Assembly: GCA_013360585.1 (NCBI GenBank) | Contig: JABWBH010000005.1 | Span: 1 to 64,000 of the forward strand | From: Phycisphaerae bacterium | GTDB taxonomy: Bacteria > Planctomycetota > Phycisphaerae > UBA1845 | Reading direction: 5' to 3' | DNA length: 64,000 nucleotides | Shown: piece by piece, positions 1 through 64,000 of the stretch | How positions within the stretch are numbered: position 1 is the first letter of the stretch | Layout of the letters: every line of letters begins with the position of its first letter | The notes under the pieces: generated by a model | What the model was told of the DNA's origin: nothing | Database searches by the model: none | Seen by the model: only the letters and a program-made list of their open reading frames with translations | Program-made: the position numbers and the translations under genes

Positions 1-61
1 CGGCCGACGCCGCGCGGGTGTTCTTACCCTGCAAAATACGGCATTTCGAGTGTTTTATTGC

Positions 62-95
62 AAAAATGGCCTTGATTTCACGCTTGATCAGGGCC
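62..95 (-). terminator. Rho-independent terminator of the kinase gene
   Basis: On the minus strand a 9-bp stem (arms at 87-95 and 68-76, one G-T pair) is followed directly by five T residues (62-66 on the plus strand are A). The stem overlaps the TAG stop codon of the kinase gene, so it would end that transcript immediately after translation stops. Confidence 0.6.
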
Positions 96-2689
96 TAGTG
101 ATCCGGCGCGGAGAACTCGTCTGAGGCCCGTTCTCGCCACGCCTCCACCTTCTCCGGCTTCTCCCAGGCGCCGTACAAGGTCACCAGGCGCTCGGCGGTG
201 TTGCGCATATGATCCTTGAACCCGGCGGCGCTGAGCACCGGATACGCCGCAAGCAGATCGCCTTCGGCTTCGGTGAAACGTTCAAGCCGGGTCAGACACA
301 CGGCGCGGAGACTGCGCGCGTTGGCGGTGGACCAGTGCGCCTCGCCGTAAATCCGGGCGTAGGCGTCCACCACTTGTTTAAAGGCAGGCTCGGCTTCGCG
401 GCTGCGGCCCGCGTCGTCGATCACGATCGCCAGGATCAGGCGGGTCGTGAGGGACGCGGAATACTCTTCGCCGTAGGAGGCGGCGTAGATCGTCAGCGCC
501 TCGCGAAGGTTGCTTTCCGCGCTTTCCAGGTTTCCTTCGGCCCGGGCGATCATCCCCAACTCGGCCAGACAAGCCGCGACGGAGGGGTCGCGCTCGCCGT
601 AAGCGTCGCGGCGAATCTCCAGCGCCCGGGTCGCCCACGACCGGGCCTCGGCAAGCTCACCCACGACTTCAAGCGTGTGAGCAAGCTGAAGACAGGCATC
701 CGCCGATCGCACACGATGATCCGGTCCAAGGGCGTCGTACAACCGCACCGCCAGGCGCAGCTCCTCCTGCGCGGGCCCGTGTTCGCCTTTCAGCGCCAGC
801 ATCTGCCCGAGATGCACGCGACATTGCGCGACGTCGGCGCTTTCGGCGCCGTAGACGCGGATGTTCATCTCCAGCGCGTCGTGCATATACGCGGCGGCTT
901 TCTCGAAATCATTCAGCGATTGCGCAATGACACCGAGGTTGGCGGTGGCGTTGGCCAGTTTTTCGACGTCGCCGGACCGCGTGAACACCTGGAGGCAGCG
1001 CTGGTACAAGGCTTCGGCCGTCCGAGGGTCATCCATCAGGTAGGTCGCCCACGCGAGTCGATCGAGCGTCTCAGCCGTCAAAGGATGCTCGAGGCCGAGT
1101 ACGCTCTCCCGGATGCGGCGGGCGATTTCGAGTTGCTCTTTCGCGGGACGAGGCAGGAGCAGATTGAGGTAGGCGCTGCCGATCGCGGTGCGCACCGCCG
1201 CTTCGACCTCCGGATCCTCCGGCGCTTTCAGCGAAATCTCACGGACCGCCTTGTCCAGAACGTCGCGGACCCGAATGTCGCGGTCTCGAGCGGGATCGGC
1301 GGATTTGAGCATGTCCTCCAGGAACCGCGTCACGGCGCTTGATTTCGCAGCCTCTCTCCGGGCCTGATTGCGGTCCTGCGACGCCAGGATCTCGGCCTGG
1401 CGGGCGCGAGAGGCCTGAATCAGGCTGACTCCCGTGGCGACGATCATCAGGAGCGCGGTCACCAACGCCATCGTCATTCCGACGCGGTGGCGGCGGATGA
1501 ACTTTCTCGCCTGGTATCCGGGTCCGGGGCGTGCGGCGCGCACCGGTTCGTGCCGAAGATGCCGGCGAATGTCGTCCGCGAAGTCGTTCGCCGTGGCGTA
1601 GCGACGCGTGCGGTCCTTCTCGAGGGCTTTCATCGTGATCCAGTCGAGATCCCCGGAAAGGCTGCGACTGAGTGTCCGGGTGTCCGCCCGCCGATGTCGG
1701 GCGATCTCGAGGGACGTGTCGGCGCTGTCATGCGCCAGAAGGCTGAGGCGGGTGCTGGGTTTCGGGGGATCGACCTCCCGGATGATGCGCACGATCTCCG
1801 CCAGGCCCGCCTTCCGCAGCGTTTTGGCGTCAAACGGCACGGAACCGGTCAGAAGCTCATAAAGAAGCACCCCGAGGGCGTAGATGTCGCTGCGGGTGTC
1901 GATGTCCTGAGCGGTCATCTCCGCCTGCTCGGGCGACATGTACTCCGGCGTGCCGATCAGCCGTCCCTGCTCGGTAAAGAGCGTCTTCTCGGTGAGACGC
2001 TGGTTGATCGCCTTGGCGACGCCGAAGTCGATGATCTTCGGAATCGCCCGGTCGTCATGAATCGCCACGAGAATGTTGCTCGGTTTCAGGTCGCGGTGAA
2101 TGACGCCTTTCTGGTGGGCGTGTTGAACAGCCTCGCAGATCTGGATGAAAAGTTCGAGGCGCTCCTCCACCGACAGGCGATGGCGATCGCAATGCTGAGT
2201 GACGGAAACGCCCGCGACGTGTTCCATCGCAAACCAGGGGCGACCGTCGGGCGTCTGTCCCGCCTCGTACACCCGCGCGATGCAGGGATGATCCATCATC
2301 GCCAGCGCCTGACGCTCGATCTCGAAACGAGCGATGACGGACTTCGAATCCAGCCCCGCGTTGATGACTTTCAAGGCGACCCGGCGCCGGACGGGCGTCG
2401 TCTGCTCCGCCACGTAAACCGTGCCCATCCCGCCCCGACCCAGAACGCCCAGAATCTGATACGGACCCACGACCCGGGGCGGAGCCTCCCCCTCGAGAGA
2501 AGGCTTCTCGACGGAATCCGTCCGGTTGGGCGACGGACCGTCGGGAGGTTCAGCGGCGACGCCCCGGACTTGCGGTGGCTCCGCCCGGTCGACGGGGTCC
2601 GCGCCGCCGACGGGGCGGAGCGGGTCGGGCCGCAATCCGTCTTCCGGCGAAGGTGAAGACCGTGCTTCGTTGGGCCGGCGAAGATCCAT
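95..2689 (-). CDS. Membrane-anchored serine/threonine protein kinase with C-terminal TPR repeats
   Basis: Hanks-type kinase that would phosphorylate Ser/Thr on cytoplasmic targets. Visible are the Gly-rich loop LGRGGMGTVY (about 83-92), the ATP-anchoring lysine in VALKVI (K107), the catalytic loop VIHRDLKPSN (D200), the IIDFGVAK metal-binding motif (D221) and the activation segment GTPEYMSPEQ. One transmembrane helix lies near 403-425. The rest, about 490-850, is a series of TPR/kinesin-light-chain-like helical repeats, probably an extracytoplasmic protein-binding module. The first 70 residues are Pro/Arg-rich and disordered-looking. Kinase-TPR fusions of this build are abundant in planctomycetes. 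The substrate cannot be told from context; the downstream side ends in a terminator. Confidence 0.93.
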   Translation of the reverse strand: MDLRRPNEARSSPSPEDGLRPDPLRPVGGADPVDRAEPPQVRGVAAEPPDGPSPNRTDSVEKPSLEGEAPPRVVGPYQILGVLGRGGMGTVYVAEQTTPVRRRVALKVINAGLDSKSVIARFEIERQALAMMDHPCIARVYEAGQTPDGRPWFAMEHVAGVSVTQHCDRHRLSVEERLELFIQICEAVQHAHQKGVIHRDLKPSNILVAIHDDRAIPKIIDFGVAKAINQRLTEKTLFTEQGRLIGTPEYMSPEQAEMTAQDIDTRSDIYALGVLLYELLTGSVPFDAKTLRKAGLAEIVRIIREVDPPKPSTRLSLLAHDSADTSLEIARHRRADTRTLSRSLSGDLDWITMKALEKDRTRRYATANDFADDIRRHLRHEPVRAARPGPGYQARKFIRRHRVGMTMALVTALLMIVATGVSLIQASRARQAEILASQDRNQARREAAKSSAVTRFLEDMLKSADPARDRDIRVRDVLDKAVREISLKAPEDPEVEAAVRTAIGSAYLNLLLPRPAKEQLEIARRIRESVLGLEHPLTAETLDRLAWATYLMDDPRTAEALYQRCLQVFTRSGDVEKLANATANLGVIAQSLNDFEKAAAYMHDALEMNIRVYGAESADVAQCRVHLGQMLALKGEHGPAQEELRLAVRLYDALGPDHRVRSADACLQLAHTLEVVGELAEARSWATRALEIRRDAYGERDPSVAACLAELGMIARAEGNLESAESNLREALTIYAASYGEEYSASLTTRLILAIVIDDAGRSREAEPAFKQVVDAYARIYGEAHWSTANARSLRAVCLTRLERFTEAEGDLLAAYPVLSAAGFKDHMRNTAERLVTLYGAWEKPEKVEAWRERASDEFSAPDH

Positions 2690-2777
2690 CCGAATTCAAC
2701 GCTGGTGTCACAAGGCCGAGATGGCGCTGCCACGCGACGTTTCGCGTGGGCTGCCGTGTGCCCGAACGATTTGAATC

Positions 2778-2803
2778 TTGCGGGAGATCGCGATCTCCCG
2801 CAA
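2778..2803. promoter_or_regulatory. 26-bp perfect palindrome upstream of the kinase gene
   Basis: The half-site TTGCGGGAGATCG is followed without spacer by its exact reverse complement. It lies 88 bp upstream of the kinase start, in the 274-bp gap (2690-2963) that otherwise holds nothing recognisable. A loop-less palindrome followed by no T-run fits a dimeric-regulator operator better than a terminator. No regulator is identified. Confidence 0.4.
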
Positions 2804-2963
2804 CCGTTGATCTATCCTATCCCGTATATGACGCGCAATCCAGCAACCCCCTGATGCGCTGCGGTCGTGAACCGGATCGGATCTGCGGTCGTCGGAGCAC
2901 TGCAAGGCGGTACGATCGGCCTTCTTCGGGGATTGCGGGCGGATCGGGCGAAAACAACGCCCG

Positions 2964-3770
2964 TTATTTTGAAGGCTTTCCCGTGGGACCGAACTGGTAT
3001 TTCCAGTCCCAGCCGGGTTCGTCGAGAGGTTGCGCGGTGCTGAGGGCGTGGCCGCCGATGAAGACGACGTTCATCTTTCCACCGTGGCGAAGCTGGGGGA
3101 ACCAGAAACGCCCGGTGTCGTACACGTCGTCATGCCCCGGAACGGCCGGAGCGCTGAAGTACGGCGTGACCGCGTTGCGGACCGCTTTTCCCCCGTCGAC
3201 GTCGAACGCCAGCGGAACCTCGGAATGCCCGAGCACGTCGGAGTTGAGCTTCGCCTCGACCGCGACCCGCTTACCCTCGAAGAAACGTGTCTCGTAGAAA
3301 AGCCGGCGGTTGAACGCGACGCTCACGTTTTCCTTCGGACCGATGGCGCCGTCGTTGCACGGGCGCGAACGTCCTCCCTCGCGCGACAGCTCAGCCGGTC
3401 CGGCGGGGCAGATCAGCGGCTCCGACGACGGATCAAGCTTCTGCCGGGTGCGATCACCGGTCGGCCAGAAGTATTCGACGCGGTATGCCTTGTTGACAAA
3501 GTCGTGAAGGTGGAACTGATTGCGGGGCATCGCGTTGCTCTTGCCGCGGTCCTGCTTGCGATCTTCGGCGAAGTCGATGAAGTCGAGAGCAACCGCGCGC
3601 AACTGCGACCGACAGGCGACGCCCCGCGCGCCCGCCCGGATCTTCGTTGCCACGCCGAGGATGAGCGACATCAGCAGCGCCGCGATCGCCACCACCACGA
3701 GCAACTCGATCAAGGTGAAACCGGACCGCGACGATCGGAGGGGCGCGAGGCGACGACGCACGGATGACAT
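2964..3770 (-). CDS. Prepilin-type N-terminal cleavage/methylation domain protein (planctomycete pseudopilin-like)
   Basis: About 268 residues. The N-terminus shows the type IV prepilin signal: a basic leader ending in Gly before FTLIELLVVVAI, then a hydrophobic helix, as cut by prepilin peptidase. The body carries a C-terminal segment HGGKMNVVFIGGHA followed by Trp-rich residues, similar to the end of the H-X9-DG/DUF1559-like family that is greatly expanded in planctomycetes. The start at 3770 was chosen because it gives the normal short leader and leaves a 34-bp gap after the upstream dockerin gene; an open frame extends further but lacks family similarity. It is co-oriented with the dockerin gene and could be co-transcribed. 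Function beyond a pseudopilin-like surface protein is unknown. Confidence 0.8.
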   Translation of the reverse strand: MSSVRRRLAPLRSSRSGFTLIELLVVVAIAALLMSLILGVATKIRAGARGVACRSQLRAVALDFIDFAEDRKQDRGKSNAMPRNQFHLHDFVNKAYRVEYFWPTGDRTRQKLDPSSEPLICPAGPAELSREGGRSRPCNDGAIGPKENVSVAFNRRLFYETRFFEGKRVAVEAKLNSDVLGHSEVPLAFDVDGGKAVRNAVTPYFSAPAVPGHDDVYDTGRFWFPQLRHGGKMNVVFIGGHALSTAQPLDEPGWDWKYQFGPTGKPSK

Positions 3771-3804
3771 CGCACCGATCCGGGCCGCACTGGACGCAGT
3801 ACGG

Positions 3805-5358
3805 TTACGGCTGCGGTGCGAAACTGTTCTGAAAGTGTTGTGCATCCGAAAGGTCCACGTCGCCGTCGAAATCGAAGTCGGCGGGTGAACATCCCGGCGC
3901 GACCCCCCCCTGTGGACCCCCGTAACATAGCGAGAACGCCGCCCAGTCGTCAAGGTCGACATCGCCGTCCCCGTCCAAATCTCCGGGCAAAATGCAGAAT
4001 AAGGCATCCGCCGGAGTCACCGCGCCGTCGTAATCCACGTCGTAGACCGAGAACCCCTCGGAGAAGGCCTGTATTCCCACCTGTCCGTTAAATGTGCCGT
4101 CTGCGTCATTTGACCCACCGTCGTGGGTCCGGACAAAAGCGTAAATCTCGTCAAAGTCGCCGCGACCGACCGACGAGTCGCCGTCCACGTTGCCCGCGCG
4201 GGCGTCCGGGTAGATGTCCGTCCAGACCAGACCCGTCCCGTCCACCGGCGCCGTATACGAGGAGCCGAAGATCGTATTCGCCGCCCACTGCCGCGGGCGA
4301 AGATCGTCATCCGAGTCCAGATCGCCCCAGCCGACGATGACTTTCTTGCAATCCGCCGGACGCGAGCGCCAGTAAGACCCGCTCCTGACCAGATCGTCGA
4401 GCACCTCCTGAATCGACGTCTGATTCGTCGGGTCACAGTCGAACGCCTCGACATTGCCGTCGCCGCGCATGTCGCGGGCGGCCCGGTTGTTCAGCGGAAA
4501 GATCAGCGTCACCGTGGTCCGGTTATTCTGCGCGCTGTGCGACCAGCGCAAGTCGCACTCAGGTCGATACTGCTCCGGTCCGCACAAGCTGAACCCGTCG
4601 AACGCATGAGCCCGGTGTAACCACGTTCCGGTCAGATCCCAGGTCTCGCCGCTCTCGAACACGCCATCGCCGTCGCCGGATACAACCGTCCGCCAGAGAA
4701 ACTCCGTGCGGAACAGGGCGATGTGAAACTCTTCGCCGCTGTATTCGACGTCCCGGCCGGTGCGACAATCCCAGTCAAAATCCCCGGGATCGCGCGCGAA
4801 GCGGTCGCGCAGGCTGCTCTCTTCGTCGGGCACGCCGCCAAAACGCACCGCGTTCCCCAAGTAGCGCAGATCCGGGTAATCAAACTCGCCGCCGGTCGAC
4901 GTGTCGTCGTCCACATCAAGCTCGACCCACCCGAACACCGGGTGCGGTCCGAACTCGAAGGGACTGAACCCGTCCTCGAAGGGGAGGAACCCCGGCGGAT
5001 TGATCAACCCGTCGAAGACAATATCCGCCCGAAGGAAGCGGTTGTTCGACGACTCGTCCCAGTTTCCGGTGTAAAGATCGCGCCGCGGGTCGTTCGGGTT
5101 CCACGAACCGAGGGTGATCGAACGCAGGTCGGGAAGCCGGTGCAGTCCCGGATCGACCGGGCCAGCATTCCCCGGATCGGTTCTGCGGATCACCGCGTCG
5201 CCGGTCACGTCGTCAAACGTTCGGTAGTCGTCAGCCAGCGCCGAGGCGGCCAGGAAAGCGGCAAGCAAGACCGCCCGCCGCAGGACGGCCGGCAGATTCC
5301 GCTTCCGATCCCCGCCTTCAATCGGAGATGCCTCTCGTCGTAGAACGATCCCGCTCAC
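3805..5358 (-). CDS. Secreted protein with C-terminal dockerin-like calcium-binding repeats
   Basis: About 517 residues. I chose the GTG at 5358 because it puts a signal peptide (hydrophobic run AVLLAAFLAASALA) within the first 45 residues; no ATG lies between it and the signal, and the open frame upstream has no coding character. The central part is Asp/Gly/Pro-rich and of no recognised enzymatic family. The C-terminus has paired DxDxDG loops (GDLDGDGDVDLDDW and DFDFDGDVDLSD, plus AGNVDGDSSVGRGDFD and YDVDYDGAVTPAD further in), the arrangement of dockerin type I/EF-hand repeats found at the ends of many planctomycete surface proteins. A role in calcium-dependent assembly at the cell surface is inference. 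Confidence 0.8.
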   Translation of the reverse strand: MSGIVLRREASPIEGGDRKRNLPAVLRRAVLLAAFLAASALADDYRTFDDVTGDAVIRRTDPGNAGPVDPGLHRLPDLRSITLGSWNPNDPRRDLYTGNWDESSNNRFLRADIVFDGLINPPGFLPFEDGFSPFEFGPHPVFGWVELDVDDDTSTGGEFDYPDLRYLGNAVRFGGVPDEESSLRDRFARDPGDFDWDCRTGRDVEYSGEEFHIALFRTEFLWRTVVSGDGDGVFESGETWDLTGTWLHRAHAFDGFSLCGPEQYRPECDLRWSHSAQNNRTTVTLIFPLNNRAARDMRGDGNVEAFDCDPTNQTSIQEVLDDLVRSGSYWRSRPADCKKVIVGWGDLDSDDDLRPRQWAANTIFGSSYTAPVDGTGLVWTDIYPDARAGNVDGDSSVGRGDFDEIYAFVRTHDGGSNDADGTFNGQVGIQAFSEGFSVYDVDYDGAVTPADALFCILPGDLDGDGDVDLDDWAAFSLCYGGPQGGVAPGCSPADFDFDGDVDLSDAQHFQNSFAPQP

Positions 5359-5782
5359 GCTCGCCCCGCTGTCAATACCGGCCGGACCCCTCCGCAGGCA
5401 GAATCCCCGTCGCGGCGAAGCCCGCCCCTGACGGGCGGCCTCCGCCGCGCTCGGTCTCTCCCGAAAACAAAGGAGCAGTATCATGTTACGTGCCACGCCG
5501 CACCGCCGGGTGATTTTCCCCGATCCGCCAAGTCGGCGGGGCCTCGATCCCCCTCTGAGAACCACGGCTGATTCTACCCGGCATGAGCCGCCTGATCCGT
5601 GAAACCTCGTATTCCGGACGTTCAAGGAGTGTCGGGATCGACGGGGCTCCGCGAGAACGCTCGCCATCCGCGAGCCTGCACACACCCGCCCATGTGGGTC
5701 GAACGCACTCCCCCGGAACCGCCGAAACCCTTTCGAGGTTCGGACACCGTCGAATAACCCGGAGCGCCACGCTCCCGGTCGG
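5359..5782. other. Intergenic region, 424 bp
   Basis: No convincing gene. A hairpin with 6-bp arms and a 3-nt loop lies at 5761-5775, just after the stop of the B12/MeaB gene; it is followed on the minus strand by GGGTTATTC, so at best a weak terminator. The remainder should hold the promoter of the dockerin gene, but I see no clear -35/-10 pair. Confidence 0.4.
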
Positions 5783-6916
5783 TTACGCCGGACCTGCCGG
5801 CGCGACCACCCAGTTCGCCACGTCGGCGAAGCCTTCGCCGCGCATCGTGCTGCTCTTCCACGCAGGACGGTCGGCTCCGATGACCCCGGTCAGTTGCGCC
5901 AGAGAGGCGTCGGCGCCGGGGAGATCCGCCTTGTTGATGACGAAGGCGTCGGCGATCTCCATGATACCCGCTTTGCTGAACTGAATACTGTCGCCGCTCT
6001 CCGGCATGAGCACGAGCAACACGCGGTCCGCCAGACCGCGGACCCCCACGTCCGCCTGTCCGGCGCCGACCGTCTCAACCAGCACGTGGTCGAACCCGAA
6101 GGCGAGCATCGCGCCGACGATCTCCTCACAATGCGGACCCAGCCCGTCAGAGACCCGGCCTGAAGAGACGCTGCGGATGAAGAAGTTCGCATCCGGCTCC
6201 TGCCCCATCATTCGCAGCCGATCCCCGAGCAGCGCCCCGCCGGTCACCGGACTGCTGGGATCCACGCAGACGACCGCGACTTTGCGCCCGCGCCCGCGCA
6301 GTTCGCGACTGAGCCGCGCAATGAAGGAACTCTTGCCCACGCCCGGCGCGCCGGTGATCCCCAGAACGCGCGAGGCGTTTCGCGCTCTCGGAAAGCTCCA
6401 GCCCCCGAGGTCCACGTCGCGCTGGATCGCGGTGAGCGTCCGGGCGAGCGCGCGAACGTCGCGTCTCTCGAAGCCTTCTTTCAACGCCGACGCCGGCGGA
6501 ACGCGGCGCGCGGCGGACAAGGCGCGCAGCGTCTCGGTGATCTGATCCATCGAGGAACCGGGATTGAACACCGCCGCCACGCCGATCTCGCGCAGTTTCG
6601 GATGATCAGACTCCGGAACGATTCCGCCCAGCACGAGCGGAATCTCCTCGATCCCGAGATCGCGGCGCAGGCGGACCAGTTCAGGCATGACGGTCATATG
6701 CGCCGCGGACAGCAGACTGACGCCGACGACGTCCACGTCTTCCTGAAGGGCGGCGTGCATCGTCGCTTCGCAGGTCTGCCACAGCCCGGTGTAAATGACG
6801 TCCATCCCCGCGTCGCGGAAGGCCCGGGCAAGGACTTTCACGCCGCGGTCATGCCCGTCCAGACCGATCTTGGCGAGGAGAATCCGAGGTGGATGATGCA
6901 GGTCGTCTGATTTCAC
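5783..6916 (-). CDS. Fusion of a methylmalonyl-CoA-mutase-type B12-binding domain with a MeaB/ArgK-family G-protein
   Basis: The N-terminal ~135 residues are the cobalamin-binding (mutase C-terminal) domain with the ligand motif DGHDRG (His about residue 22 from the GTG at 6916) and later SLLSAAHM and GGIVP. From about residue 145 it is a MeaB-type P-loop GTPase: Walker A GAPGVGKSS (about 189-197), CVDPSSPVTGGALLGDR, VETVGAGQAD and NKAD. MeaB proteins guard and reload adenosylcobalamin mutases. The mutase catalytic domain is absent, so this looks like the front part of an IcmF-type fusion. The MeaB half is shorter than stand-alone MeaB (about 310-330 residues) and seems to lack the C-terminal dimerisation arm. 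GTG 6916 has AGGAAAG 4-10 bp upstream; a GTG at 6958 is the alternative. No mutase gene is in the window. Confidence 0.85.
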   Translation of the reverse strand: MKSDDLHHPPRILLAKIGLDGHDRGVKVLARAFRDAGMDVIYTGLWQTCEATMHAALQEDVDVVGVSLLSAAHMTVMPELVRLRRDLGIEEIPLVLGGIVPESDHPKLREIGVAAVFNPGSSMDQITETLRALSAARRVPPASALKEGFERRDVRALARTLTAIQRDVDLGGWSFPRARNASRVLGITGAPGVGKSSFIARLSRELRGRGRKVAVVCVDPSSPVTGGALLGDRLRMMGQEPDANFFIRSVSSGRVSDGLGPHCEEIVGAMLAFGFDHVLVETVGAGQADVGVRGLADRVLLVLMPESGDSIQFSKAGIMEIADAFVINKADLPGADASLAQLTGVIGADRPAWKSSTMRGEGFADVANWVVAPAGPA

Positions 6917-7097
6917 GTTCTTTCCTGTTTCGCGCTGACGTTCGCCGACGCGGCGCACCCCACGAGCCGTGTTCGCCCGGCGCTGAGTTCAGCCTCGCAT
7001 CAGCGCTGACGGGCAAAGTGTAAATCACACGCGGTAAAAAGGAAGCCGAAACCTGGACGGGGTTCTCGAAAGCCGGTCGGTGCAGGCTCGCCGGGTC

Positions 7098-8453
7098 TCA
7101 GGATTCAGCGGTGACGGAGATTCCCGACGCTGCGGACGACCTGACGGCAGTGGACCGCGTCAATGACCCGGCGGGCATCGCCTCGAACGTCGCTGTGACG
7201 GCAACGCCCGAAGCCCGGCGGTTCAGCGCTTCCACGACGACGCGGCAAAGCCTCCTCACGACGCCGCTCCAGTCCTCCTCGGCGACGCGCCGGCTGATGC
7301 GTTCAGCGTCCGCGCGGGTTCGCGTCGCCGCCACGGCGTCGCAGGCGGCGGCGAACGACGGGGGGTCCGTCGCGATCCGGACGTGCGGCGCGTAGCGCTC
7401 GGTCTCGGGCATCGGCGTTGAAATCACCGGCAGTCCGGCGGCGAGGTATTCCCGAAGCTTGATCGGATTGACGTTGCGGGTCAGATCGTTGCAGCGGAAC
7501 GGCAGGATCCCCGCGCAGAAGCGAGCGCAATACGCGGGGAGGTCGGCGTAAGGCTTGCGCCCGAGCAGGCGGACGTTCGAGAGCTTCCGCAGCGATCCGG
7601 TGTCCGCGCGACACTCGCCCAGCAGGACGAAATGATGTTGCGGACGAAGCCGTGCCGTCTCCGCAATCAACTCGACGTCCACCCAGTCCCCGATCAACCC
7701 GAAGAACCCGAACACGCAGCCGTCGATGTCCTTCAGATCCGCCGGCGTCGGCCAGGGTCCGCGCCACGCCCGGGCGAAGTGCGCATACTCGACGCCGTGA
7801 CGCGCCAGGTGGATGTCCGGACGGATCGCGCGCCGCGCATCCGCCAGCGGTTCAGACGACGCAAACACCACGTCCGCGGACGCAAGAAGCTCCCGCTCCT
7901 GACGCCGGATCGCCTCGGCGTCATACCCCTCGAACGCGCCGAATTCGTCCACGCAGTAGTAGATGAACGCCTCTTCGTTCAAGGCGCCTCGAAGAAACCC
8001 GACATCCGGTGCGAACGACCAGACCTGCACGGGGGCAGAGGGTTTGACGCCGGCCCGGTCGCGCAACCGCACCCGGATCTGGGCGCGCAGCAAGGCTCGG
8101 TTGATCGCGCGAAGCCCTCGGCTGAAAACGCCGGGGATGACCAGCGGGGTGAAGTGCGTCAGGGATTCGTTGACCGGGCGGCAGCCTTGGGCGGCACGCA
8201 GCAGCGTGCGCAGCGACTTCGTCACGTCCGCGCCGGTCAGTTTCGGTCGGCGTGACCCGTGATAGTTGACCCACAGCACGCGGTTCGTCCGGGCCAACTC
8301 GCGCATGATGTGATGCTTGCCGGTCGGGTCGAAGTCGTAATCGCTGGCGAGGCAGACGATGATCCGGTTCCGGAGGACTGCATCCTCCGTCGCCGGCGCC
8401 GCCTCGCAGGCGCGCGCGGACGGAGCCGTCGCGTTGGCGCAGGCGGAGATCAT
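7098..8453 (-). CDS. Glycosyltransferase (GT1/GT4-like fold), exopolysaccharide cluster
   Basis: 451 residues. A Rossmann-like N-terminus (RIIVCLASDYDFDPTGKHH) is followed by a donor-sugar domain with GFFGLIGDWVDVELI, VRLLGRKPYADLPAY and PIKLREYLAAGLPVISTPMPE, the usual signature of GT-B glycosyltransferases that use a nucleotide sugar. It starts inside the stop codon of the BY-kinase gene (ATGA overlap at 8450-8453), so it is translated with it and probably adds a sugar to the polymer exported by the neighbouring Wza-like protein. The acceptor is unknown. The first ~25 residues are Ala-rich and poorly conserved-looking. Confidence 0.85.
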   Translation of the reverse strand: MISACANATAPSARACEAAPATEDAVLRNRIIVCLASDYDFDPTGKHHIMRELARTNRVLWVNYHGSRRPKLTGADVTKSLRTLLRAAQGCRPVNESLTHFTPLVIPGVFSRGLRAINRALLRAQIRVRLRDRAGVKPSAPVQVWSFAPDVGFLRGALNEEAFIYYCVDEFGAFEGYDAEAIRRQERELLASADVVFASSEPLADARRAIRPDIHLARHGVEYAHFARAWRGPWPTPADLKDIDGCVFGFFGLIGDWVDVELIAETARLRPQHHFVLLGECRADTGSLRKLSNVRLLGRKPYADLPAYCARFCAGILPFRCNDLTRNVNPIKLREYLAAGLPVISTPMPETERYAPHVRIATDPPSFAAACDAVAATRTRADAERISRRVAEEDWSGVVRRLCRVVVEALNRRASGVAVTATFEAMPAGSLTRSTAVRSSAASGISVTAES

Positions 8454-9352
8454 TCCGGATCCTTCGCGTCGTGGTAGTAGTCGTTGTAGTAGTGATACGG
8501 ACGGTAATACCCGTATCCGTAACCGTAGCCGTAACCGTATCCGCCGTGCGGACGATCACGCCCGATCACCAGTCCGCCGAGGATCGGCACGTTGTTCGCC
8601 TGAAGCAGACGGACGGCGGTGCGGGCGGTGCTTTCATGCGTGTAATTGAGCCGCACGATGACGATCACGCCGCTGCACATCTGACCGATGATGCCGGCGT
8701 CCGTCACCGTCGTCGCCGGCGGCGTGTCCACGAACGTGTAATGATACTCCTCCTGCATGCGCCGAAAGAGGCGGCGGGTCTCGGTCGAACTGAGCAGCTC
8801 CGCCGCCGAACGTCCTTTTGTGGATCCGGCGGGAATGAAAAAGAGGTTCGGCAGGGGCGTCGCCTGAATCACGTCCTCATACCGCGCCTCCCCGGCCAGC
8901 ACTTCCGCCAGCCCCGGTTTTGAGGGAAGGTTCAGCAGCTTGTGCAGCGTGCTGCGGCGGAAGTCGCCGTCCACCATCAGGACGCGGTGGTGCCGGATTT
9001 CCGCCATGATGCACCCGACGTTCAGCGTGGTGACGCTCTTCCCCTCACGGGGAATCGCGCTGGTGATCGCGATGACCTGGCGCTCGCCGGCGGCGTTCAT
9101 GCTCAGCAGACGCGTGCGCAGCGACCGATACTGCTCGCTGACGAGGGAGGTTTTTTCATAATACGCGACGAGCGCCTCGGCCATCCCCGGGATCGGCGTC
9201 GCCTCCGGAAAGTCGGGGCGGTCGCTTAGCGGGGGAGGTTCGTCGATGAGCGGGCGCGGTTCGACGGGCACGGGCGACGACGGTGGCGTGGCGAGAGCGT
9301 CGCGTGTCCGCTCCTGTTCGGCGCGCTTCAAGGCTTCCAGCACTTTTCCCAT
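8450..9352 (-). CDS. Bacterial tyrosine kinase (CpsD/CapB/Wzc-C type), polysaccharide chain-length control
   Basis: 300 residues, cytoplasmic BY-kinase without the Wzz membrane part. Visible are the RSLRTRL motif that precedes the kinase core, Walker A PREGKSVTT (about 101-109), Walker A' VLMVDGDFRRSTLHKLL (about 124-140) and Walker B FVDTPPA. The C-terminal 30 residues are a Tyr cluster: six GY dipeptides and then RPYHYYNDYYHDAK, the site of autophosphorylation in this family. The GY stretch is encoded by an imperfect 6-bp repeat (about 8510-8550). No Wzz-like partner is adjacent; the gene sits between the Wza-like gene (95-bp gap) and the overlapping glycosyltransferase. Confidence 0.9.
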   Translation of the reverse strand: MGKVLEALKRAEQERTRDALATPPSSPVPVEPRPLIDEPPPLSDRPDFPEATPIPGMAEALVAYYEKTSLVSEQYRSLRTRLLSMNAAGERQVIAITSAIPREGKSVTTLNVGCIMAEIRHHRVLMVDGDFRRSTLHKLLNLPSKPGLAEVLAGEARYEDVIQATPLPNLFFIPAGSTKGRSAAELLSSTETRRLFRRMQEEYHYTFVDTPPATTVTDAGIIGQMCSGVIVIVRLNYTHESTARTAVRLLQANNVPILGGLVIGRDRPHGGYGYGYGYGYGYYRPYHYYNDYYHDAKDPE

Positions 9353-9447
9353 CTCAAGGCGTCCTGTGCCTCGCGCCGTCGTCGTTGTTACGCGAATCAG
9401 CGCGGATGTCTTCAGACCTCAAGTCCGCGGTTCCCGGCGCCGCGCGC

Positions 9448-10284
9448 CTAATACCGGCGCGGTCCGAACCTCCGGGTGTTCCCGGGGGTGTCGTTCTCGT
9501 CGTCGTCATACTCGTCGCTGGCGTCCATCACCGTCGCCGGCGTCACGTAGGCGTCGAGCACCGGACTGACCGGGAAGAGCAACTCCCGGATGCGCAGCCC
9601 CACCCACGCCAGCGGCGTCGGCGGCACGTAGATGATGTCGTCCGGTTCGATCAGGATGTTGGCGCTCGTGTCGCCGGTGCGGATCATCCGGTCCACGTCG
9701 ACGATGATCTCGCGTCGCTCCTTCCGGTCGGGGCTGGGGCGGATGATCTTCACCTGGCTGGTCCACGACAGGAAGCTCGTCCCGCTGCGGGCGATGACTT
9801 CCAGGAGGGTGTCGCGCCCGGTGTAGACGCGCGGCCCGACGCCGCCGACCTCTCCGAAGACGTAGTACTTCTTGCTGTTGTAACCCGAGACGCGGACGTT
9901 GACCTTCGGATCCTGATAATACTTGCTCAGAAGCACCTCGAGCTTCGAGGCGATCTCCTTCGCGGTCATGCCGCTGACCTTGACTTCGCCGAGCAGGCGG
10001 AGGTTGATCTTGCCGTCCGGCTGAACCCGGTGCATCTCCCCGTCAATTTCGAGGATGCGCGGGGCGCTGATCTCGATGCCGTCGGGCACCCCCACGCGGT
10101 ACTCGATCGCCGAGACCTCGTGCTCATGCGCCTGAAGGAAGTCGAGCATGTCCTTGTTCTTGTGCGAGCAACCGGCCACCGGCAGGATGATCGCCGCGAG
10201 CGCCGTCGCGCCGGCCCGCCGCCGCATCCGCGCCGCCTTGCGGGGACGTCCAGCGCCGGAAACGTGTCGTTTGTCCGTCATCAT
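9448..10284 (-). CDS. Polysaccharide biosynthesis/export outer-membrane lipoprotein (Wza family)
   Basis: A signal peptide ends in the lipobox LPVAGC (Cys at residue 39 of the long form). A basic N-terminal extension suggests that translation may instead begin at the internal ATG at 10227, which has AAGG about 8 bp upstream and would give a normal 18-residue leader. The poly-export domain (HRVQPDGKINLRLLGEVKVSG, KLEVLLSKYYQDPKVNVRV) and one SLBB-like region (YYVFGEVGGVGPRVYTG) follow; the C-terminus is acidic. Wza-type proteins form the outer-membrane channel for capsule or exopolysaccharide. First gene of the minus-strand export operon with the BY-kinase and glycosyltransferase. Confidence 0.9.
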   Translation of the reverse strand: MMTDKRHVSGAGRPRKAARMRRRAGATALAAIILPVAGCSHKNKDMLDFLQAHEHEVSAIEYRVGVPDGIEISAPRILEIDGEMHRVQPDGKINLRLLGEVKVSGMTAKEIASKLEVLLSKYYQDPKVNVRVSGYNSKKYYVFGEVGGVGPRVYTGRDTLLEVIARSGTSFLSWTSQVKIIRPSPDRKERREIIVDVDRMIRTGDTSANILIEPDDIIYVPPTPLAWVGLRIRELLFPVSPVLDAYVTPATVMDASDEYDDDENDTPGNTRRFGPRRY

Positions 10285-10662
10285 GCGCGTCGATCCGACT
10301 GACCGGACGATCCCCCGTCGTCCGCTTCGCTGAGTCCGCGCGGCGCGCTTCCGACGCGTTTTGCGGACTCGGGAGGTTTATCGGGTGAACGCGGACCGTC
10401 CTGAATACCGGACGACGCCGAGGCGGAACTTGGCCGGGAAAGATCGGAAGGCGCGGCGTTATCGGCCGCCGGTCGAACGGGCGCGCGCTCCCTTCTCGGA
10501 CGGATTTCACCCGCGGGCGCGCAGGACCGATACAGCCCGTGAGGTCGGCGACGGTCCGCAATCCTCCAGCCTGACGGGTTCTGCGCCCCCTGCGGAGGGT
10601 GGCGACGGAAGGGCGGCAGGATCGGCCGGTCGCGATATTCAGGTCACAGGCGGCGGAAACGG
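10285..10662. other. Divergent intergenic region, 378 bp
   Basis: Lies between the oppositely transcribed Wza-like and ATPase genes and must contain both promoters; none is convincing by eye. An 8-bp perfect inverted repeat (10332-10339 with 10363-10370, 23-nt loop) sits in the leader of the Wza-like operon and could be a regulatory hairpin. No gene seen. Confidence 0.4.
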
Positions 10663-12147
10663 ATGTACGAGAAATTCTTCGGGCTCCGCGAGAATCCTTT
10701 CAACAACGCCGCCCACCCGCGCGCATTCTTCCCGACGCCGATGCATGAAGAGGCGCTCGCCTGCCTGATCTACGCCGTCCGGGAGGATAAAGGTCCGGTG
10801 CTGCTGACGGCCGGAGCCGGCACGGGCAAGACCTTTCTGGCGCGGCTGCTGGCGTCAAGGCTTCCGGGTCAGGCGGTCGTCGGCTGGATGTCTCAAGGAT
10901 GCGCCACGTCCGGCGACGTGCTGGAGTCCGCATGCGCGGCGTTCGGTCTCGACGTGGAGGAGGATGCCGGGCGCGTCCGCATGCTGCGGGCGCTGCGCGA
11001 GTTCGCGGCGCAGGAGCGGGTCGCCGATCGCATCCCCGTCCTGATCATCGACGAGGGTCAGGCGCTTCCCGTCGAATGCCTTGAGCAGGTTCGCGTGCTG
11101 GCGGATTCGGATGCGGCGACGCCCAACGGACTCCAGTTGGTTCTGGTCGGACACCCCGAACTGAACACGCTGTTGCAATCCTCGAGGATGCGCCAGTTCC
11201 GCCAGCGCTTGTGCCGCATCATTCGCCTGGGACCGCTGAGTCTCGGTCAGACCGCGGAATACATCCGTCATCGGCTGCGCATCGCCGGCGCCGACCCCTG
11301 CGATGTATTTGAACCGGACGCGATCCGGCTGATCCACGAACGCTCCGGAGGAATCCCGCGCGTGATCAACACGCTGTGCGATGCGGCGATGCTGGCGGCC
11401 TACGCCGACCAGAAACGCAAGATCAACGCTGAACATCTGCACGGCAGCATGAGCGAGGCCGACTTCGACGGCGCCGCGGACGGCGCCCTTCCGACACCGC
11501 CTCGGTGCGAATCCGCCCACGGTGGCGTGACGTTCGAAGCATCCCCCGCTTTCCCGGCGGACGCAGGAATGACCGACCTTCAACCCTGGCAGGAGATTGT
11601 CGGCCGTCTCAACCTGCTCGAATCTCAGGCGCAGACCGTCGCCTCGCTGGAGCGGAGGCTGGAGGCGTTGACGACGCGCACGACGGCGGTGCGATCGTCG
11701 GAGACCCGGTCGCAGCAGGCCTTGATGCTCAGGACGATTTCGATCCTCCGCTCCACCCTGGAGCAGTTCCGCGCCTTGTCGGCGAGGGTTGAGGCGACCA
11801 CGGAGCGTCCTCGTCCGACCGCCTCCACGGCGCAGTCAACTGCGACTGCGGAAGCACCGCCGCCGGACGCCTTTCGGGTTCACGAACAAGAATCTTCCGG
11901 CGCACCGTTCACGGCGCTTGTGGACCGCGCAGACGCCAGTCCGCCGTCCACGCCGGCGCGCTTTCACGCCTCACCGGAGGGAGTGAACCTGCGCCTCGTA
12001 GCCGAAGCGGAGATGCTCGTTCGAACGACCTGTGGCGACGAAGACGCGGACCTGATTTTCAACGCGCCGCGCCCCCCACGGCGATCTGACGGCGACTCTC
12101 CGCTTCTCGTCCAGCTCAACGACATGATCGCACTGCTGTCGGCCTGA
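10663..12147 (+). CDS. ExeA/XrtA-associated-type AAA ATPase
   Basis: 494 residues. The start MYEKFFGLRENPFN is the typical opening of the GspA/ExeA family and of the ATPases encoded in exosortase-linked exopolysaccharide clusters. Walker A GAGTGKT (51-57), Walker B VLIIDEGQ (about 126-133), VLVGHPEL and the sensor region GGIPRVINTLCD are intact. The AAA core ends near residue 270; the remaining ~220 residues are Ala/Pro/Ser-rich with a short coiled coil around 315-375 and no recognised domain. ExeA itself assembles secretin multimers through a peptidoglycan-binding domain that is absent here. Divergent position next to the export operon supports a role in polysaccharide export, but no exosortase gene is in view. 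Confidence 0.85.
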   Translation: MYEKFFGLRENPFNNAAHPRAFFPTPMHEEALACLIYAVREDKGPVLLTAGAGTGKTFLARLLASRLPGQAVVGWMSQGCATSGDVLESACAAFGLDVEEDAGRVRMLRALREFAAQERVADRIPVLIIDEGQALPVECLEQVRVLADSDAATPNGLQLVLVGHPELNTLLQSSRMRQFRQRLCRIIRLGPLSLGQTAEYIRHRLRIAGADPCDVFEPDAIRLIHERSGGIPRVINTLCDAAMLAAYADQKRKINAEHLHGSMSEADFDGAADGALPTPPRCESAHGGVTFEASPAFPADAGMTDLQPWQEIVGRLNLLESQAQTVASLERRLEALTTRTTAVRSSETRSQQALMLRTISILRSTLEQFRALSARVEATTERPRPTASTAQSTATAEAPPPDAFRVHEQESSGAPFTALVDRADASPPSTPARFHASPEGVNLRLVAEAEMLVRTTCGDEDADLIFNAPRPPRRSDGDSPLLVQLNDMIALLSA

Positions 12148-12528
12148 CGCTCAAGGTCCGAGTTCTTCATTCCTGACGAATTTCGACAAATTCACTTTGA
12201 CGTGCGCGTTGATCTCTTGTCCCCAAGCCTCCTCACGGAAACCTGTGAAGGAGGCGGAACTGCGCAATCTGGGAAGAGTCTAAACTTCCCGAGTTTCCCT
12301 AATGCGAACTCGCCCGTCATGCCAGCTAGAATTCTCAAGGGTGAGGGCGAAGCGTGGAGCACGGCGGGATGCGGTCCGTTTCATCTCATCAACCCGGTCA
12401 GGCAGGTTGAGGTGTTGCGGGGTCGCGCCCGCAATCAGCGCGTCGGAGTGAATCCGGGCGTGACTTTCCGCCGGAAGTGAATAACCTCTCACGACTTCCG
12501 AATCACGGGTGCAGGGGATCAACAAAGC
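12148..12528. other. Intergenic region, 381 bp
   Basis: No gene supported. Two hairpins are visible: a ~10-bp stem with one bulge at 12227-12255 and a 6-bp stem (GGGAAG/CTTCCC) around 12270-12290. Neither has a T-run, so they are not clear terminators. The promoter of the GT2 gene should be here but is not recognisable. Confidence 0.35.
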
Positions 12529-14076
12529 GTGAGTGCCCTTTTTCACTGGCTGGTACTGGTTATTTTCATCGTCGCAACCGTGGCGCTGGCCGTTTACGGC
12601 CTGCACCTTTACGTGTTGCTCTATCTTTTCCTGCGCAAGCGCGGAGAAAACCGCTCGCGGCAGACGACGACGATCGAAGCGTACCGGAAGTCCACGCCGG
12701 AGGATCGCTGGCCGATCGTGACCAGCCAGATCCCGCTCTACAACGAGGCTTCGGTGGCGGAGCGCGTCATTCGCGCGGTGGCCGGGATGGACTACGCGGC
12801 CGGGCGCCACGAAATCCAGGTTCTCGACGACAGCGACGATGTCACGGTCGAGCGCGTCGATCAGGTTGTGCGGACGTTGGCGCGGCGGGGCGTGGACATC
12901 AAGGTGGTGCGGCGCGAGACGCGAGAGGGATACAAGGCCGGAGCGCTGGCGCACGGACTGGCACAGGCGCGCGGCGAGTTCGTTGCGGTGTTCGACGCGG
13001 ACTTCGTTCCCCCTGAGGATTTTCTCCGTCGGGCGGTTCCGCTGCTGGCGGTCGAACCGCATCTTGCCTGTCTTCAGGGGCGCTGGGCGCATCTGAACCG
13101 TGATGATTCGTGGATGACGCGGGCGCAGGCGCTGGGGATCGACGGACATTTCGCGATCGAGCAGGGTGCCCGGGCCTGGAACGGGCTGATGCTGAACTTC
13201 AACGGCACCGCCGGGGTCTGGCGCCGCTCGGCGATCGAGGATCCGGCGGTCGGAGGTTGGAGCGGCGACACGCTGACGGAAGACCTTGACTTGTCGTACC
13301 GGGCGCAGCTTGCGGGGTGGAAGCTGGATTACTGCCTCGACCTGGCTTGTCCGGCGGAACTGCCCGGCGACATTCTCGCGCTGAAAAGCCAGCAGCGGCG
13401 CTGGGCGACGGGGTCGATCCAGACCGCGTGCAAGCTTCTGCCGCGCATTTGGCGCGCTCCGCTGGGGTTCGGCGAGAAGCTTGAGGCGACGCTGCACCTG
13501 ACGCATTACTCGGTGTCGTTGTGGATGTTGCTTCTGGCGCTGGTGGCGCGTCCGGTGGTGTTCGCAATGACCGGACATCCGCTGCTGGGACACTGGTTCT
13601 GGTCGATGTGGCTGGTGGTGCTCGTGGCGTCGCTGGCGCCGCCGCTGACGTACGCGTTCGCGCGTTACAGTCTCGACGGCCGCTGGGGCGGTCTTGCGGC
13701 GATTCCGGGGATGTTCGTGCTCGGGTGCGGGTTGTGCTTAAGCAACGGGCTGGCGGTCCTGCGCGGGCTGAAGCTCCGCGGAGGCGAGTTCGTGCGCACG
13801 CCGAAGAGCGGCAGCCTCGGGGGCCGCGCGCGGGGGCTTTATCGCACCGCGACGGGGCGGATGTGGGCGCTGGAGTTCGCTCTCGGGTTGTACGCGTTGT
13901 TCTGCTTCGTTGTGTACTACCTCGATATTCATCGGGGGTTCAGCTTCTTTCTGCTGATTTACGCCGTCGGGTTCCTCGTTACCGCGTACCTGTCGATGCC
14001 TGCGGACTTCGGCATCGGCGGGCGGTCGTCCGCCACGGAAACGCCGGTTGCTGATCGTCCCGCCCTGGAGGCGTGA
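12529..14076 (+). CDS. Membrane glycosyltransferase family 2 (cellulose-synthase/mannan-synthase-like)
   Basis: 515 residues. A first transmembrane helix (about 6-35) is followed by a cytoplasmic GT-A domain with all processive-synthase marks: DD in VLDDSDD, DAD in VFDADF (D156, D158), TED in GDTLTEDLDLSYR (about 250-252) and QQRRW (288-292). Four or five more transmembrane helices follow. The arrangement resembles CslA-type beta-(gluco)mannan synthases and bacterial cellulose-synthase-like enzymes that polymerise from UDP- or GDP-sugars and extrude the chain. It starts with GTG preceded by AGGGGAT about 12 bp upstream. No BcsB, PilZ domain or other partner is adjacent, so the polymer is unknown. 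Confidence 0.88.
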   Translation: MSALFHWLVLVIFIVATVALAVYGLHLYVLLYLFLRKRGENRSRQTTTIEAYRKSTPEDRWPIVTSQIPLYNEASVAERVIRAVAGMDYAAGRHEIQVLDDSDDVTVERVDQVVRTLARRGVDIKVVRRETREGYKAGALAHGLAQARGEFVAVFDADFVPPEDFLRRAVPLLAVEPHLACLQGRWAHLNRDDSWMTRAQALGIDGHFAIEQGARAWNGLMLNFNGTAGVWRRSAIEDPAVGGWSGDTLTEDLDLSYRAQLAGWKLDYCLDLACPAELPGDILALKSQQRRWATGSIQTACKLLPRIWRAPLGFGEKLEATLHLTHYSVSLWMLLLALVARPVVFAMTGHPLLGHWFWSMWLVVLVASLAPPLTYAFARYSLDGRWGGLAAIPGMFVLGCGLCLSNGLAVLRGLKLRGGEFVRTPKSGSLGGRARGLYRTATGRMWALEFALGLYALFCFVVYYLDIHRGFSFFLLIYAVGFLVTAYLSMPADFGIGGRSSATETPVADRPALEA

Positions 14077-14194
14077 CCTCTCGCTGACGGAGCCGTGTCC
14101 TGCGCGCTTGCCGGCGTGGTTGAGGTTCGCCTTGCTCGCCCGGCGCAAGCCGCTACATTCAGCGCCGTCCTTCTAACGAGGTCGACGGAGGTGG

Positions 14195-16144
14195 GTGTTG
14201 ATTCATGTCATGATGTTCGTCGTTTCAGCGTCCACCGGCGCCGCTTCGCCGCTTCAGGATCGAGTTGTCACCCTCTCCTCCAGCGGCGTTCGTTCGGCTG
14301 ACGCGCTTCCCGGCGCTGGTTATCTCGATGACGCGGAGCTTGAGCGACGGCTGCAGGAACTGGTCGTCAAGTTCCCGGATGCGTGCATGTTGACTTCGAT
14401 CGGGAAGAGCAGGGGCGGTCGGGAGCTTTATTGTCTGCGCCTCGGAAGAGGGGCGGACGTGGACGTGCGCCCCGCGCTGGCGATCGTCGCGGGGTTTGAC
14501 GCGGACTTCCCCGTCTCGACTGAGACCGCGGTGCGCGTTGCGGAGCGACTTTTGAACCCGCCTGCGGACGTGGCGGGAAACAAGCTCGTTGATGTTCACA
14601 CGGTTTATGTTCTGCCGAGGATGAACCCGGACGGCTGGGCGACGGCGTCCGCGATGCCGCGGCGCGAACATCGAGGGACGCTGCGTCCGGTGGACGATGA
14701 CCGCGACGGCGCGGCGGACGAGGACGGTCCGGACGACGTCAATTGTGACGGGGTGATCACGCTGATGCGCGTCGTTGATCCCGAGGCGACGCACCTTCCG
14801 GACCCGGCCGAGCCGCGACTCCTGAAAGAGGCGGACCGCGCGAAAGGCGAGAAGCCGGTCTACAAGATTTACACCGAAGGCGTCGATGATGACACCGACG
14901 GGGAGTACAACGAAGACGGTCCGGGCGCCGTGGACCTCAACCGCAACTTCATGCACGCCTACCCCGAACACGAGGTTGGCGCCGGCCCCTACCCGGTCAG
15001 CGAACCCGAGTCCAAGGCGCTGATCGATTTTTTCCTCGCCCACCCGCGCATCGCGCTGACCGTCGTTTACGGTCGCCACGACCACGTGGTGAAGACGCCC
15101 GAAAGCGGCAGGAACGACGCGACCGGACGCGTGCCGCTCGCGTTGCACCAGGATGACGCGGGGCATTACGAGGAGATCGGCAAGCGCTACCGCGATCTGA
15201 CGGGAATCAAGGAAGTTCCGAAAGAGGATGCGGACGGAGCCTTTTCCGCCTGGTGCTACGCCCAACTGGGGATTCCGACGTTCGCCTGCCGGGTCTGGAC
15301 GCGGCCCGAATCCTCCTCCACCGGCGGCGACGCAAAGAAGCCCGACGACGCTGAGAGGAAAGAACCCGCGAAAAACAAGCCCGAGGACGGTGCGGCGACA
15401 CCGGAACCTGGCGGTGTCACGCAAACGCCGCCTTCCGAGACTTCAAGCAAGGCTGCTGGGACTCCGGAACCCGCGGTCGAGACTTCGGCGAGCGCGCCTG
15501 GAGCTCAGGAACAGGCTCCAACCCCGGAGTCTCCGAAGCTTCCGAACGTTGAGAAGTCCCCGAAAGAGAAGGTCGAACCTGCGGACAAGGAGGCGGCGGC
15601 GTGGCTGACGTACTCGGATTCACTCGGCGATCACGGGGGGTTCGTTCCGTGGGCGCCCTTTGAGCACCCGACGCTCGGGGGGGTTGAGATCGGCGGGTTC
15701 GTCCCTCTGTTTCTAACGACGCCGCCGGTGGCGGAGCTGGACGGAATCGCCGACCGTCAGGCGGCGTTCGTGTTCGACCTCGGCACGCGTCTGCCGAAAC
15801 CGACCGTGCAACCGCTGAAGATCACGCCGCTTTCGGATCGGGTGTTCGAGATCGAGACGGCGATCGTGAACGACGGGTACTTCCCCACGGCGATGGCGAT
15901 GGGGCGGCAGAACCGCCGAGTGCGCCCGATCGTCGTGACGATCGAACTGCCGCTGGAGCGGATCCTCGCCGGCGAGCGCGTCGTCCGGGTCTGGTCGGTC
16001 GCGGGAAGCGGCGGGCGCGAGAAGCTGCGCTGGATCGTCACGGGCGAGGCGGGCGAGGCGGTCGCGATCACGTTCACCTCCGAGCGATATGTCTTCGATC
16101 AGGCGCAGGCGACGCTGCCTGCGAGGGGCGATCGGGCGCCTTGA
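14195..16144 (+). CDS. M14 carboxypeptidase-like protein lacking all catalytic residues (pseudopeptidase)
   Basis: 649 residues, exported by a short N-terminal hydrophobic segment. It aligns along its length with the next gene, but the zinc ligands and catalytic base are replaced. The HGNE motif of the neighbour is here DADF (102-105), the third zinc His is Gly (about 293, VYGRHDH versus SYHNAGG) and the catalytic Glu of FTNELW is Arg (FACRVW, about 366). The substrate-Arg region DLNRNF is kept. Two acidic DxDxDG-like loops (about 166-190 and 230-242) resemble calcium sites. Residues 372-465 are a Pro/Ser/Lys/Glu-rich linker absent from the neighbour. GGAGGTGG lies just ahead of the GTG (14195) and TTG (14198), so either may start translation. 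The 18-bp gap to the active paralogue suggests co-expression. Confidence 0.85.
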   Translation: MLIHVMMFVVSASTGAASPLQDRVVTLSSSGVRSADALPGAGYLDDAELERRLQELVVKFPDACMLTSIGKSRGGRELYCLRLGRGADVDVRPALAIVAGFDADFPVSTETAVRVAERLLNPPADVAGNKLVDVHTVYVLPRMNPDGWATASAMPRREHRGTLRPVDDDRDGAADEDGPDDVNCDGVITLMRVVDPEATHLPDPAEPRLLKEADRAKGEKPVYKIYTEGVDDDTDGEYNEDGPGAVDLNRNFMHAYPEHEVGAGPYPVSEPESKALIDFFLAHPRIALTVVYGRHDHVVKTPESGRNDATGRVPLALHQDDAGHYEEIGKRYRDLTGIKEVPKEDADGAFSAWCYAQLGIPTFACRVWTRPESSSTGGDAKKPDDAERKEPAKNKPEDGAATPEPGGVTQTPPSETSSKAAGTPEPAVETSASAPGAQEQAPTPESPKLPNVEKSPKEKVEPADKEAAAWLTYSDSLGDHGGFVPWAPFEHPTLGGVEIGGFVPLFLTTPPVAELDGIADRQAAFVFDLGTRLPKPTVQPLKITPLSDRVFEIETAIVNDGYFPTAMAMGRQNRRVRPIVVTIELPLERILAGERVVRVWSVAGSGGREKLRWIVTGEAGEAVAITFTSERYVFDQAQATLPARGDRAP

Positions 16145-16162
16145 CGCCGGAAAGGAACGCAC

Positions 16163-17935
16163 ATGACTCGGACGGAAAAACGCCTCTTGACGGTTGCGCT
16201 GTCAGCCTGCACGGCGTTGGCAACGTCGGCGTCGCCCGCGCAGGAGCCTCTGCCGCGCAAGGTAGAACTGTCGTTCAACCGGTTTTACGATTTTGAACAA
16301 CTGACGGAGGCGCTGAATGACCTTGTCCGCGCCTATCCGAACCTGCTGACGATCCGCTCGATCGGGAAGAGCACGCAAGGCCGGGATATCTGGCTGGTGA
16401 CGATCAACAACCCTGCAACCGGTGAAGATCGCGACAAGCCTGCGATGTACATCGACGGCAATGTTCACGGCAACGAGGTACAGGCGTCGGAGGTGTGCCT
16501 GTATACGATCTGGTACCTGACAAAGAGCTACGGCGTCGTCGACAAGCTGACGCGGCTCGTCGATGAGCGGGCGTTTTACATTGTTCCGAGCGTCAACCCG
16601 GACGGGCGGGCGTACTGGTTCCGCGAGCCGAACACCTCCAGCTCGGCGCGCAGCGGCATGAAGCCCACCGACGACGACTTCGACGGTTTGTACGACGAGG
16701 ACGGTCCGGACGATCTCGATGGCGACGGACACATCACGACGATGTGGAAGGCCGATCCGAACGGGCGCTGGCGGCGGTCTCCGCGTGATCCGCGGATCTT
16801 CGAGCGCGTCGCCGCCGACGAAAAGGGCGAGTACACGATGCTCGGCGAGGAGGGCATCGACAACGACGGCGACGGCCGGCTCAACGAGGACGATCCCGGC
16901 GGCTACGACATGAACCGGAACTGGCCCAGCGGCTGGCAGCCGAACCACGTCCAGTACGGCGCGGGTGAGTATCCCTTCTCCTATCCCGAGCCTGCGGCGA
17001 TCGGTGCCTTCATCCTCGATCATCCGAACATCGCGGCGGTGCAGTCGTATCACAACGCCGGAGGCATGATGCTGCGCGGTCCGGGCGTGGAGTCGCGTGA
17101 GAGCTTCTACCCGCGCGAGGATCTGGCGGTGTACGACGAGATCGGTCAGACGGGGGAGCGCATACTCCCGTTCTACCGTTATCTTGTGATCTGGAAGGAC
17201 TTGTACGAGGTTCACGGCGGTTTCGTGAACTGGACGGCGGAGGGGCTGGGCATCTTCAGCTTCACCAACGAACTCTGGAACGCGGATCAGTATTTTCAGG
17301 GGAAGGAAGGAGACTGGCAGCGGCGCGACGCGCGGATGCGCTTCGGCGATCTGCTCGAGTTCGAGCATCATTTCGTATCTTACAAGCCGCACCAGCACCC
17401 CTTTTACGGCGAGGTTCTCATCGGCGGGTGGACGAAGTTCGCCTCGCGCGTCCCGCCGGTGTTTATGCTGGATGAGCTTTGTCACCGCAACTTCGCGTTC
17501 ACGATGTACCACGCGGATCAGATGCCGAAGCTGTCGTTCTCCCGGGTCCGTGTAAAGTCGCTCGTCCCGGCGACGTGGGAAGTGACCGTCGAAGTGACGA
17601 ACGAGCGGCTGATTCCGACAGTCAGCGGCGTCGCGGCGCAGAAGCGCATCGGCGCGCGCGACGCGGTCGCGTTGACTCCGACGTCGGACACGAACCCCGC
17701 GGAGGCGCCGCGCGTCGTCGCTTCGGGCACGGTCGGCGGCTGGTTCGACGCCGCGATGTCGCCGACGGAGCATCAGCCGCACCGCATCTGGGTGGACCGC
17801 GGCGTCGCGGGGCGCGGCCAGCGTCTGTTTCGCTGGATCATCTCGGGCGAAGGCGAGGTCGAGATCACCTACCGGTCTCAGAAGGCCGGTGTGATCCGCC
17901 GCACAGTGGCGCTCGTCGAGCAGGACACCCCCTAA
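16163..17935 (+). CDS. Secreted zinc carboxypeptidase, M14 family
   Basis: 590 residues with a signal peptide (about 1-26, cut near ASPAQ). The M14 active site is complete: HGNE zinc ligands (H102, E105), DMNRNW (substrate Arg), SYHNAGG (H297) and catalytic FTNELW (E370). Between the first and third ligands is an insert of two acidic loops (DDDFDGLYDEDG with DLDGDGH, and IDNDGDGRLNEDD, about 170-245) that looks like calcium-binding EF-hand-type sequence. The C-terminal ~130 residues form a beta-rich domain shared with the upstream paralogue. It removes C-terminal residues from peptides outside the cytoplasm; substrate unknown. Good ribosome site GGAAAGG 7-13 bp before ATG. Confidence 0.93.
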   Translation: MTRTEKRLLTVALSACTALATSASPAQEPLPRKVELSFNRFYDFEQLTEALNDLVRAYPNLLTIRSIGKSTQGRDIWLVTINNPATGEDRDKPAMYIDGNVHGNEVQASEVCLYTIWYLTKSYGVVDKLTRLVDERAFYIVPSVNPDGRAYWFREPNTSSSARSGMKPTDDDFDGLYDEDGPDDLDGDGHITTMWKADPNGRWRRSPRDPRIFERVAADEKGEYTMLGEEGIDNDGDGRLNEDDPGGYDMNRNWPSGWQPNHVQYGAGEYPFSYPEPAAIGAFILDHPNIAAVQSYHNAGGMMLRGPGVESRESFYPREDLAVYDEIGQTGERILPFYRYLVIWKDLYEVHGGFVNWTAEGLGIFSFTNELWNADQYFQGKEGDWQRRDARMRFGDLLEFEHHFVSYKPHQHPFYGEVLIGGWTKFASRVPPVFMLDELCHRNFAFTMYHADQMPKLSFSRVRVKSLVPATWEVTVEVTNERLIPTVSGVAAQKRIGARDAVALTPTSDTNPAEAPRVVASGTVGGWFDAAMSPTEHQPHRIWVDRGVAGRGQRLFRWIISGEGEVEITYRSQKAGVIRRTVALVEQDTP

Positions 17936-17951
17936 ATCCCGCGCGTATAAT
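17922..17951 (+). promoter_or_regulatory. Candidate promoter of uvrC, nearly leaderless
   Basis: A perfect TATAAT (17946-17951) stands 7 bp before the uvrC ATG, with AGGACA (4 of 6 to TTGACA) 18 bp upstream. Transcription would start at about the A of the start codon, and no Shine-Dalgarno sequence precedes the ATG. The -35 element lies within the end of the carboxypeptidase gene. Confidence 0.45.
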
Positions 17952-17958
17952 CGTCGTC

Positions 17959-19401
17959 ATGTCTGAGCCGACGCTGAACGAGCGCATCCGCGAGAAAGTG
18001 TCGCGGTTTCCCGCGGCTCCGGGCGTCTACCTGATGAAAGACGCGGAGGGTCGCGTGCTTTACGTGGGCAAGGCGAAGGAGCTGCGTTCGCGCGTCGCCA
18101 GCTACTTTCAGCCGTCGGCGGACCTGCTCTCGTCGCGCGGTCCGGACATCGCCCGCATGATCGACCGCGTCGTGGACGTGGACTTCATCGAGTGTGAGAC
18201 CGAGGTGGACGCGATGCTGCGAGAAGCTCGCCTCATCAAGGACATTCAGCCGCCGCATAACGTCCTGCTCAAGGACGACAAGACGTTCCCCTACATCGAG
18301 ATCACGACATCGGACGATTTTCCCGGTGTGTTCGTCACGCGGACGCCGCGCCCCTCGGGCAGCAAGCTTTACGGACCCTTCACGTCGCCCTCCGGTCTGC
18401 GCGACGCGGTCAACGCGCTTCAGAAGGTTTTCAAGTTCCGCACCTGCGAGCTCGACATCCGCGCGGATGACGACCGCCGGCGCTTCTTCCGACCCTGTCT
18501 TCTTCATGCCATCAACCAGTGCACCGCGCCGTGCGCCGACCTGATCTCGCGCGAGGCCTACGCCGCCGACATCCGCAGCCTGCGCCGGTTTCTCGCCAGC
18601 AAGCGCAGCGTCGTCCTGCGAAAGATGGAGAAGGACATGAAGACCGCGGCGGCGGAGCTTCGGTACGAGGAGGCCGCGCGACTTCGAGATCAGATCAAGG
18701 CGCTTTCCGCCCTTGCGCTTTCCGGCGACGTGGAGACGGACGTGCAGCCGGAAGTGTTCTACATCGACCCCTCGAAGGGACTGGACAAACTGGCGGATAT
18801 GCTGGGGCTGGACGCACGTCCGCGCAGCCTCGAGTGCATCGACATCGCACACATACAAGGAGAGTCCACCGTCGGGTCGCTCGTCTGCTTCATCGACGGT
18901 CGGCCTTTCAAGCCGGGGTACAAGCGCTACCGCATCGGCACGGTCGAAGGCGTGGATGACTACGCGGCGATCCGCGAGGTCGTGACACGGCGCTACCGTC
19001 ATGCGGCCGGCGGCGACGAGCTTTACCCCGACGTGATTGTGATCGACGGCGGACTCGGACAGTTGCACGCGGCGCTGGAGGCGTTCAGCGACATGAGCGT
19101 CCGCCCTCCGATGGTGATTTCCCTGGCGAAACGCGAGGAGGAGATTTACATCCAGCGGAAGACGACGCCCGTCCGACTCGCGCGGAACGACGCGGCGCTG
19201 CGGCTGCTTCAGCACATTCGTGACGAGGCCCACCGCTTCGCCCAGCACTATCATCATATCCTGCGCGCCAAGAAGACGTTCGATGAGGATGTCAAGCTCG
19301 GCAAGCGCCCGCCGCGCACTCGCCGAACGACGCCCGGCGCGGCGGCGGGGGACGATCGAAGCCGTCAGGCGGAGGACACGGATGCGCCGAACCACGAGTA
19401 A
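17959..19401 (+). CDS. uvrC: UvrABC nucleotide-excision-repair endonuclease subunit C, without C-terminal HhH
   Basis: 480 residues against the usual ~600. The N-terminal GIY-YIG nuclease (GVYLM...VLYVGKAKELRSRV), which makes the 3' incision, is intact. A UVR motif (ELRYEEAARLRDQIKAL, about 235-251) for UvrB contact and the RNase-H-like 5'-incision domain follow, with the catalytic sites ECIDIAH, VIDGGLGQL and RDEAHRFA present. After HHILRAKKTF the protein ends in a short polar tail; the tandem helix-hairpin-helix domain is missing. The ATG at 17959 gives the standard start; the open frame upstream overlaps the carboxypeptidase gene and has no similarity. The next gene overlaps its stop by 20 bp. 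Confidence 0.93.
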   Translation: MSEPTLNERIREKVSRFPAAPGVYLMKDAEGRVLYVGKAKELRSRVASYFQPSADLLSSRGPDIARMIDRVVDVDFIECETEVDAMLREARLIKDIQPPHNVLLKDDKTFPYIEITTSDDFPGVFVTRTPRPSGSKLYGPFTSPSGLRDAVNALQKVFKFRTCELDIRADDDRRRFFRPCLLHAINQCTAPCADLISREAYAADIRSLRRFLASKRSVVLRKMEKDMKTAAAELRYEEAARLRDQIKALSALALSGDVETDVQPEVFYIDPSKGLDKLADMLGLDARPRSLECIDIAHIQGESTVGSLVCFIDGRPFKPGYKRYRIGTVEGVDDYAAIREVVTRRYRHAAGGDELYPDVIVIDGGLGQLHAALEAFSDMSVRPPMVISLAKREEEIYIQRKTTPVRLARNDAALRLLQHIRDEAHRFAQHYHHILRAKKTFDEDVKLGKRPPRTRRTTPGAAAGDDRSRQAEDTDAPNHE

Positions 19402-20911
19402 CCCCTCAGGCGGCGCGCCCCGGAACGCGCTTTCAGAGCGTCCGCACCGTGCGGGTCGAAGACAGCGGACGGCGGCGATCGCGGCGGTTCTGCTGGCATC
19501 TTCGTTCGGCGTTCGCCCCACGTTTGCGGCGCAGGAGCGGAACGACCCCTTCATGATCGTTCCCGCCGACGCGGTGGTCGCCGTCGCGCTGAATCCGTCG
19601 CGGGTCGAAGTCGACGCCGCCACCGCGCCGCAGGACGTCGCGGTGCAGACGATCCTCCAGATCGCGCGGCAGGTCGGGGTGATGCTCGACGCGGACGGGT
19701 CCGTGCGGCTCTGGACGGACGTCGCCGCGGGGCTTTTTCAGCTTGTACGATATCCGCTGGCGACGGCGGTGCTGGACGTCCGCGTGATCGAACGCGCCGA
19801 CGGCGGGCATGAACTGGACCGGATCCAGAGCGTCCTCGTCGTCGACACCGGCGGGCGGCATCAACCGGTGGAGAACCTGATCCGTCATCTGCTGGCGACG
19901 TACACGAATCAGGATCGAACGACGCTGCGTACGCTTGAGGGGGATGCCTGGGCGGCGGGCGGCGTCGGATATGAATTGCGAGACGATCGCCTGCCGGGCT
20001 GGGCCGTCTTGACGTGGGGTGCGGTCGGAACCCGGTATGTCATCGCCCTCGGCGAGGGCGCGATCGAACACCTCCTCGTCTGCGCCGCCGACCCGGGTAA
20101 GACGCTGAACCGAGCGACGTGGGTGACGGAAGCGGAGCGGGCGTGCCGCCGGACGGGCACCGAGTTCCGCCTTTATGCCGATCTCGACCGGCTGGCCGAC
20201 GGGCAACCCGCGGGCTTCCGGGCGCGTCTGCGAACGTGGCTGAACCTGCTCGACGTCCCCGCGGCGCGGCGGGCGCTCATCACGATCAGCCGCGAGGGCC
20301 GCGCCGTCGAATCCAGCGCCTTCATCCACGAGGGTAACGCGGATCGGCTTGTCCGCATCGCCGATCATGCGTTTCTGAAACCCTGGGGTTACGACCTGAT
20401 TCCGTCCGAGGCGACGGCCTTCGCCGCAGCCGACGTCAACTTCAAGCGCCTCCCGTGGAACTGCTGGGAGGCGTACGTCGCATCGCGCGGCCCCACCGCC
20501 GCCGCCGCGCTGCGCGACGCGTTGACCGGCATCGAGAAGAGCAGCGGCGTCTCGTTTCGCGGCGACGTGCTCTCCCGCATCGGAGACCAGATTGTCATTC
20601 ATGACTTCCCCGTCCACGCCCTGCAACTGCCGGTCGCGCGGACGATCTACATCCCGATCGAGAAGGATCCCGAGATCGTCGCGGAGAAGCTCGACCGCTT
20701 CATGCAGGCCCTCGCCGCTGCGACGGGCAAGCCCGATGATCCGTCGCCGCTGCGCCGCGAGCCTGACGGGTTGTGGTACTGGCACTTCGGTCTTCAGGGA
20801 CCGGCGATGAAAGTCTGCGGGAACTGGATCATCCTCAGTTACTCGCCTTTTGCGGTGCGCGAGAACGAGCGGCATATGACGCATCGAGAAAACGAGCGCC
20901 GAAGCCCGTAA
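19382..20911 (+). CDS. Exported protein of unknown function
   Basis: About 509 residues. The ATG at 19382 overlaps the end of uvrC by 20 bp and gives a basic N-terminus and hydrophobic stretch (TAAIAAVLLASSFGV) ending near TFAAQ, a plausible signal peptide. The mature part has repeated alpha/beta segments (for example FMIVPADAVVAVALNP, WAVLTWGAVGTRYVIALGEGAIE, GDVLSRIGDQIVIHDFP) reminiscent of large secreted planctomycete and DUF3352-like proteins, but I cannot assign a family with confidence. No catalytic motif is evident. Translational coupling to uvrC is likely from the overlap and need not mean a shared function. Confidence 0.75.
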   Translation: MRRTTSNPSGGAPRNALSERPHRAGRRQRTAAIAAVLLASSFGVRPTFAAQERNDPFMIVPADAVVAVALNPSRVEVDAATAPQDVAVQTILQIARQVGVMLDADGSVRLWTDVAAGLFQLVRYPLATAVLDVRVIERADGGHELDRIQSVLVVDTGGRHQPVENLIRHLLATYTNQDRTTLRTLEGDAWAAGGVGYELRDDRLPGWAVLTWGAVGTRYVIALGEGAIEHLLVCAADPGKTLNRATWVTEAERACRRTGTEFRLYADLDRLADGQPAGFRARLRTWLNLLDVPAARRALITISREGRAVESSAFIHEGNADRLVRIADHAFLKPWGYDLIPSEATAFAAADVNFKRLPWNCWEAYVASRGPTAAAALRDALTGIEKSSGVSFRGDVLSRIGDQIVIHDFPVHALQLPVARTIYIPIEKDPEIVAEKLDRFMQALAAATGKPDDPSPLRREPDGLWYWHFGLQGPAMKVCGNWIILSYSPFAVRENERHMTHRENERRSP

Positions 20912-21055
20912 AGGTCGCTGAATACGGGTGTGCTGAGTTGCATGTTTGCGGCGTCGGTTCGGAGCGCCGACAACCGGTTCGGGCCGTGCGTCGCAAGGCC
21001 TCACCCTCTTTACGTGTGCGCAACGGCGTCGCGAGTCACGACATCAGGAGAACGC

Positions 21056-23158
21056 TCAACTCATCGCCTCAAGAAGCATCTCCGCGACATCGAGTTGAGG
21101 GATGTCCTCGCGGCCCTTCGTCGCCAGCCCGTCCGTGAGCATGCGCATGCAGAAGGGGCAGGCGGAGCTGATCGCGTCGGGCTTCGTCTCAAGAAGTTGC
21201 AACGTGCGGAGGACGTTGACGCGCTCGGAGCCGTGCTCCTCCTCTTTGAACATCTGGGCGCCGCCCGCCCCGCAGCAAAGCCCCCGGTCCCGCGTCGCCG
21301 CCGGCTCCAGCACGGTCAGACCCGGGATCGCGCGAAGCACGTCGCGCGGCGGATCGTAGACGTCGTTGTACCGGCCGAGGTAGCAGGAGTCGTGATAGGC
21401 GACCTTGCGTTCGACGCGTTTTGTCGGCGTGAGCTTCCCCTGCCGCACAAGCTCCGCCAGGAACGTTGTGTGATGCACGACGTTGAATTTTCCGCCGAAG
21501 TCGGGGTACTCGTTCAGCAGCGTGTTGAAGCAATGCGGACAGGACGTGACGATCGTCTTCTTCTCGCAGGCGTAGCCGGTAAGCGTCTGCACGTTATTCT
21601 GCGCGAACATCTGGAAGAGGAACTCGTTGCCGGCCCGCCGCGCCGGGTCGCCGGTGCATTGCTCCTCGGCGCCGAGGATCGCGAAATCCACACCGGCCTT
21701 TTGCATCAGCATTGCCGTCGCCCGCGTCACTTTCTTCGCCCGCTCGTCGAACGCCGGCGCGCACCCGACCCAGAACAGCACCGGAACCTCCGGTTTCTCC
21801 GCCAGCGTCGGGAGGCCCAGATCCTCCGCCCACTTCGCGCGGTCTTCGGCCGGAAAGCTCCACGGATTCCCGGCGGACTCCAGCCCCCGGAACGCCGCCT
21901 GCAACTGCGCGGGGAAGTCGCCGCGCTCCTGCACAAGATGTCGCCGCAGATCGACGAACTTGTCGACATACGTGATGAACACCGGGCATTCCTGCTCGCA
22001 CGCTCGGCACGTGGTACACGCCCAGACCACTTCCGGGTCGATCACGCCGCCGTCGCCGACGAGATCCCGGCGCCAGCCCGCTCCGGAGTCGTCTGCGCCC
22101 GTCGCCGCACCGGTCGCCGTCCCCGTCGCGCCGCCTGCCTCGGCCTTCGCCGCCACCAGGCCGCGATCGCTCGCATAAAGGAAGTTGCGAAGATCGATCG
22201 TGAAATGCTTCGGTGAGAGCTTCTTGCCCGTCTTTGTCGCGGGGCAGAAGTCGCTGCACCGTCCGCACTCGGTGCAGGTGTAAAAGTCCAGCATCGACTT
22301 CCACGTGAACTGGTCGATCCGACGCACGCCGAGCGTCTCCTCGCGCTCGATCCGACCCTCCAGATCCGAGATCGGCGGCAGGCGGCCCGGCGGGTCAAGA
22401 TTCTGGAAAAAGACGTTCGGAACCGCCGTGATGATGTGAAAGTGCTTTGAATACGGCAGCAGGTTCAGGAAGATCAGCACGAGGCACGAGTGCGTCCAGA
22501 ACCCGGCGTGGGCGAGGACGTTCAAGACGCCGGACGGGAGCCACGAAATCATCAGCGCCACCACCGTTCCGGCAGGCTCAGACGCGAACGTCGCCGCGGT
22601 CGTCACGGGTTCTCCGACGTGCGGCGCCGAAGCGAGTGCAGCCGATTTCCGGTGGGCGGCGATCGTCGCGCCGTCATAAAGAATGTCCGACAGCATCATC
22701 ACGATGATGATGCCGAGAATGACCAGCCCCTCACGGCTGAGCGTCATGCGCGGAAGTCGTTTCACCGCGCGAAAGTAGACAAATATGCTCGCCCCGATCA
22801 GCACCAGTACCGCGAAAGCGTCCTTCAGCGGTCCGTAAATCCTGCCGAGCAGTTGATCCGGACCCAACACCCAGAGATTGAAGCCGACGTCAAACCCGCG
22901 CCCCCAGAGCACCAGCGTCCGCAGCAGCAGCACGCAGAATCCCGAGAAGATCAGCATGTGCGCCAACCCCGCCAGCGGATACCGCCTCATGCGAAGTTGC
23001 GCGATCGCATAAAGATATGTTCGACGAAAGCGCTCCCCGAGACGATCGAACCGCGCGATCGGCACCCCCGTTTTCAACAAACGCCAACGACGCCACGCTG
23101 AGTACGCGAACGCCCCCCACCCCGCCGCAAGGCACAGCGACATCAAGATCGGCGACAT
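21056..23158 (-). CDS. Membrane-bound Fe-S oxidoreductase, heterodisulfide-reductase (HdrD/GlpC-like) with NarI-like membrane domain
   Basis: About 700 residues. The N-terminal ~250 residues contain four to five transmembrane helices resembling the heme-b gamma subunit of respiratory reductases. Then come two 4Fe-4S motifs (CTECGRCSDFCP and CTTCRACEQECP) and two cysteine-rich CCG domains (SCPHCFN, HDSCYLGRYND, GLCCGAGGAQMF). Such fused proteins pass electrons between the quinone pool and a soluble dehydrogenase or ferredoxin, often with an EtfAB pair; none is adjacent. A Gly/Ala/Thr-rich insertion sits between the two ferredoxin motifs (TGTATGAATGADDSG). ATG 23158 with GGGGGAA upstream is preferred over the ATG at 23203, which lies only 7 bp beyond the preceding terminator hairpin. 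Confidence 0.88.
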   Translation of the reverse strand: MSPILMSLCLAAGWGAFAYSAWRRWRLLKTGVPIARFDRLGERFRRTYLYAIAQLRMRRYPLAGLAHMLIFSGFCVLLLRTLVLWGRGFDVGFNLWVLGPDQLLGRIYGPLKDAFAVLVLIGASIFVYFRAVKRLPRMTLSREGLVILGIIIVMMLSDILYDGATIAAHRKSAALASAPHVGEPVTTAATFASEPAGTVVALMISWLPSGVLNVLAHAGFWTHSCLVLIFLNLLPYSKHFHIITAVPNVFFQNLDPPGRLPPISDLEGRIEREETLGVRRIDQFTWKSMLDFYTCTECGRCSDFCPATKTGKKLSPKHFTIDLRNFLYASDRGLVAAKAEAGGATGTATGAATGADDSGAGWRRDLVGDGGVIDPEVVWACTTCRACEQECPVFITYVDKFVDLRRHLVQERGDFPAQLQAAFRGLESAGNPWSFPAEDRAKWAEDLGLPTLAEKPEVPVLFWVGCAPAFDERAKKVTRATAMLMQKAGVDFAILGAEEQCTGDPARRAGNEFLFQMFAQNNVQTLTGYACEKKTIVTSCPHCFNTLLNEYPDFGGKFNVVHHTTFLAELVRQGKLTPTKRVERKVAYHDSCYLGRYNDVYDPPRDVLRAIPGLTVLEPAATRDRGLCCGAGGAQMFKEEEHGSERVNVLRTLQLLETKPDAISSACPFCMRMLTDGLATKGREDIPQLDVAEMLLEAMS

Positions 23159-23209
23159 GTGTTCCCCCGGTCGCCGGCGACGCCCCCCCACCGCTCCGCG
23201 CATGAAAGA

Positions 23210-23229
23210 GGCCTCCCCTGCGGGAGGCC
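23210..23229 (-). terminator. Hairpin terminator after the CHRD lipoprotein gene
   Basis: A perfect 8-bp stem (GGCCTCCC/GGGAGGCC) closes a 4-nt loop; on the minus strand it is followed by TCTTTC. It lies 45 bp after the CHRD stop codon and just before the Fe-S oxidoreductase gene, separating the two. Confidence 0.5.
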
Positions 23230-23274
23230 ATCGTATTCAACCGACCCGGCGGCACAACTGACCGACGGTCCCGG

Positions 23275-23808
23275 TCACTCAGCCGGCGCAAGCTGACCGC
23301 GAACCTCGCCGGCGGGGTTGGCCAGCGTGTGTACGTTCACGTATGCGTTCCCCGCTTCGATTTCGTCGAGCAGATCGTCAAGCGTCGCTCCGGCAAGATC
23401 CCCGGACAGATCCTCCGCCGAGAACGTCGCGCTGACCAGCTCGCCGTCCACGTCCAGACCTTCCGCGTCCGCGAACAAGAGCAGCACGACGCCGCCGTTT
23501 TCGCCCGGCGCACCCAGATGAATGTGAGCCGCCGTCACGCCGACCGCGCCAGCCACCGTCACGGTCACGGTCACCTCAGTTCCTTCGGCGTTGAACTCGA
23601 CCTCGGCCGAACCGGTCACCGTCGTGTCCACCGGCGGAACCTCATCCTCCCCCGACAAATCCGCCGAAAACGCCGCCGGTTCCTCCGCGGCGTTGTCGTT
23701 CGGCGGAGGCGTGTTGGTGTTGGTGTTTCCGCCACCGCCCGGCTGCGGGCAACCCGCGATCGAAAGCAGAAAACCCACCGAGAGCAAAGCCGTCATGATC
23801 GTACGCAT
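23275..23808 (-). CDS. CHRD-domain lipoprotein
   Basis: 177 residues. A lipoprotein signal (LLSIAGC, Cys about 20) is followed by a Gly/Asn/Thr/Pro tether containing NTNTNT and NDN, then one CHRD domain: FSADLSGEDEVPPVDT at its start, VTAAHIHLGAPGENGGVVLLLF in the middle and YVNVHTLANPAGEVRGQL at its end. CHRD domains were named from chordin and occur in many bacterial surface proteins with no assigned enzymatic role. AGGGAGA lies about 9 bp before the ATG. It would be anchored in a membrane facing the periplasm or outside. Confidence 0.92.
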   Translation of the reverse strand: MRTIMTALLSVGFLLSIAGCPQPGGGGNTNTNTPPPNDNAAEEPAAFSADLSGEDEVPPVDTTVTGSAEVEFNAEGTEVTVTVTVAGAVGVTAAHIHLGAPGENGGVVLLLFADAEGLDVDGELVSATFSAEDLSGDLAGATLDDLLDEIEAGNAYVNVHTLANPAGEVRGQLAPAE

Positions 23809-24018
23809 TCAAGAATCTCCCTTAACGCCCGGCGGCGCACACGCTCCACGCTCCGCAGCGCCGTGCGGTTGCGCGCTTTGCCGGAATGTTGGCCCTAGTC
23901 GCCAGCGGAAGACCGCTTCCGACAACGACATTAAGAAACGTTAACTCGCTCGCCGTGTCAGTGCAACGGCTGCGGAGAGCAGAGCCGCACTCCGCCCTGG
24001 AACCTTTCCGAGGCGATT

Positions 24019-24117
24019 TCTAAATCGTCATTCTCGGTTCCGCGGCGCGCTGCGAAACGAGCGTTCGCGCGGGCTGAAGCCCGCGGCTCGGAGGGCGCTC
24101 CACATTCGTGAATCTTG
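24019..24117. repeat. 99-bp dispersed repeat, copy 1
   Basis: Matches the segment at 42300-42398 in the same orientation with a single mismatch (G here, A there, at offset 25). It contains a perfect 8-bp inverted repeat (CGCGGGCT GA AGCCCGCG). It ends 27 bp before the start codon of the next gene. Confidence 0.9.
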
Positions 24118-24144
24118 GCAGCAACCCTGAGGGGGAACACGACG

Positions 24145-24690
24145 ATGAGGACGCTGAAAGTTCAGGCCCGACGCGCAACTCCCGCGCTGCTGACCGACCT
24201 TCAGTCACGCGGGCTGATTCGCCGGCTTGCGCCTCCGCCTCATGCGGTGACGGTCGCCTCCGAGCAGCAGATCGTCGAGCAGGTCGAGCTTGCTCGCGAG
24301 GAATCCGGACCGTGGCAGATGCTCGTCGTCGCGTGCAACCGGTCCCGCCTCACCTACCTCGCCGCCCACAGCGACATCGAAAGCTGGCTCTTCTTCGCCG
24401 ACCCGGCGAGCAAGCCGCTCCTTTACGTCGTCGCCGCAGACCCGCCTGAGGACTTCGCGCGCAAGGCCGAGCGCGGCGAGTTGACCGAGTCCGACTTCGT
24501 CGCCGTCGAGTTCGCGCCCAACGATCCGTCGACGAGCTTCTTCACCGTCCCGGCAGGAGTGCTGCATGACGAGCTGACCTACCCCGGTCCGGGCCGCGCC
24601 CCGGTATTCTTCGTTCCGGAACCGAGCCGCATGACGCACACGAGGGTGGATCTGTCGCACTACGACATCCGCGTTAAACCTCCTTGTTGA
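24145..24690 (+). CDS. Protein of unknown function, possibly cupin-like
   Basis: 181 residues, no signal peptide or membrane helix. The ATG at 24145 follows GAGGGGGAA by 6-7 bp. The N-terminal third (QQIVEQVELAREESGPWQMLVV) looks helical, and the C-terminal half contains FFTVPAGVLHDELTYPGPG and PVFFVPEPSRM, which faintly resemble the metal-binding turn of cupins. I do not recognise a family. It stands alone on the plus strand between minus-strand genes, with the 99-bp repeat immediately upstream. Confidence 0.7.
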   Translation: MRTLKVQARRATPALLTDLQSRGLIRRLAPPPHAVTVASEQQIVEQVELAREESGPWQMLVVACNRSRLTYLAAHSDIESWLFFADPASKPLLYVVAADPPEDFARKAERGELTESDFVAVEFAPNDPSTSFFTVPAGVLHDELTYPGPGRAPVFFVPEPSRMTHTRVDLSHYDIRVKPPC

Positions 24691-24754
24691 ACGAGGTCAG
24701 GCACACCGGACGACGCGCCGGGAACGAGATCAGCGCCCTCACAGGAAGCGCCGG

Positions 24755-25960
24755 CTACCGGGACGGCGGCAGGTTCGCAGGCATGCCGCGGATCAGGCCG
24801 ACGATGTCTTCGACAAACGCGTCCACCGTCCAACCCTGCACGCGCCGCCGGCCTTCACGGATCAGCCGCCGACGCAGCTCACCGTCCTCAATCAGGCGTT
24901 GAATCCCTTGCGCCAGCGCGACCGGGTCGCGGGGCGGAACCAGCAGACCGTCCACGCTGTCGACCACGCTGTCCGGAACGCCTCCGACGCGCGTTGCCAC
25001 AACCGGCAGACTGCGCGCCCGCGCCTCGACCAGCACGCGCGGCGTCCCTTCCGACAAGGACGGCAGTACCAGCACATCCGACGCGTCCATCTCGGAGAAA
25101 AGCGCCGGACCGAACGCCTGGTGCCCCAGCCACGTCACTCGGCTTTCAATCCCGAGCGATCCCGCAAGAAGCGTTAACCGATCCTTTTCCGCCGGGAACT
25201 CCTCCCACGACCCGACGACGGCCAGATCAACCGGAGCGGCGGCGCGCACCAGCGGGATCGCCCGAAGGAGATGCTCGATCCCTTTCTCCGGTCGAACGTA
25301 CCCCACGAAAAGCAGACGCACGCCCGGTCCGGTGCAGGTGTCGGCGCGGTCATGAAAATCCGAAGCCCGGATCGTGCTGCTCACGATGACTTTCGCGCGG
25401 GGGCAGCGGTAAAGCGCCGCGACCTCCCGCCCGTTGGCGATCACTTCCGCCCGGCTGATCCGCAATCCGAGACGCAACATCGCCGCGTCCACGCGTGTGT
25501 ACACCCGGCCGGCGAACTCGACGAGACGCCCGTATCCGCGCTGAGCGGCCGGAAGCGCCGCGAGGGGGTTGGAAATCAGCCAGTGTATGACGGGCTTGCC
25601 GACGCGGCGCGCCATCCAGTGACAGCTCCAGATCATCGGCCCGCCCCCGCGCAGGAACACCACGTCACCCGACGCAACCAACGCTCGGTACTGACGCAGG
25701 AGACGCAGGGGATGGCGCAGCGCGCCGATCGAATTGACCCGGACCGGCCAGGGGAAGACGCGGATCCGCGGATCATCCAGGGCGAAGTCACACTCAGCGG
25801 CGAGCGTCTCGGGCATCTGCGGAGCATGAACGCGGATCGAGCGAACGCGCTCCGCCAGAAGCAGGAGCAACACCCCGAAAGCGGGGTGCGTGCGCCAGAC
25901 CCCCTCCCGCAGCGCCACGCGATATCCCGTTACTGCCAGATCCACGTCCTGCGGATTCAC
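24755..25960 (-). CDS. Glycosyltransferase family 4
   Basis: 401 residues. The GT-B fold donor domain is plain: LLFVGYVRPEKGIEHLLRAI, VTWLGHQAFGP, VLVLPSLSEGTPRVLVEARA and LPVVATRVGGVPDSV (the E-x7-E-type region). The N-terminal acceptor domain begins VNPQDVDLAVTGYRVAL. The GTG at 25960 shares 4 bp (GTGA) with the stop codon of the O-antigen ligase-like gene and has GGGAGAA about 8 bp upstream, so the two are translationally coupled. It would transfer a sugar from a nucleotide donor during surface polysaccharide synthesis; specificity unknown. Confidence 0.92.
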   Translation of the reverse strand: MNPQDVDLAVTGYRVALREGVWRTHPAFGVLLLLLAERVRSIRVHAPQMPETLAAECDFALDDPRIRVFPWPVRVNSIGALRHPLRLLRQYRALVASGDVVFLRGGGPMIWSCHWMARRVGKPVIHWLISNPLAALPAAQRGYGRLVEFAGRVYTRVDAAMLRLGLRISRAEVIANGREVAALYRCPRAKVIVSSTIRASDFHDRADTCTGPGVRLLFVGYVRPEKGIEHLLRAIPLVRAAAPVDLAVVGSWEEFPAEKDRLTLLAGSLGIESRVTWLGHQAFGPALFSEMDASDVLVLPSLSEGTPRVLVEARARSLPVVATRVGGVPDSVVDSVDGLLVPPRDPVALAQGIQRLIEDGELRRRLIREGRRRVQGWTVDAFVEDIVGLIRGMPANLPPSR

Positions 25961-27408
25961 CGCGACGCTTCTCCCGTCGGCGGCGGAGAACCGGCGGTTC
26001 CGGCGCGCTCCGCGGACGCCCCGTATTCGCAGACGACCAGCGCCAGCACCAGCGGAAGCCAGAACATCTTCGTCAGATAGGTCGTGTGCGTGACGCTGGA
26101 GAGCAGAACGTACAACAGCAGGATCGTCGCGGGCACGCCCGGATTCGCCCGCGGGATGCGCCATGTCGCAAGCGCCGCCGCCGCCAGCACCCCGAGGAAA
26201 AGCCCCGCCCCGACGGCGCCGGTCTCGACCATCGCGGCGAGGTAATTGCTGTGTACGTCACGCGCCTCGCCGTGCAGCACCTGCGCCATCGCCAGCGGAG
26301 CGTTGCCCAGACCGGCGCCGATCAGCGGATCCGCCAGAAACGTCTTCACGCCGTTGGACCAGATGTACCACCGGCTGAACCCCTGCCCCGTCGTCTGACC
26401 CGATTGCACCAGGGATTCAAGACGCTGTTGACTCTTTTCGTCGAGAATGCGCGCTTCCAGAACCGCGAAGAAGACGCCGACCCCGAACGCCGTCGCGAAA
26501 ATCGCCGCCGCCAGTTTCTTGATGAACCCGCGCCCGCGCGTCAACACCGCGCCCAGCGAATACGCCATCACGACGCTGACGCACGCCGCGCGCGACCCCG
26601 TCATCATCAGCGTCATCATGATGTACGCCGCCGCCGGCGCGTACAACGCCCACATCCACTTCCGCCGCGTCAGTCCCCACGCCGCCGGAATCGCGATCAT
26701 CCCCAGCGACAGCGTCATCGCCGTCGTATTCGGATTCGAAAACTCCCCCAGCGTCCCACGGCGCCGCGACAACGGATCCCCGGTCGCGTGAAACAGAACG
26801 CACGCCGTCACCGCCCCGACGATCGTCCAGAACATCAGCCGGTTCACCTGCTCGCGCGTCCGGATGAAGCGCACCGCCGCCAGCCCCAGCACCACCAGCA
26901 CCAGAACCTGCGCCGAATATCGCAACGCCAGAAGCGGCAGCGGGGAGAACGCGCTGATCGCCACCGTCCACGCCACGAAACCCCCCGCGAACACAAACGT
27001 CAGCCGCGTCGCCCCGATCTTCTGCTTCCGGCGGCGCGGCGTTGCAAGCAACACCACCGCCAGCACCAGGCTGAGCACCTTCGTCGGCGTCGGAAACCCG
27101 ATGATCTCGATGTGCCGGGCGGGATCGATGAAATACGGATCCCACGCCTGAATCGCGAACGCAGCGTACAACCCCACCTGCGGCGCCAGGAACGTCGCCC
27201 CGACGATGTACACGCCGACCGCCGCCGCCGCCTCAAGCGGCTTGCCGAGAAGCACCAGCAGTCCCGCAATGCCCGCAAAAGGCAGCAGCCCGATCCAGAA
27301 GTAAAGAGGACGCGCCCACGGATTCTCCTCAGGGCCGTCCAGCAGCGCAAGCTGCGGCGCCAGACCGACGGCATCGAAACTTCCGCGATCCAACTGACCC
27401 GCGATCAT
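25957..27408 (-). CDS. O-antigen ligase/polymerase-like (Wzy/WaaL superfamily) membrane protein
   Basis: 483 residues with about 11-12 hydrophobic helices. The family marks are GEFSNPNTTAMTLSLG, MMTGSRAACVSVVMAY (the conserved TGSR region) and the long loop with PLIGAGLGNAPLAM and RDVHSNYLAAMVETGAVGAG, where the His of HSNY is the conserved residue. Such proteins polymerise or ligate lipid-linked glycans on the outer face of the inner membrane. It pairs by a 4-bp stop/start overlap with the GT4 gene, a second small polysaccharide locus apart from the 7-14 kb group. Confidence 0.9.
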   Translation of the reverse strand: MIAGQLDRGSFDAVGLAPQLALLDGPEENPWARPLYFWIGLLPFAGIAGLLVLLGKPLEAAAAVGVYIVGATFLAPQVGLYAAFAIQAWDPYFIDPARHIEIIGFPTPTKVLSLVLAVVLLATPRRRKQKIGATRLTFVFAGGFVAWTVAISAFSPLPLLALRYSAQVLVLVVLGLAAVRFIRTREQVNRLMFWTIVGAVTACVLFHATGDPLSRRRGTLGEFSNPNTTAMTLSLGMIAIPAAWGLTRRKWMWALYAPAAAYIMMTLMMTGSRAACVSVVMAYSLGAVLTRGRGFIKKLAAAIFATAFGVGVFFAVLEARILDEKSQQRLESLVQSGQTTGQGFSRWYIWSNGVKTFLADPLIGAGLGNAPLAMAQVLHGEARDVHSNYLAAMVETGAVGAGLFLGVLAAAALATWRIPRANPGVPATILLLYVLLSSVTHTTYLTKMFWLPLVLALVVCEYGASAERAGTAGSPPPTGEASR

Positions 27409-27478
27409 CCGATGCTCACTCCGGTTTCATTAAATCCGATCACCGTGGTCGCGCCCCTCGATCCGGAACCCCCGAATA

Positions 27479-27865
27479 TTATCGGTCATCTTCAGCCCGG
27501 CACACACTCAGCACCCACAGCGGCCCGTCCGCATTGCGCTCAAGGAGGTAGTCTCCGGAAAAACGACCGGTCGGAATCCGGAACCGGCGCCAAGCCTCGC
27601 CGAAACAGAGGATGCGCATTTCCCCTCCCGCCAGGCGCTGCACATCCCCGCGCCCGCCGCCGATCGGACCCTCGTAGTCCAGGTACGCCGGGCGGTGATC
27701 GCCGATCCGCTCCGCCGGGCCCGCCAGCGAATCCGCAACCGGTCTGGGCAGCGGAAGACGCCACGTCTCCAGAAAACCCCCACGCTCGATCATCAGATCC
27801 CAGTGCGGATCGCCGTGACCTTTGTGGTGAAGCACGACGAAACGGGTTGACTCTTCCGCGTCCAC
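27479..27865 (-). CDS. Stand-alone LigD-type 3'-phosphoesterase domain protein
   Basis: About 128 residues from the GTG at 27865 (AGGT 8 bp upstream). The sequence FVVLHHKGHGDPHWDLMIE, then GFLETWRLP, a GDHRPAYLDYEG segment and a C-terminal SGDYLLER stretch, follows the pattern of the DNA polymerase-ligase N-terminal domain (phosphoesterase of LigD), which heals 3' ends in non-homologous end joining. The His/Asp/Glu residues expected at the metal site are present. No Ku, polymerase or ligase gene is nearby. The open frame extends upstream to 27991 but that part is low-complexity and overlaps a terminator. Confidence 0.75.
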   Translation of the reverse strand: MDAEESTRFVVLHHKGHGDPHWDLMIERGGFLETWRLPLPRPVADSLAGPAERIGDHRPAYLDYEGPIGGGRGDVQRLAGGEMRILCFGEAWRRFRIPTGRFSGDYLLERNADGPLWVLSVCRAEDDR

Positions 27866-27952
27866 GCCAGACCTAACCTCAACGCGCCCGTCAAGCCTGC
27901 ACCCCGGCGGCCGCCCCAGCCGCGGCCTCTGCCGCGCGCCTCGCCCTGACAC

Positions 27953-27982
27953 AAAAAAAGCGCGGCCACCACGTGACCGCGC
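27953..27982 (-). terminator. Strong Rho-independent terminator after the MORN-like lipoprotein gene
   Basis: On the minus strand a 10-bp stem with one mismatch (GCGCGGTCAC / GTGGCCGCGC) and a 3-nt loop is followed by seven consecutive T residues (27953-27959). It lies 42 bp after the stop codon at 28025. Confidence 0.8.
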
Positions 27983-28024
27983 CTGTCGCACCCGACCTTC
28001 TTCGTATCTGACGCCGGAATAAAC

Positions 28025-28822
28025 TCAACTGCTTGAAATCAGCTCACCGTCGGCGTACTCGGCCCGGCGCGTGACGCGGCCCTTCTCGTCCCACGAAATC
28101 ATCACGCCGTCCAGTTTTCCGCCCTTCCACCGGGCGAACGTACGCGGTTGTCCGTTCGAGTAATACTGCTCCATCGAACCCTCCGGACGGCCGTCCACAA
28201 ATGACCAGCGCTCTGCCATCGTTCCGGATTCATGCCACCGAACCGTCACGCCGTGCTGCACCAGACGTCCGGCAGGATCCTCCCAGACCTCTTCCTGCTC
28301 GCGGACCTTGCCGCTGGCCCAGAACCGCTCCCGCAGTCGCGTTTTGCGCCCGTCATCCGGACGTGAGGCGAACAAAGGATTATTCTTCCAGTCCGACATG
28401 TTGAACAACCACGCCGACGCGGACGAGGTGTTCGCGTTCGCGTTGTCCCCCGTGTTGTCATTGCCTGCGGCGTTGTCGTTCTCACCCGGAGGCGGATCCT
28501 CGCCCCCGCCGCCGTTGTCATTCCCGCCGCCGCCCGAGGCGTTGTCATTGCCTTCCGCGGCGTTGTCGTTTCCGCCGGCGCCGCCTTCATTGTCATTGCC
28601 GCTTCCGCCGCCCTGACCCCCGGACGATCCGTCGTCTCCGCCGTCATTGTCATTCCCGGCGGCCTGATTGTCGTTCGCGGTTGAACCGTTGTCCCCGCCG
28701 GACGAATTCTCATTTTCCGTAACGTTCCCACCACCCGGCGGCGTCGGCTTGCGACAGGCCGAAAGCCCCGCCCCCAGCACCGCCGCCAGTCCCAGCACCC
28801 ACCCGAGTCGCACAATCTTCAT
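28025..28822 (-). CDS. Lipoprotein with Asn/Asp/Gly-rich tether and MORN-like C-terminal repeats
   Basis: About 265 residues from the ATG at 28822. A lipoprotein signal ends at LSAC (Cys about 23). The next ~115 residues are almost only G, N, D, E, S and A with about eight NDN triplets. The C-terminal ~110 residues repeat short units of the W-x-G-x-x-x-x-x-x-x-W/Y type (RWHESGTMAERWSFVDGRPEG, YYSNGQPRTFARWKGGKLDG, SWDEKGRVTRRAEYADGEL), the variant MORN repeat. It is probably displayed on a membrane surface; role unknown. The tether resembles that of the CHRD lipoprotein at 23.3 kb. Confidence 0.8.
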   Translation of the reverse strand: MKIVRLGWVLGLAAVLGAGLSACRKPTPPGGGNVTENENSSGGDNGSTANDNQAAGNDNDGGDDGSSGGQGGGSGNDNEGGAGGNDNAAEGNDNASGGGGNDNGGGGEDPPPGENDNAAGNDNTGDNANANTSSASAWLFNMSDWKNNPLFASRPDDGRKTRLRERFWASGKVREQEEVWEDPAGRLVQHGVTVRWHESGTMAERWSFVDGRPEGSMEQYYSNGQPRTFARWKGGKLDGVMISWDEKGRVTRRAEYADGELISSS

Positions 28823-28877
28823 CACGGTTCTCACCCCCGAAAAACACAGGGCCTGAAATTCAATCCGCACTTTGCAC

Positions 28878-28907
28878 CTTGTATCGGCAGGTTCGCCCCT
28901 GTGTCAA
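28878..28907 (-). promoter_or_regulatory. Candidate promoter of the MORN-like lipoprotein gene
   Basis: On the minus strand TTGACA (28902-28907) is followed after 18 bp by TACAAG (28878-28883). The TGA stop codon of the upstream Ig-domain gene lies inside the -35 hexamer. Predicted leader about 50 nt. Confidence 0.45.
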
Positions 28908-29791
28908 ACCTCCGTGACAAATCCAGCGCTGCGCGTTCCGAAACCCCGCTTTCGTCTCCAGGTGGGGCGAATTGCCCAGGCCCCCAGCAGCCCGACGAGG
29001 CTCAGCGTGAAGATATTCGCCCCGCACAGCGGCGCACCGGGAACCTCATCCGGACAATCCTCCACCACGATCGTGGCCCGATCACTACGGGTGCGGGTTC
29101 CGTCGGCGTCGATCACCTCGCAGAAATAACTCCCCGCATCGTCGAAATCGATGCTGGAGAACACCAGGACGTTATCCGTCTCTCCGACGAGCACCGAGCT
29201 GTTCCCGGTGAACCACTGAAAGCTCTCGATGTTCCGCCCCTCAGCCTCGATAAAGAGCGTCACCCGCTCCCCCTCGCAAAACGTCCCGCTCTCGGGATGC
29301 TCGGTGATGATCGTCTCTTCCGGCTCATCCGGACAGTCCTCCTCCCGATCCCAGAACTGGCAGGCGTCGCACGGGACGTCGACGAAATCATCCGGACGAT
29401 CGCTGGTCGTCTCCGGAAGCAGCGTGATCGGATCCAGCGCGACGACATTATCGAACGCGTCCACCCACCACAGCGTCGCCAGCCCGTCCCCGTCCTCGAG
29501 GAACGCGATCCGCCCGAACGCCTGCCCCTGAAAAAACACGTTGAGGTCATCGTCGATCAGGCTGTCCGCCAACGTCACATCGCTGCCCGTAACCAGCGCG
29601 AACTGCCTCGGCTCCTCCGCGGTCTCCGTCAGCACCACCAGTTCGGCGTTCGCCGCGTTCACCAGGTCGCACACGCTTCCGGACGCCGGATCCTGAAAAA
29701 GATCGACGCCGGGAATCTGCGCAACCGCCCGATCCGCCGGAACGACTGCCGCAAGACCCAGCGCCACGGTCAGATAACTTCTCCGCATCAT
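28904..29791 (-). CDS. Secreted Ig-like-domain protein with Cys-Gly C-terminal sorting-like tail
   Basis: About 295 residues from the ATG at 29791, which has AAGGAGCG 7 bp upstream. A signal peptide covers about 1-25 (cut near ADRAVAQ). The first ~130 mature residues are of unknown fold; a linker DCPDEPEE leads to one Ig-like domain (GTFCEGERVTLFIEAEGRNI through AGSYFCEVIDADGTRTR, with the disulfide Cys pair and the YxC motif). The C-terminus is GAPLCGANIF, a hydrophobic stretch, then RPTWRRKR: Cys-Gly, helix and basic cluster, similar in plan to MYXO-CTERM/PEP-CTERM-type sorting tails. Confidence 0.8.
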   Translation of the reverse strand: MMRRSYLTVALGLAAVVPADRAVAQIPGVDLFQDPASGSVCDLVNAANAELVVLTETAEEPRQFALVTGSDVTLADSLIDDDLNVFFQGQAFGRIAFLEDGDGLATLWWVDAFDNVVALDPITLLPETTSDRPDDFVDVPCDACQFWDREEDCPDEPEETIITEHPESGTFCEGERVTLFIEAEGRNIESFQWFTGNSSVLVGETDNVLVFSSIDFDDAGSYFCEVIDADGTRTRSDRATIVVEDCPDEVPGAPLCGANIFTLSLVGLLGAWAIRPTWRRKRGFGTRSAGFVTEV

Positions 29792-30279
29792 GTCAAAACG
29801 CTCCTTGCCAGTTGCCTGTTTCCTGCTTCCAGCCCCGAACGGGTGGGAGCCTCTCGCCGTGTCCCGAACCACGAGGCGCTGTCGGCGCCGCCTCGCCTTG
29901 CGCCCTTTCCCGTTTCCGGATCCGGGAGCATTGTAAACCGCGCGGAAAGGCCCGGCAATTCCGGCGGGAGTACGTCCGTCACGGGCTCTCCCAGGGCAAG
30001 ACGTTCATGTTCGAATCTCGACCGCCCGCTCTTTACATCACACAGCGTGGGAAGAGTAAGGGAGCGTTCTTCTCCCGCCCGGCTTTGAATGTCTTGAGGG
30101 AGGGTTTGAGAGTTTTTAATGAGGGCGGGCGTAAAAACCCGTCGGATCAGCCGGTTCGCTTGGCGGGCCGCGCGGGTGAAGCTACGCTGCCGATCTTGCC
30201 GGTTGTGAAACAAAAGCCCGCCCCGAGATGTTGTTTTTGACGGGGCGGCAGATCAGCGGGGATCCAGGCGGGACTCGAA
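29792..30279. other. Divergent intergenic region, 488 bp
   Basis: Holds the promoters of the Ig-domain gene (minus) and the adaptor gene (plus). Features seen: a short spacer at 29804-29830 made of the near-repeated words TTGCCAG/TTGCCTG; an inverted repeat CCGCCCCG/CGGGGCGG at 30218-30225 and 30241-30248 whose 15-nt loop carries TTGTTTTT, 31 bp ahead of the adaptor ATG. No gene is supported. Confidence 0.4.
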
Positions 30280-32118
30280 ATGATGCATCAACGAAAGATC
30301 AACCCGGACAACACGCAGGCGTTCCGTCGCCGTGCGGCGACCGGAGTCAATCTGGCGATCGGCGCCGTCATCGGTCTGGCGGCCGTTTACGGCATCTGGC
30401 GCCTCGCCGCACCGGCCGCGAAAACCGTTCCTTCGATCCTGACACACACCGCTACCCGGCGAAGCTTCACCGTCTCGCTCCAGGAGAAAGGCGAACTCAA
30501 AGCCGCCAGCTCCCGCGAGGTTAAATGCGAGGTCGAGGGCCGCAGCACCGTCATCTTCCTCCTCGGCGAAGGCACCTCGGTTAAAGAGGGTGACGAACTC
30601 GTCCGCCTCGCCAGCAACGAGATCGAGGACAACGTCCGCCAGCAGCAGCTTCAGCTCACCAGCGCCGAGGCCGCCCGCGACGCCGCGGAGACCGACCTCA
30701 TCATTCAGCGCCAGCAGAACAAAAGCGACATCGAGCAGGCGAAACTCAAGGTGGACCTCGCCAAGCTGGACCTCGAGAAGTACAGGCTCGGGGACTGGGA
30801 CGTCGCCCAGCGCGACGCCGACATCGCGATCGACCAGGCCCGCATGACCCTCGAGCGCGCGAAGGAGGAGTTCCTCGCCTCGAAGGATCTCTTCGAGAAA
30901 AAGTACATCACCGCCACCGAGTACCGCCAGGACGAATTCGAGAAGCGGCGGGCGGAGTGGGAGCTGGAGAAAGCCGAGAAGGCGAAGTGGCTCCTCTTCG
31001 AGTACACGCACAAGATGGACATCCAGACGAAGGAGTCCGCCGTCACCGAAGCCGAAAGCGAACTCGAACGCGTCGAGAAAAACGCCGAAGCCGAGGAGCG
31101 CGCGAAAGTCGTCGCTCTCAACAGCCGGGAGCAGGAGCTGCAACTGATCCGCAACAAGCTCGCCCAGCTCACGCGCCAGCGCGACAACTGCATCATCAAG
31201 GCGCCCAGCTCCGGTCTCGTCGTCTACGCCGCCACCTCCAGCGGACGCTTCATGTCCAACGAGGATCAGGTGAAGGAAGGCGCCACCGTCTACGAGCGTC
31301 AGACCCTCATGACCATCGTGGACACCAACCGGATGAACGTCCTCCTGCGCGTCCACGAAAGCAAGACCAGCCGCGTCGCCGTCGGGCAGATCGCCCGGGT
31401 GCAGGTCGAGGGCGTACCCGGCGAAGTCTTCGAAGGCTCGGTCATCCGCATCGGCACGCTCGCTGAATCCCAGAACCGCTGGATCAACCCCGACCTCAAA
31501 GAATACGAGGTCGAGATCGAGCTGAACGAAACCGGCGTCCCGCTCAAACCCGGTGTCACCACCATCGCCGAGATTCTCGTCGGCCACGTCGAAGGCGTGC
31601 TGGCGATCCCTGTCCAGTGTGTATTCGGAAAAGGCGGGAAGAGTTTCGTCTTCAAGGTGGGCGACGACGGGGTTCAGCCCGCCGAAGTTCGCACCGGCGT
31701 CTCCAACGCGCAGTGGATCGAAATCAAGGACGGCCTCAGCGACGGCGATGAAGTGCTCCTCGCGGCCGCCGACGAACATCTGCGGCTCCTCCCGGATGTC
31801 CCCGTCGAGCAGGAAGCGGAGTGGCGGGGTCGGAATCTCTCCGACGGTCCGATCCCCGGCGGCACTCCCTCGGCGGCAGCGCCCGGAATGAGAACCAGCG
31901 GCGGGGACGCTGCCGGATCCTCTCCGGCGGCGGGACGACCCGCGGGCGCAGCGCCGAATGCCGGTCGCGAGCGCCCCCCCGGCGCCGGTGCTCCGGGGGG
32001 AGCCTCCCCGGACGGGAGCGGGACTGAGCGGCGAGGCCGACCTGGCGGAACCGCGCCCGGGGGAACGGCGCCGGGTGGAGCGGCGTCCGGCGCGACCGAG
32101 CGACCGTCCTCCGGATGA
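30280..32118 (+). CDS. Efflux/export periplasmic adaptor (HlyD/MacA-like membrane-fusion protein)
   Basis: 612 residues. One N-terminal membrane anchor (about 22-43), then the split barrel-sandwich/lipoyl motif (GELKAASSREVKCEV ... IIKAPSSGLVVYAA), between which lies an ~230-residue charged coiled coil (about 110-300), and a beta-barrel domain (MNVLLRVHESKTSRVAVGQ, VIRIGTLAES). The last ~90 residues are Gly/Pro/Ala/Ser-rich with GGTAPGG repeats and no known function. MacA-type adaptors link an inner-membrane ABC transporter to an outer-membrane channel. The ABC ATPase follows after 164 bp, but no permease or TolC-like gene is present. Confidence 0.88.
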   Translation: MMHQRKINPDNTQAFRRRAATGVNLAIGAVIGLAAVYGIWRLAAPAAKTVPSILTHTATRRSFTVSLQEKGELKAASSREVKCEVEGRSTVIFLLGEGTSVKEGDELVRLASNEIEDNVRQQQLQLTSAEAARDAAETDLIIQRQQNKSDIEQAKLKVDLAKLDLEKYRLGDWDVAQRDADIAIDQARMTLERAKEEFLASKDLFEKKYITATEYRQDEFEKRRAEWELEKAEKAKWLLFEYTHKMDIQTKESAVTEAESELERVEKNAEAEERAKVVALNSREQELQLIRNKLAQLTRQRDNCIIKAPSSGLVVYAATSSGRFMSNEDQVKEGATVYERQTLMTIVDTNRMNVLLRVHESKTSRVAVGQIARVQVEGVPGEVFEGSVIRIGTLAESQNRWINPDLKEYEVEIELNETGVPLKPGVTTIAEILVGHVEGVLAIPVQCVFGKGGKSFVFKVGDDGVQPAEVRTGVSNAQWIEIKDGLSDGDEVLLAAADEHLRLLPDVPVEQEAEWRGRNLSDGPIPGGTPSAAAPGMRTSGGDAAGSSPAAGRPAGAAPNAGRERPPGAGAPGGASPDGSGTERRGRPGGTAPGGTAPGGAASGATERPSSG

Positions 32119-32282
32119 GCTTCCTGCAAGGCATCAAGCTCGATCGGCTGACCGGCGGCCGTGTCCCGTCGATGTCGCGCGGGGCACTTCAGGGTTCCGA
32201 TGGTTGAAGGAATAACAGTTTCCGCAGGACGGCGGGCATAACGGCTGGCATCGTCTGCGGGTCGGATTTCATTGAACACCCT

Positions 32283-33008
32283 ATGTCCGTTGTCGCCCGT
32301 GTCGAAAATCTGCGCAAAGTTTACGGCGTACCGGGAACCCCGGTCTGTGTTGAGGCTTTGCGCGGCGTCACGATCGAGTTCATCGAGGGTCAGTCGGTCG
32401 CCATCTGCGGGCAGAGCGGTTCGGGCAAGAGCACGCTGATGAACATCATCGGCTGCCTCGACCGACCGACCAGCGGCCGGTATCTCCTCGGCGACATCGA
32501 CGTCTCGTCGATGAGCGACGACGAATTGTCGGACATCCGCGGCCGCCGGATCGGGTTCGTCTTTCAGAACTTCAACCTGATCCCCGCCCTGACGATCCGC
32601 GAGAACCTCGAAGTACCCCTCTTTTACCAGGGCGTTCCCGCGCACGAGCGCCGCGTCCGCGCCGAGAAGGCGCTCGATCTGGTCGGACTCGGCGAGCGCA
32701 TGCATCACCGTCCGACCGAGTTGTCCGGCGGGCAGCAGCAACGCGCCGCCATCGCCCGCGCCCTGATCAACGAACCGCTCATCCTTCTGGCTGACGAGCC
32801 GACCGGAAACCTCGACACCGCCACCGGCAACGCCATCCTCAGCGTCTTCGACCGCCTGCACGACCAGGGCGTCACCATCCTCATGATCACGCACGAACCC
32901 GACGTCGCCCAGCGCTGCGAGCGGATCATCAATCTCCGCGACGGTCGGATCGTCTCCGATGAGTTGGTCGGTGCGCCCTCCTTCGCCGTCGCAGCCGAAC
33001 CGGCGTGA
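32283..33008 (+). CDS. ABC transporter ATP-binding protein, MacB/LolD type
   Basis: 241 residues, a complete nucleotide-binding domain: Walker A GQSGSGKST (about 46-54), Q-loop VFQNFNLIPAL, signature LSGGQQQR, Walker B LILLADEPTGNLD and the switch His in MITHEP. The loop after Walker A (MNIIGCLDRPTSGRY) and NLIPALTIREN are typical of the lipoprotein-release/macrolide-export subfamily. It would energise an FtsX-like permease, which is not encoded next to it. The upstream adaptor is the likely partner. Confidence 0.92.
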   Translation: MSVVARVENLRKVYGVPGTPVCVEALRGVTIEFIEGQSVAICGQSGSGKSTLMNIIGCLDRPTSGRYLLGDIDVSSMSDDELSDIRGRRIGFVFQNFNLIPALTIRENLEVPLFYQGVPAHERRVRAEKALDLVGLGERMHHRPTELSGGQQQRAAIARALINEPLILLADEPTGNLDTATGNAILSVFDRLHDQGVTILMITHEPDVAQRCERIINLRDGRIVSDELVGAPSFAVAAEPA

Positions 33009-33055
33009 CCGCGCCACGGCGGGATCCGCCGCGTCGCGCCGCGCACACCGCCGTT

Positions 33056-33084
33056 TTGACACCCTCCTCGGTTTTTCCTAGCAT
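33056..33084 (+). promoter_or_regulatory. Candidate sigma-70 promoter of icd
   Basis: Perfect TTGACA (33056-33061), 17-bp spacer, TAGCAT (33079-33084). The predicted start near 33091 gives a ~50-nt leader that contains a 6-bp hairpin (33109-33124, GCGGGA/TCCCGC) before the AAGGA ribosome site. Confidence 0.65.
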
Positions 33085-33141
33085 TGCGGCATACTTTTCC
33101 CGGCAACCGCGGGAGATTTCCCGCCTTTCTTAAGGATACGA

Positions 33142-34461
33142 ATGATGACGCCGACCTTTGAGAATCTCACTTTGCCGAAGCACGGCGACCCGATCCGCAT
33201 GATGCCCGAAGGCCTGCGCGTGCCCGATCGCCCGATCGTCCCTTTCATCGAGGGCGACGGCACCGGTCCGGATATCTGGCGCGCTTCGGTGCGCGTGCTC
33301 GACGCCGCGGTCGAGAAGGCCTTCGGCGGCAAGCGCAAAATCGAGTGGTTCGAGGTCTACGCCGGCGAGAAGTCGTATCACAAGTACGGCACCTGGCTTC
33401 CGAATGACACGTTGGAGGCCTTCCGCGCCTACCTCGTCGGCATCAAGGGTCCGCTGACCACGCCCGTCGGCGGCGGCATCCGCTCGCTCAACGTCGCCCT
33501 GCGGCAGGAGTTGGACCTTTTCGCATGCCTGCGCCCCGTGCAATATTTCGCGGGCGTGCCCTCCCCCGTGAAGCGTCCCCAGGACGTGGACATGATCATC
33601 TTCCGCGAGAACACCGAGGACATTTACGCCGGCATCGAGTGGGCCGCCGGATCGCCCGAGGTGAAGAAAGTCGTCGCGTGGCTGCGCGAGGCGATGGGCG
33701 TCAAGAAGATCCGCTTTCCCGAAACCAGCGGCATCGGCATCAAGCCGATCAGCCGAGAAGGCACCGAGCGCCTCGTCCGCAGCGCGATCCAGTACGCCAT
33801 CCGAAACCAGCGCAAAAGCGTCACGCTCGTCCACAAAGGCAACATCATGAAGTTCACCGAGGGCGCCTTCCGCGACTGGGGCTACGCCCTCGCCGAGAAG
33901 GAGTTCGCCGACAAAACGTACACCTGGACGCAGTGGGAACGCACGAAGAAAGACAGGGGCGAAGAGGCCGCGAACGCAGAACAGGAAACCGCGCTCCGCA
34001 ACGGCCGCATCCTCATCAAGGACGCCATCGCCGACATCACCTTGCAGCAGGTGCTTACCCGCCCGCGCGACTTTGACGTCATCGCCACCCCCAACCTCAA
34101 CGGCGACTACCTCTCCGACGCCCTCGCCGCCCAGGTCGGAGGCATCGGCATCGCCCCCGGCGGCAACATCAACTACATCACCGGCCACGCCATCTTCGAA
34201 GCCACTCACGGCACGGCCCCGAAGTACGCGGGAAAAGACCAGGTCAACCCCGGCAGCGTGATCCTCTCGGGCGAGATGATGCTCCGCTACCTGGGCTGGA
34301 CCGCCGCCGCCGACCTGATCCTCAAAGGCATGAACGCCGCCATCGAAGCCAAGACCGTAACCTACGACTTCGAGCGCCTGATGAAAGCCGAGGGCGTTCC
34401 CGGAGTCCGGCTGGTGAAGTGCAGCGAGTTCGGGGAGGCGGTGATCAAGGGGATGGGGTGA
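33142..34461 (+). CDS. icd: NADP-dependent isocitrate dehydrogenase
   Basis: 439 residues, the E. coli Icd type. It oxidatively decarboxylates isocitrate to 2-oxoglutarate in the TCA cycle. The substrate/phosphorylation loop [16 protein letters not shown] (with Ser), [13 protein letters not shown], the metal-binding NLNGDYLSD and the NADP-selecting set [17 protein letters not shown] (Lys-Tyr and Val) plus YDFERLM (Tyr, Arg) are all present. Own promoter and AAGGA ribosome site about 6 bp before the ATG. Downstream, 3 bp after the stop, begins the remnant gene cut off by the IS element. Confidence 0.97.
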
Positions 34462-34464
34462 CGC

Positions 34465-34555
34465 ATGGAAGTCCCGAAGCCGACTCCCATCGTTCGATTC
34501 ATGCACGTCGAAAATCTTGAGACATGTTTGAGGCCGGCGTGATCTACGCACCTAC
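34465..34555 (+). pseudogene. 5' stub of a DarT-like (DUF4433) gene, frameshifted and truncated at the IS element
   Basis: The ATG at 34465 opens MEVPKPTPIVRFMHVENLE and continues TCLRPA to a stop at 34540-34542. The start PTPI-x-RF-x-HV-x-NL is the beginning of DUF4433/DarT-type ADP-ribosyltransferases. In another frame the bases just beyond read AGVIYAPT, like the GG-x-x-APN part that follows in the family, and the IS end lies right after. No continuation is visible past the other IS end. This is a short match and the family call is tentative. Confidence 0.45.
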
Positions 34556-36070
34556 CAGCCTGCTGAAAAACCCCTTAACACCTGTGGTATGATATTCGTG
34601 TCGGGGGAGTTGGGCATTTTCAGTCATCCACGGACGGATCCAAGTCATAGCTTTGGGCAGGCGCAAGCGGGAGCAGCAGGATCTTTGGGTGGCGGCGAGC
34701 GAACTTCCGGTATCGCCGGGCCATCCCTTCTATCGCCGGCTGAACGAACTGTTGGACGAGGCGGGGTTCGACGATCATGTCGAGGGGCTGTGCGCCCCAC
34801 ACTATGCCGACGGTCGGGGCCGGCCCGGGATTCCGCCGGGGGTGTATTTCCGCATGCTCCTGGTGGGTTACTTCGAGGGTCTGGATTCGCAGCGGGCCAT
34901 CGCCTGGCGCTGCCACGACAGCCGGTCGCTGCAATCTTTTCTGGGTTACGAAATCACGCAGACCACCTCCGATCATTCCACGCTGACGGTGATTCGCCAG
35001 CGTCTTCCGCTTCAGATTCACGAAGAGGTCTTTACCTTCGTGCTGTCCATCGCCCAATCCAAAAAACTCCTGAAGGGCAAGACCGTGGCGGTCGATTCGA
35101 CGCTGATCGAGGCGGACGCGGCCATGAAGTCGATCGTGCGTCGTGACAACGGCGACGACTGGAAGGCCTACCTCCGCAAGCTGATGGCCGAAGAAGGCGT
35201 CGAAAACCCGACGGATGAGGATCTCCGCAAGTTCGATCAGAATCGGCCGAACAAGAAAGTCTCCAACCAGGAATGGACGTCGCCGACCGACCCCGACGCG
35301 CGGATCGCCCGAATGAAGGACGGCCGCACGCACCTGGCCTACAAGACCGAGCACGCCAGTGACGTGGACAGCGACCGGGTGCTGGCGGCGGGGGTGCACA
35401 AGGCGGATGAAGCGGATACGGCCACGTTGGGGGGAGACGCTGGTCAAGGCTCAGACTCACCTGTTGTTGGCGGGCGGCGACGCCCGGATCCGGGAAGGGG
35501 CCGCCGACAAGGGTTACCATAGTTCAGAGAATCTGGTGATGGGCGAGGAATGGGGAATTCGGACCTACATTCCCGAGCGGGCGAGTCCTCATCGTCGCCG
35601 ATGGAGTGACAAGCCGCCGTCGCAGCAACACGCGGTCTATGGTAATCGTCGCCGGGTCAAGGCCGATCGCGGGCGGAAACTGGGCCGATTGCGCAGTGAG
35701 TATGTGGAACGAAGCTTCGCACACACGTGTGAGACGGGCGGAGCGCGGCGTAGTTGGCTCCACGGGCTTGAGGAGGTGACCAAACGATATGTGTTGTACA
35801 TGGCCGGGCGGAACCTCGGCGTGATCATGCGCGCCCTGTTCGGCATGGGCAAACCGAAAACCCTGCCGACGGAAGGCGGGGGTGTTTTTGCGCTCCTGGC
35901 GGCGCCTATCCGTGCTCTTATGCGTGTATTCCGCTCGTTGCGCGACCTACTGGCGCGTGGAGTCGAATCGTCCGGTTTTTCGGTTGCCGCCATCTTCCCG
36001 CGCCAAACGCGCTGCCTCCGCCTCGGAATTCCAGTCGCCGCGTGAAAATGGCGACTTCTTCAACGGGCTG
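34556..36070 (+). mobile_element. IS1182-like insertion sequence, probably decayed
   Basis: About 1515 bp. Imperfect terminal inverted repeats: CAGCCTGCTGAAAAA at the left end (34556-34570) and its counterpart CAGCCCGTTGAAGAA read inward from 36070, 12 of 15 matching. No target-site duplication is recognisable. It carries one transposase reading frame broken by a frameshift. Confidence 0.75.
34653..36045 (+). pseudogene. IS1182-family DDE transposase, frameshifted
   Basis: The first part (from TTG at 34653) shows SPGHPFYRRLNELLDEAGFD, the DUF772-type region IPPGVYFRMLLVGYFEG and the first catalytic Asp in KTVAVDSTLIEADAAM. After about 35430 the similarity continues in the +1 frame with ADKGYHSSENL (second Asp), the YVERSFAHTCETGGARR segment (Glu) and a C-terminal tail. 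The switch lies at a run of six G (TTGGGGGGAGAC, about 35427); five G would restore one frame of about 464 codons. Either the element is dead or the homopolymer was misread. Confidence 0.85.
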
Positions 36071-36216
36071 TTAAGCATCATCCTGACGGCGAGGCGCCGT
36101 CGCCGGCAGGCGGCACGCCGGTCACGCCTGCCTGAGGGCGCACGACCGCACCACCTTACTCACGCCGCGCGCCCCCCTCGTCTACGCCCCACGCCTGCCG
36201 GAGCGTCGCATCCTTT

Positions 36217-36297
36217 ACACGCTGTTTCAAAACCGGGGTGAAAAGCCCGAAAGGCACGTTTCCTTTACAGGCGCGGCTCGGTTAAGAAACAGCGTGT
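36217..36297. repeat. 12-bp perfect inverted repeat upstream of cinA
   Basis: ACACGCTGTTTC at 36217-36228 and its exact complement GAAACAGCGTGT at 36286-36297, with 57 bp between. The word TCCTTTACA also occurs twice (36211 and 36261). It lies between the IS element and cinA, in a 274-bp stretch without a gene. It could be a remnant of another element's ends or a regulatory structure. Confidence 0.5.
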
Positions 36298-36344
36298 GAA
36301 TCATCGTGAGGGGGCCGGTAGGCGTGAGGGGAGACGGAAATCCG

Positions 36345-37700
36345 TTGAAACAGCCGATTGTCGCAATTCTGAGCGTCGGTGACGAAGTCGTCACCGGCGT
36401 CATCGTGGACGCCAACGCCGCGTGGTTGGCGACGCAGGCGACTCGACTGGGTTTCCGTGTCCGGTTGTGCGGCGCGGTCGGAGATGAACGCGACGCGATT
36501 GCGGATGCGCTCCGCGCAGCGATGCGCGACGCCGCCGTCGTCCTGGTCACCGGCGGGCTTGGACCGACCGAGGACGACCTGACGCGCGAGGGGCTGGCGG
36601 ATGCGCTGGGCGTTCCGCTGGCGCATCACCCGGAGGCCGAGGCGCAGATCCGCGCGTTTTACGAACGCCTCGGCCGGTTGATGCCGGCGACCACGATGAA
36701 ACAAGCGCGGGTGCCGACGGGCTGCGCCGTGATTCCGAATGCGTGGGGCACGGCGCCCGGCGTCGCGTTCCGCGGGCTGAGGGTTGCGCCCGCCGGCGCG
36801 CCGGGCGAAGCGACTGACCGGCGGGGTGAGACGTCCGGCGGATGCGGCGATGCGCCGGGGGACGCACTGTGCCGCGTGTACCTGCTCCCCGGGGTTCCGA
36901 TCGAGATGAAGAGCATGTTCGCCGCCACGGTTCTGCCGGAACTGATGGCGCTGGCGGGTCCGCGACGGACGGTCTCGCGGGTCATCCGGACGATCGGCAT
37001 GAGCGAAGCCGCCCTCGGCGAGGCGATCGCCGACCTGATGAACCCCGCGCGCAATCCGCACGTCGGCATCAACGTGTCCGAGACGATCGTGACGGTGCGC
37101 ATCAATGCAACGGGTGACATGGTGGAGGCGGAAAGGCTGGCGGAGACGGACGCGCGGGAGATCCGCCGCCGCCTCGGTGCGGTCGTTTTCGGGGAGGGAG
37201 ACACGACGCTTGCGGCGGCGGTCGGCGACCTGCTTCGCGCCCAACGTCGCTCGGTCGCCACGGCGGAGTCCTGCACCGGCGGTCTGGTCGCCAAGATGCT
37301 GACCGACGTTCCCGGGGCCAGCGATTACTTTTTATGCGGCTACGTGACGTACGCGAATCAGGCCAAGACGGCGATGCTGGGCGTTCCGGCGGAACGAATC
37401 GAGCGGGATGGTGCGGTCAGTGAGTCCGTCGCGCGGGCGATGGCGGAGGAGTGCCGGCGCGCCTCCGGCGCTGATTTTGCGATCTCCGTGACGGGAGTTG
37501 CCGGACCCGGCGGGGGGACGGCGGATAAGCCGGTCGGACTGGTCTGGTTCGGTTTGGCGGGCGACGGGGGAACGACCGTCCACCGGATGACCTTCGGGGA
37601 GCACCTGACGCGGGAGCAGATCCGCGACCGGGCCTCAAAGGCGGCGTTGAACCTCCTGCGCCTTCGGTTGCTGAATCCGCCGCAGGCGAATACGATTTAA
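36345..37700 (+). CDS. cinA: CinA family protein (nicotinamide-nucleotide amidase/ADP-ribose pyrophosphatase-like)
   Basis: About 451 residues. An N-terminal MoaB/MogA-like domain (ILSVGDEVVTGVIVDANAAWL, VTGGLGPTEDDLT, PGVPIEMKSMF) joins the C-terminal CinA amidase domain (SVATAESCTGGLVAKMLTDVPGASDYFLCGYVTY, VSESVARAMAEECR, ISVTGVAGPGGGT). The C-terminal domain deamidates NMN in pyridine-nucleotide recycling. A Gly/Ala-rich insertion of ~30 residues (near 165-190) interrupts the first domain. I prefer the TTG at 36345 (AGGGGAGA about 10 bp upstream), which gives the family-typical start; in-frame GTGs lie at 36306 and 36324. A terminator follows. Confidence 0.9.
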   Translation: MKQPIVAILSVGDEVVTGVIVDANAAWLATQATRLGFRVRLCGAVGDERDAIADALRAAMRDAAVVLVTGGLGPTEDDLTREGLADALGVPLAHHPEAEAQIRAFYERLGRLMPATTMKQARVPTGCAVIPNAWGTAPGVAFRGLRVAPAGAPGEATDRRGETSGGCGDAPGDALCRVYLLPGVPIEMKSMFAATVLPELMALAGPRRTVSRVIRTIGMSEAALGEAIADLMNPARNPHVGINVSETIVTVRINATGDMVEAERLAETDAREIRRRLGAVVFGEGDTTLAAAVGDLLRAQRRSVATAESCTGGLVAKMLTDVPGASDYFLCGYVTYANQAKTAMLGVPAERIERDGAVSESVARAMAEECRRASGADFAISVTGVAGPGGGTADKPVGLVWFGLAGDGGTTVHRMTFGEHLTREQIRDRASKAALNLLRLRLLNPPQANTI

Positions 37701-37710
37701 GGCAGGCACG

Positions 37711-37734
37711 AGACGGGGGGTCGCCCCGTCTTTT
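37711..37734 (+). terminator. Rho-independent terminator of cinA
   Basis: AGACGGGG and CCCCGTCT form a perfect 8-bp stem with a 5-nt loop, followed by TTTT. It begins 10 bp after the cinA stop and separates cinA from the nuo cluster. Confidence 0.75.
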
Positions 37735-37829
37735 CGGGCGTCCGCGGGCCGGGTCGCCGGGGGTGCTGACGGTTTGCGCCGCGTCCGGCGGTCGGATCGT
37801 CGAGGTCAGGCCCGGGAGGGCGCTGTGCG

Positions 37830-38489
37830 ATGGTGGCACCAGGAAACCCGATCGAACCGGCAGGGCGGCGGCACCAGCCGGTTCGTGAATATTTTCACGA
37901 TATCTACCAGACGGTGCGCACGATCCTGATCGGGATGCGCATCACGCTGAAGTACTGCTTCGCCAAGACGATCACCGTCCAGTATCCCGATGTCGCTCCG
38001 GCGCTGCAGCCGCGCTACCGCGGGTTTCACTTCTACGAAATCGAGAAGTGCATCGCCTGCGACCTGTGCGCCAAGGCCTGCCCGGTGGACTGCATCTACA
38101 TCGAGAAGACCGGTCCGCGGAAGATCGACAAGGAGACGAACATCGCCGTGGGCGGGGCGATGACGCGGTACGCGATCGACTACGCGAAGTGCATGTTCTG
38201 CGCCCTGTGCTGCGATCCGTGCCCGACGGACTGCATCCACATGGGCAACATCCACGACATGTCCGGTTACACCCGCAAAGACATGATCGTTGAGTTCACG
38301 GAGCTGGCGAAAGCGGGATTGCAGACGCCGCAGCCGCTGTGGATGCAGAAGGAACATCTCCCGGACTGGGCGGCCGAGAAGAAAGAGGCGTGGGAGGAGT
38401 TCGAGTTCTCGCACGACAAGCTGACGCAGCAGAACGACCGCCGTCGGGAGGAGATGATCAAGGCGATGGTGGAGCAGAAGAAGAAGTAG
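37830..38489 (+). CDS. nuoI: NADH-quinone oxidoreductase subunit I
   Basis: 219 residues. Two 4Fe-4S binding motifs, CIACDLCAKACPVDC and CMFCALCCDPCPTDC, carry clusters N6a and N6b that relay electrons to NuoB in the peripheral arm of complex I. The C-terminal ~60 residues are a charged extension not needed for the clusters. It opens the nuo cluster here, whereas nuoI normally lies after nuoH; no nuoH is in the window. A new transcription unit is likely because cinA ends in a terminator. Confidence 0.93.
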   Translation: MVAPGNPIEPAGRRHQPVREYFHDIYQTVRTILIGMRITLKYCFAKTITVQYPDVAPALQPRYRGFHFYEIEKCIACDLCAKACPVDCIYIEKTGPRKIDKETNIAVGGAMTRYAIDYAKCMFCALCCDPCPTDCIHMGNIHDMSGYTRKDMIVEFTELAKAGLQTPQPLWMQKEHLPDWAAEKKEAWEEFEFSHDKLTQQNDRRREEMIKAMVEQKKK

Positions 38490-38655
38490 GCAACAGGCAA
38501 CAGGTACGAGGCCTCGCAGGGCGGGCTACGCCCGCCGCCGGTGCCGAACCGTTAACAACCTCCTCACGATACATCACGATACATGCTGAACGATGCTCGA
38601 TCAACGATGAACGACCGGGAAGACGCAGAGGGGCGAAGACACAGAGGGCAAGGCG
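38490..38655. other. Spacer of short direct repeats between nuoI and nuoA
   Basis: 166 bp of short repeated words rather than coding sequence: GGCAACA twice (from 38489), a 7-bp palindromic GGCGGGC-TAC-GCCCGCC hairpin, CACGATACAT twice in tandem (38565-38584), and GAAGACGCAGAGG/GAAGACACAGAGG (38619-38631 and 38635-38647). AGAGGGCAAGG serves as ribosome site for nuoA. Confidence 0.6.
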
Positions 38656-39132
38656 ATGTTGTGGACGGGTGTGACGAGCGTGATGATCGGCTTGGTGCAT
38701 GAAGAAGCCGCTCCGGCGGGTCTGCCGGCGGGCGCGGTTTCGACCAGCCAGTTGGCGCTGGCGATCCTGTTGTTCACGGTGCTCGGGACGGCGTTCGTCC
38801 TCGGGGCGCTGACCGTCGGACGGCTGCTGCGCCCGAAGCGGTTTCACCCGGAAAAAGCCGCCGTGTACGAATGCGGCGAACCGGCGATCGGCGAAAGCTG
38901 GGTGCAGTTCGACCTGCGGTTCTACACCGTGGCGTTGATCTTCATCGTGTTCGACGTCGAAGTGGCGCTGCTGTGGCCTTGGGCGGTGGCGTTCAAGGGG
39001 ATGCTCGGGGCGGCGTTCTGGCCGTTCCTGGTGTTCTTCCTGCTGATCGCGATCCCCTTCATGTATGAGTGGAGTTCGGGGTATCTGGATTGGGTCCGGG
39101 CGAGCACGGGGCAGCGGAGTCGCAAGTCGTGA
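38656..39132 (+). CDS. nuoA: NADH-quinone oxidoreductase subunit A
   Basis: 158 residues, three transmembrane helices. The conserved loop YECGEPAIGESWVQFDLRFY, with the conserved Cys, then FIVFDVEVALLWPWA, identify NuoA, which sits at the quinone-binding junction between membrane and peripheral arms of complex I. The N-terminus before the first helix is ~25 residues longer than in short NuoA proteins; the ATG at 38656 has AGGGCAAGG upstream. Confidence 0.93.
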   Translation: MLWTGVTSVMIGLVHEEAAPAGLPAGAVSTSQLALAILLFTVLGTAFVLGALTVGRLLRPKRFHPEKAAVYECGEPAIGESWVQFDLRFYTVALIFIVFDVEVALLWPWAVAFKGMLGAAFWPFLVFFLLIAIPFMYEWSSGYLDWVRASTGQRSRKS

Positions 39133-39197
39133 ATCGTCAATCGTAAGTCGGGAATCGGGGATGGCGGATTGGTGATTCGCGAACGCCGGAGCACATC

Positions 39198-39716
39198 ATG
39201 AGCTGGATAGAGAATCGTTTCGAAGAAGGCGTGATGGTCACGTCGTTGGACTGGCTGATCAACTGGGGCCGGGCCAACAGCGTCTGGCCGATGACGTTCG
39301 GGCTGGCGTGCTGCGCGATCGAAATGATGGCGGTCGGGGCGTCTCGCTTTGACATCGACCGCTTCGGCGCCGGCGCCTTTCGCGCCACGCCGCGGCAGGC
39401 CGATCTGATGATCGTCGCGGGCACGGTGACGTACAAGATGGCCAGCCGGTTGAAACGCCTTTACAACCAGATGCCCGAGCCGAAGTACGTCATCGCGATG
39501 GGCGCCTGCACGGTGGGCGGCGGTCCGTACTTCAAGCACGGCTATCACGTGGTCAAAGGCGTGGACCTCGTCGTCCCGGTGGACGTCTACGTCCCCGGCT
39601 GCCCGCCGCGCCCGGAGTCGCTGCTGGAAGGCCTGATGCGCCTCCAGGACATCATCCGCCACCAGACGCGGGCGAAGGACGTGCTGACGAAGGCGAAGGA
39701 AAAGGCGCTGGCGTAG
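39198..39716 (+). CDS. nuoB: NADH-quinone oxidoreductase subunit B
   Basis: 172 residues. It holds the terminal cluster N2 that reduces quinone: the cysteines are in [20 protein letters not shown] and [10 protein letters not shown], all present. The start [25 protein letters not shown] is usual for the longer NuoB form with an N-terminal helix. The 65-bp spacer before it consists of AATCGT-like repeats. It works with the neighbouring nuoC and nuoD products in the connecting fragment of complex I. Confidence 0.95.
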
Positions 39717-39751
39717 CGGCAAGGGCACCCAAGCACAAAGGCGCGGAACCG

Positions 39752-40300
39752 ATGACACCCGAATCCATCTGCAACATTCTGAAAGACCGTTTCGGCGACG
39801 TGATCGAGGACGCCGTGCTGGAGGGGGCGCGGCCTTATGCGCGGATCCGGCAGGGCGACAACGGACGCTGGCCGGAGGTGGCGCGCTTTCTGCGCGACGA
39901 TCCGCGCCTGGGGTTCAACCTGCTGCGCTGCATTACGGCGCTGGACCTTCTGGCGGACAACAAGCTGGCGTGCGTGTACGACTTTCTGCGCGTCGCGGAC
40001 GACGGCGGCGACGCCCTGATTCAGCCGAAGCAGACGTGGATCTTCGCCGTCCGCCTCGTCACCGATCGCGACGCGCCGAGCCTGCCCTCCGTGGCGGACG
40101 TCTGGCCCGCGGCCGACTGGCATGAGCGCGAAGCATACGACCTGATGGGCATCCGTTTCGACGGTCATCCGGATCTGCGGCGCATCCTCTGCCCGGACGA
40201 CTGGGAGGGACACCCGCTGCGGAAGGACTACGCGTATCCGCTGGAGTACCACGGAATACCGGGAACGACGGAGTATGAGTTGACGAACCCGTATCATTAG
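39752..40300 (+). CDS. nuoC: NADH-quinone oxidoreductase subunit C
   Basis: 182 residues. The 30-kDa subunit signature [29 protein letters not shown] is present, followed by [11 protein letters not shown]. NuoC is a structural subunit of the peripheral arm, bound to NuoB and NuoD; in some bacteria it is fused to NuoD, here it is separate. A Uma2-family gene lies between it and nuoD. Confidence 0.93.
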
Positions 40301-40361
40301 AAGGTCCGGGGAGCGGTTCATCGCTGCGGGACCGGGTTCGCAGGCATGAAACGATCAAGCG

Positions 40362-40997
40362 ATGCTGCGGCAACTGAAGACCATCAAAGCTCAATCCTCA
40401 GCCGAGGTCGTCGGCCCGGAAGATCACGGGCGGATCATGACGCTGGCGGAGTATCGCGCCGCGCGCGGCGCGCCGGGTTACAAATACGAATTGATTGACG
40501 GAGCGCTGGTGGTGTCTCCCAATCCGATTCCCAACCACGATTACTGGATCCAATACGTCCGCAACGCGATCGCCGCCTATGCTCGACGGCACTTGGGAAA
40601 AGTGGCGCATATCAGTGAGGCCGCGGAGGTCGAGGTTGTCGGGCGCACGGCGCCGACGCGGCCGATTCCGGATCTGTCCGTCTACGATGCGTTCCCCTAC
40701 CCCCCGCCTCCTTCGTGGGACGACGTGGTTCCCGTTCTGGTTGTTGAAGTGATCTCCAACCGCCGCGCCGCGAAGGACACGGTCCGCAACCGGCATCTGT
40801 ACTGGCAGGTTCGCGGTCTGCGTGAATACGGGATCATCAATCCCGAGAACGCTCCGCTGGCGCCGACGCTGATCGCCCTGCGACGCAAGCGCGGCGCCCG
40901 GACCTGGGATGAGCGGGTCGTCCCGTTCGGCCGGTCCTACCGGTCCGGCGCGCTGCCCGGACTCTCGATCAACCTGAAGCAGAAGACCAAGGAATAG
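40362..40997 (+). CDS. Uma2 family (DUF820) PD-(D/E)XK endonuclease-like protein
   Basis: 211 residues. Family features: MTLAEYRAARGAPGYKYELIDG at the start of the domain, the catalytic pattern RPIPDLSVYD followed by PVLVVEVISNRRAAKD (P-D ... E-V-x-S), and the LREYGIINPEN strand. The fold is that of restriction-type nucleases; the cellular role of this greatly expanded family is unknown. It is inserted, same strand, between nuoC and nuoD with small gaps (61 and 10 bp), so it is probably co-transcribed with the complex I genes. Confidence 0.88.
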   Translation: MLRQLKTIKAQSSAEVVGPEDHGRIMTLAEYRAARGAPGYKYELIDGALVVSPNPIPNHDYWIQYVRNAIAAYARRHLGKVAHISEAAEVEVVGRTAPTRPIPDLSVYDAFPYPPPPSWDDVVPVLVVEVISNRRAAKDTVRNRHLYWQVRGLREYGIINPENAPLAPTLIALRRKRGARTWDERVVPFGRSYRSGALPGLSINLKQKTKE

Positions 40998-41007
40998 GCG
41001 TCCACTT

Positions 41008-42207
41008 ATGACCGATGTAATGCTCGAATCCCGACCTGACGTGATGATGGACCTCGACCGCCGCGAGCAGGGCGACGTGCGCACCGAGGAGATGCTGGTC
41101 AACATGGGACCGCAGCACCCCTCGACGCACGGCGTGCTCCGCGTCGTTCTCCGCACCGACGGCGAGATGGTCCTCGAAGCCATCCCGCACATCGGCTACC
41201 TGCACCGCTGCGCGGAGAAGATCGGCGAGAACCTCCAGCCGTATCAGTACATCCCCTACACCGACCGGATGGACTACCTGGCCGGCATGAACAACAACCA
41301 GGCGTTCGCCCTCGCCGTCGAGAAGCTCGCCGGCATCGAAGTGCCGCCGCGCGGCAAGGTCATCCGGGTCATCTTCGCCGAACTGAACCGCATCGCGTCG
41401 CACCTGGTGTCCTTCGGCACCTACGGTCTGGACATGGGGGCGTTCACGCCGTTCCTCTACGCCTTCCGCGAGCGGGAGATGATCCTCGACCTCTTCGAGG
41501 CCGCCTGCGGGGCGCGGCTCACCTACAGCTACCTGACCGTCGGCGGGGCGCATCACGACGTGCCCGAGGGCTGGACGGACCGCCTCAGCGAGTTTCTCGA
41601 TTACTTCGAGCCGAAGATCCCCGAGTACAACAACCTCCTGTCGTACAACCACATCTTCGTCAAGCGGACCGGGCGCGTCGGCGTCATCTCACGGGCCGAC
41701 GCGATCCGCTGGGGGCTGACCGGACCGTGCCTGCGCGGCAGCGGCGTGCGCTTCGACCTGCGCAAGGCGATGCCGTATGACGGATACGAGACGTACGACT
41801 TCGACGTGCCCGTTGGACGCGACGGCGGGGCGGACGGTCTGCCGCGCGGGGTGGCGCTGGGCGACTGCTGGAACCGCTACTACGTCCGCATGTTGGAGAT
41901 GGAGCAGTCGGTGCGCATCCTGCGGCAGGCGATCGCCCGCCTTCCCGACGGTCCGGTCGTCGCCGAAAAGGTGCAGGGCAAGAAGCTCCCCGCCGACGAA
42001 GCCTATGTCGAGGTCGAGAACCCGCGCGGGCAGCTCGGCTTCTACGTCCAGGGCGACGGTTCGGCGATTCCCTCGCGGGTGAAGGCCCGCGGTCCAAGCT
42101 TCTGCAACCTGTCGATCACCACCCACGTCGCCCGCGACGTGCTGCTCGCCGACGTCCCCGCGATCATCGGCAGCATCGACGTCGTGATGGGCGAGGTGGA
42201 TCGGTAG
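41008..42207 (+). CDS. nuoD: NADH-quinone oxidoreductase subunit D
   Basis: 399 residues. The 49-kDa subunit motifs are clear: NMGPQHPSTHGVLRVVLRTDGE (quinone-site His), HIGYLHRCAEKIGEN, YTDRMDYLAGMNNN and at the C-terminus SFCNLSITTHVARDVLLADVPAIIGSIDVVMGEVDR. With NuoB it forms the quinone-binding pocket. It ends the cluster: the remaining subunits (E-H, J-N) are not adjacent, because the next gene on this side is convergent and unrelated. Confidence 0.95.
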   Translation: MTDVMLESRPDVMMDLDRREQGDVRTEEMLVNMGPQHPSTHGVLRVVLRTDGEMVLEAIPHIGYLHRCAEKIGENLQPYQYIPYTDRMDYLAGMNNNQAFALAVEKLAGIEVPPRGKVIRVIFAELNRIASHLVSFGTYGLDMGAFTPFLYAFREREMILDLFEAACGARLTYSYLTVGGAHHDVPEGWTDRLSEFLDYFEPKIPEYNNLLSYNHIFVKRTGRVGVISRADAIRWGLTGPCLRGSGVRFDLRKAMPYDGYETYDFDVPVGRDGGADGLPRGVALGDCWNRYYVRMLEMEQSVRILRQAIARLPDGPVVAEKVQGKKLPADEAYVEVENPRGQLGFYVQGDGSAIPSRVKARGPSFCNLSITTHVARDVLLADVPAIIGSIDVVMGEVDR

Positions 42208-42299
42208 CAACCCGAGTTGCAGATTCGTTGCTCAATCCGGGATCGCGGGCTTCCGGTCCGCACAGGCACAGCAGGAGCTTCGCGCTCCTCATTCTAGAG

Positions 42300-42398
42300 T
42301 CTAAATCGTCATTCTCGGTTCCGCAGCGCGCTGCGAAACGAGCGTTCGCGCGGGCTGAAGCCCGCGGCTCGGAGGGCGCTCCACATTCGTGAATCTTG
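42300..42398. repeat. 99-bp dispersed repeat, copy 2
   Basis: Same orientation as the copy at 24019-24117, 98 of 99 identical, including the internal 8-bp inverted repeat. It lies in the 251-bp gap between nuoD and the convergent STAND gene; nothing else is recognised in that gap. Confidence 0.9.
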
Positions 42399-42458
42399 AT
42401 TTAGGCAAAGAGCTTATGACGAACCACCGTAGGGCAGCGGTTCCGACGCAACGGCTCG

Positions 42459-45002
42459 TCATCCCGCCGCCCCCGGACAGCCGTCCCGCCGCATCCGGGT
42501 CAGCAGCGCTTCGATCCTCCGCATCTCGACTTCGGTCTGCGGGTCTGGCCAGCGCCGGTTCACTTCCGTGATGTACGCCAGACTTTCCGTCATGGACGTA
42601 ACGGCGCGTTCCCCGGCGCCGGCCTCGCACAGAACCCACCCGACTCTAAACAGCGACACCGACAGGTCGCGCAGGGCTTCGGGCGTCTCGCCGAACTCCC
42701 GCGCGATCCGCCGACGCAGCGCCAGCCCCTCCTCGAACGCCGCCAGCGCCGCGTCCCGATCCCCCTTCAGACGCCGCACGTCGCCGACCCGGTCCAGCGA
42801 CACCGACAGGTCGCGCAGGGCTTCGGGCGTCTCGCCGAACTCCCGCGCGATCCGCCGACGCAGCGTCAGCCCCTCCTCGAACGCCGCCAGCGCCGCGTCC
42901 CGATCCCCCTTCAGAAGCCGCACGTCGCCGACCTTGTTCAGCGACACCGACAGGTCGCGCAGGGCCTCGGGCGTCTCGCCGAACTCCCGCGCGATCCGCC
43001 GACTCAGCGTCAGCCCCTCCTCGAACGCCGCCAGCGCCGCGTCCCGATCCCCCTTCAGAAGCCGCACGTCGCCGACCCGGTCCAGCGACACCGACAGGTC
43101 GCGCAGGGCCTGGGGGGCAGGGTTGTGTGAAGCGGCGGCGCGGCATTGCGCCTCCACGGCTTCGGACCAGCGCAGCGCCTCGTCGAGACGTCGAAACTCT
43201 CGCAGTGTGTCCATGACGCGGATTTGCGACCAGAAGGGAAGGACATCGAACGACCAGCCTTCCGCGGGCCTGGCGCGGTTCAGGCGCTCGGCGACGTCGA
43301 GCGTCGACGCCCAGAGCCGCTGTTCGCGGTCCACGTCGTGCAGGTGAAGAAGCGAGCGGACCCAGGCGACAAACGAGAGGTCGTTAACGTCAGCCGGACG
43401 ATCCTCCTTCCGCAGGGCGTTCTGCGCCATCAGCAGGGCGTCGCGTCGCTCCTCCGCAGGAAGCGCGTCCAGCCCGCCGCTCAGGACCACGTTCGTCAAT
43501 TCCTCCACAAGGGCGTCTTCCACCGCCTTCCGGGTCTCAGGCTGGGCGCCGAGATAAGCGCTGGCCACGTGAAGGAAGGCGGCCTGGCGGAACTCGTTTC
43601 GGTACACGTTGAGCCTCTGAATGACGGCGGCGGGGTTCTCGGCGCGTTTCAGCCCGTCTTGAACGATGTGATCCTGCCAGTCGGGGCGGAGCCTGCGGGA
43701 GACGGCGGCGGTCAGTGAGGTCAGGAAGCGCAGGCCCTGCGCACTGCTCCAGCCGAGCAGGTCGCGGACGGTCTCGTCCAGGGCGTGGAAACGGTCGTCA
43801 TAAAGACGGACGAGATCCGAGGGGATTTCGTGCAGGCGTTGACGGGCGGTAGGGGTGAGCGCGGCGGAGGTGTCGCGGTCGACGAACCACTCCGGTCGCC
43901 GAAGAAGGTAATCCACCATCTCGATCAGCAGGAGCGGATTTCCGTCGGCCCGGTCCAGAAGGGTTTGGCGCTCCTGGGGCGCCAGGCCGGGCAGCGCGGT
44001 TTTCACGACCTGGGAAAGATTCTCGACGAGTTCGACCGGCCGCTCGACGACGCCCTTGCGCAAGTCGGAGGGGAGCAGTTCGAGCAGGTCGCTGAGGCGC
44101 CGCGGCAGGTTGCCGTCGGGGAGGGTGTTCCGGTGCTCGCGCCACTCCCGCTCCCAGTGCGTCGCGAGGATGAGCAACGGCCAGCGCTTCACCGTCGCCT
44201 CGCCCCAGAGGCGGTAGACGAAGCGAAGGGTTTCCGAGTCGGCCCACTGCGCGTCATCGAGGACGAGGACGACGGGGAGGGTCGGCGCGTCGTTGCGGTC
44301 GGAATCCAGGAACGCGCGGAAGAGGTCCAGCACCTTGTCGCCGAGGCTTTCGAGTCTGGACTGAGCCTGGGCGGCGGGATCCCCCTGAAGCCGCCGCTCC
44401 GCCTCCCGGGCCTCACGAAGATCCTGGCGCGTTTCGGTCAGCAGATTCCTCGCGGCTTGTGCCGCGCCGATGAACTGGCCGATCACGGGGATGAACTGGG
44501 CCAGGTCCGTGGCGGTGCGCAGGAAGGCGGCTTTGCGGTGAGCCGCAGCGGCCCGCGCGTCGGCGATCGGCATGATGTGCTGCGCCAGCGAGTCGGCATG
44601 ACTGACCAGGGCGCAGCGCTCGTCGATCTGGTTGCGGCGCTCGGGGCGGACCCAGCGAAGCCCCCACCAGAACCACGGGATCGGCGTCCGCTCCGTATTC
44701 CAGCTTGGGGGGAACGTCGGGTTGACGTTCAGGCTGGCGTGGTCCTGGGTGAACGAGTCCGGCCAGTACCCCTTCGGATCCGGCGCGTCGGCGTTCTGAC
44801 TGAGCCAGCGGTAGAACTCCTGCACCAGCCGCGTCTTGCCGACGCCGCTCTCGGCGAGCAGGATGACCAACCGCGGATCGCCTTCAGCGGCGTTTCGCCA
44901 GTCGTCCTGAAGCTGACGCATGGCGTCTTCGCGGCCGACGAAAAGCCTGCGCCAGGAAGGGCTTTGCTCGCGCTGGGGGTTCACGTTCTGAGGCATACGC
45001 AT
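42459..45002 (-). CDS. STAND/AAA-type ATPase with C-terminal TPR repeats
   Basis: 847 residues. The start of the ATPase reads FVGREDAMRQLQDDW; Walker A LAESGVGKT (about 49-57) and Walker B VVLVLDDAQWAD (about 245-256) are intact, and a DGNPLLLIEM helix follows, as in signal-transduction ATPases (orc1/cdc6-AAA_16 type). About residues 430-630 are helical. From about 640 there are TPR-like units of 48 residues (GDVRLLKGDRDAALAAFEEG then RRIAREFGETPEALRDLSVS) repeated three times almost without change, plus partial ends. No N-terminal effector domain is seen. Such proteins act as scaffolds or sensors; target unknown. The likely minus-strand promoter (CTGACT, 16 bp, TAGGAT) ends 9 bp before the start codon. 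Confidence 0.83.
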   Translation of the reverse strand: MRMPQNVNPQREQSPSWRRLFVGREDAMRQLQDDWRNAAEGDPRLVILLAESGVGKTRLVQEFYRWLSQNADAPDPKGYWPDSFTQDHASLNVNPTFPPSWNTERTPIPWFWWGLRWVRPERRNQIDERCALVSHADSLAQHIMPIADARAAAAHRKAAFLRTATDLAQFIPVIGQFIGAAQAARNLLTETRQDLREAREAERRLQGDPAAQAQSRLESLGDKVLDLFRAFLDSDRNDAPTLPVVLVLDDAQWADSETLRFVYRLWGEATVKRWPLLILATHWEREWREHRNTLPDGNLPRRLSDLLELLPSDLRKGVVERPVELVENLSQVVKTALPGLAPQERQTLLDRADGNPLLLIEMVDYLLRRPEWFVDRDTSAALTPTARQRLHEIPSDLVRLYDDRFHALDETVRDLLGWSSAQGLRFLTSLTAAVSRRLRPDWQDHIVQDGLKRAENPAAVIQRLNVYRNEFRQAAFLHVASAYLGAQPETRKAVEDALVEELTNVVLSGGLDALPAEERRDALLMAQNALRKEDRPADVNDLSFVAWVRSLLHLHDVDREQRLWASTLDVAERLNRARPAEGWSFDVLPFWSQIRVMDTLREFRRLDEALRWSEAVEAQCRAAASHNPAPQALRDLSVSLDRVGDVRLLKGDRDAALAAFEEGLTLSRRIAREFGETPEALRDLSVSLNKVGDVRLLKGDRDAALAAFEEGLTLRRRIAREFGETPEALRDLSVSLDRVGDVRRLKGDRDAALAAFEEGLALRRRIAREFGETPEALRDLSVSLFRVGWVLCEAGAGERAVTSMTESLAYITEVNRRWPDPQTEVEMRRIEALLTRMRRDGCPGAAG
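42651..43110 (-). repeat. 144-bp tandem repeat encoding TPR units
   Basis: Copies of the same sequence start at 42651, 42795, 42939 and (partial) 43083, an exact period of 144 bp = 48 codons. By eye they differ at only a few bases each, far less than TPRs usually diverge, which points to recent duplication or gene conversion. Confidence 0.9.
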
Positions 45003-45360
45003 GTATCCTATCCGCGCGTCGTCGGAAGTCAGGTATAATAGACGGGTTGTTTTTGAACCCCCTTCCAGCGGGGATTCGGTGTTCCGGGCGTCTCTCCGAA
45101 CTCCCGCGCGATGCCCGGTCGGCCAGCGGGTTCAGCCTCGCTCACCCGGGATCGCTGCCGACGACGCCTGCGGTTCGACGACGAGCGGGAGTTCCCGGTC
45201 GCTCCGGGGGCTTCCGCTTTCGCGCTTAACTGCCCGGCGGCGCTGAATCGTTGTCCGGCGCTTCGCGTTGCATTACGATCGCGCCTTCGGGCCACCGCCG
45301 CGTGGATGCGAGAATCGCGCGGTTGCGGACAGGCAGGCCACGTGTCCGGACAAGCACATT
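45003..45360. other. Divergent intergenic region with a stray TPR-repeat fragment
   Basis: 358 bp between the STAND gene (minus) and glyQS (plus). The 28 bp at 45085-45112 match the 144-bp TPR repeat with one mismatch (minus strand reads IAREFGETP), so a piece of that repeat lies 5' of the gene. A TATAAT at 45034-45039 faces glyQS but has no recognisable -35. No complete gene. Confidence 0.5.
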
Positions 45361-47070
45361 ATGAAAAAAGACGCAGCCACGATGGAAAGAATAGTCGCCC
45401 TGTGCCGCCGGCGGGGGTTCATATTCGGGAGCAGCGAGATCTACGGCGGCATCAACGGCTTCTGGGATTACGGCCCGCTGGGCTGCGAGCTGAAGCGCAA
45501 CATCAAGGAGGCGTGGTGGCAGGACATGGTGCGGAACCCGCCGTCCACCGCCGGTCACCCCAAGCTCGCCGGCCGCGAGTTCCAGATGGTCGGCGTGGAC
45601 TGCTCGATCATTATGAACCCCAAGGTGTGGGAAGCGAGCGGGCATGTGGGCGGGTTTCAGGATCCGATGGTGGCTTGCCGAACCGAGGGTTGCAAGGGCC
45701 TGTATCGTGCTGACCAACTTCTCATAATGGAAATCCAGTTGACCCCCTCGCTTCAAGGCGAATCCGTCGTCTATAAAACATACCACGGAATATCGAATGC
45801 GGAGGCCGAGGCTGATTGCGACAAGATTCTGGAAAAGCTAAGACAGAAGCTGTTTTCACAAAAGCCTGGAGGGCCCGTCTCAACTGATGTCGGTGCGGTC
45901 GACTATCAACGGATTCAGGACTGGTCGAAAGTTCCTTGTCCTCAGTGCCAACAGAAAAGTCTTACTACACCCAGAGCATTCAATCTTATGTTTGAGACTT
46001 TCACCGGTGCGCTTCAGGATTCAAGCAGTAAGGTCTATCTTCGCCCCGAAACCGCCCAGGGCATCTTCGCCAATTTTCAGAACGTCTACGATACTTCACG
46101 CGTGAAGATTCCCTTCGGCATCGCCCAGATCGGCAAGGCCTTCCGCAACGAGATCAACCCGCGGAACTACACCTTCCGCTCGCGGGAGTTCGAGCAGATG
46201 GAGATCGAGTTCTTCTGCCACCCGGACGAGTCGATGTTGTGGTATGAGTTCTGGCGCGACGCGCGGGTCAACTGGTACAAATCGCTGGGCATCGCCTCGG
46301 ACAAGCTGCGGCCCCGGCAGCAGGGCAAGGAGGAACTCGCCCACTACAGCCAGGCCTGCACCGACATCGAGTACATGTTCCCCTTCTCCGACGAACCGCA
46401 GGAGCTGGAAGGCGTCGCCCATCGCGGGTCGTTCGACCTCAACCAGCACGGCAAGTTCGCCAAGGGCAGGGAGGACGCCTTCGCCATCTTCGACGACGAA
46501 GCCTGGGAGCGGGATAAACACCTGTTCGAAAGCGCCGCCCATCAGAGCCGCGACCGTGAGGGAGCGACGCCTGCGCGCGAGACTGCGGGCGCAAGTTCCA
46601 GCGGCGCCGGCGATCGCGCCAAAGAGGCGAAGTCCAAACCGCCGTACAAATACGTCCCCCACGTCATTGAACCTTCCGCCGGGGCGGACCGGTTTACGCT
46701 GGCGGTGATCTGCGAGGCGTACTCTTATGACGAATCGCGTGCGAGTCCGGAGTTCCTGAAGTTCCACCCGCGCCTCGCGCCGATCAAGGCCGCGGTCTTC
46801 CCGCTGGTCGCCAAGGACGGCATGCCCGAAATCGCCCTGCCGATCTACGAGGCGATCCGCAAGGTCTTCCCCGCGCAGTACGACGCCAAGCAGTCGATCG
46901 GCAAGCGCTACGCCCGCATGGACGAAGCCGGCACGCCCTTCTGCTTCACCATCGACGGCCAGACGAAGGAGGACGGCACGGTGACGGTGCGCAACCGCGA
47001 CGACGCGAGCCAGGTGCGCATCGACAAGAGCCGGTGTCTGGATTATCTGCGGGACAAGCTGGGGCTGTGA
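45361..47070 (+). CDS. glyQS: Glycyl-tRNA synthetase, homodimeric class II type
   Basis: About 569 residues. It charges tRNA-Gly. Seen: GFIFGSSEIYGGINGFWDYGPLG (motif 1 region), YLRPETAQGIFANF, the motif 2 loop GKAFRNEINPRNYTFRSREFEQMEIEFF, and the C-terminal anticodon-binding domain (LAPIKAAVFPLV ... GKRYARMDEAGTPFCFTID). Two oddities: codons from about 45690 to 46040 are much less GC-rich (about 49%) than the flanks (60-65%), and an extra low-complexity linker (SRDREGATPARETAGASSSG) sits before the SKPPYKYVPHVIEPS segment. The start at 45361 (MKKDAATME) is chosen for the family's length; ATG 45382 is possible and no good ribosome site is seen. Confidence 0.93.
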   Translation: MKKDAATMERIVALCRRRGFIFGSSEIYGGINGFWDYGPLGCELKRNIKEAWWQDMVRNPPSTAGHPKLAGREFQMVGVDCSIIMNPKVWEASGHVGGFQDPMVACRTEGCKGLYRADQLLIMEIQLTPSLQGESVVYKTYHGISNAEAEADCDKILEKLRQKLFSQKPGGPVSTDVGAVDYQRIQDWSKVPCPQCQQKSLTTPRAFNLMFETFTGALQDSSSKVYLRPETAQGIFANFQNVYDTSRVKIPFGIAQIGKAFRNEINPRNYTFRSREFEQMEIEFFCHPDESMLWYEFWRDARVNWYKSLGIASDKLRPRQQGKEELAHYSQACTDIEYMFPFSDEPQELEGVAHRGSFDLNQHGKFAKGREDAFAIFDDEAWERDKHLFESAAHQSRDREGATPARETAGASSSGAGDRAKEAKSKPPYKYVPHVIEPSAGADRFTLAVICEAYSYDESRASPEFLKFHPRLAPIKAAVFPLVAKDGMPEIALPIYEAIRKVFPAQYDAKQSIGKRYARMDEAGTPFCFTIDGQTKEDGTVTVRNRDDASQVRIDKSRCLDYLRDKLGL

Positions 47071-47181
47071 GCGGTGTGCGCTTTATGAAGGTTCGGCGGC
47101 GTCCCTTGCTGCTGCAACGATCGCACCCGAGTATGATTCCCGCAATCCTCTGATAACGAGCTTCTTCAAGGGCGAAAGGGA

Positions 47182-48699
47182 ATGAGCAGGAAACCACACC
47201 CCCTTGAGCCGCAACTGTTCGGCCGGTTGCCAATCGAGTTGTCCGAAAATCTTCGTCGGGACAATCCGTGGTGGTCGGGAGCCGTGGCGCCGACACTACC
47301 ACGATTCCGTCGATGGCCGTTTCAGCGTTTGCGACGTTCGTTGGAGCAGGGTCTGGCGCCTGCGACGGTCGTTCGCGGCCCCCGCCGTGTCGGCAAGACA
47401 GTCCTCTTGCGCCAGATCATAGACTCGCTGCTGCAAGAAGGAGTTTCCGGGGACCGCCTCCTTTACGTGTCGTTTGATGAACTGCCGACGGTGGAAGGCA
47501 TCACCGAACCTATTCTCGCCATTTCCAGATGGTATGAAGACACCATCCTGCGGCAAACGTTCAATGCGGCGGATCGCGACGGCCGACCGGCTTATTTGTT
47601 CCTTGACGAAGTTCAGAATCTTGCATCGTGGGCGCCGCAGGTCAAACATCTCGTGGACCATCACCGCGTCCGTGTGCTTCTGACAGGCAGTTCCTCCTTG
47701 CGTATCGAGGCCGGGCGAGACAGTCTGGCGGGCAGAATTTCCACGGTCGATCTTGGTCCGTTGCTGTTGCGAGAGATCGCCGGAATGCGCCTGGGGTTCG
47801 ATCAGGCAGCCATCTGGCCCGAGAACGGGTTGGAAGCGATCGCTCGCCTGGATTTCTGGTTAGAGGCCAAGCAGCGCTGTCAGAAGGAGATCGATCCGCG
47901 GCGAATCTCCTTTTCGATGTTCTCGGAGCGAGGGGCATATCCGCTGGTTCACGAAAGAGCGGATGTTCCCTGGCAGGAGATCGCGAATCACTTGAATGAA
48001 ACGGTAATTCAACGCGCGATCCAACACGACTTGCGCATGGGAGAACGGGGTCGCAAACGTGATGAGAGGTTGCTGGAGGAAGTCTTTCGTCTGTGCTGCC
48101 GGTACGCGGGACAAACACCCGGGCAAAGCGTTTTCCTTCCTGAAATCAACCAGGCCCTTGGGGGAAGCATCGGTTGGAACCGGATTCTCAGTTACCTCAG
48201 GTTTCTTGATGGTACTTTGCTGATCCGTCTCGTTCAGCCCATGGAAGCCCGCCTGACCAAGAAAGGGGCGCGCACGGCGAAGATCGGTCTGTGCGACCAC
48301 GCCCTGCGCGCCAGTTGGCTACAGGAGGTTGTCCCTCTGGATCCGCGCCTTCTGGCGGAGTCGCCGCACTTGTCAGATCTTGCCGGGCATATCAGCGAAA
48401 GCGTCTTAGGCTATCACTTCGCTTCCATCCCCAACCTGGGGATCGCCCATGTTCCGCCGCGCGGGGGGGAACCCGAAGTTGATTTTGTCCTGACGATCGG
48501 CACGCGGCGCGTTCCCGTCGAGGTTAAGTATCGACGGCGCATTGATCCGCACCAGGATACCCAAGGTCTTCGCGCCTTTCTGGAAAGGACGGTATATAAT
48601 GCGTCGTTCGGCCTACTTGTGACGCTGGATGACGACGTCACGGTTCACGATCCGCGGATTGTGCCCATATCGCTCTCGTCGCTGCTGTGGTTGCGATAG
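47182..48699 (+). CDS. AAA ATPase with DUF4143-type C-terminal domain
   Basis: 505 residues. Walker A RGPRRVGKTVLLRQ (about 65-78), Walker B YLFLDEVQN (about 137-145), sensor LLTGSSSLRI, then a winged-helix part and a C-terminal PD-(D/E)XK-like core (GGEPEVDFVL ... RRVPVEVKYRRR). Proteins of this AAA_14/DUF4143 build are widespread in bacteria and archaea, often mobile, and of unknown function. GC content is about 53-57% in sampled lines, clearly below its surroundings, suggesting acquisition from elsewhere. AAGGGAA precedes the ATG. The following 299 bp (48700-48998) contain nothing recognisable. Confidence 0.85.
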   Translation: MSRKPHPLEPQLFGRLPIELSENLRRDNPWWSGAVAPTLPRFRRWPFQRLRRSLEQGLAPATVVRGPRRVGKTVLLRQIIDSLLQEGVSGDRLLYVSFDELPTVEGITEPILAISRWYEDTILRQTFNAADRDGRPAYLFLDEVQNLASWAPQVKHLVDHHRVRVLLTGSSSLRIEAGRDSLAGRISTVDLGPLLLREIAGMRLGFDQAAIWPENGLEAIARLDFWLEAKQRCQKEIDPRRISFSMFSERGAYPLVHERADVPWQEIANHLNETVIQRAIQHDLRMGERGRKRDERLLEEVFRLCCRYAGQTPGQSVFLPEINQALGGSIGWNRILSYLRFLDGTLLIRLVQPMEARLTKKGARTAKIGLCDHALRASWLQEVVPLDPRLLAESPHLSDLAGHISESVLGYHFASIPNLGIAHVPPRGGEPEVDFVLTIGTRRVPVEVKYRRRIDPHQDTQGLRAFLERTVYNASFGLLVTLDDDVTVHDPRIVPISLSSLLWLR

Positions 48700-48998
48700 A
48701 CGCCCGCCCCGTTCAAGAGCCTTGGACGGTTATGCAGACGAACGGTTCGATCCGGGTTGATCCGTGCGACGCCAGGCCGCCCGCCGGTAAACGCTCCACC
48801 TTCAGGGACGAATCCGAAATGTCGTTCTGTCTGAATATTGACGGTTGACAGAACGGATGATCGGAAGCCGGGAATGGATGGCCGAGTATCGTGCATCCCT
48901 CTGTTTCCTGCGCCCGTTGCCTATCGCTTCTTTTTACGGGATAAGTTTGCCCTGTGACCGGTGCGAGTCGCGTCACATCACAAAGGAGGCATGAACGG

Positions 48999-51155
48999 AT
49001 GATGCGGAGCGAGTGCAACGCGCGTTGCGGTGCGACCCTGCACCGGATGGGCGCTGTCGACGAACAGTTGGCGTCCGTCGGATCAGTAAAGCGGAACCTG
49101 CCGCCGCGTGTTCGGTTGTTGGCGGGCGCGGCGGTCGTGATGCTTGCGCTGGTGGGTGTGCCGACGTGTGCGACCGCGCCGGGGAAGGACGGCTTGTCGC
49201 CCCGAGCGGCGGGCAGCAGCGATTCCGGGCAGATCGAGCCTCCGCCGGTCGGCGCGGAACCCGGCGCCGACGGCTGGACGATGCGCGCGATGATCGAGCG
49301 TTTCTCCGAGGATCGCTCCGCGGTGCAGCGTTTCTACGCGATTCCCGGGGCGCAGGCGCGGCAGGAACGGTTCGTCGGGTTCTACTCGGCGTGGAAGCAG
49401 CGGCTGGAGAGCGTGGACTTCACCGCGCTGGACCGCCCCGGTCGGGTGGATTACGTTCTGATGCGTCACGAGCTGGACTATCAGCTTGCGCAGCTCGGGC
49501 ATGAGCGTCGGAAGTGGGAGGAATGCGCCGCGCTGCTGCCCTTTGCCGAAGCGATCATCGAACTGGAGGAACGGCGCTGCCGCCTGGAGACGGTGGATTC
49601 GCGAGACGCAGCGCAGCGCGTGGACGCGATCATCCGCGGGATCAAGGAAGTCCGCGAGCGCATCGAGGAGGGTCGCAAGAAGCCCGCGACGCCGGACGCC
49701 GCGCCGACCTTCGGCACGCTGCTGGATCCGGCGCCTCCGCCGCCGGCGGCTTCCGCGACCGCGCCGCCGACGGCCTCAGTCGCATCCCCGTCCGTCTCGC
49801 CGACGGCGTCCTCCGCCGCTTCGGATCCGTCAGTCTCTTCGGGCGCGACGACGGTCCCGCCGGGCGACGCGCCGATGTCGGCGCCCGCCGGCGGATCTAC
49901 GTCGAAGGAACCGACGAAGAAGCCGCCGCTTTCCGTCACGCCGGTGACCGCGCTCCGCGCGGCGCGCTTCGTCGATGCGCTGCGCGGCACGCTGCGCGGG
50001 TGGTTCACCTATCACGACGGCTACCAGCCGGACTTCTCCTGGTGGGTCCGCCGTCCGCACGAGGATGCAGGGAAGGCCCTGGACGAATACGCGAAGTATC
50101 TTCGCGAGGAGATCGCGGGTTTGAAAGGCAAGGACGAGGATCCGCTCGTCGGCGACCCGATCGGCGCGGACGCGCTGCGCGACGACCTGGCGCATGAGCT
50201 GATGCCGTATTCCCCGGGCGAGCTGGTGCAGATCGCCGAGGCGCAGTTCGCGTGGTGCGAGGCGGAGATGAAGAAGGCCGCCGCGGATCTGAAGTTCGAC
50301 GACTGGAAGAAAGCCCTTGAGCACGTGAAGAACCTGCACGTTCCGCCGGGGGAGCAGGCGAGCCTGGTGGCGCGGCAGGCGGTGGAGGCGATCGAGTTCA
50401 TCGACCGGCTGGACCTGGTGACGGTTCCCGATCTATGTCGGGAGCTGTGGCGCCTGGAGATGATCGACGAGCGGGCGCAGCGGCAGTGGCCTTTCGCGTT
50501 TTACGGCGGGCAGCACATGGCGGTGGCTTACGCGATGGCCAACATGGAGCACGACAAGAAGCTGATGGCGATGCGCGGGAACAACATTCACTTCACGCGG
50601 ATCGTCACGCCGCATGAATTGATTCCCGGACATCATCTTCAGGGCTTCATGGCGCAGCGGCATCGGCCTTACCGGCGCGTTTTCGGCACGCCCTTCTACG
50701 TCGAGGGGTGGGCGCTGCACTGGGAGATGTTGCTGTGGGATCTGGACTACGCCCGCGGGGCGGAGGACCGGATCGGCATGTTGTTCTGGCGGATGCACCG
50801 CGCCGCGCGGATCATCGTGTCGCTGAAGTTTCATCTTGGTCAGATGGCGCCGCAGGAGATGATCGACTTCCTGGTCGATCGCGTCGGGCACGAGAAGGAG
50901 AACGCCACCAGCGAGGTGCGGCGCTACATTGGCGGCGACTACAGTCCGCTGTACCAGTGCGGATACCTGGTCGGCGGGTTGCAGGTGCGGGCGCTGCACC
51001 GGGAACTGGTCGGCGGCGGACGGATGACGCATCGCCAGTTTCACGACGCGGTGCTGACGCTGGGTCCGATCCCGATCGAACTCGTGCGCGCCAGCCTGAT
51101 CGACGTTCCGCTTACGCGGAATTACGAAACGTGCTGGCGTTTCATGGAGGATTAG
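48999..51155 (+). CDS. DUF885 family secreted zinc-metallopeptidase-like protein
   Basis: About 718 residues from the ATG at 48999, which follows AAAGGAGG by 9 bp. A hydrophobic stretch (VRLLAGAAVVMLALVGVPTCAT, about 37-58) with a Cys could be a lipoprotein signal behind a long N-terminus. The C-terminal half has the DUF885 hallmarks TPHELIPGHHLQGFMAQ (HE-x4-HH) and, 28 residues on, EGWALHWEMLLWD, a gluzincin-like zinc site. An Ala/Pro/Ser/Thr-rich insertion of ~90 residues (about 220-310) splits the N-terminal domain. Peptidase activity is likely but unproved; no partner gene. Confidence 0.85.
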   Translation: MMRSECNARCGATLHRMGAVDEQLASVGSVKRNLPPRVRLLAGAAVVMLALVGVPTCATAPGKDGLSPRAAGSSDSGQIEPPPVGAEPGADGWTMRAMIERFSEDRSAVQRFYAIPGAQARQERFVGFYSAWKQRLESVDFTALDRPGRVDYVLMRHELDYQLAQLGHERRKWEECAALLPFAEAIIELEERRCRLETVDSRDAAQRVDAIIRGIKEVRERIEEGRKKPATPDAAPTFGTLLDPAPPPPAASATAPPTASVASPSVSPTASSAASDPSVSSGATTVPPGDAPMSAPAGGSTSKEPTKKPPLSVTPVTALRAARFVDALRGTLRGWFTYHDGYQPDFSWWVRRPHEDAGKALDEYAKYLREEIAGLKGKDEDPLVGDPIGADALRDDLAHELMPYSPGELVQIAEAQFAWCEAEMKKAAADLKFDDWKKALEHVKNLHVPPGEQASLVARQAVEAIEFIDRLDLVTVPDLCRELWRLEMIDERAQRQWPFAFYGGQHMAVAYAMANMEHDKKLMAMRGNNIHFTRIVTPHELIPGHHLQGFMAQRHRPYRRVFGTPFYVEGWALHWEMLLWDLDYARGAEDRIGMLFWRMHRAARIIVSLKFHLGQMAPQEMIDFLVDRVGHEKENATSEVRRYIGGDYSPLYQCGYLVGGLQVRALHRELVGGGRMTHRQFHDAVLTLGPIPIELVRASLIDVPLTRNYETCWRFMED

Positions 51156-51191
51156 GACGTTGGTTCAAAACCGAGCCGCGTGCGGAAAGAA

Positions 51192-51211
51192 GCGTGATTT
51201 TCACGCCTTTT
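51192..51211 (+). terminator. Hairpin terminator after the DUF885 gene
   Basis: GCGTGA and TCACGC form a 6-bp stem with a TTT loop, followed by CTTTTA, 36 bp after the stop codon and before the convergent ferritin gene. Moderate strength. Confidence 0.45.
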
Positions 51212-51337
51212 ACGCGGATTTTTGAAACAGCATGCAAGCGTGGTTCCGCGGTTTCGAAGCGGGACGCGCGCGTCGTGAAGCGGTCTTTGCGGGGTGCGTC
51301 CGATGCGTCGGCGGAGGCATTCCGGATCGCCGCGCGA

Positions 51338-51850
51338 TCAGTCGTCGTCCTCCTCCGCGGCCTCCGCCATCATCTGCGCGACGCGGTGCTCGGCGAAGAG
51401 CAGGTGCTGATCCCCCGCGCGCTGAATGAGCTGCACGAGGTCACGCATCGAGCGAACCTCTTCGACCTGCTCATCCACGAACCACGTGAGGAAGCTCTGC
51501 GTCGGGTAATCGCGGTCTTTTTCCGCCAGAGCGACCAGTTCATGAATCTGCCGCGTGACGATCTGCTCCTGATCGAGCGCGCCCTGCGCGATGGCCAGCG
51601 GCGACCCGAACGACGTCTTCGGCGCGGGCAGTGCGGCGAGGCGCACCGGTGAACCGACCTCCTGAAGGTAGTGCAGGAACTTCATCGCGTGCCCGCGCTC
51701 CTCTTCCGCCTGGCGGGAGAAGAACTTCGACAGCACTTTGTAGCCCATGTCGAACAGCTCGCAGGACATCGCCAGGTAGGTGTAGTACGACCCGAGTTCG
51801 TTGGCGATCTGCTCATTGAGCTGCCGATTCATCGCGTCACTGACCGTCAT
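51338..51850 (-). CDS. ftnA: Non-heme ferritin
   Basis: 170 residues, the four-helix-bundle iron-storage subunit of a 24-mer cage. Ferroxidase ligands are in NEQIANELGSYYTYLAM (Glu), EEERGHAMKF (E-x2-H) and QEQIVTRQIHELV with VDEQVEEV (Glu and Gln). It oxidises Fe(II) and stores it as ferric mineral. AAGGAGA lies 6 bp before the ATG. The C-terminus ends in EEDDD. It stands beside the secreted DUF5648-like gene on the same strand with a 23-bp gap, so the two may be co-transcribed. Confidence 0.95.
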   Translation of the reverse strand: MTVSDAMNRQLNEQIANELGSYYTYLAMSCELFDMGYKVLSKFFSRQAEEERGHAMKFLHYLQEVGSPVRLAALPAPKTSFGSPLAIAQGALDQEQIVTRQIHELVALAEKDRDYPTQSFLTWFVDEQVEEVRSMRDLVQLIQRAGDQHLLFAEHRVAQMMAEAAEEDDD

Positions 51851-51873
51851 GTGGTTTCTCCTTGGCGTCCGGG

Positions 51874-52986
51874 TCAGCGCCCGGTGTCCAGCAGGATCAC
51901 TTCCTTGGCGTTCGGATCGGAACCCCAGGCCTCAATTAACACGTCCTTCGTTTTCAGCGGTAGATCGTAGACGAATCGCAGTTGAACGCTTGCCCCGGGG
52001 TCGAGTTTCGCGCCGGGGGAGAACACGAACCCGTTCTCCTTGACGAAGCTGGTCGTCGCGGCGATGTCCGCCGGGAGGCGCAGCGCCGGATTCCCCGCCA
52101 GCAGCGCCGGCGGTTTGATCTCCACCGGGGTCTGACCCTGGTTGGTGATCTTCACCTGAACGTACACGAAGGCGCCTTTCGTCTTCGGCGCTTTGGCGCC
52201 TGTGCCTTCGAGTTCCTTGCCGAGCTCGCGGTCGTGCTCGAAGCGCCACGCGATGTCGCCGACTTTCCCTTCCAACCCGACGGGGACAATCTGTCCGAGC
52301 GATCGGCCGTTGTTGATGAGCGGCGCGACTTCCTTGGAGATGCGCTTCTCACGGTTGGACCACTTGCTGAGAACGGCGTCGATCTCGGCGCGGCTGAGCG
52401 AGTAAAGACGCTCATCCGTGAACGGGTTGCGCAGACAGTAGACGGGGGTCAGATGCTCGTAGGACGGGCTGAACTCCGGCGGAAAGACGTAGACGCCGGG
52501 TTCTTTGGCAATCTCCTCGAATTCGTCGGGGCGGTTGAGCAGATCCTGTCGGCCTTCTTCGGAGACGGTGAGGATCGTCTGAATGTTTCCGTCCTTGACG
52601 CCGGTTTTGCGCATGAACTGGAAGAGTCGCTTGGCGCCCTCGCGCGGGCGGGCAAGGACGTAGATGCCGCTGTCCTCGGGCTTCATGCCCAGGTCCACGA
52701 GCATCGTTCGGACGGACTCTGACGACGTGAACCCGTGGATGTCCTTCGGGCTCATGAGGCGAAACAGGGGTTGTCTCGAATCCCCCTGGCCTTTTGCATC
52801 GTAGGCGTGAAAGGCGATCCCTTCGTCGATGTGATAGTGTTCGGCTGCCGCGCCTCGCAGCCCGACTGCCAGAACCGCCAGCGCCACGGCCCCGCGTCCC
52901 GCCCGGTGAAGGATGCGTCGAACATGTGATTCTGATGAAAGTGTATTTATCTTCCTTGATGACTTAAGATTGCGCTCGATGAACAT
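51874..52986 (-). CDS. Secreted protein with DUF5648-like repeats and a DUF4352-like domain
   Basis: About 370 residues from the ATG at 52986 (GGAAGGAAGG upstream). A signal peptide ends near GLRGAAAEHYHID. The next ~190 residues have two similar halves (PLFRLMSPKDIHGFTSSESVRT and PVYCLRNPFTDERLYSLSRAE), each followed by a G-x-Y-V short strand, the pattern of DUF5648 beta-propeller-like repeats. The C-terminal ~120 residues (GAFVYVQVKITNQGQTPVEI, FSPGAKLDPGASVQLRFVYDLP) resemble the Ig-like DUF4352 domain. Function unknown; upstream neighbour of ferritin in the transcription direction. Confidence 0.78.
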   Translation of the reverse strand: MFIERNLKSSRKINTLSSESHVRRILHRAGRGAVALAVLAVGLRGAAAEHYHIDEGIAFHAYDAKGQGDSRQPLFRLMSPKDIHGFTSSESVRTMLVDLGMKPEDSGIYVLARPREGAKRLFQFMRKTGVKDGNIQTILTVSEEGRQDLLNRPDEFEEIAKEPGVYVFPPEFSPSYEHLTPVYCLRNPFTDERLYSLSRAEIDAVLSKWSNREKRISKEVAPLINNGRSLGQIVPVGLEGKVGDIAWRFEHDRELGKELEGTGAKAPKTKGAFVYVQVKITNQGQTPVEIKPPALLAGNPALRLPADIAATTSFVKENGFVFSPGAKLDPGASVQLRFVYDLPLKTKDVLIEAWGSDPNAKEVILLDTGR

Positions 52987-53366
52987 GCCTTCCTTCCGCC
53001 ACATTCCGTTATCGCCTTTCCCACCCTGTGTCAGGGTCTGGCTAAGTGGACCCTCCTGGAAACGAACCACCGCGAAAACGGGGCGGATGCCGCGATGCAT
53101 CATTCAAGGTATCATTCTGCGCAACGAGGTTCAATCGGACAAACATCCTCTGACCGAGTTTGAAGCGGATCGGAGAGCATGCGACTCCGTTGTCATCGGC
53201 AACTCGGGATTAGACCCGGAATCCAGCCGGCTTGCCGGACCCGTCTGCGGGGATACTGGCTAGGAAACGTGTCCGACCGATCAAGGGGAGGTAAGAGATC
53301 CGTCAAGCATCCGGGTTATCGGCATCCCCGCGATACGATCCGTAACCGTATTTTTTGCATGAGGTT
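52987..53366. other. Divergent intergenic region, 380 bp
   Basis: AT-richer than its surroundings. It must hold promoters for the secreted protein (minus) and the TatD-like gene (plus), but no convincing hexamer pair is seen. A small hairpin CCCTG-TGT-CAGGG lies at 53024-53036. No gene. Confidence 0.35.
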
Positions 53367-54185
53367 ATGAAATACATCGACCCGCACATTCACATGATCT
53401 CCCGCGTCACGGACGATTATGTCCGCCTCGCTCGGGCGGGGTGCGCCGCGGTATCCGAACCGGCGTTCTGGGCGGGGTTCGACCGGGGATCCGCCGAGGG
53501 ATTCCGGGACTACTTTCGTCATCTGACGGAGGTTGAGCCGCGCCGCGCGGGGCAGTTCGGCGTCGAGCACTTCTGCTGGCTGTGCATCAACGCCAAAGAG
53601 GCGGAGAACGTTTCCCTCGCCCGCGACGTGATCGCGGTGATCCCTGAGTTCCTCGATCGACCGAACGTGCTGGGCATCGGCGAGATCGGGCTGAACAAGA
53701 ACACGAAGAACGAAGCCGAGGTGTTTCAATTGCAGGTTGAGCTGGCGTTGAAGACCGACGAGCTGATCCTCATTCATACGCCGCATCTTCAGGATAAGTA
53801 CAAGGGAACGCGCATGATCCTCGACATGCTGGCCGACAACCCTCGCGTGCGGCCGGGGCGGGTGTGCATCGACCACGTCGAGGAACACACGATCCAGCCG
53901 GCGCTGGACGCGGGCTTCTGGGTCGGGATGACGCTTTACCCGGTGACGAAATGCACACCGGATCGCGCGGTCGACATGATCGAGCGGTACGGAACCGAGC
54001 GCGCGCTGGTCAATTCGGCGGGGGACTGGGCACCGAGCGATCCGATGGCCGTGCCGGATTTCATCCGCGCGATGCGGTTCCGGGGGCACGATGACGGTGA
54101 GATCCGCCGCGTCGTCTGGGAGAACCCGCGGCGATTCTTCAGCGGGGCGGCGCGGATCGGATCGAGATTCAGAGGCGCGGAATAA
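53367..54185 (+). CDS. TatD-related metal-dependent hydrolase, EboB-like
   Basis: About 272 residues; the ATG at 53367 is preceded closely by GAGG, and a TTG four codons earlier is possible. An amidohydrolase-type TIM barrel: HxH in DPHIHM (H7, H9), the Glu in GIGEIGLNK, His in LILIHTPH and IDHVEEHT, and the Asp region [11 protein letters not shown]. The phrases [27 protein letters not shown] and LVNSAGDW are closer to the EboB proteins of the ebo (metabolite-export) cluster than to DNase TatD. The other ebo genes are absent, so the role here is open. Confidence 0.8.
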
Positions 54186-54301
54186 GGGCGACCCGCGCAC
54201 GGGGGAAGAAAAAGGCGTTCCGGACATCCAACCTTCAGCGCGACAGGGCCGGATCCTGCGCGAAAGGACGAGAGCGGAGCTGATTTCAAGGGAGGAACGC
54301 G

Positions 54302-54940
54302 ATGAGCATTGTATCACACGGGCGGTTGATCGGGGTGGCGGCGATCATCGGGTTGGGCTGGGCAGGCGTTTCCGCGCAGGACAAGACGACGGCGCCGGCG
54401 GCGAAACCGGCGGCGGACCTGCCGAGGTGCCCCATCATGGGTGAGGAGATCAACTTCGGCGTCAGCACGATGACGAACGACGGTCCGGTCTTCTTCTGCT
54501 GCCCGAGCTGCATCCACGAGTTCGAGAAGAACCCCGCGAAGCATGAGGAGGCCGTGGCGAAGCAGCGCGAGATTCTCAGCAAGCGCCCGCGGATTCAAGC
54601 GACGTGCCCCGTCAGCGAAAAAGCGGTGGACGGGAAGACGTTCGCCGAAGTGGAAGGGAAGAAGGTCGGCTTCTGCTGCGCCGGCTGCGTGGACAAGTAC
54701 AAGGCGGAGCCCGCGAAGTACAAGGGCCGGCTCGAAGCGTCATACACGTATCAGACGGCGTGCCCGGTCAGCGGGAAGGAGATCTCACCCGCCGCGAGCA
54801 CGGAGTTGAAGACGGGGGAGCGCGTGTATTTCTGCTGCGCGATGTGCATCGAGAAGTTCAACAAGGACATCGCGGCCTACGCGCCGAAGCTCGCGGAGCA
54901 GGGGCTGCGTCTGAACCTCCGGAAGCTGAGCGGGAAGTAG
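54302..54940 (+). CDS. Secreted protein with three YHS/TRASH-like metal-binding modules
   Basis: 212 residues with a signal peptide (about 1-25, cut near VSAQD). The mature protein is three repeats of one unit: CP-I/V-x-x-x-x, about 20-30 residues, then F-C-C-x-x-C followed by a K/Y-rich helix (CPIMGEE...FFCCPSCIHEF; CPVSEKA...FCCAGCVDKY; CPVSGKE...YFCCAMCIEKF). Each has four Cys in the order of YHS/TRASH domains, which bind copper or other soft metals. A periplasmic metal-binding or sensing role is likely. AGGGAGGAA is 5-6 bp before the ATG. Neighbours give no further hint. Confidence 0.85.
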   Translation: MSIVSHGRLIGVAAIIGLGWAGVSAQDKTTAPAAKPAADLPRCPIMGEEINFGVSTMTNDGPVFFCCPSCIHEFEKNPAKHEEAVAKQREILSKRPRIQATCPVSEKAVDGKTFAEVEGKKVGFCCAGCVDKYKAEPAKYKGRLEASYTYQTACPVSGKEISPAASTELKTGERVYFCCAMCIEKFNKDIAAYAPKLAEQGLRLNLRKLSGK

Positions 54941-54982
54941 CGCCAGACAGGTGAGGCTTTCGGTGGTCGTCCGGTCGGACCG

Positions 54983-55058
54983 CGCGCCCGTCAAGAAGCG
55001 GCTCACGGCGGTGGTGCGCGGTCTGCCGCCTTTTTCAGGTCGCTTCCTGACGGGCGCG
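54983..55058. repeat. Long inverted repeat between convergent genes
   Basis: 18-bp arms (54983-55000 and 55041-55058) match at 17 of 18 positions. The 40-nt loop holds a second small stem (GGCGG/CCGCC) directly followed by TTTTT. It lies between the stop codons of the YHS gene and the ABC gene and could act as a terminator for one or both. Confidence 0.6.
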
Positions 55059-55097
55059 GATCGGTAGGATTCGACGCGAGATGGAGGAGTCGTCGCG

Positions 55098-56168
55098 CTA
55101 CGCGGACAGCACGACCACGTCCGCGGCGTCCAGCCACGCCTGCACGTGGACGGGCTGCCCCTCAGACGCCATCCAGCGCGGGTTCATCTCGAAGACTTTG
55201 ACGTCGGTCCGGTCGCCGAGCACGACGCGATGCTGCGCCAACTCTCCGAGGTAGACGGAATGTACGATTTTCGCCGGGAACCCTGACGCCCCCGCCTGCG
55301 CCTCGCCGAGGCGGATCGACTCTGGGCGCAGGCTGACCCGGACCTTAGCGCCGTCCGCCAGGCCGGCGACGAACGCCGTGCTGCGCAACCTGCCGAAGTC
55401 GCACTCGACGACGGCCTCGGCGCCGTTCACGCTGACGACGCGCGAGGGGATCAGGTTCGTCTCTCCGATAAAGCCGGCGACGAAGGTATCCGCCGGACGG
55501 CGGTAGATGTCGCGCGGCGCGCCGACCTGACGGACGCGCCCCCGATCCAGAACCGCCACCCGGTCCGCGACGGAAAGCGCCTCTTTCTGATCGTGGGTGA
55601 CGTACACGGCGGTCATTTCCGCGCGTTTGCACAGCGCCCGGATCTCCTCGCGCATCTCCAGGCGGAGCTGCGCATCCAGGTTCGAGAGCGGTTCATCCAG
55701 CAGGAGACAGTCCGGTTCGATGACCAGCGCCCGCGCGAGCGCCACGCGCTGCTGCTGACCGCCCGAAAGCTGGTTCGGTTTTCGGGACGCCAGGGGCTCC
55801 ATCTGGACCCGCGCCAGCGCCTCCCGGACGCGCCGGTCCCGCTCCGCACGCCCCACGCCGCGCTCTTTCAATCCGAAAGCGACGTTCTCCGCCACCGTCA
55901 GATGCGGCCAGAGGGCGTAATTCTGAAACACCATGCCCGTGTTGCGCCGGTGCGCCGGCACGGCGGTGATGTCCCTGCCGTCGAAGCGGATCGCCCCCTC
56001 GTCCACGTCGCAGAAGCCGGCGATGCAGCGCAGAAGCGTCGTCTTGCCGCAACCGCTTGGACCCAGCAGGAAGAAAAGCTCACCCTTGCCGATCGAGAGG
56101 CTGACGCCGTCCACCGCCGCCACGCCCCCGAACCGCTTTCGCACTCGTTCTATCTCGATCGGAACCAC
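55098..56168 (-). CDS. ABC transporter ATP-binding protein, spermidine/iron/thiamine (PotA/FbpC) type
   Basis: About 356 residues. Nucleotide-binding domain with Walker A GPSGCGKTT, Q-loop VFQNYALWPHLTV, signature LSGGQQQR, Walker B CLLLDEPLSNLD and switch VTHDQKEA, followed by a TOBE domain (FIGETNLIPSRVVSV, VRVSLRPESIRL). This CUT1/PotA subclass powers import through a periplasmic-binding-protein system; no permease or binding protein is adjacent, so the substrate is unknown. The GTG at 56168 gives the standard VPIEIERVRKRFG start; a TTG at 56207 is the other choice. No clear ribosome site. Confidence 0.9.
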   Translation of the reverse strand: MVPIEIERVRKRFGGVAAVDGVSLSIGKGELFFLLGPSGCGKTTLLRCIAGFCDVDEGAIRFDGRDITAVPAHRRNTGMVFQNYALWPHLTVAENVAFGLKERGVGRAERDRRVREALARVQMEPLASRKPNQLSGGQQQRVALARALVIEPDCLLLDEPLSNLDAQLRLEMREEIRALCKRAEMTAVYVTHDQKEALSVADRVAVLDRGRVRQVGAPRDIYRRPADTFVAGFIGETNLIPSRVVSVNGAEAVVECDFGRLRSTAFVAGLADGAKVRVSLRPESIRLGEAQAGASGFPAKIVHSVYLGELAQHRVVLGDRTDVKVFEMNPRWMASEGQPVHVQAWLDAADVVVLSA

Positions 56169-56622
56169 GCGGGCGCGGAATGTAGCCTTGAGCGAGGCAG
56201 GGGGCAACGCCGCCGCCGCTGCGGGTCGGGTCTGAGTTCATGAAGACTCATAAGACCCTCAGAAGCCTTGAGCTTCGCCCGAATTCCAGAAAGACGCGAG
56301 GATCCTCGGGCGTTTCGGAAACACGGGAAGGCGCAGGATCGTCGGGCGCATTCGCCTCGATCCCGAAGGATGCGCAGCATCGTAAGCACACACGAACCCT
56401 GCACCCGGCAACCGGAGTCACGTGAAGACTCGGGTTCGAGCAATGCCTTTGTATCTGAGACGCGCGGCGATCCCCCGCGCAAGAAGTCATGCCGCCCCTG
56501 AAAGCCAAGTCATGCCCCCCCTGAAAGAAGAACGCTTCCCGACCCTTGACCTCACTGCGCGACGTAAAGGACGGACGGGTGAAGCAGGCGGTCGCCTGTT
56601 GTCTATCCCGGACCGGCGGTTG
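56169..56622. other. Intergenic region with a 21-bp tandem direct repeat
   Basis: 454 bp without a supported gene. AAGTCATGCCGCCCCTGAAAG (56484-56504) is repeated with one change at 56507-56527. GAGGATCCTC is palindromic (around 56300). The promoter of the ABC gene should be here but is not evident. Confidence 0.4.
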
Positions 56623-58599
56623 TCACGCTCCGCCGGGCGGAGCTTCGCGCCACGTTCCGGGTTCGGAAGCGTGCGCGACGGTGTCGGGAAGGACGGGAGA
56701 TGGGCGATCGGCGGTCCGGGAGGCGTCCTGGGGGCGGGTGAAGGGGATCGTCAGGCGGTAGGCGCCGTCGCGCAGGCGGCTTTGGACCGGGAACCCGCAG
56801 CGGTGGAAGATGCGGAGCATGCCGTGGTTGTCGATGAGGACGTCGGCGGTGAAGCCCGCCAGGCCAGTCGCCCGGGCCGCGTCCACCAGCGCCCGCATCA
56901 GCGCCGTGCCCACGCCCCTGCCCTGCCAGTCGTCGCGCACCAGGAACGCGGCGTCGGCGAAGTTCGTGGCCGCGTCGCGGTGATAATGCGCGATTGCGAT
57001 GATCCGTGCATCCTCCGCGCGCCGCGACGTCAGGACGACGAGCGCCATGTCATTCTCATAATCGACGCGGAGCAGATCCTGAAGCTTTTCATGCGGGAGG
57101 GTCTTGATCATGTGGAAGAAGCGGTAGTGGATCGACTGCGGCGAGAGCTGGTAGAACAGATCGCGGACGAGCGGCTCGTCGGTCAGTTTCAGCGGCCTTA
57201 AGAACGCCTCGACGCCGTCCTTGAGCCTGATCGATCGCTCGAGCGCGTCCGGGTACACGGCCGTGCGGATCGGCGGTTCGATCTGGTCGAGGTAGATCAT
57301 GCGGCGGGCTTTCGCTTCGCTGAAGAGCCACGGGCGGAACTTCGGATGCGCCACCTGGATGAGGGCAAGCGCGCGCTCGCGGATCGTCTTGCCGTGCAGG
57401 TACGCCACGCCGTATTCGGTGACGATGTAGTGAACGTCTCCGCGGCTGGTGACGACGCCGGCGCCGGGCTTGAGGGTGGGGACGATGCGCGAGATCGTCT
57501 CGCCCTCGGCGGTTGCGGGCAGGGCGATGATCGGTTTGCCGCCGACGGACCTCGCGGCGCCGCGGGTGAAGTCCACCTGCCCGCCGATGCCGCTGTAGAA
57601 CATCGTGCCCAGCGAATCCGCGCAGACCTGTCCGGTAAGGTCCACTTCGATGGCGGAGTTGATCGAGATCATGCGGTCGTTGCGGGCGATGATGAAGGGA
57701 TCGTTGACGTATTCCGTCGGATGAAACTCGACCAGCGGGTTGTTGTCCACGAAGTCGTAGACTTTCTTCGTTCCGAGCACGAACCCGGCGACGATCTTCC
57801 CGCGGTGCAGCGACTTCCGCGCGTTGGTGATCACGCCCTTCTCGACCAGCGGGATGACCCCGTCGCTGAACATCTCGGTGTGGATGCCCAGGTCGCGGAA
57901 ACCGGTCAGGTAGGTCAGAACGGCGTCGGGAATCGTGCCGATGCCGAGCTGGAGCGTCGCCCCGTCCTCGACAAGTTCTGCGACGTGGCGGGCGATCCGC
58001 GCGGACAGTTCGTCCGGTTCGCCGTGCTTCGCTTCGAGCACCGGGCGATCCGAGGGGACGAGCACGTCCAGATCGCGCACATGAATGAAGCAGTCGCCCA
58101 GGCCGCGCGGCATACGCTCGTTCACTTCGGCGACGACGAAGCGCGCGGACTCGGCCGCGGACTTCACGATGTCGGTGGAGACGCCGTAGCTGCAATACCC
58201 GTGCTCATCGGGCGGGCTGACGGAGATGAGCGCAGCGTCCACGACGACGCGCCCGGTGCGGAAGAGCGCGGGGATTTCCGACAGGAAGATCGGCGTGTAA
58301 TCCGCGCGGCCTTCGTTGATCGCCTGCCGGACGTTCGGTCCGATGAAGTACGAGTTGTGCCGGAAGCAGTGTCCGAGACGCGGTTCCGCGTAAGGCGCGA
58401 TTCCGAGCGTGAGGATGTGGACAATCTCCGTGTCGCTCAGGTCGGTGCGCGCGGCGAGCGCCTCGACCAGCCCCTGCGGTTCGCCCGCGCCGGACCCGAT
58501 GAACACGCGCTGCCCCGGTCGAATGTCCGCAACGGCCTGCGCGGCGGTGCGGATCCGGTCGGCGTAACGTTCTTTCCAGTTTGCCGTGGTTGAACTCAT
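56623..58599 (-). CDS. Acetyl-CoA hydrolase/CoA-transferase fused to a GNAT acetyltransferase domain
   Basis: 658 residues. Residues 1-~440 are a family I CoA-transferase of the 4-hydroxybutyrate/acetate CoA-transferase type (GQRVFIGSGAGEPQGL, SDGVIPLVEKG, the region PTEYVNDPFIIARND, GIGGQVDFTRGA, GRVVTSRGDVHYIVTEYG-like segment). Residues ~465-625 are a GNAT domain with the acetyl-CoA loop VRDDWQGRGVGTALM. The joined form is known in annotated genomes; the GNAT half may acetylate lysine or sense acetyl-CoA. The last ~30 residues are disordered. It follows the 5-formyl-THF cyclo-ligase gene on the same strand after 208 bp. Confidence 0.9.
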   Translation of the reverse strand: MSSTTANWKERYADRIRTAAQAVADIRPGQRVFIGSGAGEPQGLVEALAARTDLSDTEIVHILTLGIAPYAEPRLGHCFRHNSYFIGPNVRQAINEGRADYTPIFLSEIPALFRTGRVVVDAALISVSPPDEHGYCSYGVSTDIVKSAAESARFVVAEVNERMPRGLGDCFIHVRDLDVLVPSDRPVLEAKHGEPDELSARIARHVAELVEDGATLQLGIGTIPDAVLTYLTGFRDLGIHTEMFSDGVIPLVEKGVITNARKSLHRGKIVAGFVLGTKKVYDFVDNNPLVEFHPTEYVNDPFIIARNDRMISINSAIEVDLTGQVCADSLGTMFYSGIGGQVDFTRGAARSVGGKPIIALPATAEGETISRIVPTLKPGAGVVTSRGDVHYIVTEYGVAYLHGKTIRERALALIQVAHPKFRPWLFSEAKARRMIYLDQIEPPIRTAVYPDALERSIRLKDGVEAFLRPLKLTDEPLVRDLFYQLSPQSIHYRFFHMIKTLPHEKLQDLLRVDYENDMALVVLTSRRAEDARIIAIAHYHRDAATNFADAAFLVRDDWQGRGVGTALMRALVDAARATGLAGFTADVLIDNHGMLRIFHRCGFPVQSRLRDGAYRLTIPFTRPQDASRTADRPSPVLPDTVAHASEPGTWREAPPGGA

Positions 58600-58807
58600 G
58601 ACACGTCTTACCGAAGCACTCTCCCGGTATTGCTTAGCGGAGCAAGCCGCGTGCCACGGGGCGGCCTTTGAGGACCGGCCTCCTCAACGCGAGATCGTAC
58701 AACGTGTCATATCAGACGAGGTTATGCGGCGCCCTGCGATGCCGTCGGGCCCACGCGCAAGGGGCTGCACGTCGCCGGTCGCCTTGTGTCGTCCTGGGGA
58801 TCCGCCG

Positions 58808-59461
58808 TCAGTCCTTCGGTCCGGTCGCGGCGCCGGGGATCGGCTGGTGGGCGGCGGCGTCGAACCGTCGGATGCGCGCGTCGGTCACGAGGAGATTCAC
58901 AGGTCGATCGGTCGGACCGACGGGGAGGTTGGGGACGACCTGGATTTCGTAGGCCAGCCCGCAGGCGACGCCGGTGAACTCCGGGCTGGCAAGGAACCGG
59001 TCGTAAAACCCCCGCCCGCGACCGAGACGGTTGCCGTATTCATCGAAACCCAGTCCGGGCACGATCACCAGGTCGATCATCGACAGGGGAAAGGGTACGC
59101 CGCTGATCGGCTCGCGCAGGCCGAACTCCCCGGCGACCAGATCGTCCGACAAGGATTGAATCTCGACGGGGAGCATCCGCCGCTGCTCCCAGGACACCTT
59201 CGGAGCGACGACGCGCTTGCGGTCCTGCCAGCAGCGCAGGACCAGCGGCGTCGTGTCAATCTCGGTCGGAAGCGACAGAAAAACCATCACGACCTCGGCG
59301 CGCACGTACTCCGGCAGATCGAACAAGCGGTGACAGGCGCGGCGCGAGCCCACGTCATGCTCATCGGCGGTCATCGCCGCGAGCGTCTCCCGCAGTCGTT
59401 GTCGCAGCAGTCCTTTCGCCCCCAAAACTCTGCGCGCCCCTTTCCTCTGCACCCTTGACAC
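58808..59461 (-). CDS. 5-formyltetrahydrofolate cyclo-ligase
   Basis: About 217 residues. It converts 5-formyl-THF to 5,10-methenyl-THF with ATP. The C-terminal signature VPGLGFDEYGNRLGRGRGFYDRFL (substrate and ATP/Mg site) and the N-terminal KGLLRQRLRETLAAM match the family (MTHFS/YgfA). The start is uncertain: GTG at 59461 or 59452 and TTG at 59425 are all possible and no strong ribosome site is visible. Part of one-carbon metabolism; the neighbours are not folate genes. Confidence 0.9.
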   Translation of the reverse strand: MSRVQRKGARRVLGAKGLLRQRLRETLAAMTADEHDVGSRRACHRLFDLPEYVRAEVVMVFLSLPTEIDTTPLVLRCWQDRKRVVAPKVSWEQRRMLPVEIQSLSDDLVAGEFGLREPISGVPFPLSMIDLVIVPGLGFDEYGNRLGRGRGFYDRFLASPEFTGVACGLAYEIQVVPNLPVGPTDRPVNLLVTDARIRRFDAAAHQPIPGAATGPKD

Positions 59462-59638
59462 CCACCGGTCCGCACCCGGTGATGAGGATCGGAATATACC
59501 CGGAACGTCAGACGGCGGACAGGGGGACGGCGCTTGCTCGCTCGCTTGCTGACGCGAACCAGCGCGCACCGCGGGAGCACGCTCGCGGAAGCGAGGAGCG
59601 TTCAGGATGTTCCGCGCGGTTCCCGCACTTGCGCCACC

Positions 59639-60250
59639 CTAATTCCCGCGTTCGCGCTGACGCACGTCCGCCATCTGGAGGAACACGCCGACCACGGTGG
59701 GCACCAGCAACACGAAAGGACCGACGATCGCGCTGTACTCGGACATCTGCTCATAAGTACCGCGCAACGTCGGTTCTGCGCGCACGAGGATCGCCAACCC
59801 GGAGATCATCAACACAGCGCCCTGAAAGGAGGTGATGAGGATAATGACCTGCTTCCGGTTGATCGCACACAGCGGCGTGACGACCAGCAGGGTCAGCGCC
59901 ACCGCGATCCACAGCGGCACGCCCTCCAGTCCGACCGATTCGAGAAACATCCGCACCAGCCCCGCGCTGATCAAACCACCCAGAACCGCGATCGACTGAT
60001 GCACGGGCGGAAAACTCGCCAGCCCGAGCGCCACGGCGCCGCCGACGCCGTAAAGCGCAGCCTGCGACGGCGTCTGCGCCAGCGCCACGCCCACCATCAG
60101 ACCGATCAATGCGAAGGTCAGCACGACGGCGAACTTCCACATCCGCCACCCAAGCAGCATCATCGCCACGCCGGACAGCACAAAGGGAATCCCCGTCAGC
60201 GCGTCGCACGCATGAAGAAACGCCACCCAGTCGGATACTGATGTAATCAC
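59639..60250 (-). CDS. Small integral membrane protein of unknown function
   Basis: 203 residues from the GTG at 60250 (GGGAG about 12 bp upstream). Six to seven hydrophobic helices fill almost the whole length (LSGVAMMLLGWRMWKFAVVLTFALIGLMVGVAL, LYGVGGAVALGLASF, LWIAVALTLLVVTPLCAI, and so on). The C-terminus is charged (MADVRQRERGN). It resembles DUF4203/TMEM198-like membrane proteins in helix pattern, but I cannot confirm this. The frame stays open far upstream, antisense to the POR gene; that part is not coding. Confidence 0.75.
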   Translation of the reverse strand: MITSVSDWVAFLHACDALTGIPFVLSGVAMMLLGWRMWKFAVVLTFALIGLMVGVALAQTPSQAALYGVGGAVALGLASFPPVHQSIAVLGGLISAGLVRMFLESVGLEGVPLWIAVALTLLVVTPLCAINRKQVIILITSFQGAVLMISGLAILVRAEPTLRGTYEQMSEYSAIVGPFVLLVPTVVGVFLQMADVRQRERGN

Positions 60251-60634
60251 GGCTGTCGTCTCCCGTCCGCCCTCGACATCACCTGAACCTTCGCGTCCCG
60301 CTCCGCGGCCGCCCGTTGCGCCGTTTCGCGCAGCGCGTGCGGTCAACGAAGCGCGGGGCGCCGCGCCGGTAGTGCGGCGAGCGCCCTCAATCCACAAGAG
60401 TACGATTTCGCGCCAGGTGGACGCCCTTACTCCTGCAATCGCGCCCGGATAATCGCGGCGGACGCTGCATTTCAGGCGGATGTTGCCGGAAGGCGCCGAA
60501 GCGACGTGCCGCAACCCCAGGGTCTGGTATGCGGATTGCCCCGTTTTTCGCGAGGGGCAGACCTTGCAGGGCCGATCGCGCGCCGCGTCGAGGCCGCACA
60601 GGCGGAGGGTCGCCTTTTCAGGGAGGGTCCGGGC
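60251..60634. other. Divergent intergenic region, 384 bp
   Basis: Between the membrane protein (minus) and the POR operon (plus). A hairpin TGCCCC...GGGGCA with an 11-nt loop (about 60537-60559) lies in the presumed leader of the POR transcript. A GATAAT at about 60450 could be a -10 but has no -35. No gene. Confidence 0.35.
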
Positions 60635-62845
60635 GTGGTGGAGATGACGCTCTACGGCCGGGGCGGTCAGGGTGGAGTGACGCTGGCGAAGCTGATCGCG
60701 ACGGTGTTCTTCCGGCGCGGCGCTTATGTGCAGGCGTTCGGCGTGTACGCGGCGGAGCGGTCCGGAGCGCCGGTTCAGGCGTTCGTCCGCATCAGCGACG
60801 CGGAGATCACGAATCACAACCAGGTAAAGACGCCGGATCACGTCATCGTTCTCGATCGCACGCTGATCAGTTCGGCGATCGTCGAAGGACTCAAGCCCGG
60901 CGGGTGGATCCTGCTTAACACTCCCGAGCCTCCCGGGGCGTTCAAGGCGTTGCTGCCCGGGCGTCGCGTGGCGTGCGTGGACGCAACGTCGATCGCGGTT
61001 GAGGAGCGGCTCGGAACGCGCGCGGTTCCGATCGTCAACACGACCTTGCTCGGCGCGGCGGCGCGGATGTTCGACGTGCCGGTCGAGGAGGCGATTGCGG
61101 CGCTGGCGAACCTTCGCTTCGGCGAGTCCAACGTGCGGGCGGCGCGTCGGGCCTTTGACGCCGTGCGTCAAGAAACGCTTCCCGGCGCAACGGCGTCGCC
61201 GCCTCAGCGCACGGCGGCAGCGCCGCGGGACGTTCTGGATGACGCCGTCGGCGAGGCGCCGCGACTGCGCACGGGAAGCTGGGCGTCGCGTCAGCCGCAT
61301 CGCCGGACGCTGACCCCGCCGTGCAATCGCGGGTGTCCGGCGGGCAACGAGGTGCGCGGGTTCGTCGAGGCGATCCAGCGCGGAGATCCGACGGCGGCGC
61401 TGGACGTCCTGCTGGAGACGACGCCGCTGCCCGGCGTGTGCGGACGGGTGTGTCCCGCACCTTGCATGAACGCCTGCAATCGGAGGCTTTTCGACGAGGC
61501 CGTCAACATCCGCGACCTGGAGCGTTACGCGGCGGACCACGGTACGCGCCCGCCGGCGGTGAGGCCCTGGCGGGCGGAAACCGTGGCGGTCGTCGGGTCC
61601 GGACCGGCCGGGCTTTCCGCGACGTATTATCTGGCGCGTCTCGGTTATCCGGTCACGTTGATCGAGGCTGGTGCGGAGTTGGGCGGATTGCTGCGCACCG
61701 GGATTCCGGAGTACCGCCTGCCGCGGGACGTGCTGGATGAGGAAATCCGTCACATCCTCGATCACGGGGTGACGGTATGTCATGAGCGCGTCACGCTTGC
61801 GTCCCTGGCGGAGCTGACGACGCGCTTCGCAGCGGTTTTCGTGGGGTCCGGGCTTCAGGCAGAGGAGCGGATCGACCTTGGTGAAGGCGGAGACGGCGTT
61901 GTCCTCAGCGGGTTGACGTTCCTCGACGAAGCGCGCCGTGGCGGAATCCGGCTCGACGGCGAGCACGTGCTGGTCGTCGGCGGAGGAAACACGGCGGTGG
62001 ACGCGGCGCGGACGGCGATCCGTGTCGGCGCGGGAGACGTGCGCATCGTGTACCGCCGGACGCGCGCCGAGATGCCCGCGATCGGCGAGGAGATCGACGA
62101 AGCGCTGGAGGAGGGCGTCCGGATCGAGGAGCTTGCGGCGCCGGTCCGGATCCGGCGGGCGGGCGACGCGGCGCTGCTGACGTGCCGGCGGATGCGGCTT
62201 GGTGAACCGGGTGCGGACGGTCGTCGCGGCGTCGTGCCTGACGTGAGCGAGGACGGGTATTTCGATCTGCGCGGGGACCGCGTCATCCTGGCACTGGGAC
62301 AGTCCGCCGATCTGCGCATCCTTCCGGAAGGGTCGCAGATCCGCGAGGGGGCGGCGCTGGTCGGTTTCGCGTCCGCACCGGTTTTTCTGGGCGGAGACTT
62401 CGCCACGAATGAGGGGACGGTTGCGGCGGCGATCGGAAGCGGTCGTCGTGCGGCGCTGCACCTTCACCGGGCGCTGACGGGGGAGGATCTTTTTCCGCCT
62501 GAACCGGCGCCGGTGGCGACGCCGGAGCACGTCACGATGCACATCTTCATGCCTGCGCCGGGCGCCCACGGGCGGGTGACGCCGGCTTCGGAGCGCCGGA
62601 ATCCGTTCACGGAGGTTCGCCGCGGGCTTCCGGATGATCCGGTGTTCCACGTAGCCGAGGACGAGGCCGCGCGGTGCTTCAGTTGCGGCGTGTGCAATCA
62701 ATGCGACCGGTGCGTCCAGTATTGTCCGGAAGGCGTGCTGGTGCGGCGCGGCGAGGAGTTTTTCTTTGATTACGGTCAGTGCAAAGGATGCGGCGTATGC
62801 GCATCGGTATGCCCGCGCGGCGTCGTGTACCTGACCGAACTCTGA
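60635..62845 (+). CDS. 2-oxoacid:ferredoxin oxidoreductase gamma subunit fused to GltD-like NAD(P)H flavoprotein and delta ferredoxin
   Basis: About 736 residues. (1) 1-180: POR gamma domain (LYGRGGQGGVTLAKLIA, YAAERSGAPVQAFVRIS). (2) 215-300: the Fe-S N-terminal domain of glutamate-synthase small subunit (CNRGCPAGNEVRGF, PGVCGRVCPAPCMNAC). (3) 305-640: two-dinucleotide flavoprotein with the FAD site VAVVGSGPAGLSATYYLA, the NAD(P) site VLVVGGGNTAVDAAR and YRRTRAEMPA, whose arginines favour NADPH. (4) 680-736: two 4Fe-4S motifs (CDRCVQYCPEG, CKGCGVCASVCPRG) of the delta subunit. It would move electrons between NAD(P)H and the TPP-alpha/beta core of a pyruvate-type oxidoreductase. GTG 60635 has GGGAGG 8 bp upstream. 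The alpha gene follows after one small gene. Confidence 0.9.
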   Translation: MVEMTLYGRGGQGGVTLAKLIATVFFRRGAYVQAFGVYAAERSGAPVQAFVRISDAEITNHNQVKTPDHVIVLDRTLISSAIVEGLKPGGWILLNTPEPPGAFKALLPGRRVACVDATSIAVEERLGTRAVPIVNTTLLGAAARMFDVPVEEAIAALANLRFGESNVRAARRAFDAVRQETLPGATASPPQRTAAAPRDVLDDAVGEAPRLRTGSWASRQPHRRTLTPPCNRGCPAGNEVRGFVEAIQRGDPTAALDVLLETTPLPGVCGRVCPAPCMNACNRRLFDEAVNIRDLERYAADHGTRPPAVRPWRAETVAVVGSGPAGLSATYYLARLGYPVTLIEAGAELGGLLRTGIPEYRLPRDVLDEEIRHILDHGVTVCHERVTLASLAELTTRFAAVFVGSGLQAEERIDLGEGGDGVVLSGLTFLDEARRGGIRLDGEHVLVVGGGNTAVDAARTAIRVGAGDVRIVYRRTRAEMPAIGEEIDEALEEGVRIEELAAPVRIRRAGDAALLTCRRMRLGEPGADGRRGVVPDVSEDGYFDLRGDRVILALGQSADLRILPEGSQIREGAALVGFASAPVFLGGDFATNEGTVAAAIGSGRRAALHLHRALTGEDLFPPEPAPVATPEHVTMHIFMPAPGAHGRVTPASERRNPFTEVRRGLPDDPVFHVAEDEAARCFSCGVCNQCDRCVQYCPEGVLVRRGEEFFFDYGQCKGCGVCASVCPRGVVYLTEL

Positions 62846-62860
62846 TCGAAAGGGAAGACA

Positions 62861-63379
62861 ATGAACCGTCATCTTCTGGGAATAACCGGTGTGTTCATCA
62901 CGGCGTGCGCGGCGGGGGCGCTGGTGATGTTCGGCGGCGCGTCCGCGGGCGCCGATCAGGACGTCGCGCGGAAGCCCGTCCTCTTCCGCATCGGGACGTT
63001 TCAGCGCGCCGACGTGATGGTCGCGTATCACCGCTCAAAACAACATGACGACGTGATGAAGGAGTTGATCCGGAAGCGCGACGAGGCGCGGGCGACGGGC
63101 GACGAGGCGCGGGTCAAGGAGCTGGAGACGCAGGGCGCCGCGATGCAGGAGCGGGCGCACCGTCAGCTCGCCGGTGAAGCCCCGATCACGAACATTCTTG
63201 CGCATCTGAAAGAAGCCTGGCCCGCGATCGCGCGTGAGGCGGGCGTGGACGCGATCGTCGAGGCGACGCTCTTTGCGAGCGAAAACGTCGAGACCGTCGA
63301 TGTCACGTCGCTGGTGGTGAAGCAGTTCCCGTCGGCGCACCCCGACCGCAAACCCGCGGAGCCGAAGGCGGGCGGATGA
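62861..63379 (+). CDS. Exported OmpH/Skp-like small protein
   Basis: 172 residues with a signal peptide (about 1-32, ending near SAGADQ). The mature part has a charged helical stretch (DDVMKELIRKRDEARATGDEARVKELETQ), then ITNILAHLKEAWPAIAREAGVDAIVEATLF and VDVTSLVVKQF; the order of a start strand, coiled coil and terminal D-V/I-T-x-x-V-V-K strand is that of Skp/OmpH periplasmic chaperones. It lies 15 bp after the POR fusion gene and 16 bp before the alpha gene, so it is surely in the same transcript, an odd place for a secreted protein. Confidence 0.75.
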   Translation: MNRHLLGITGVFITACAAGALVMFGGASAGADQDVARKPVLFRIGTFQRADVMVAYHRSKQHDDVMKELIRKRDEARATGDEARVKELETQGAAMQERAHRQLAGEAPITNILAHLKEAWPAIAREAGVDAIVEATLFASENVETVDVTSLVVKQFPSAHPDRKPAEPKAGG

Positions 63380-63395
63380 CGGAAGGAGCGAACGC

Positions 63396-64000
63396 ATGAA
63401 GGCGCTGGTGACAGGGAATCATGCGGCGGGGCACGCTCTGGCGGCCTGCGGCGAGGCGAACCGGTCGGCGCGGGGATGCGCCGCCGGGGCGTACCCGATC
63501 ACACCGCAGACGGAGATCATCGAGTTCCTGCGGGCGTTCAACTTCTCCCGCGGGCGCGTCGTGCCGGTCGAGAGCGAGCACAGCGCGATGGCGGTCTGCA
63601 TCGGCGCGTCGATGAACGGCGCGCGCGCCTTCACCGCCAGCTCCGCCAACGGACTGGCGTACATGGTCGAGAACGTCTTCGCGGCCGGGTACCTCCGCCT
63701 GCCGATTGTGCTCGTCGCGGTGAACCGAACCCTGGGTCCGCCGTGGAACATCTGGGTGGACCAGGGCGACAGCCTGATGTTCCGCGACGCGGCTTGGATT
63801 CAGTTTTACACGGAGTCGCATCAGGATCTGGTGGACACGATCCTGCTGGCATTCCGCGTCGCGGAGGATCCGCGCGTGATGCTGCCCGCGTGCGTCGCGA
63901 TGGATGGCTTCGTTGTCTCGCACACGTTGATGGGCGTCGAGCTTCCGGATCAGGTGCAGGTGGACCGCTTCCTGCCGCCGTGCCACGTGCCGCACCGGCT
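63396..64000 (+). CDS. porA: 2-oxoacid:ferredoxin oxidoreductase alpha subunit, 5' part (cut by window end)
   Basis: About 201 residues are visible and the frame is open to the end. MKALVTGNHAAGHALAACG begins the domain; GCAAGAYPITPQTEIIEFL and VPVESEHSAMAVCIGASMNGARAFTASSANGLAYM are the pyrimidine-domain motifs of pyruvate-type oxidoreductases, and RLPIVLVAVNRTLGPPWNIWVDQGDSL follows. With the beta subunit (expected just downstream, not seen) it cleaves a 2-oxoacid on thiamine diphosphate. GGAAGGAG is about 8 bp before the ATG. Pyruvate as substrate is assumed from the motif set; 2-oxoglutarate or branched-chain oxoacids are not excluded. Confidence 0.9.
   Translation, partial: MKALVTGNHAAGHALAACGEANRSARGCAAGAYPITPQTEIIEFLRAFNFSRGRVVPVESEHSAMAVCIGASMNGARAFTASSANGLAYMVENVFAAGYLRLPIVLVAVNRTLGPPWNIWVDQGDSLMFRDAAWIQFYTESHQDLVDTILLAFRVAEDPRVMLPACVAMDGFVVSHTLMGVELPDQVQVDRFLPPCHVPHR

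Follow-up and report, generated by a model that had tools for sequence, protein, structure and literature searches.

A conserved pair of M14 proteins in Planctomycetota, one lacking its catalytic residues and one predicted to be active

Introduction

Why would a bacterium keep, immediately upstream of a gene for an apparently intact M14 carboxypeptidase, a full-length paralogue that has lost the residues needed for catalysis? The question is raised by two genes in the window, the 64,000-nucleotide stretch of DNA analysed here. The first gene of the pair and its product are called PS, the second AC, and residue names such as His69 and Glu270 follow CPA numbering. More than 100 planctomycete genomes carry this pair with the genes in this order, and the dead twin is therefore a kept, working protein. 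That PS and AC form a conserved pseudoenzyme–enzyme pair is close to certain, and PS is probably a partner subunit of AC.

The gene pair and its products

PS and AC are consecutive genes on the same strand, both with intact frames, and the PS stop codon is followed after 18 bp by the AC gene (Table 1). PS is listed with a GTG start, although translation could also begin at TTG or ATG, a few codons downstream, and its N-terminal hydrophobic segment is VLIHVMMFVVSASTGAASPLQD. AC is preceded by a Shine-Dalgarno-like sequence of its own, GGAAAGGAA. Both products are predicted to be exported, as hydrophobic N-terminal segments were found in 12 of 13 PS and 43 of 45 AC placed by a simple, heuristic scan. 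The pair is flanked by a family 2 glycosyltransferase gene (12529-14076) and uvrC. Upstream, the stretch 7098-14076 resembles a polysaccharide biosynthesis and export gene run encoding glycosyltransferases, tyrosine-kinase-like and Wza-like proteins and an ExeA-like ATPase, an assignment made by eye except for the glycosyltransferase.

The sole Pfam match of both proteins is Peptidase_M14 (PF00246; cut-off 21.6 bits), at 72.4 bits for PS and at the higher score given in Table 1 for AC, and NCBIfam assigns no family to either. They share 33% identity along their length. Structure prediction of each chain singly, which the preliminary description of the locus had called for, returned a carboxypeptidase fold for both PS (AlphaFold pTM 0.72) and AC (pTM 0.67). 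The PS model superposes on carboxypeptidase T with a VIA-align Z of 27 and an rmsd of about 3.3 over about 278 residues, and the AC model matches solved carboxypeptidases with a Z of about 25. The N/E (regulatory, CPD-like) subfamily of M14 is recognised by a transthyretin-like β-sandwich at the C-terminus. A β-sandwich is predicted at the C-terminus of PS, and in whole-chain comparison the CPN, CPM and CPD chains align up to residue 612-641. AC carries every mark of the family, namely the profile, the HxxE...H ligands, Glu270 and the Asn144/Arg145 pair, and is predicted to be an active zinc carboxypeptidase. PS belongs to M14 by its profile match and its fold.

Table 1. Features of the PS–AC locus, with positions in the window
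Feature	Position	Strand	Basis or remark
PS, M14 pseudopeptidase, predicted exported, 649 aa	14195..16144	+	Pfam, model, fold match
PS D102-A-D-F105, replacing HxxE (zinc ligands His69/Glu72)	14498..14509	+	alignments
PS acidic insert D167-D241, DxDxDG-type loops, calcium-binding-like	14693..14917	+	conservation
PS N249-R250, equivalents of carboxylate-binding Asn144/Arg145	14939..14944	+	kept here, not in all orthologues
PS G293-R-H-D-H297, zinc ligand His196 replaced by Gly	15071..15085	+	Gly in 89/106 PS
PS R366, replacing catalytic Glu270	15290..15292	+	alignments
PS Pro/Glu/Ala/Lys-rich linker, residues 374-462, after the Glu270 strand	15314..15580	+	pLDDT < 50, predicted disordered
PS last M14 helix and C-terminal β-sandwich, residues 465-646	15587..16132	+	model, alignment
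AC, M14 metallocarboxypeptidase, predicted exported, 590 aa	16163..17935	+	Pfam 153.6 bits, model, fold match
AC H102-G-N-E105, zinc ligands	16466..16477	+	invariant in 104/104 AC
AC acidic DxDxDG insert D170-D243	16670..16891	+	
AC N251-R252 (Asn144/Arg145)	16913..16918	+	invariant in 104 AC
AC H297, third zinc ligand	17051..17053	+	invariant in 104 AC
AC Y348 (Tyr248)	17204..17206	+	103/104 AC, one gap
AC E370, catalytic Glu270	17270..17272	+	102/102 AC reaching that position

Loss of the active site

At the positions of the AC zinc ligands His102, Glu105 and His297 and the catalytic Glu370, PS has Asp102, Phe105, Gly293 and Arg366. The preliminary description had read these differences from the letters, setting DADF against HGNE, VYGRHDH against SYHNAGG and FACRVW against FTNELW, and had concluded that a full-length protein with an intact frame has lost its catalytic Glu together with the two zinc motifs. 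Both the readings and the conclusion are borne out by alignment, which places FDADF opposite VHGNE and in which the 649-residue frame follows AC along its length. The equivalent of Tyr248, present in AC as Tyr348, is also gone from PS. A placement of other His or Glu residues of PS at the zinc site, named beforehand as the observation that would speak against the loss, is absent from an alignment of 218 sequences including 106 PS and 104 AC. The fold landmarks that had been listed, MNPDG/VNPDG and D-x-NRN, are present in the PS of the window; NRN is less general, since it is not invariant among PS orthologues. As the models retain the M14 fold while residues are lost at the catalytic positions, PS is taken to be a true pseudopeptidase and not an enzyme that was wrongly aligned.

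The loss extends across the group. In the same alignment, none of the 106 PS has all four of His69, Glu72, His196 and Glu270, the zinc ligands and general base of an active M14 enzyme; four orthologues keep two of these residues, 12 keep one and 90 keep none. All four are found in 102 of 104 AC, with contig ends truncating the remaining two, and in all seven more distant single-copy M14 relatives from the phylum. Six loci with more distant single relatives (L234-L239) have full active sites and no PS was found adjoining them; the DxDxDG insert is present in some and has a shorter form in others. The four PS that keep two catalytic residues (genomes G445, G465, G625 and G657; loci L188, L232, L227 and L228) sit on early PS branches, which fits a stepwise loss, and these proteins may reveal its order.

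It is conceivable that the metal site was relocated rather than lost, with a DxxH in the first motif and the His of GxHDN serving a different catalysis. His occupies position 72 in 47 of 106 PS and Asp occupies position 69 in 66 of 106, and His72 co-occurs weakly with the downstream His (27/20/21/37, Fisher p 0.03, with kinship ignored). However, no three-ligand set is common to the group, the PS of the window has Phe at position 72, and the Glu270 position is filled by Arg, Pro, Ser, Thr and others. His295 of the GRHDH motif lies two residues beyond the lost ligand, and His is found there in just 46% of PS. A relocated metal site is thus highly improbable.

Distribution, gene order and fusion

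Searches with PS matched 14 of 60 relatives; at the level of the class 90 of 397 genomes had a match, and at that of the phylum 102 of 392, with AC and some other M14 matches included in these counts. About 110 loci were fetched and read. The pair occurs across Planctomycetota, in about a quarter of the genomes sampled. In 89 genomes, in 14 more that are mostly divergent, and in the window, AC follows immediately after PS on the same strand; among these roughly 105 linked pairs none has the opposite orientation. The conserved synteny of an inactive and an active M14 gene, suggested at the outset as a check, is therefore found in about 105 genomes and always in the same order. In many pairs the two genes share a 4-nt overlap of the ATGA type, as in translational coupling; larger computed overlaps are an artefact of taking the earliest possible start. 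A single scan of contigs for occurrences beyond Planctomycetota, made with literal peptide patterns, matched only two close relatives, both of the same genus, one a Phycisphaerae MAG and the other a Planctomycetota MAG.

Linkage has been broken in one genome of the same genus (G002), where PS and AC lie inside separate contigs of 122 and 254 kb and both are retained. It has been tightened in genome G374, where a single 1235-residue frame (L143:4004-7711) contains PS and AC behind a single signal peptide, a linker standing in for the signal peptide of AC. Its congener G763 (L241, L250) has an identical junction at a contig edge.

Several apparent exceptions were rejected. Eleven lineages that seemed to have AC only (G429, G453, G472, G506, G556, G592, G612, G625, G650, G657 and G439) each have a divergent PS upstream. 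A match spanning both genes in G768 is not a fusion, as the first gene ends in a stop and the second begins with its own signal peptide. The PS of this genome (L242) has an enlarged linker region with an extra stretch resembling a small domain (GSWTGVIEIPDMGVLDFTIAVEGG...). Internal TGA codons, which in several matches hinted at selenocysteine, are terminal stops in the loci readable in the matched frame, and a seemingly shortened PS in G401 is explained by a stretch of N in its assembly, not by a deletion.

The genes around the pair, which were sought as a clue to substrate, are generally little conserved. The exception is family f24, in 11 genomes of which an ABC ATPase, an FtsX/MacB-type permease and a small exported protein without a Pfam match precede PS and AC (L125, L128, L129, L130, L143, L153, L154, L156, L157, L158 and L159; e.g., L156:1356-8932). 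In nine of the 11 an HI0933-type flavoprotein gene lies downstream. The permease of L156, the copy read, has a His-rich loop. This gene run could represent metal uptake linked to a zinc peptidase.

Evolution of the pair

In a FastTree phylogeny all 106 PS form one clade (SH-like support 0.87) and all 104 AC another (0.99), although PS branches are long and a single tree method was used. As each is monophyletic, a single duplication is indicated, earlier than the divergence of the sampled families. The PS and AC trees have 60 of 99 splits in common, compared with 0.2 in shuffles; this congruence is as expected for joint vertical inheritance and follows from shared inheritance alone.

Could PS simply be a functionless duplicate in decay? 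Its overall rate of change is about 1.8 times that of AC (tree lengths 69.7 and 39.6), and the residues at its dead site are varied. Between species of the same genus, however, the PS core has a pairwise Nei-Gojobori dN/dS of about 0.14-0.28, compared with about 0.09-0.13 in AC. These values lie well below 1, and PS is therefore under purifying selection, somewhat weaker than that on AC. Frames are intact in more than 100 genomes, the acidic insert is invariant, and PS is retained even when unlinked. Decay is barely credible, and for the group as a whole the conservation data already refute it. The preliminary suggestion that the dead paralogue serves a function beside an active enzyme has strong support in its pan-phylum conservation and in purifying selection, linkage and fusion.

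Conserved positions of PS

Constraint on PS is strongest at W486, M191, N559 and W613, in the acidic insert and at residues of the C-terminal part. Within the insert, D169, D171, D181, E240 and D241 are conserved in 100% of PS and D231, D233, D235, E176 and E228 in 99%, and the same residues are found in AC. Since the insert is common to PS, AC and some single relatives, it is ancestral; its acidic loops suggest putative calcium binding. Other conserved residues are specific to PS (R192, F252, P371, W486, E498, W613 and G593) and are candidates for marking a PS-specific surface. Among these Trp486, in the C-terminal part, is invariant.

The former active site is less constrained. Of 514 ranked positions, G293 comes 110th, R250 177th, F105 197th, D102 201st and R366 326th, and pocket positions as a whole rank between 108 and 408, except Asn146 at 26. 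This distribution bears on the proposal that PS works on its own as a peptide-binding receptor or binder, with the old cleft in non-catalytic use and only a pathway in common with AC. The PS of the window does retain the Asn249-Arg250 carboxylate-binding pair and the NPDG landmark, but the mid-ranking pocket and the retention of Asn144 and Arg145 in just 40% and 67% of PS make a receptor improbable. With conservation concentrated in the insert and C-terminal domain and not in the pocket, a partner or scaffold is favoured over a receptor or an alternative metalloenzyme. Of the roles first put forward (regulatory subunit, inhibitor and receptor), the receptor thus loses ground to the other two.

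The linker is fast evolving and PS-specific, with a dN of 0.15-0.25 compared with 0.035-0.046 for the core, and the segment has a median length of 90 residues in PS and 41 in AC. Because it lies near the rim of the cleft, just past the former Glu270 strand, PS may act as an inhibitor or chaperone-like escort that silences AC, perhaps via the linker, until export or a signal releases it. That PS is translated first and is often coupled to AC would suit such a role. However, no part of PS is less conserved than the linker, which can be as short as 34 residues, not exceeding its length in AC, and permanent fusion in two species is more in keeping with a constant subunit than with an inhibitor that dissociates. 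An inhibitor or escort is, in our view, rather unlikely.

A proposed role for PS

PS very likely has a non-catalytic role that is bound up with AC, in view of the group-wide residue loss, the retention of an intact dead copy with its live sister, the coupling, the fusion and the selection. What linkage, coupling and fusion demonstrate is a common pathway and compartment rather than contact. The simplest form of such a role would be a hetero-oligomer, for which TldD/TldE offers a documented precedent in another fold, and on balance PS is probably a partner subunit of AC. The faster evolution of PS and its poorly constrained linker argue against this. Both a physical complex and the direction of any regulation are what we infer from the sequences.

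On this reading a single duplication of an exported M14 peptidase, already equipped with the acidic insert and C-terminal β-sandwich, predated the diversification of the sampled Planctomycetota. The AC lineage would have remained a zinc carboxypeptidase, and the PS lineage would have shed its catalytic Glu as well as the two zinc motifs and been retained as a non-catalytic partner. The two proteins are probably exported at roughly equal levels to form a hetero-oligomer, with the shared acidic inserts and C-terminal domains as the likely contact surfaces. Within it PS would stabilise AC, or shape and gate substrate access to its cleft, much as in TldE/TldD. A bolder version, in which a phylum-wide heteromeric M14 peptidase has an ancient PS locked to AC through calcium-loaded inserts and needed for activity or specificity, seems about as apt to prove wrong as right. 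Because the genes are adjacent, the proteins exported, and fusions and an unlinked case are available, the service of the dead protease to its live twin is directly testable.

Comparison with known systems

Carboxypeptidase T from Thermoactinomyces (PDB 1obr) is among the closest solved folds to PS by VIA-align. It is also the best sequence match of AC. It is a single active enzyme and is not known to have such an acidic insert or an inactive partner.

The literature searched yielded no description of a bacterial M14 enzyme/pseudoenzyme pair, and PqqF/PqqG, sought as another possible analogue, gave no result. Most studies of pseudoenzymes concern animals and fungi. The M14 pseudopeptidases named in the part of the review PMC11266112 used here are vertebrate, Drosophila and fungal, none beside an active bacterial partner. 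AEBP1/ACLP, CPXM1, CPXM2 and Ecm14 resemble PS in being exported proteins with the M14 fold that have lost catalytic or substrate-binding residues. They retain His69 and Glu72 according to Table 2 of that source, whereas PS has lost both, and unlike PS none of them has a gene for an active partner next to it within a bacterial operon. The nearest parallel within M14 is carboxypeptidase D, which carries several M14 units per chain, the third predicted to be inactive (PMC5683605, PMC11266112). Its multi-unit chain recalls the natural PS–AC fusion of G374 and G763. However, carboxypeptidase D is animal and membrane-bound with the inactive unit last, while the planctomycete proteins normally come from two separate genes, of which the first encodes the inactive member.

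The most instructive comparison lies outside the family. TldD and TldE of E. coli are paralogues that form a heterodimeric metalloprotease, in which one member is without the metal motif and both are needed for activity (PMC5810440). PS and AC are likewise a bacterial paralogous pair with one member lacking its metal site, and are also co-inherited. They do not belong to the PmbA/TldD family with its HExxxH motif, as Pfam gives Peptidase_M14 only. The folds and families are unrelated, both PS and AC carry predicted export signals, and complex formation and joint activity are demonstrated for TldD/TldE but inferred for PS–AC. By analogy, PS–AC may be an active/inactive metalloprotease pair of the TldD/TldE kind, here within family M14, and PS provides a bacterial M14 pseudoenzyme with one origin, more than 100 orthologues and an active sister constantly present.

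Follow-up and report, generated by a model that had tools for sequence, protein, structure and literature searches.

How does a 2-oxoacid oxidoreductase release its electrons when its gamma subunit, a GltD-like flavoprotein and its delta ferredoxin are encoded as one polypeptide? Enzymes of this family are usually depicted as working with ferredoxin. We analyzed a window of 64,000 nucleotides that opens a 140-kb contig from the 4.24-Mb, 97% complete genome of a Phycisphaerae bacterium (GenBank GCA_013360585.1, contig JABWBH010000005.1). The original prediction, made from the DNA letters, suggested that such a fusion in this window belongs to an enzyme wired directly to NADPH, which could synthesize or oxidize pyruvate with no diffusible ferredoxin, or bifurcate electrons. 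We favour, with a probability of roughly 0.7, the reading that the fusion is the subunit through which electrons leave a 2-oxoacid:NADP+ oxidoreductase encoded by three genes.

The fused gene and its modules

The gamma-GltD-delta gene is one open frame of 736 codons at window positions 60635-62845, on the plus strand like all features below unless stated otherwise. Upstream of its GTG start codon the same frame is still open, back to another GTG at 60506. A probable ribosome binding site (AGGGAGGG, 60620-60627) lies 7 bases ahead of the GTG at 60635, and homologues of the fusion protein begin at the residue matching that codon; since the two agree, 60635 is the likely start. A 1130-aa minus-strand frame across the fused gene was rejected as a high-GC shadow frame.

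All four modules claimed by the original prediction were recovered on this one polypeptide by Pfam and NCBIfam searches (residue 1 is the codon at 60635). A POR gamma domain carrying the GRGGQGG motif (PF01558, residues 10-174, 60662-61156, E=2.7e-33) scores 144.7 bits against the PorC_KorC model (TIGR02175), whose cut-off is 81.1 bits. It is followed by a GltD N-terminal Fe-S domain (Fer4_20, PF14691, residues 227-303, 61313-61543, E=1.1e-18) and an FAD/NADP flavoprotein domain (Pyr_redox_2, PF07992, residues 316-599, 61580-62431, E=7e-19), and the protein scores 461 bits against the NAD(P)-binding model PRK12771. The C-terminal module (Fer4_9, PF13187, residues 687-730, 62693-62824, E=1.6e-6) is assigned as a 2[4Fe-4S] delta-type ferredoxin domain on Fer4_9 and its invariant cysteines, its 40 bits against PorD_KorD being below the 60-bit cut-off of that model.

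The fusion is real. Of 100 related genomes, at least 36 encode residues 1-736 or 2-736 in one unbroken frame (57-97% identity), and others of this set carry the fusion cut by contig ends. It also lies in a single 5.25-Mb contig (G048), and ten more whole fusions occur among 294 genomes sampled from the phylum (42-54% identity). In named genomes, at least 14 fused loci are among the best 80 loci, a scan that gives no frequencies. Among the matches listed, the fusion occurs in Planctomycetota, which with Phycisphaerales included are the nearest named relatives, and in metagenome-assembled genomes (MAGs) filed as Pseudomonadota, Actinomycetota, Myxococcota, Thermodesulfobacteriota and Acidobacteriota, of which single MAGs may be mis-binned. 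A search for the full-length fusion on plasmids returned none. The concern that a frameshift or an assembly join had linked separate genes, or that the gene is degenerate, is thus refuted by conservation: the single frame recurs in relatives, in the 5.25-Mb contig and in other phyla, the cofactor ligands are invariant, and we found no point in favour of this reading, whose chances we regard as virtually nil.

Cofactor motifs and predicted NADP specificity

In an alignment of 18 sequences, the invariant positions are GRGGQGG, six cysteines in the GltD Fe-S domain, E296, the glycines of the flavin and nucleotide sites, the YRR triplet and ten C-terminal cysteines, eight of the last in a ferredoxin pattern. 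The canonical cysteine set for the two N-terminal [4Fe-4S] clusters of GltD is incomplete: its two most N-terminal cysteines are missing from the fused proteins and equally from the adjacent and distal unfused architectures described below. A motif resembling the lost one, EAxRCxxCG, sits past the flavin domain in GltD-delta proteins of all three architectures. Here it reads EAARCFSCG (62663-62689), and its two cysteines, invariant in the alignment, may complete the distal cluster as relocated ligands.

With Fer4_20, Pyr_redox_2 and YRR together, the protein has the features of a GltD-type NADP flavoprotein. The YRR motif (62051-62059; YRRTRAEMPA spans residues 473-482) aligns with that of Nfn and predicts NADP specificity. 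Wherever the motif of a fused sequence could be read, it is YRR; three sequences gave no printed motif, and of these L042 and L045 (loci L137 and L140) display YRR in the alignment. It is this triplet that binds the phosphate of NADP in DsrL and NfnB, it settles the choice of NADP over NAD among GltD-type proteins, and the YRR-bearing DaDsrL-2 is strictly NADP(H)-dependent (PMC7596348).

By fold, the flavoprotein domain best matches the GltD-like subunits from NfnABC, StnABC and NfnI, and after these DPD. An AlphaFold model was fair over the gamma and flavoprotein parts; the delta part had a pLDDT below 50, and the domain arrangement was uninformative.

Apart from the one in the fusion, no GltD-like (Fer4_20) domain was found in the genome. 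The other POR-gamma domains of the genome are confined to a single-chain NifJ and to KorA, which leaves PorA and PorB with no other candidate gamma partner. Together with the conserved YRR, these observations lend support to the predicted direct wiring to NADP(H).

The por operon and its candidate substrates

The fused gene was originally described as followed by porA. porA, encoding the alpha subunit (PF01855; full gene in L004), does lie downstream, at 63396-64000 and on to contig position 64562, but it is not immediately adjacent, because a 172-codon gene (62861-63379) intervenes. The product of the latter is a signal-bearing, OmpH/Skp-like exported protein with a match below the Pfam cut-off. 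Both genomes of the same genus that were examined have it in this position, it was seen at no other fused locus, and its product probably does not belong to the enzyme. The beta subunit gene, whose absence would have undermined the original prediction, is present just beyond the window edge (porB, contig positions about 64680-65630). The por operon is conserved in most fused loci, with PorA, PorB and the gamma domain present and co-encoded. Locus-to-locus protein comparison, in which conserved flanking genes were sought as a clue to the substrate, revealed none besides the por genes and shadow frames. An XRE-cupin regulator gene stands after porB in three fused operons from other phyla: in L052, about 4459 bases past the fused start, and likewise in L053 and L056.

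The catalytic core is of the POR/VOR type. Across 47 fused loci, PorA keeps the motifs YPITP, ESEHSAM and NRTLGPPWNIW, and PorB keeps the TPP motif GDGGTYDIG and four cluster cysteines; the TPP motif, catalytic residues and PorB cysteines, which were aligned with PDB 9bt4, are invariant or near-invariant among these loci. Neither subunit reaches an NCBIfam equivalog cut-off, that for pyruvate synthase included. The best model for PorA is pyruvate synthase (NF040682; 342 bits vs a cut-off of 550), and the best for PorB is the 3-methyl-2-oxobutanoate dehydrogenase (VOR) beta subunit (292 bits of 405), ahead of pyruvate synthase (254 bits of 405). As the best models differ and both scores are sub-cut-off, pyruvate and branched-chain oxoacids both stay candidates, so that the substrate need not be pyruvate.

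An NAD(H)-linked enzyme of the phenylglyoxylate or oxalate type would be hardly credible here. The PadG/PadI and oxalate oxidoreductase models do match PorA/PorB, and oxalate oxidoreductase likewise has gamma and delta on one chain. The scores are nevertheless far under the cut-offs of those models, the YPIRP of the oxalate enzyme is YPITP in PorA, and YRR argues for NADP; membership in oxalate oxidoreductase or PadEFGHI was rejected on these scores and residues.

Proposed electron path and direction

In the 2-oxoacid:NADP+ oxidoreductase that we favour, PorA and PorB would bind both TPP and CoA and release CO2 from pyruvate and/or a branched-chain 2-oxoacid, and the gamma domain would anchor the flavoprotein to this catalytic core. 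Electrons would pass from TPP through the PorB [4Fe-4S] cluster to the two delta clusters, and onward through the GltD Fe-S domain and FAD to NADP+. The products would be acyl-CoA, CO2 and NADPH, with no obligatory free ferredoxin, and the favoured net reaction would be 2-oxoacid + CoA + NADP+ -> acyl-CoA + CO2 + NADPH.

Ferredoxin might dock on the delta clusters too. A POR complex that contains its own ferredoxin:NADP+ reductase, joining the ferredoxin, NADPH and 2-oxoacid pools, is unlikely in our judgement, even though the delta-type clusters are intact with invariant cysteines, and the NifJ and KorAB of this genome must dispose of their electrons. Since no other GltD-like protein was found, the genome also has no Nfn through which ferredoxin and NADPH could exchange electrons. 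What speaks against such a reductase is an analogy with HdrA: a GltD inserted next to its ferredoxin domain is predicted to shut ferredoxin out (PMC12054007).

With respect to direction, the original prediction is only partly supported. The 2-oxoacid couple has a potential of about -500 mV and NADP one of about -320 mV. Electron transfer to NADP+ is downhill and no bifurcation site was found, so the oxidative direction is favoured. Reverse running, in which NADPH drives reductive carboxylation (pyruvate synthesis), perhaps via flavin-based electron bifurcation, strikes us as improbable. The nearest structural matches, Nfn and Stn, do have bifurcating GltD-type flavoproteins, and E296 aligns with the Nfn region of a glutamate that we take to be a ligand of the FAD-proximal cluster. 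Against this, the reverse reaction is uphill by roughly 35 kJ/mol on textbook standard potentials, and no CdhC/AcsB (CODH/ACS) was found in the genome. Nor was a second flavin, a [2Fe-2S] cluster, a high-potential acceptor site or the high-potential-branch domain of Nfn/Stn seen in the fusion, PorA or PorB, and the informative neighbouring genes are catabolic. The NADPH-driven pyruvate synthesis and the bifurcation that had been envisaged therefore both lack support. A ferredoxin-free, NADPH-driven or bifurcating 2-oxoacid synthase, whose one-chain GltD flavin and delta clusters would allow NADPH to push reductive carboxylation, is very improbable.

Oxidation by the three-gene enzyme is the likely direction, being downhill, in a genome lacking CODH/ACS, and with amino-acid-catabolism genes beside some copies. 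Such neighbours (genes for branched-chain or aromatic 2-oxoacids) were found at only three of the examined fused loci; most operons stand alone. Locus L051 has the order porA, porB, IlvE, fusion, CoA-transferase, in which IlvE exceeds its NCBIfam cut-offs. In L164 the operon runs on into IorA and then IorB fused to an ADP-forming CoA ligase, and L158 has IOR and a class-IV aminotransferase near the fused operon. These three neighbourhoods point to oxidation of amino-acid-derived 2-oxoacids.

Two gene fusions near these operons merit separate mention. The L051 CoA-transferase is 50.7% identical to the product of window positions 56626-58599 (minus strand), which lies outside the operon and is a butyryl-CoA:acetate-type CoA-transferase (acetyl-CoA hydrolase/transferase family) carrying a C-terminal GNAT acetyltransferase domain. 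The IorB fused to an ADP-forming acyl-CoA ligase, beside IorA, is at L164:14296-17424 (plus strand) and L158:2-1114 (minus strand); this chain would join acyl-CoA formation with ATP-yielding hydrolysis. Frames with a POR-gamma domain and about 1010-1090 codons are found again and again in many related genomes.

The genome encodes haem-copper oxidases, as well as two E1-beta-sized transketolase-like frames compatible with PDH/BCKDH. Through the fusion, oxygen-respiring Phycisphaerae-related bacteria may couple the oxidation of amino acids or pyruvate to their supply of NADPH, and its annotation as an ordinary ferredoxin enzyme would be corrected.

Comparison with known systems

GltD-linked 2-oxoacid:NADP+ oxidoreductases with separate subunits are already known, and the fused form adds a variant. 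The Azoarcus evansii 2-oxoglutarate:NADP+ oxidoreductase (Ebenau-Jehle 2003, cited in PMC10134865 and PMC8163825) resembles ours as a 2-oxoacid oxidoreductase with a GltD-homologous subunit and use of NADP+. Its flavoprotein is reportedly a separate subunit, whereas here gamma, GltD and delta form a single chain, and the core belongs to the POR/VOR type instead of the 2-oxoglutarate type. Pyruvate:NADP+ oxidoreductase (PNO) of Euglena and Cryptosporidium likewise ties a PFOR covalently to an NADP(H) flavoprotein, but a different one from that of the fusion (PMC10079235). The four-subunit archaeal and Thermotoga POR and VOR (PDB 9bt4) share the alpha, beta, gamma and delta modules; they differ in having gamma and delta separate and no flavoprotein, with electrons passing to free ferredoxin. 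DsrL shares the GltD-type flavoprotein, the C-terminal 2[4Fe-4S] domain and, in its NADP type, YRR, but its partner is the DsrAB sulfite reductase and it has no gamma domain. Oxalate oxidoreductase (PDB 5c4i), with gamma and delta in one subunit, differs in its lack of a GltD insert and its oxalate-specific arginine in alpha.

A POR-linked GltD-delta gene was noticed, and then excluded, in a survey of DsrL (PMC7596348). The literature searched, which included few subscription papers, yielded no description of the gamma-GltD-delta fusion and no biochemical work on the fusion clade. A conserved clade of this kind suggests that the electron carrier is changeable by swapping the output subunit, and the three-gene system offers a test bed for ferredoxin dependence.

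Origin of the fusion

Three architectures were distinguished: fused (51 loci, a few of them one genome counted twice), adjacent unfused (gamma, GltD-delta, porA, porB; 11 loci) and distal unfused (gamma, porA, porB, GltD-delta; 41 complete loci). Unfused four-gene operons of gamma, PorA, PorB and GltD-delta (PRK12771) consist of homologous modules, but as separate genes that fall in another clade in both trees. All fused rows form one clade in the GltD-delta tree (96 SH-aLRT, with one derived paralogue, L055, inside) and one clade on a long branch in the PorA+PorB tree (100 SH-aLRT); both were quick searches with SH-aLRT support only and roots for drawing only. Because the fused rows form one clade in both trees, PorA/PorB and GltD-delta appear to co-descend. 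The simplest reading of the trees and gene orders would be that adjacent genes fused once and that the whole complex then descended together, the order gamma, GltD-delta, porA, porB being the probable precursor.

A GltD-delta paralogue was also observed, fused to a preceding multihaem c-type cytochrome and likely membrane helix (L145:8019-10667, minus strand; L055:6381-9578, plus strand), with FCLE where YRR is expected. As L055 nests in the fused clade, gamma and NADP binding were possibly lost, and the protein may now serve in membrane electron transfer.
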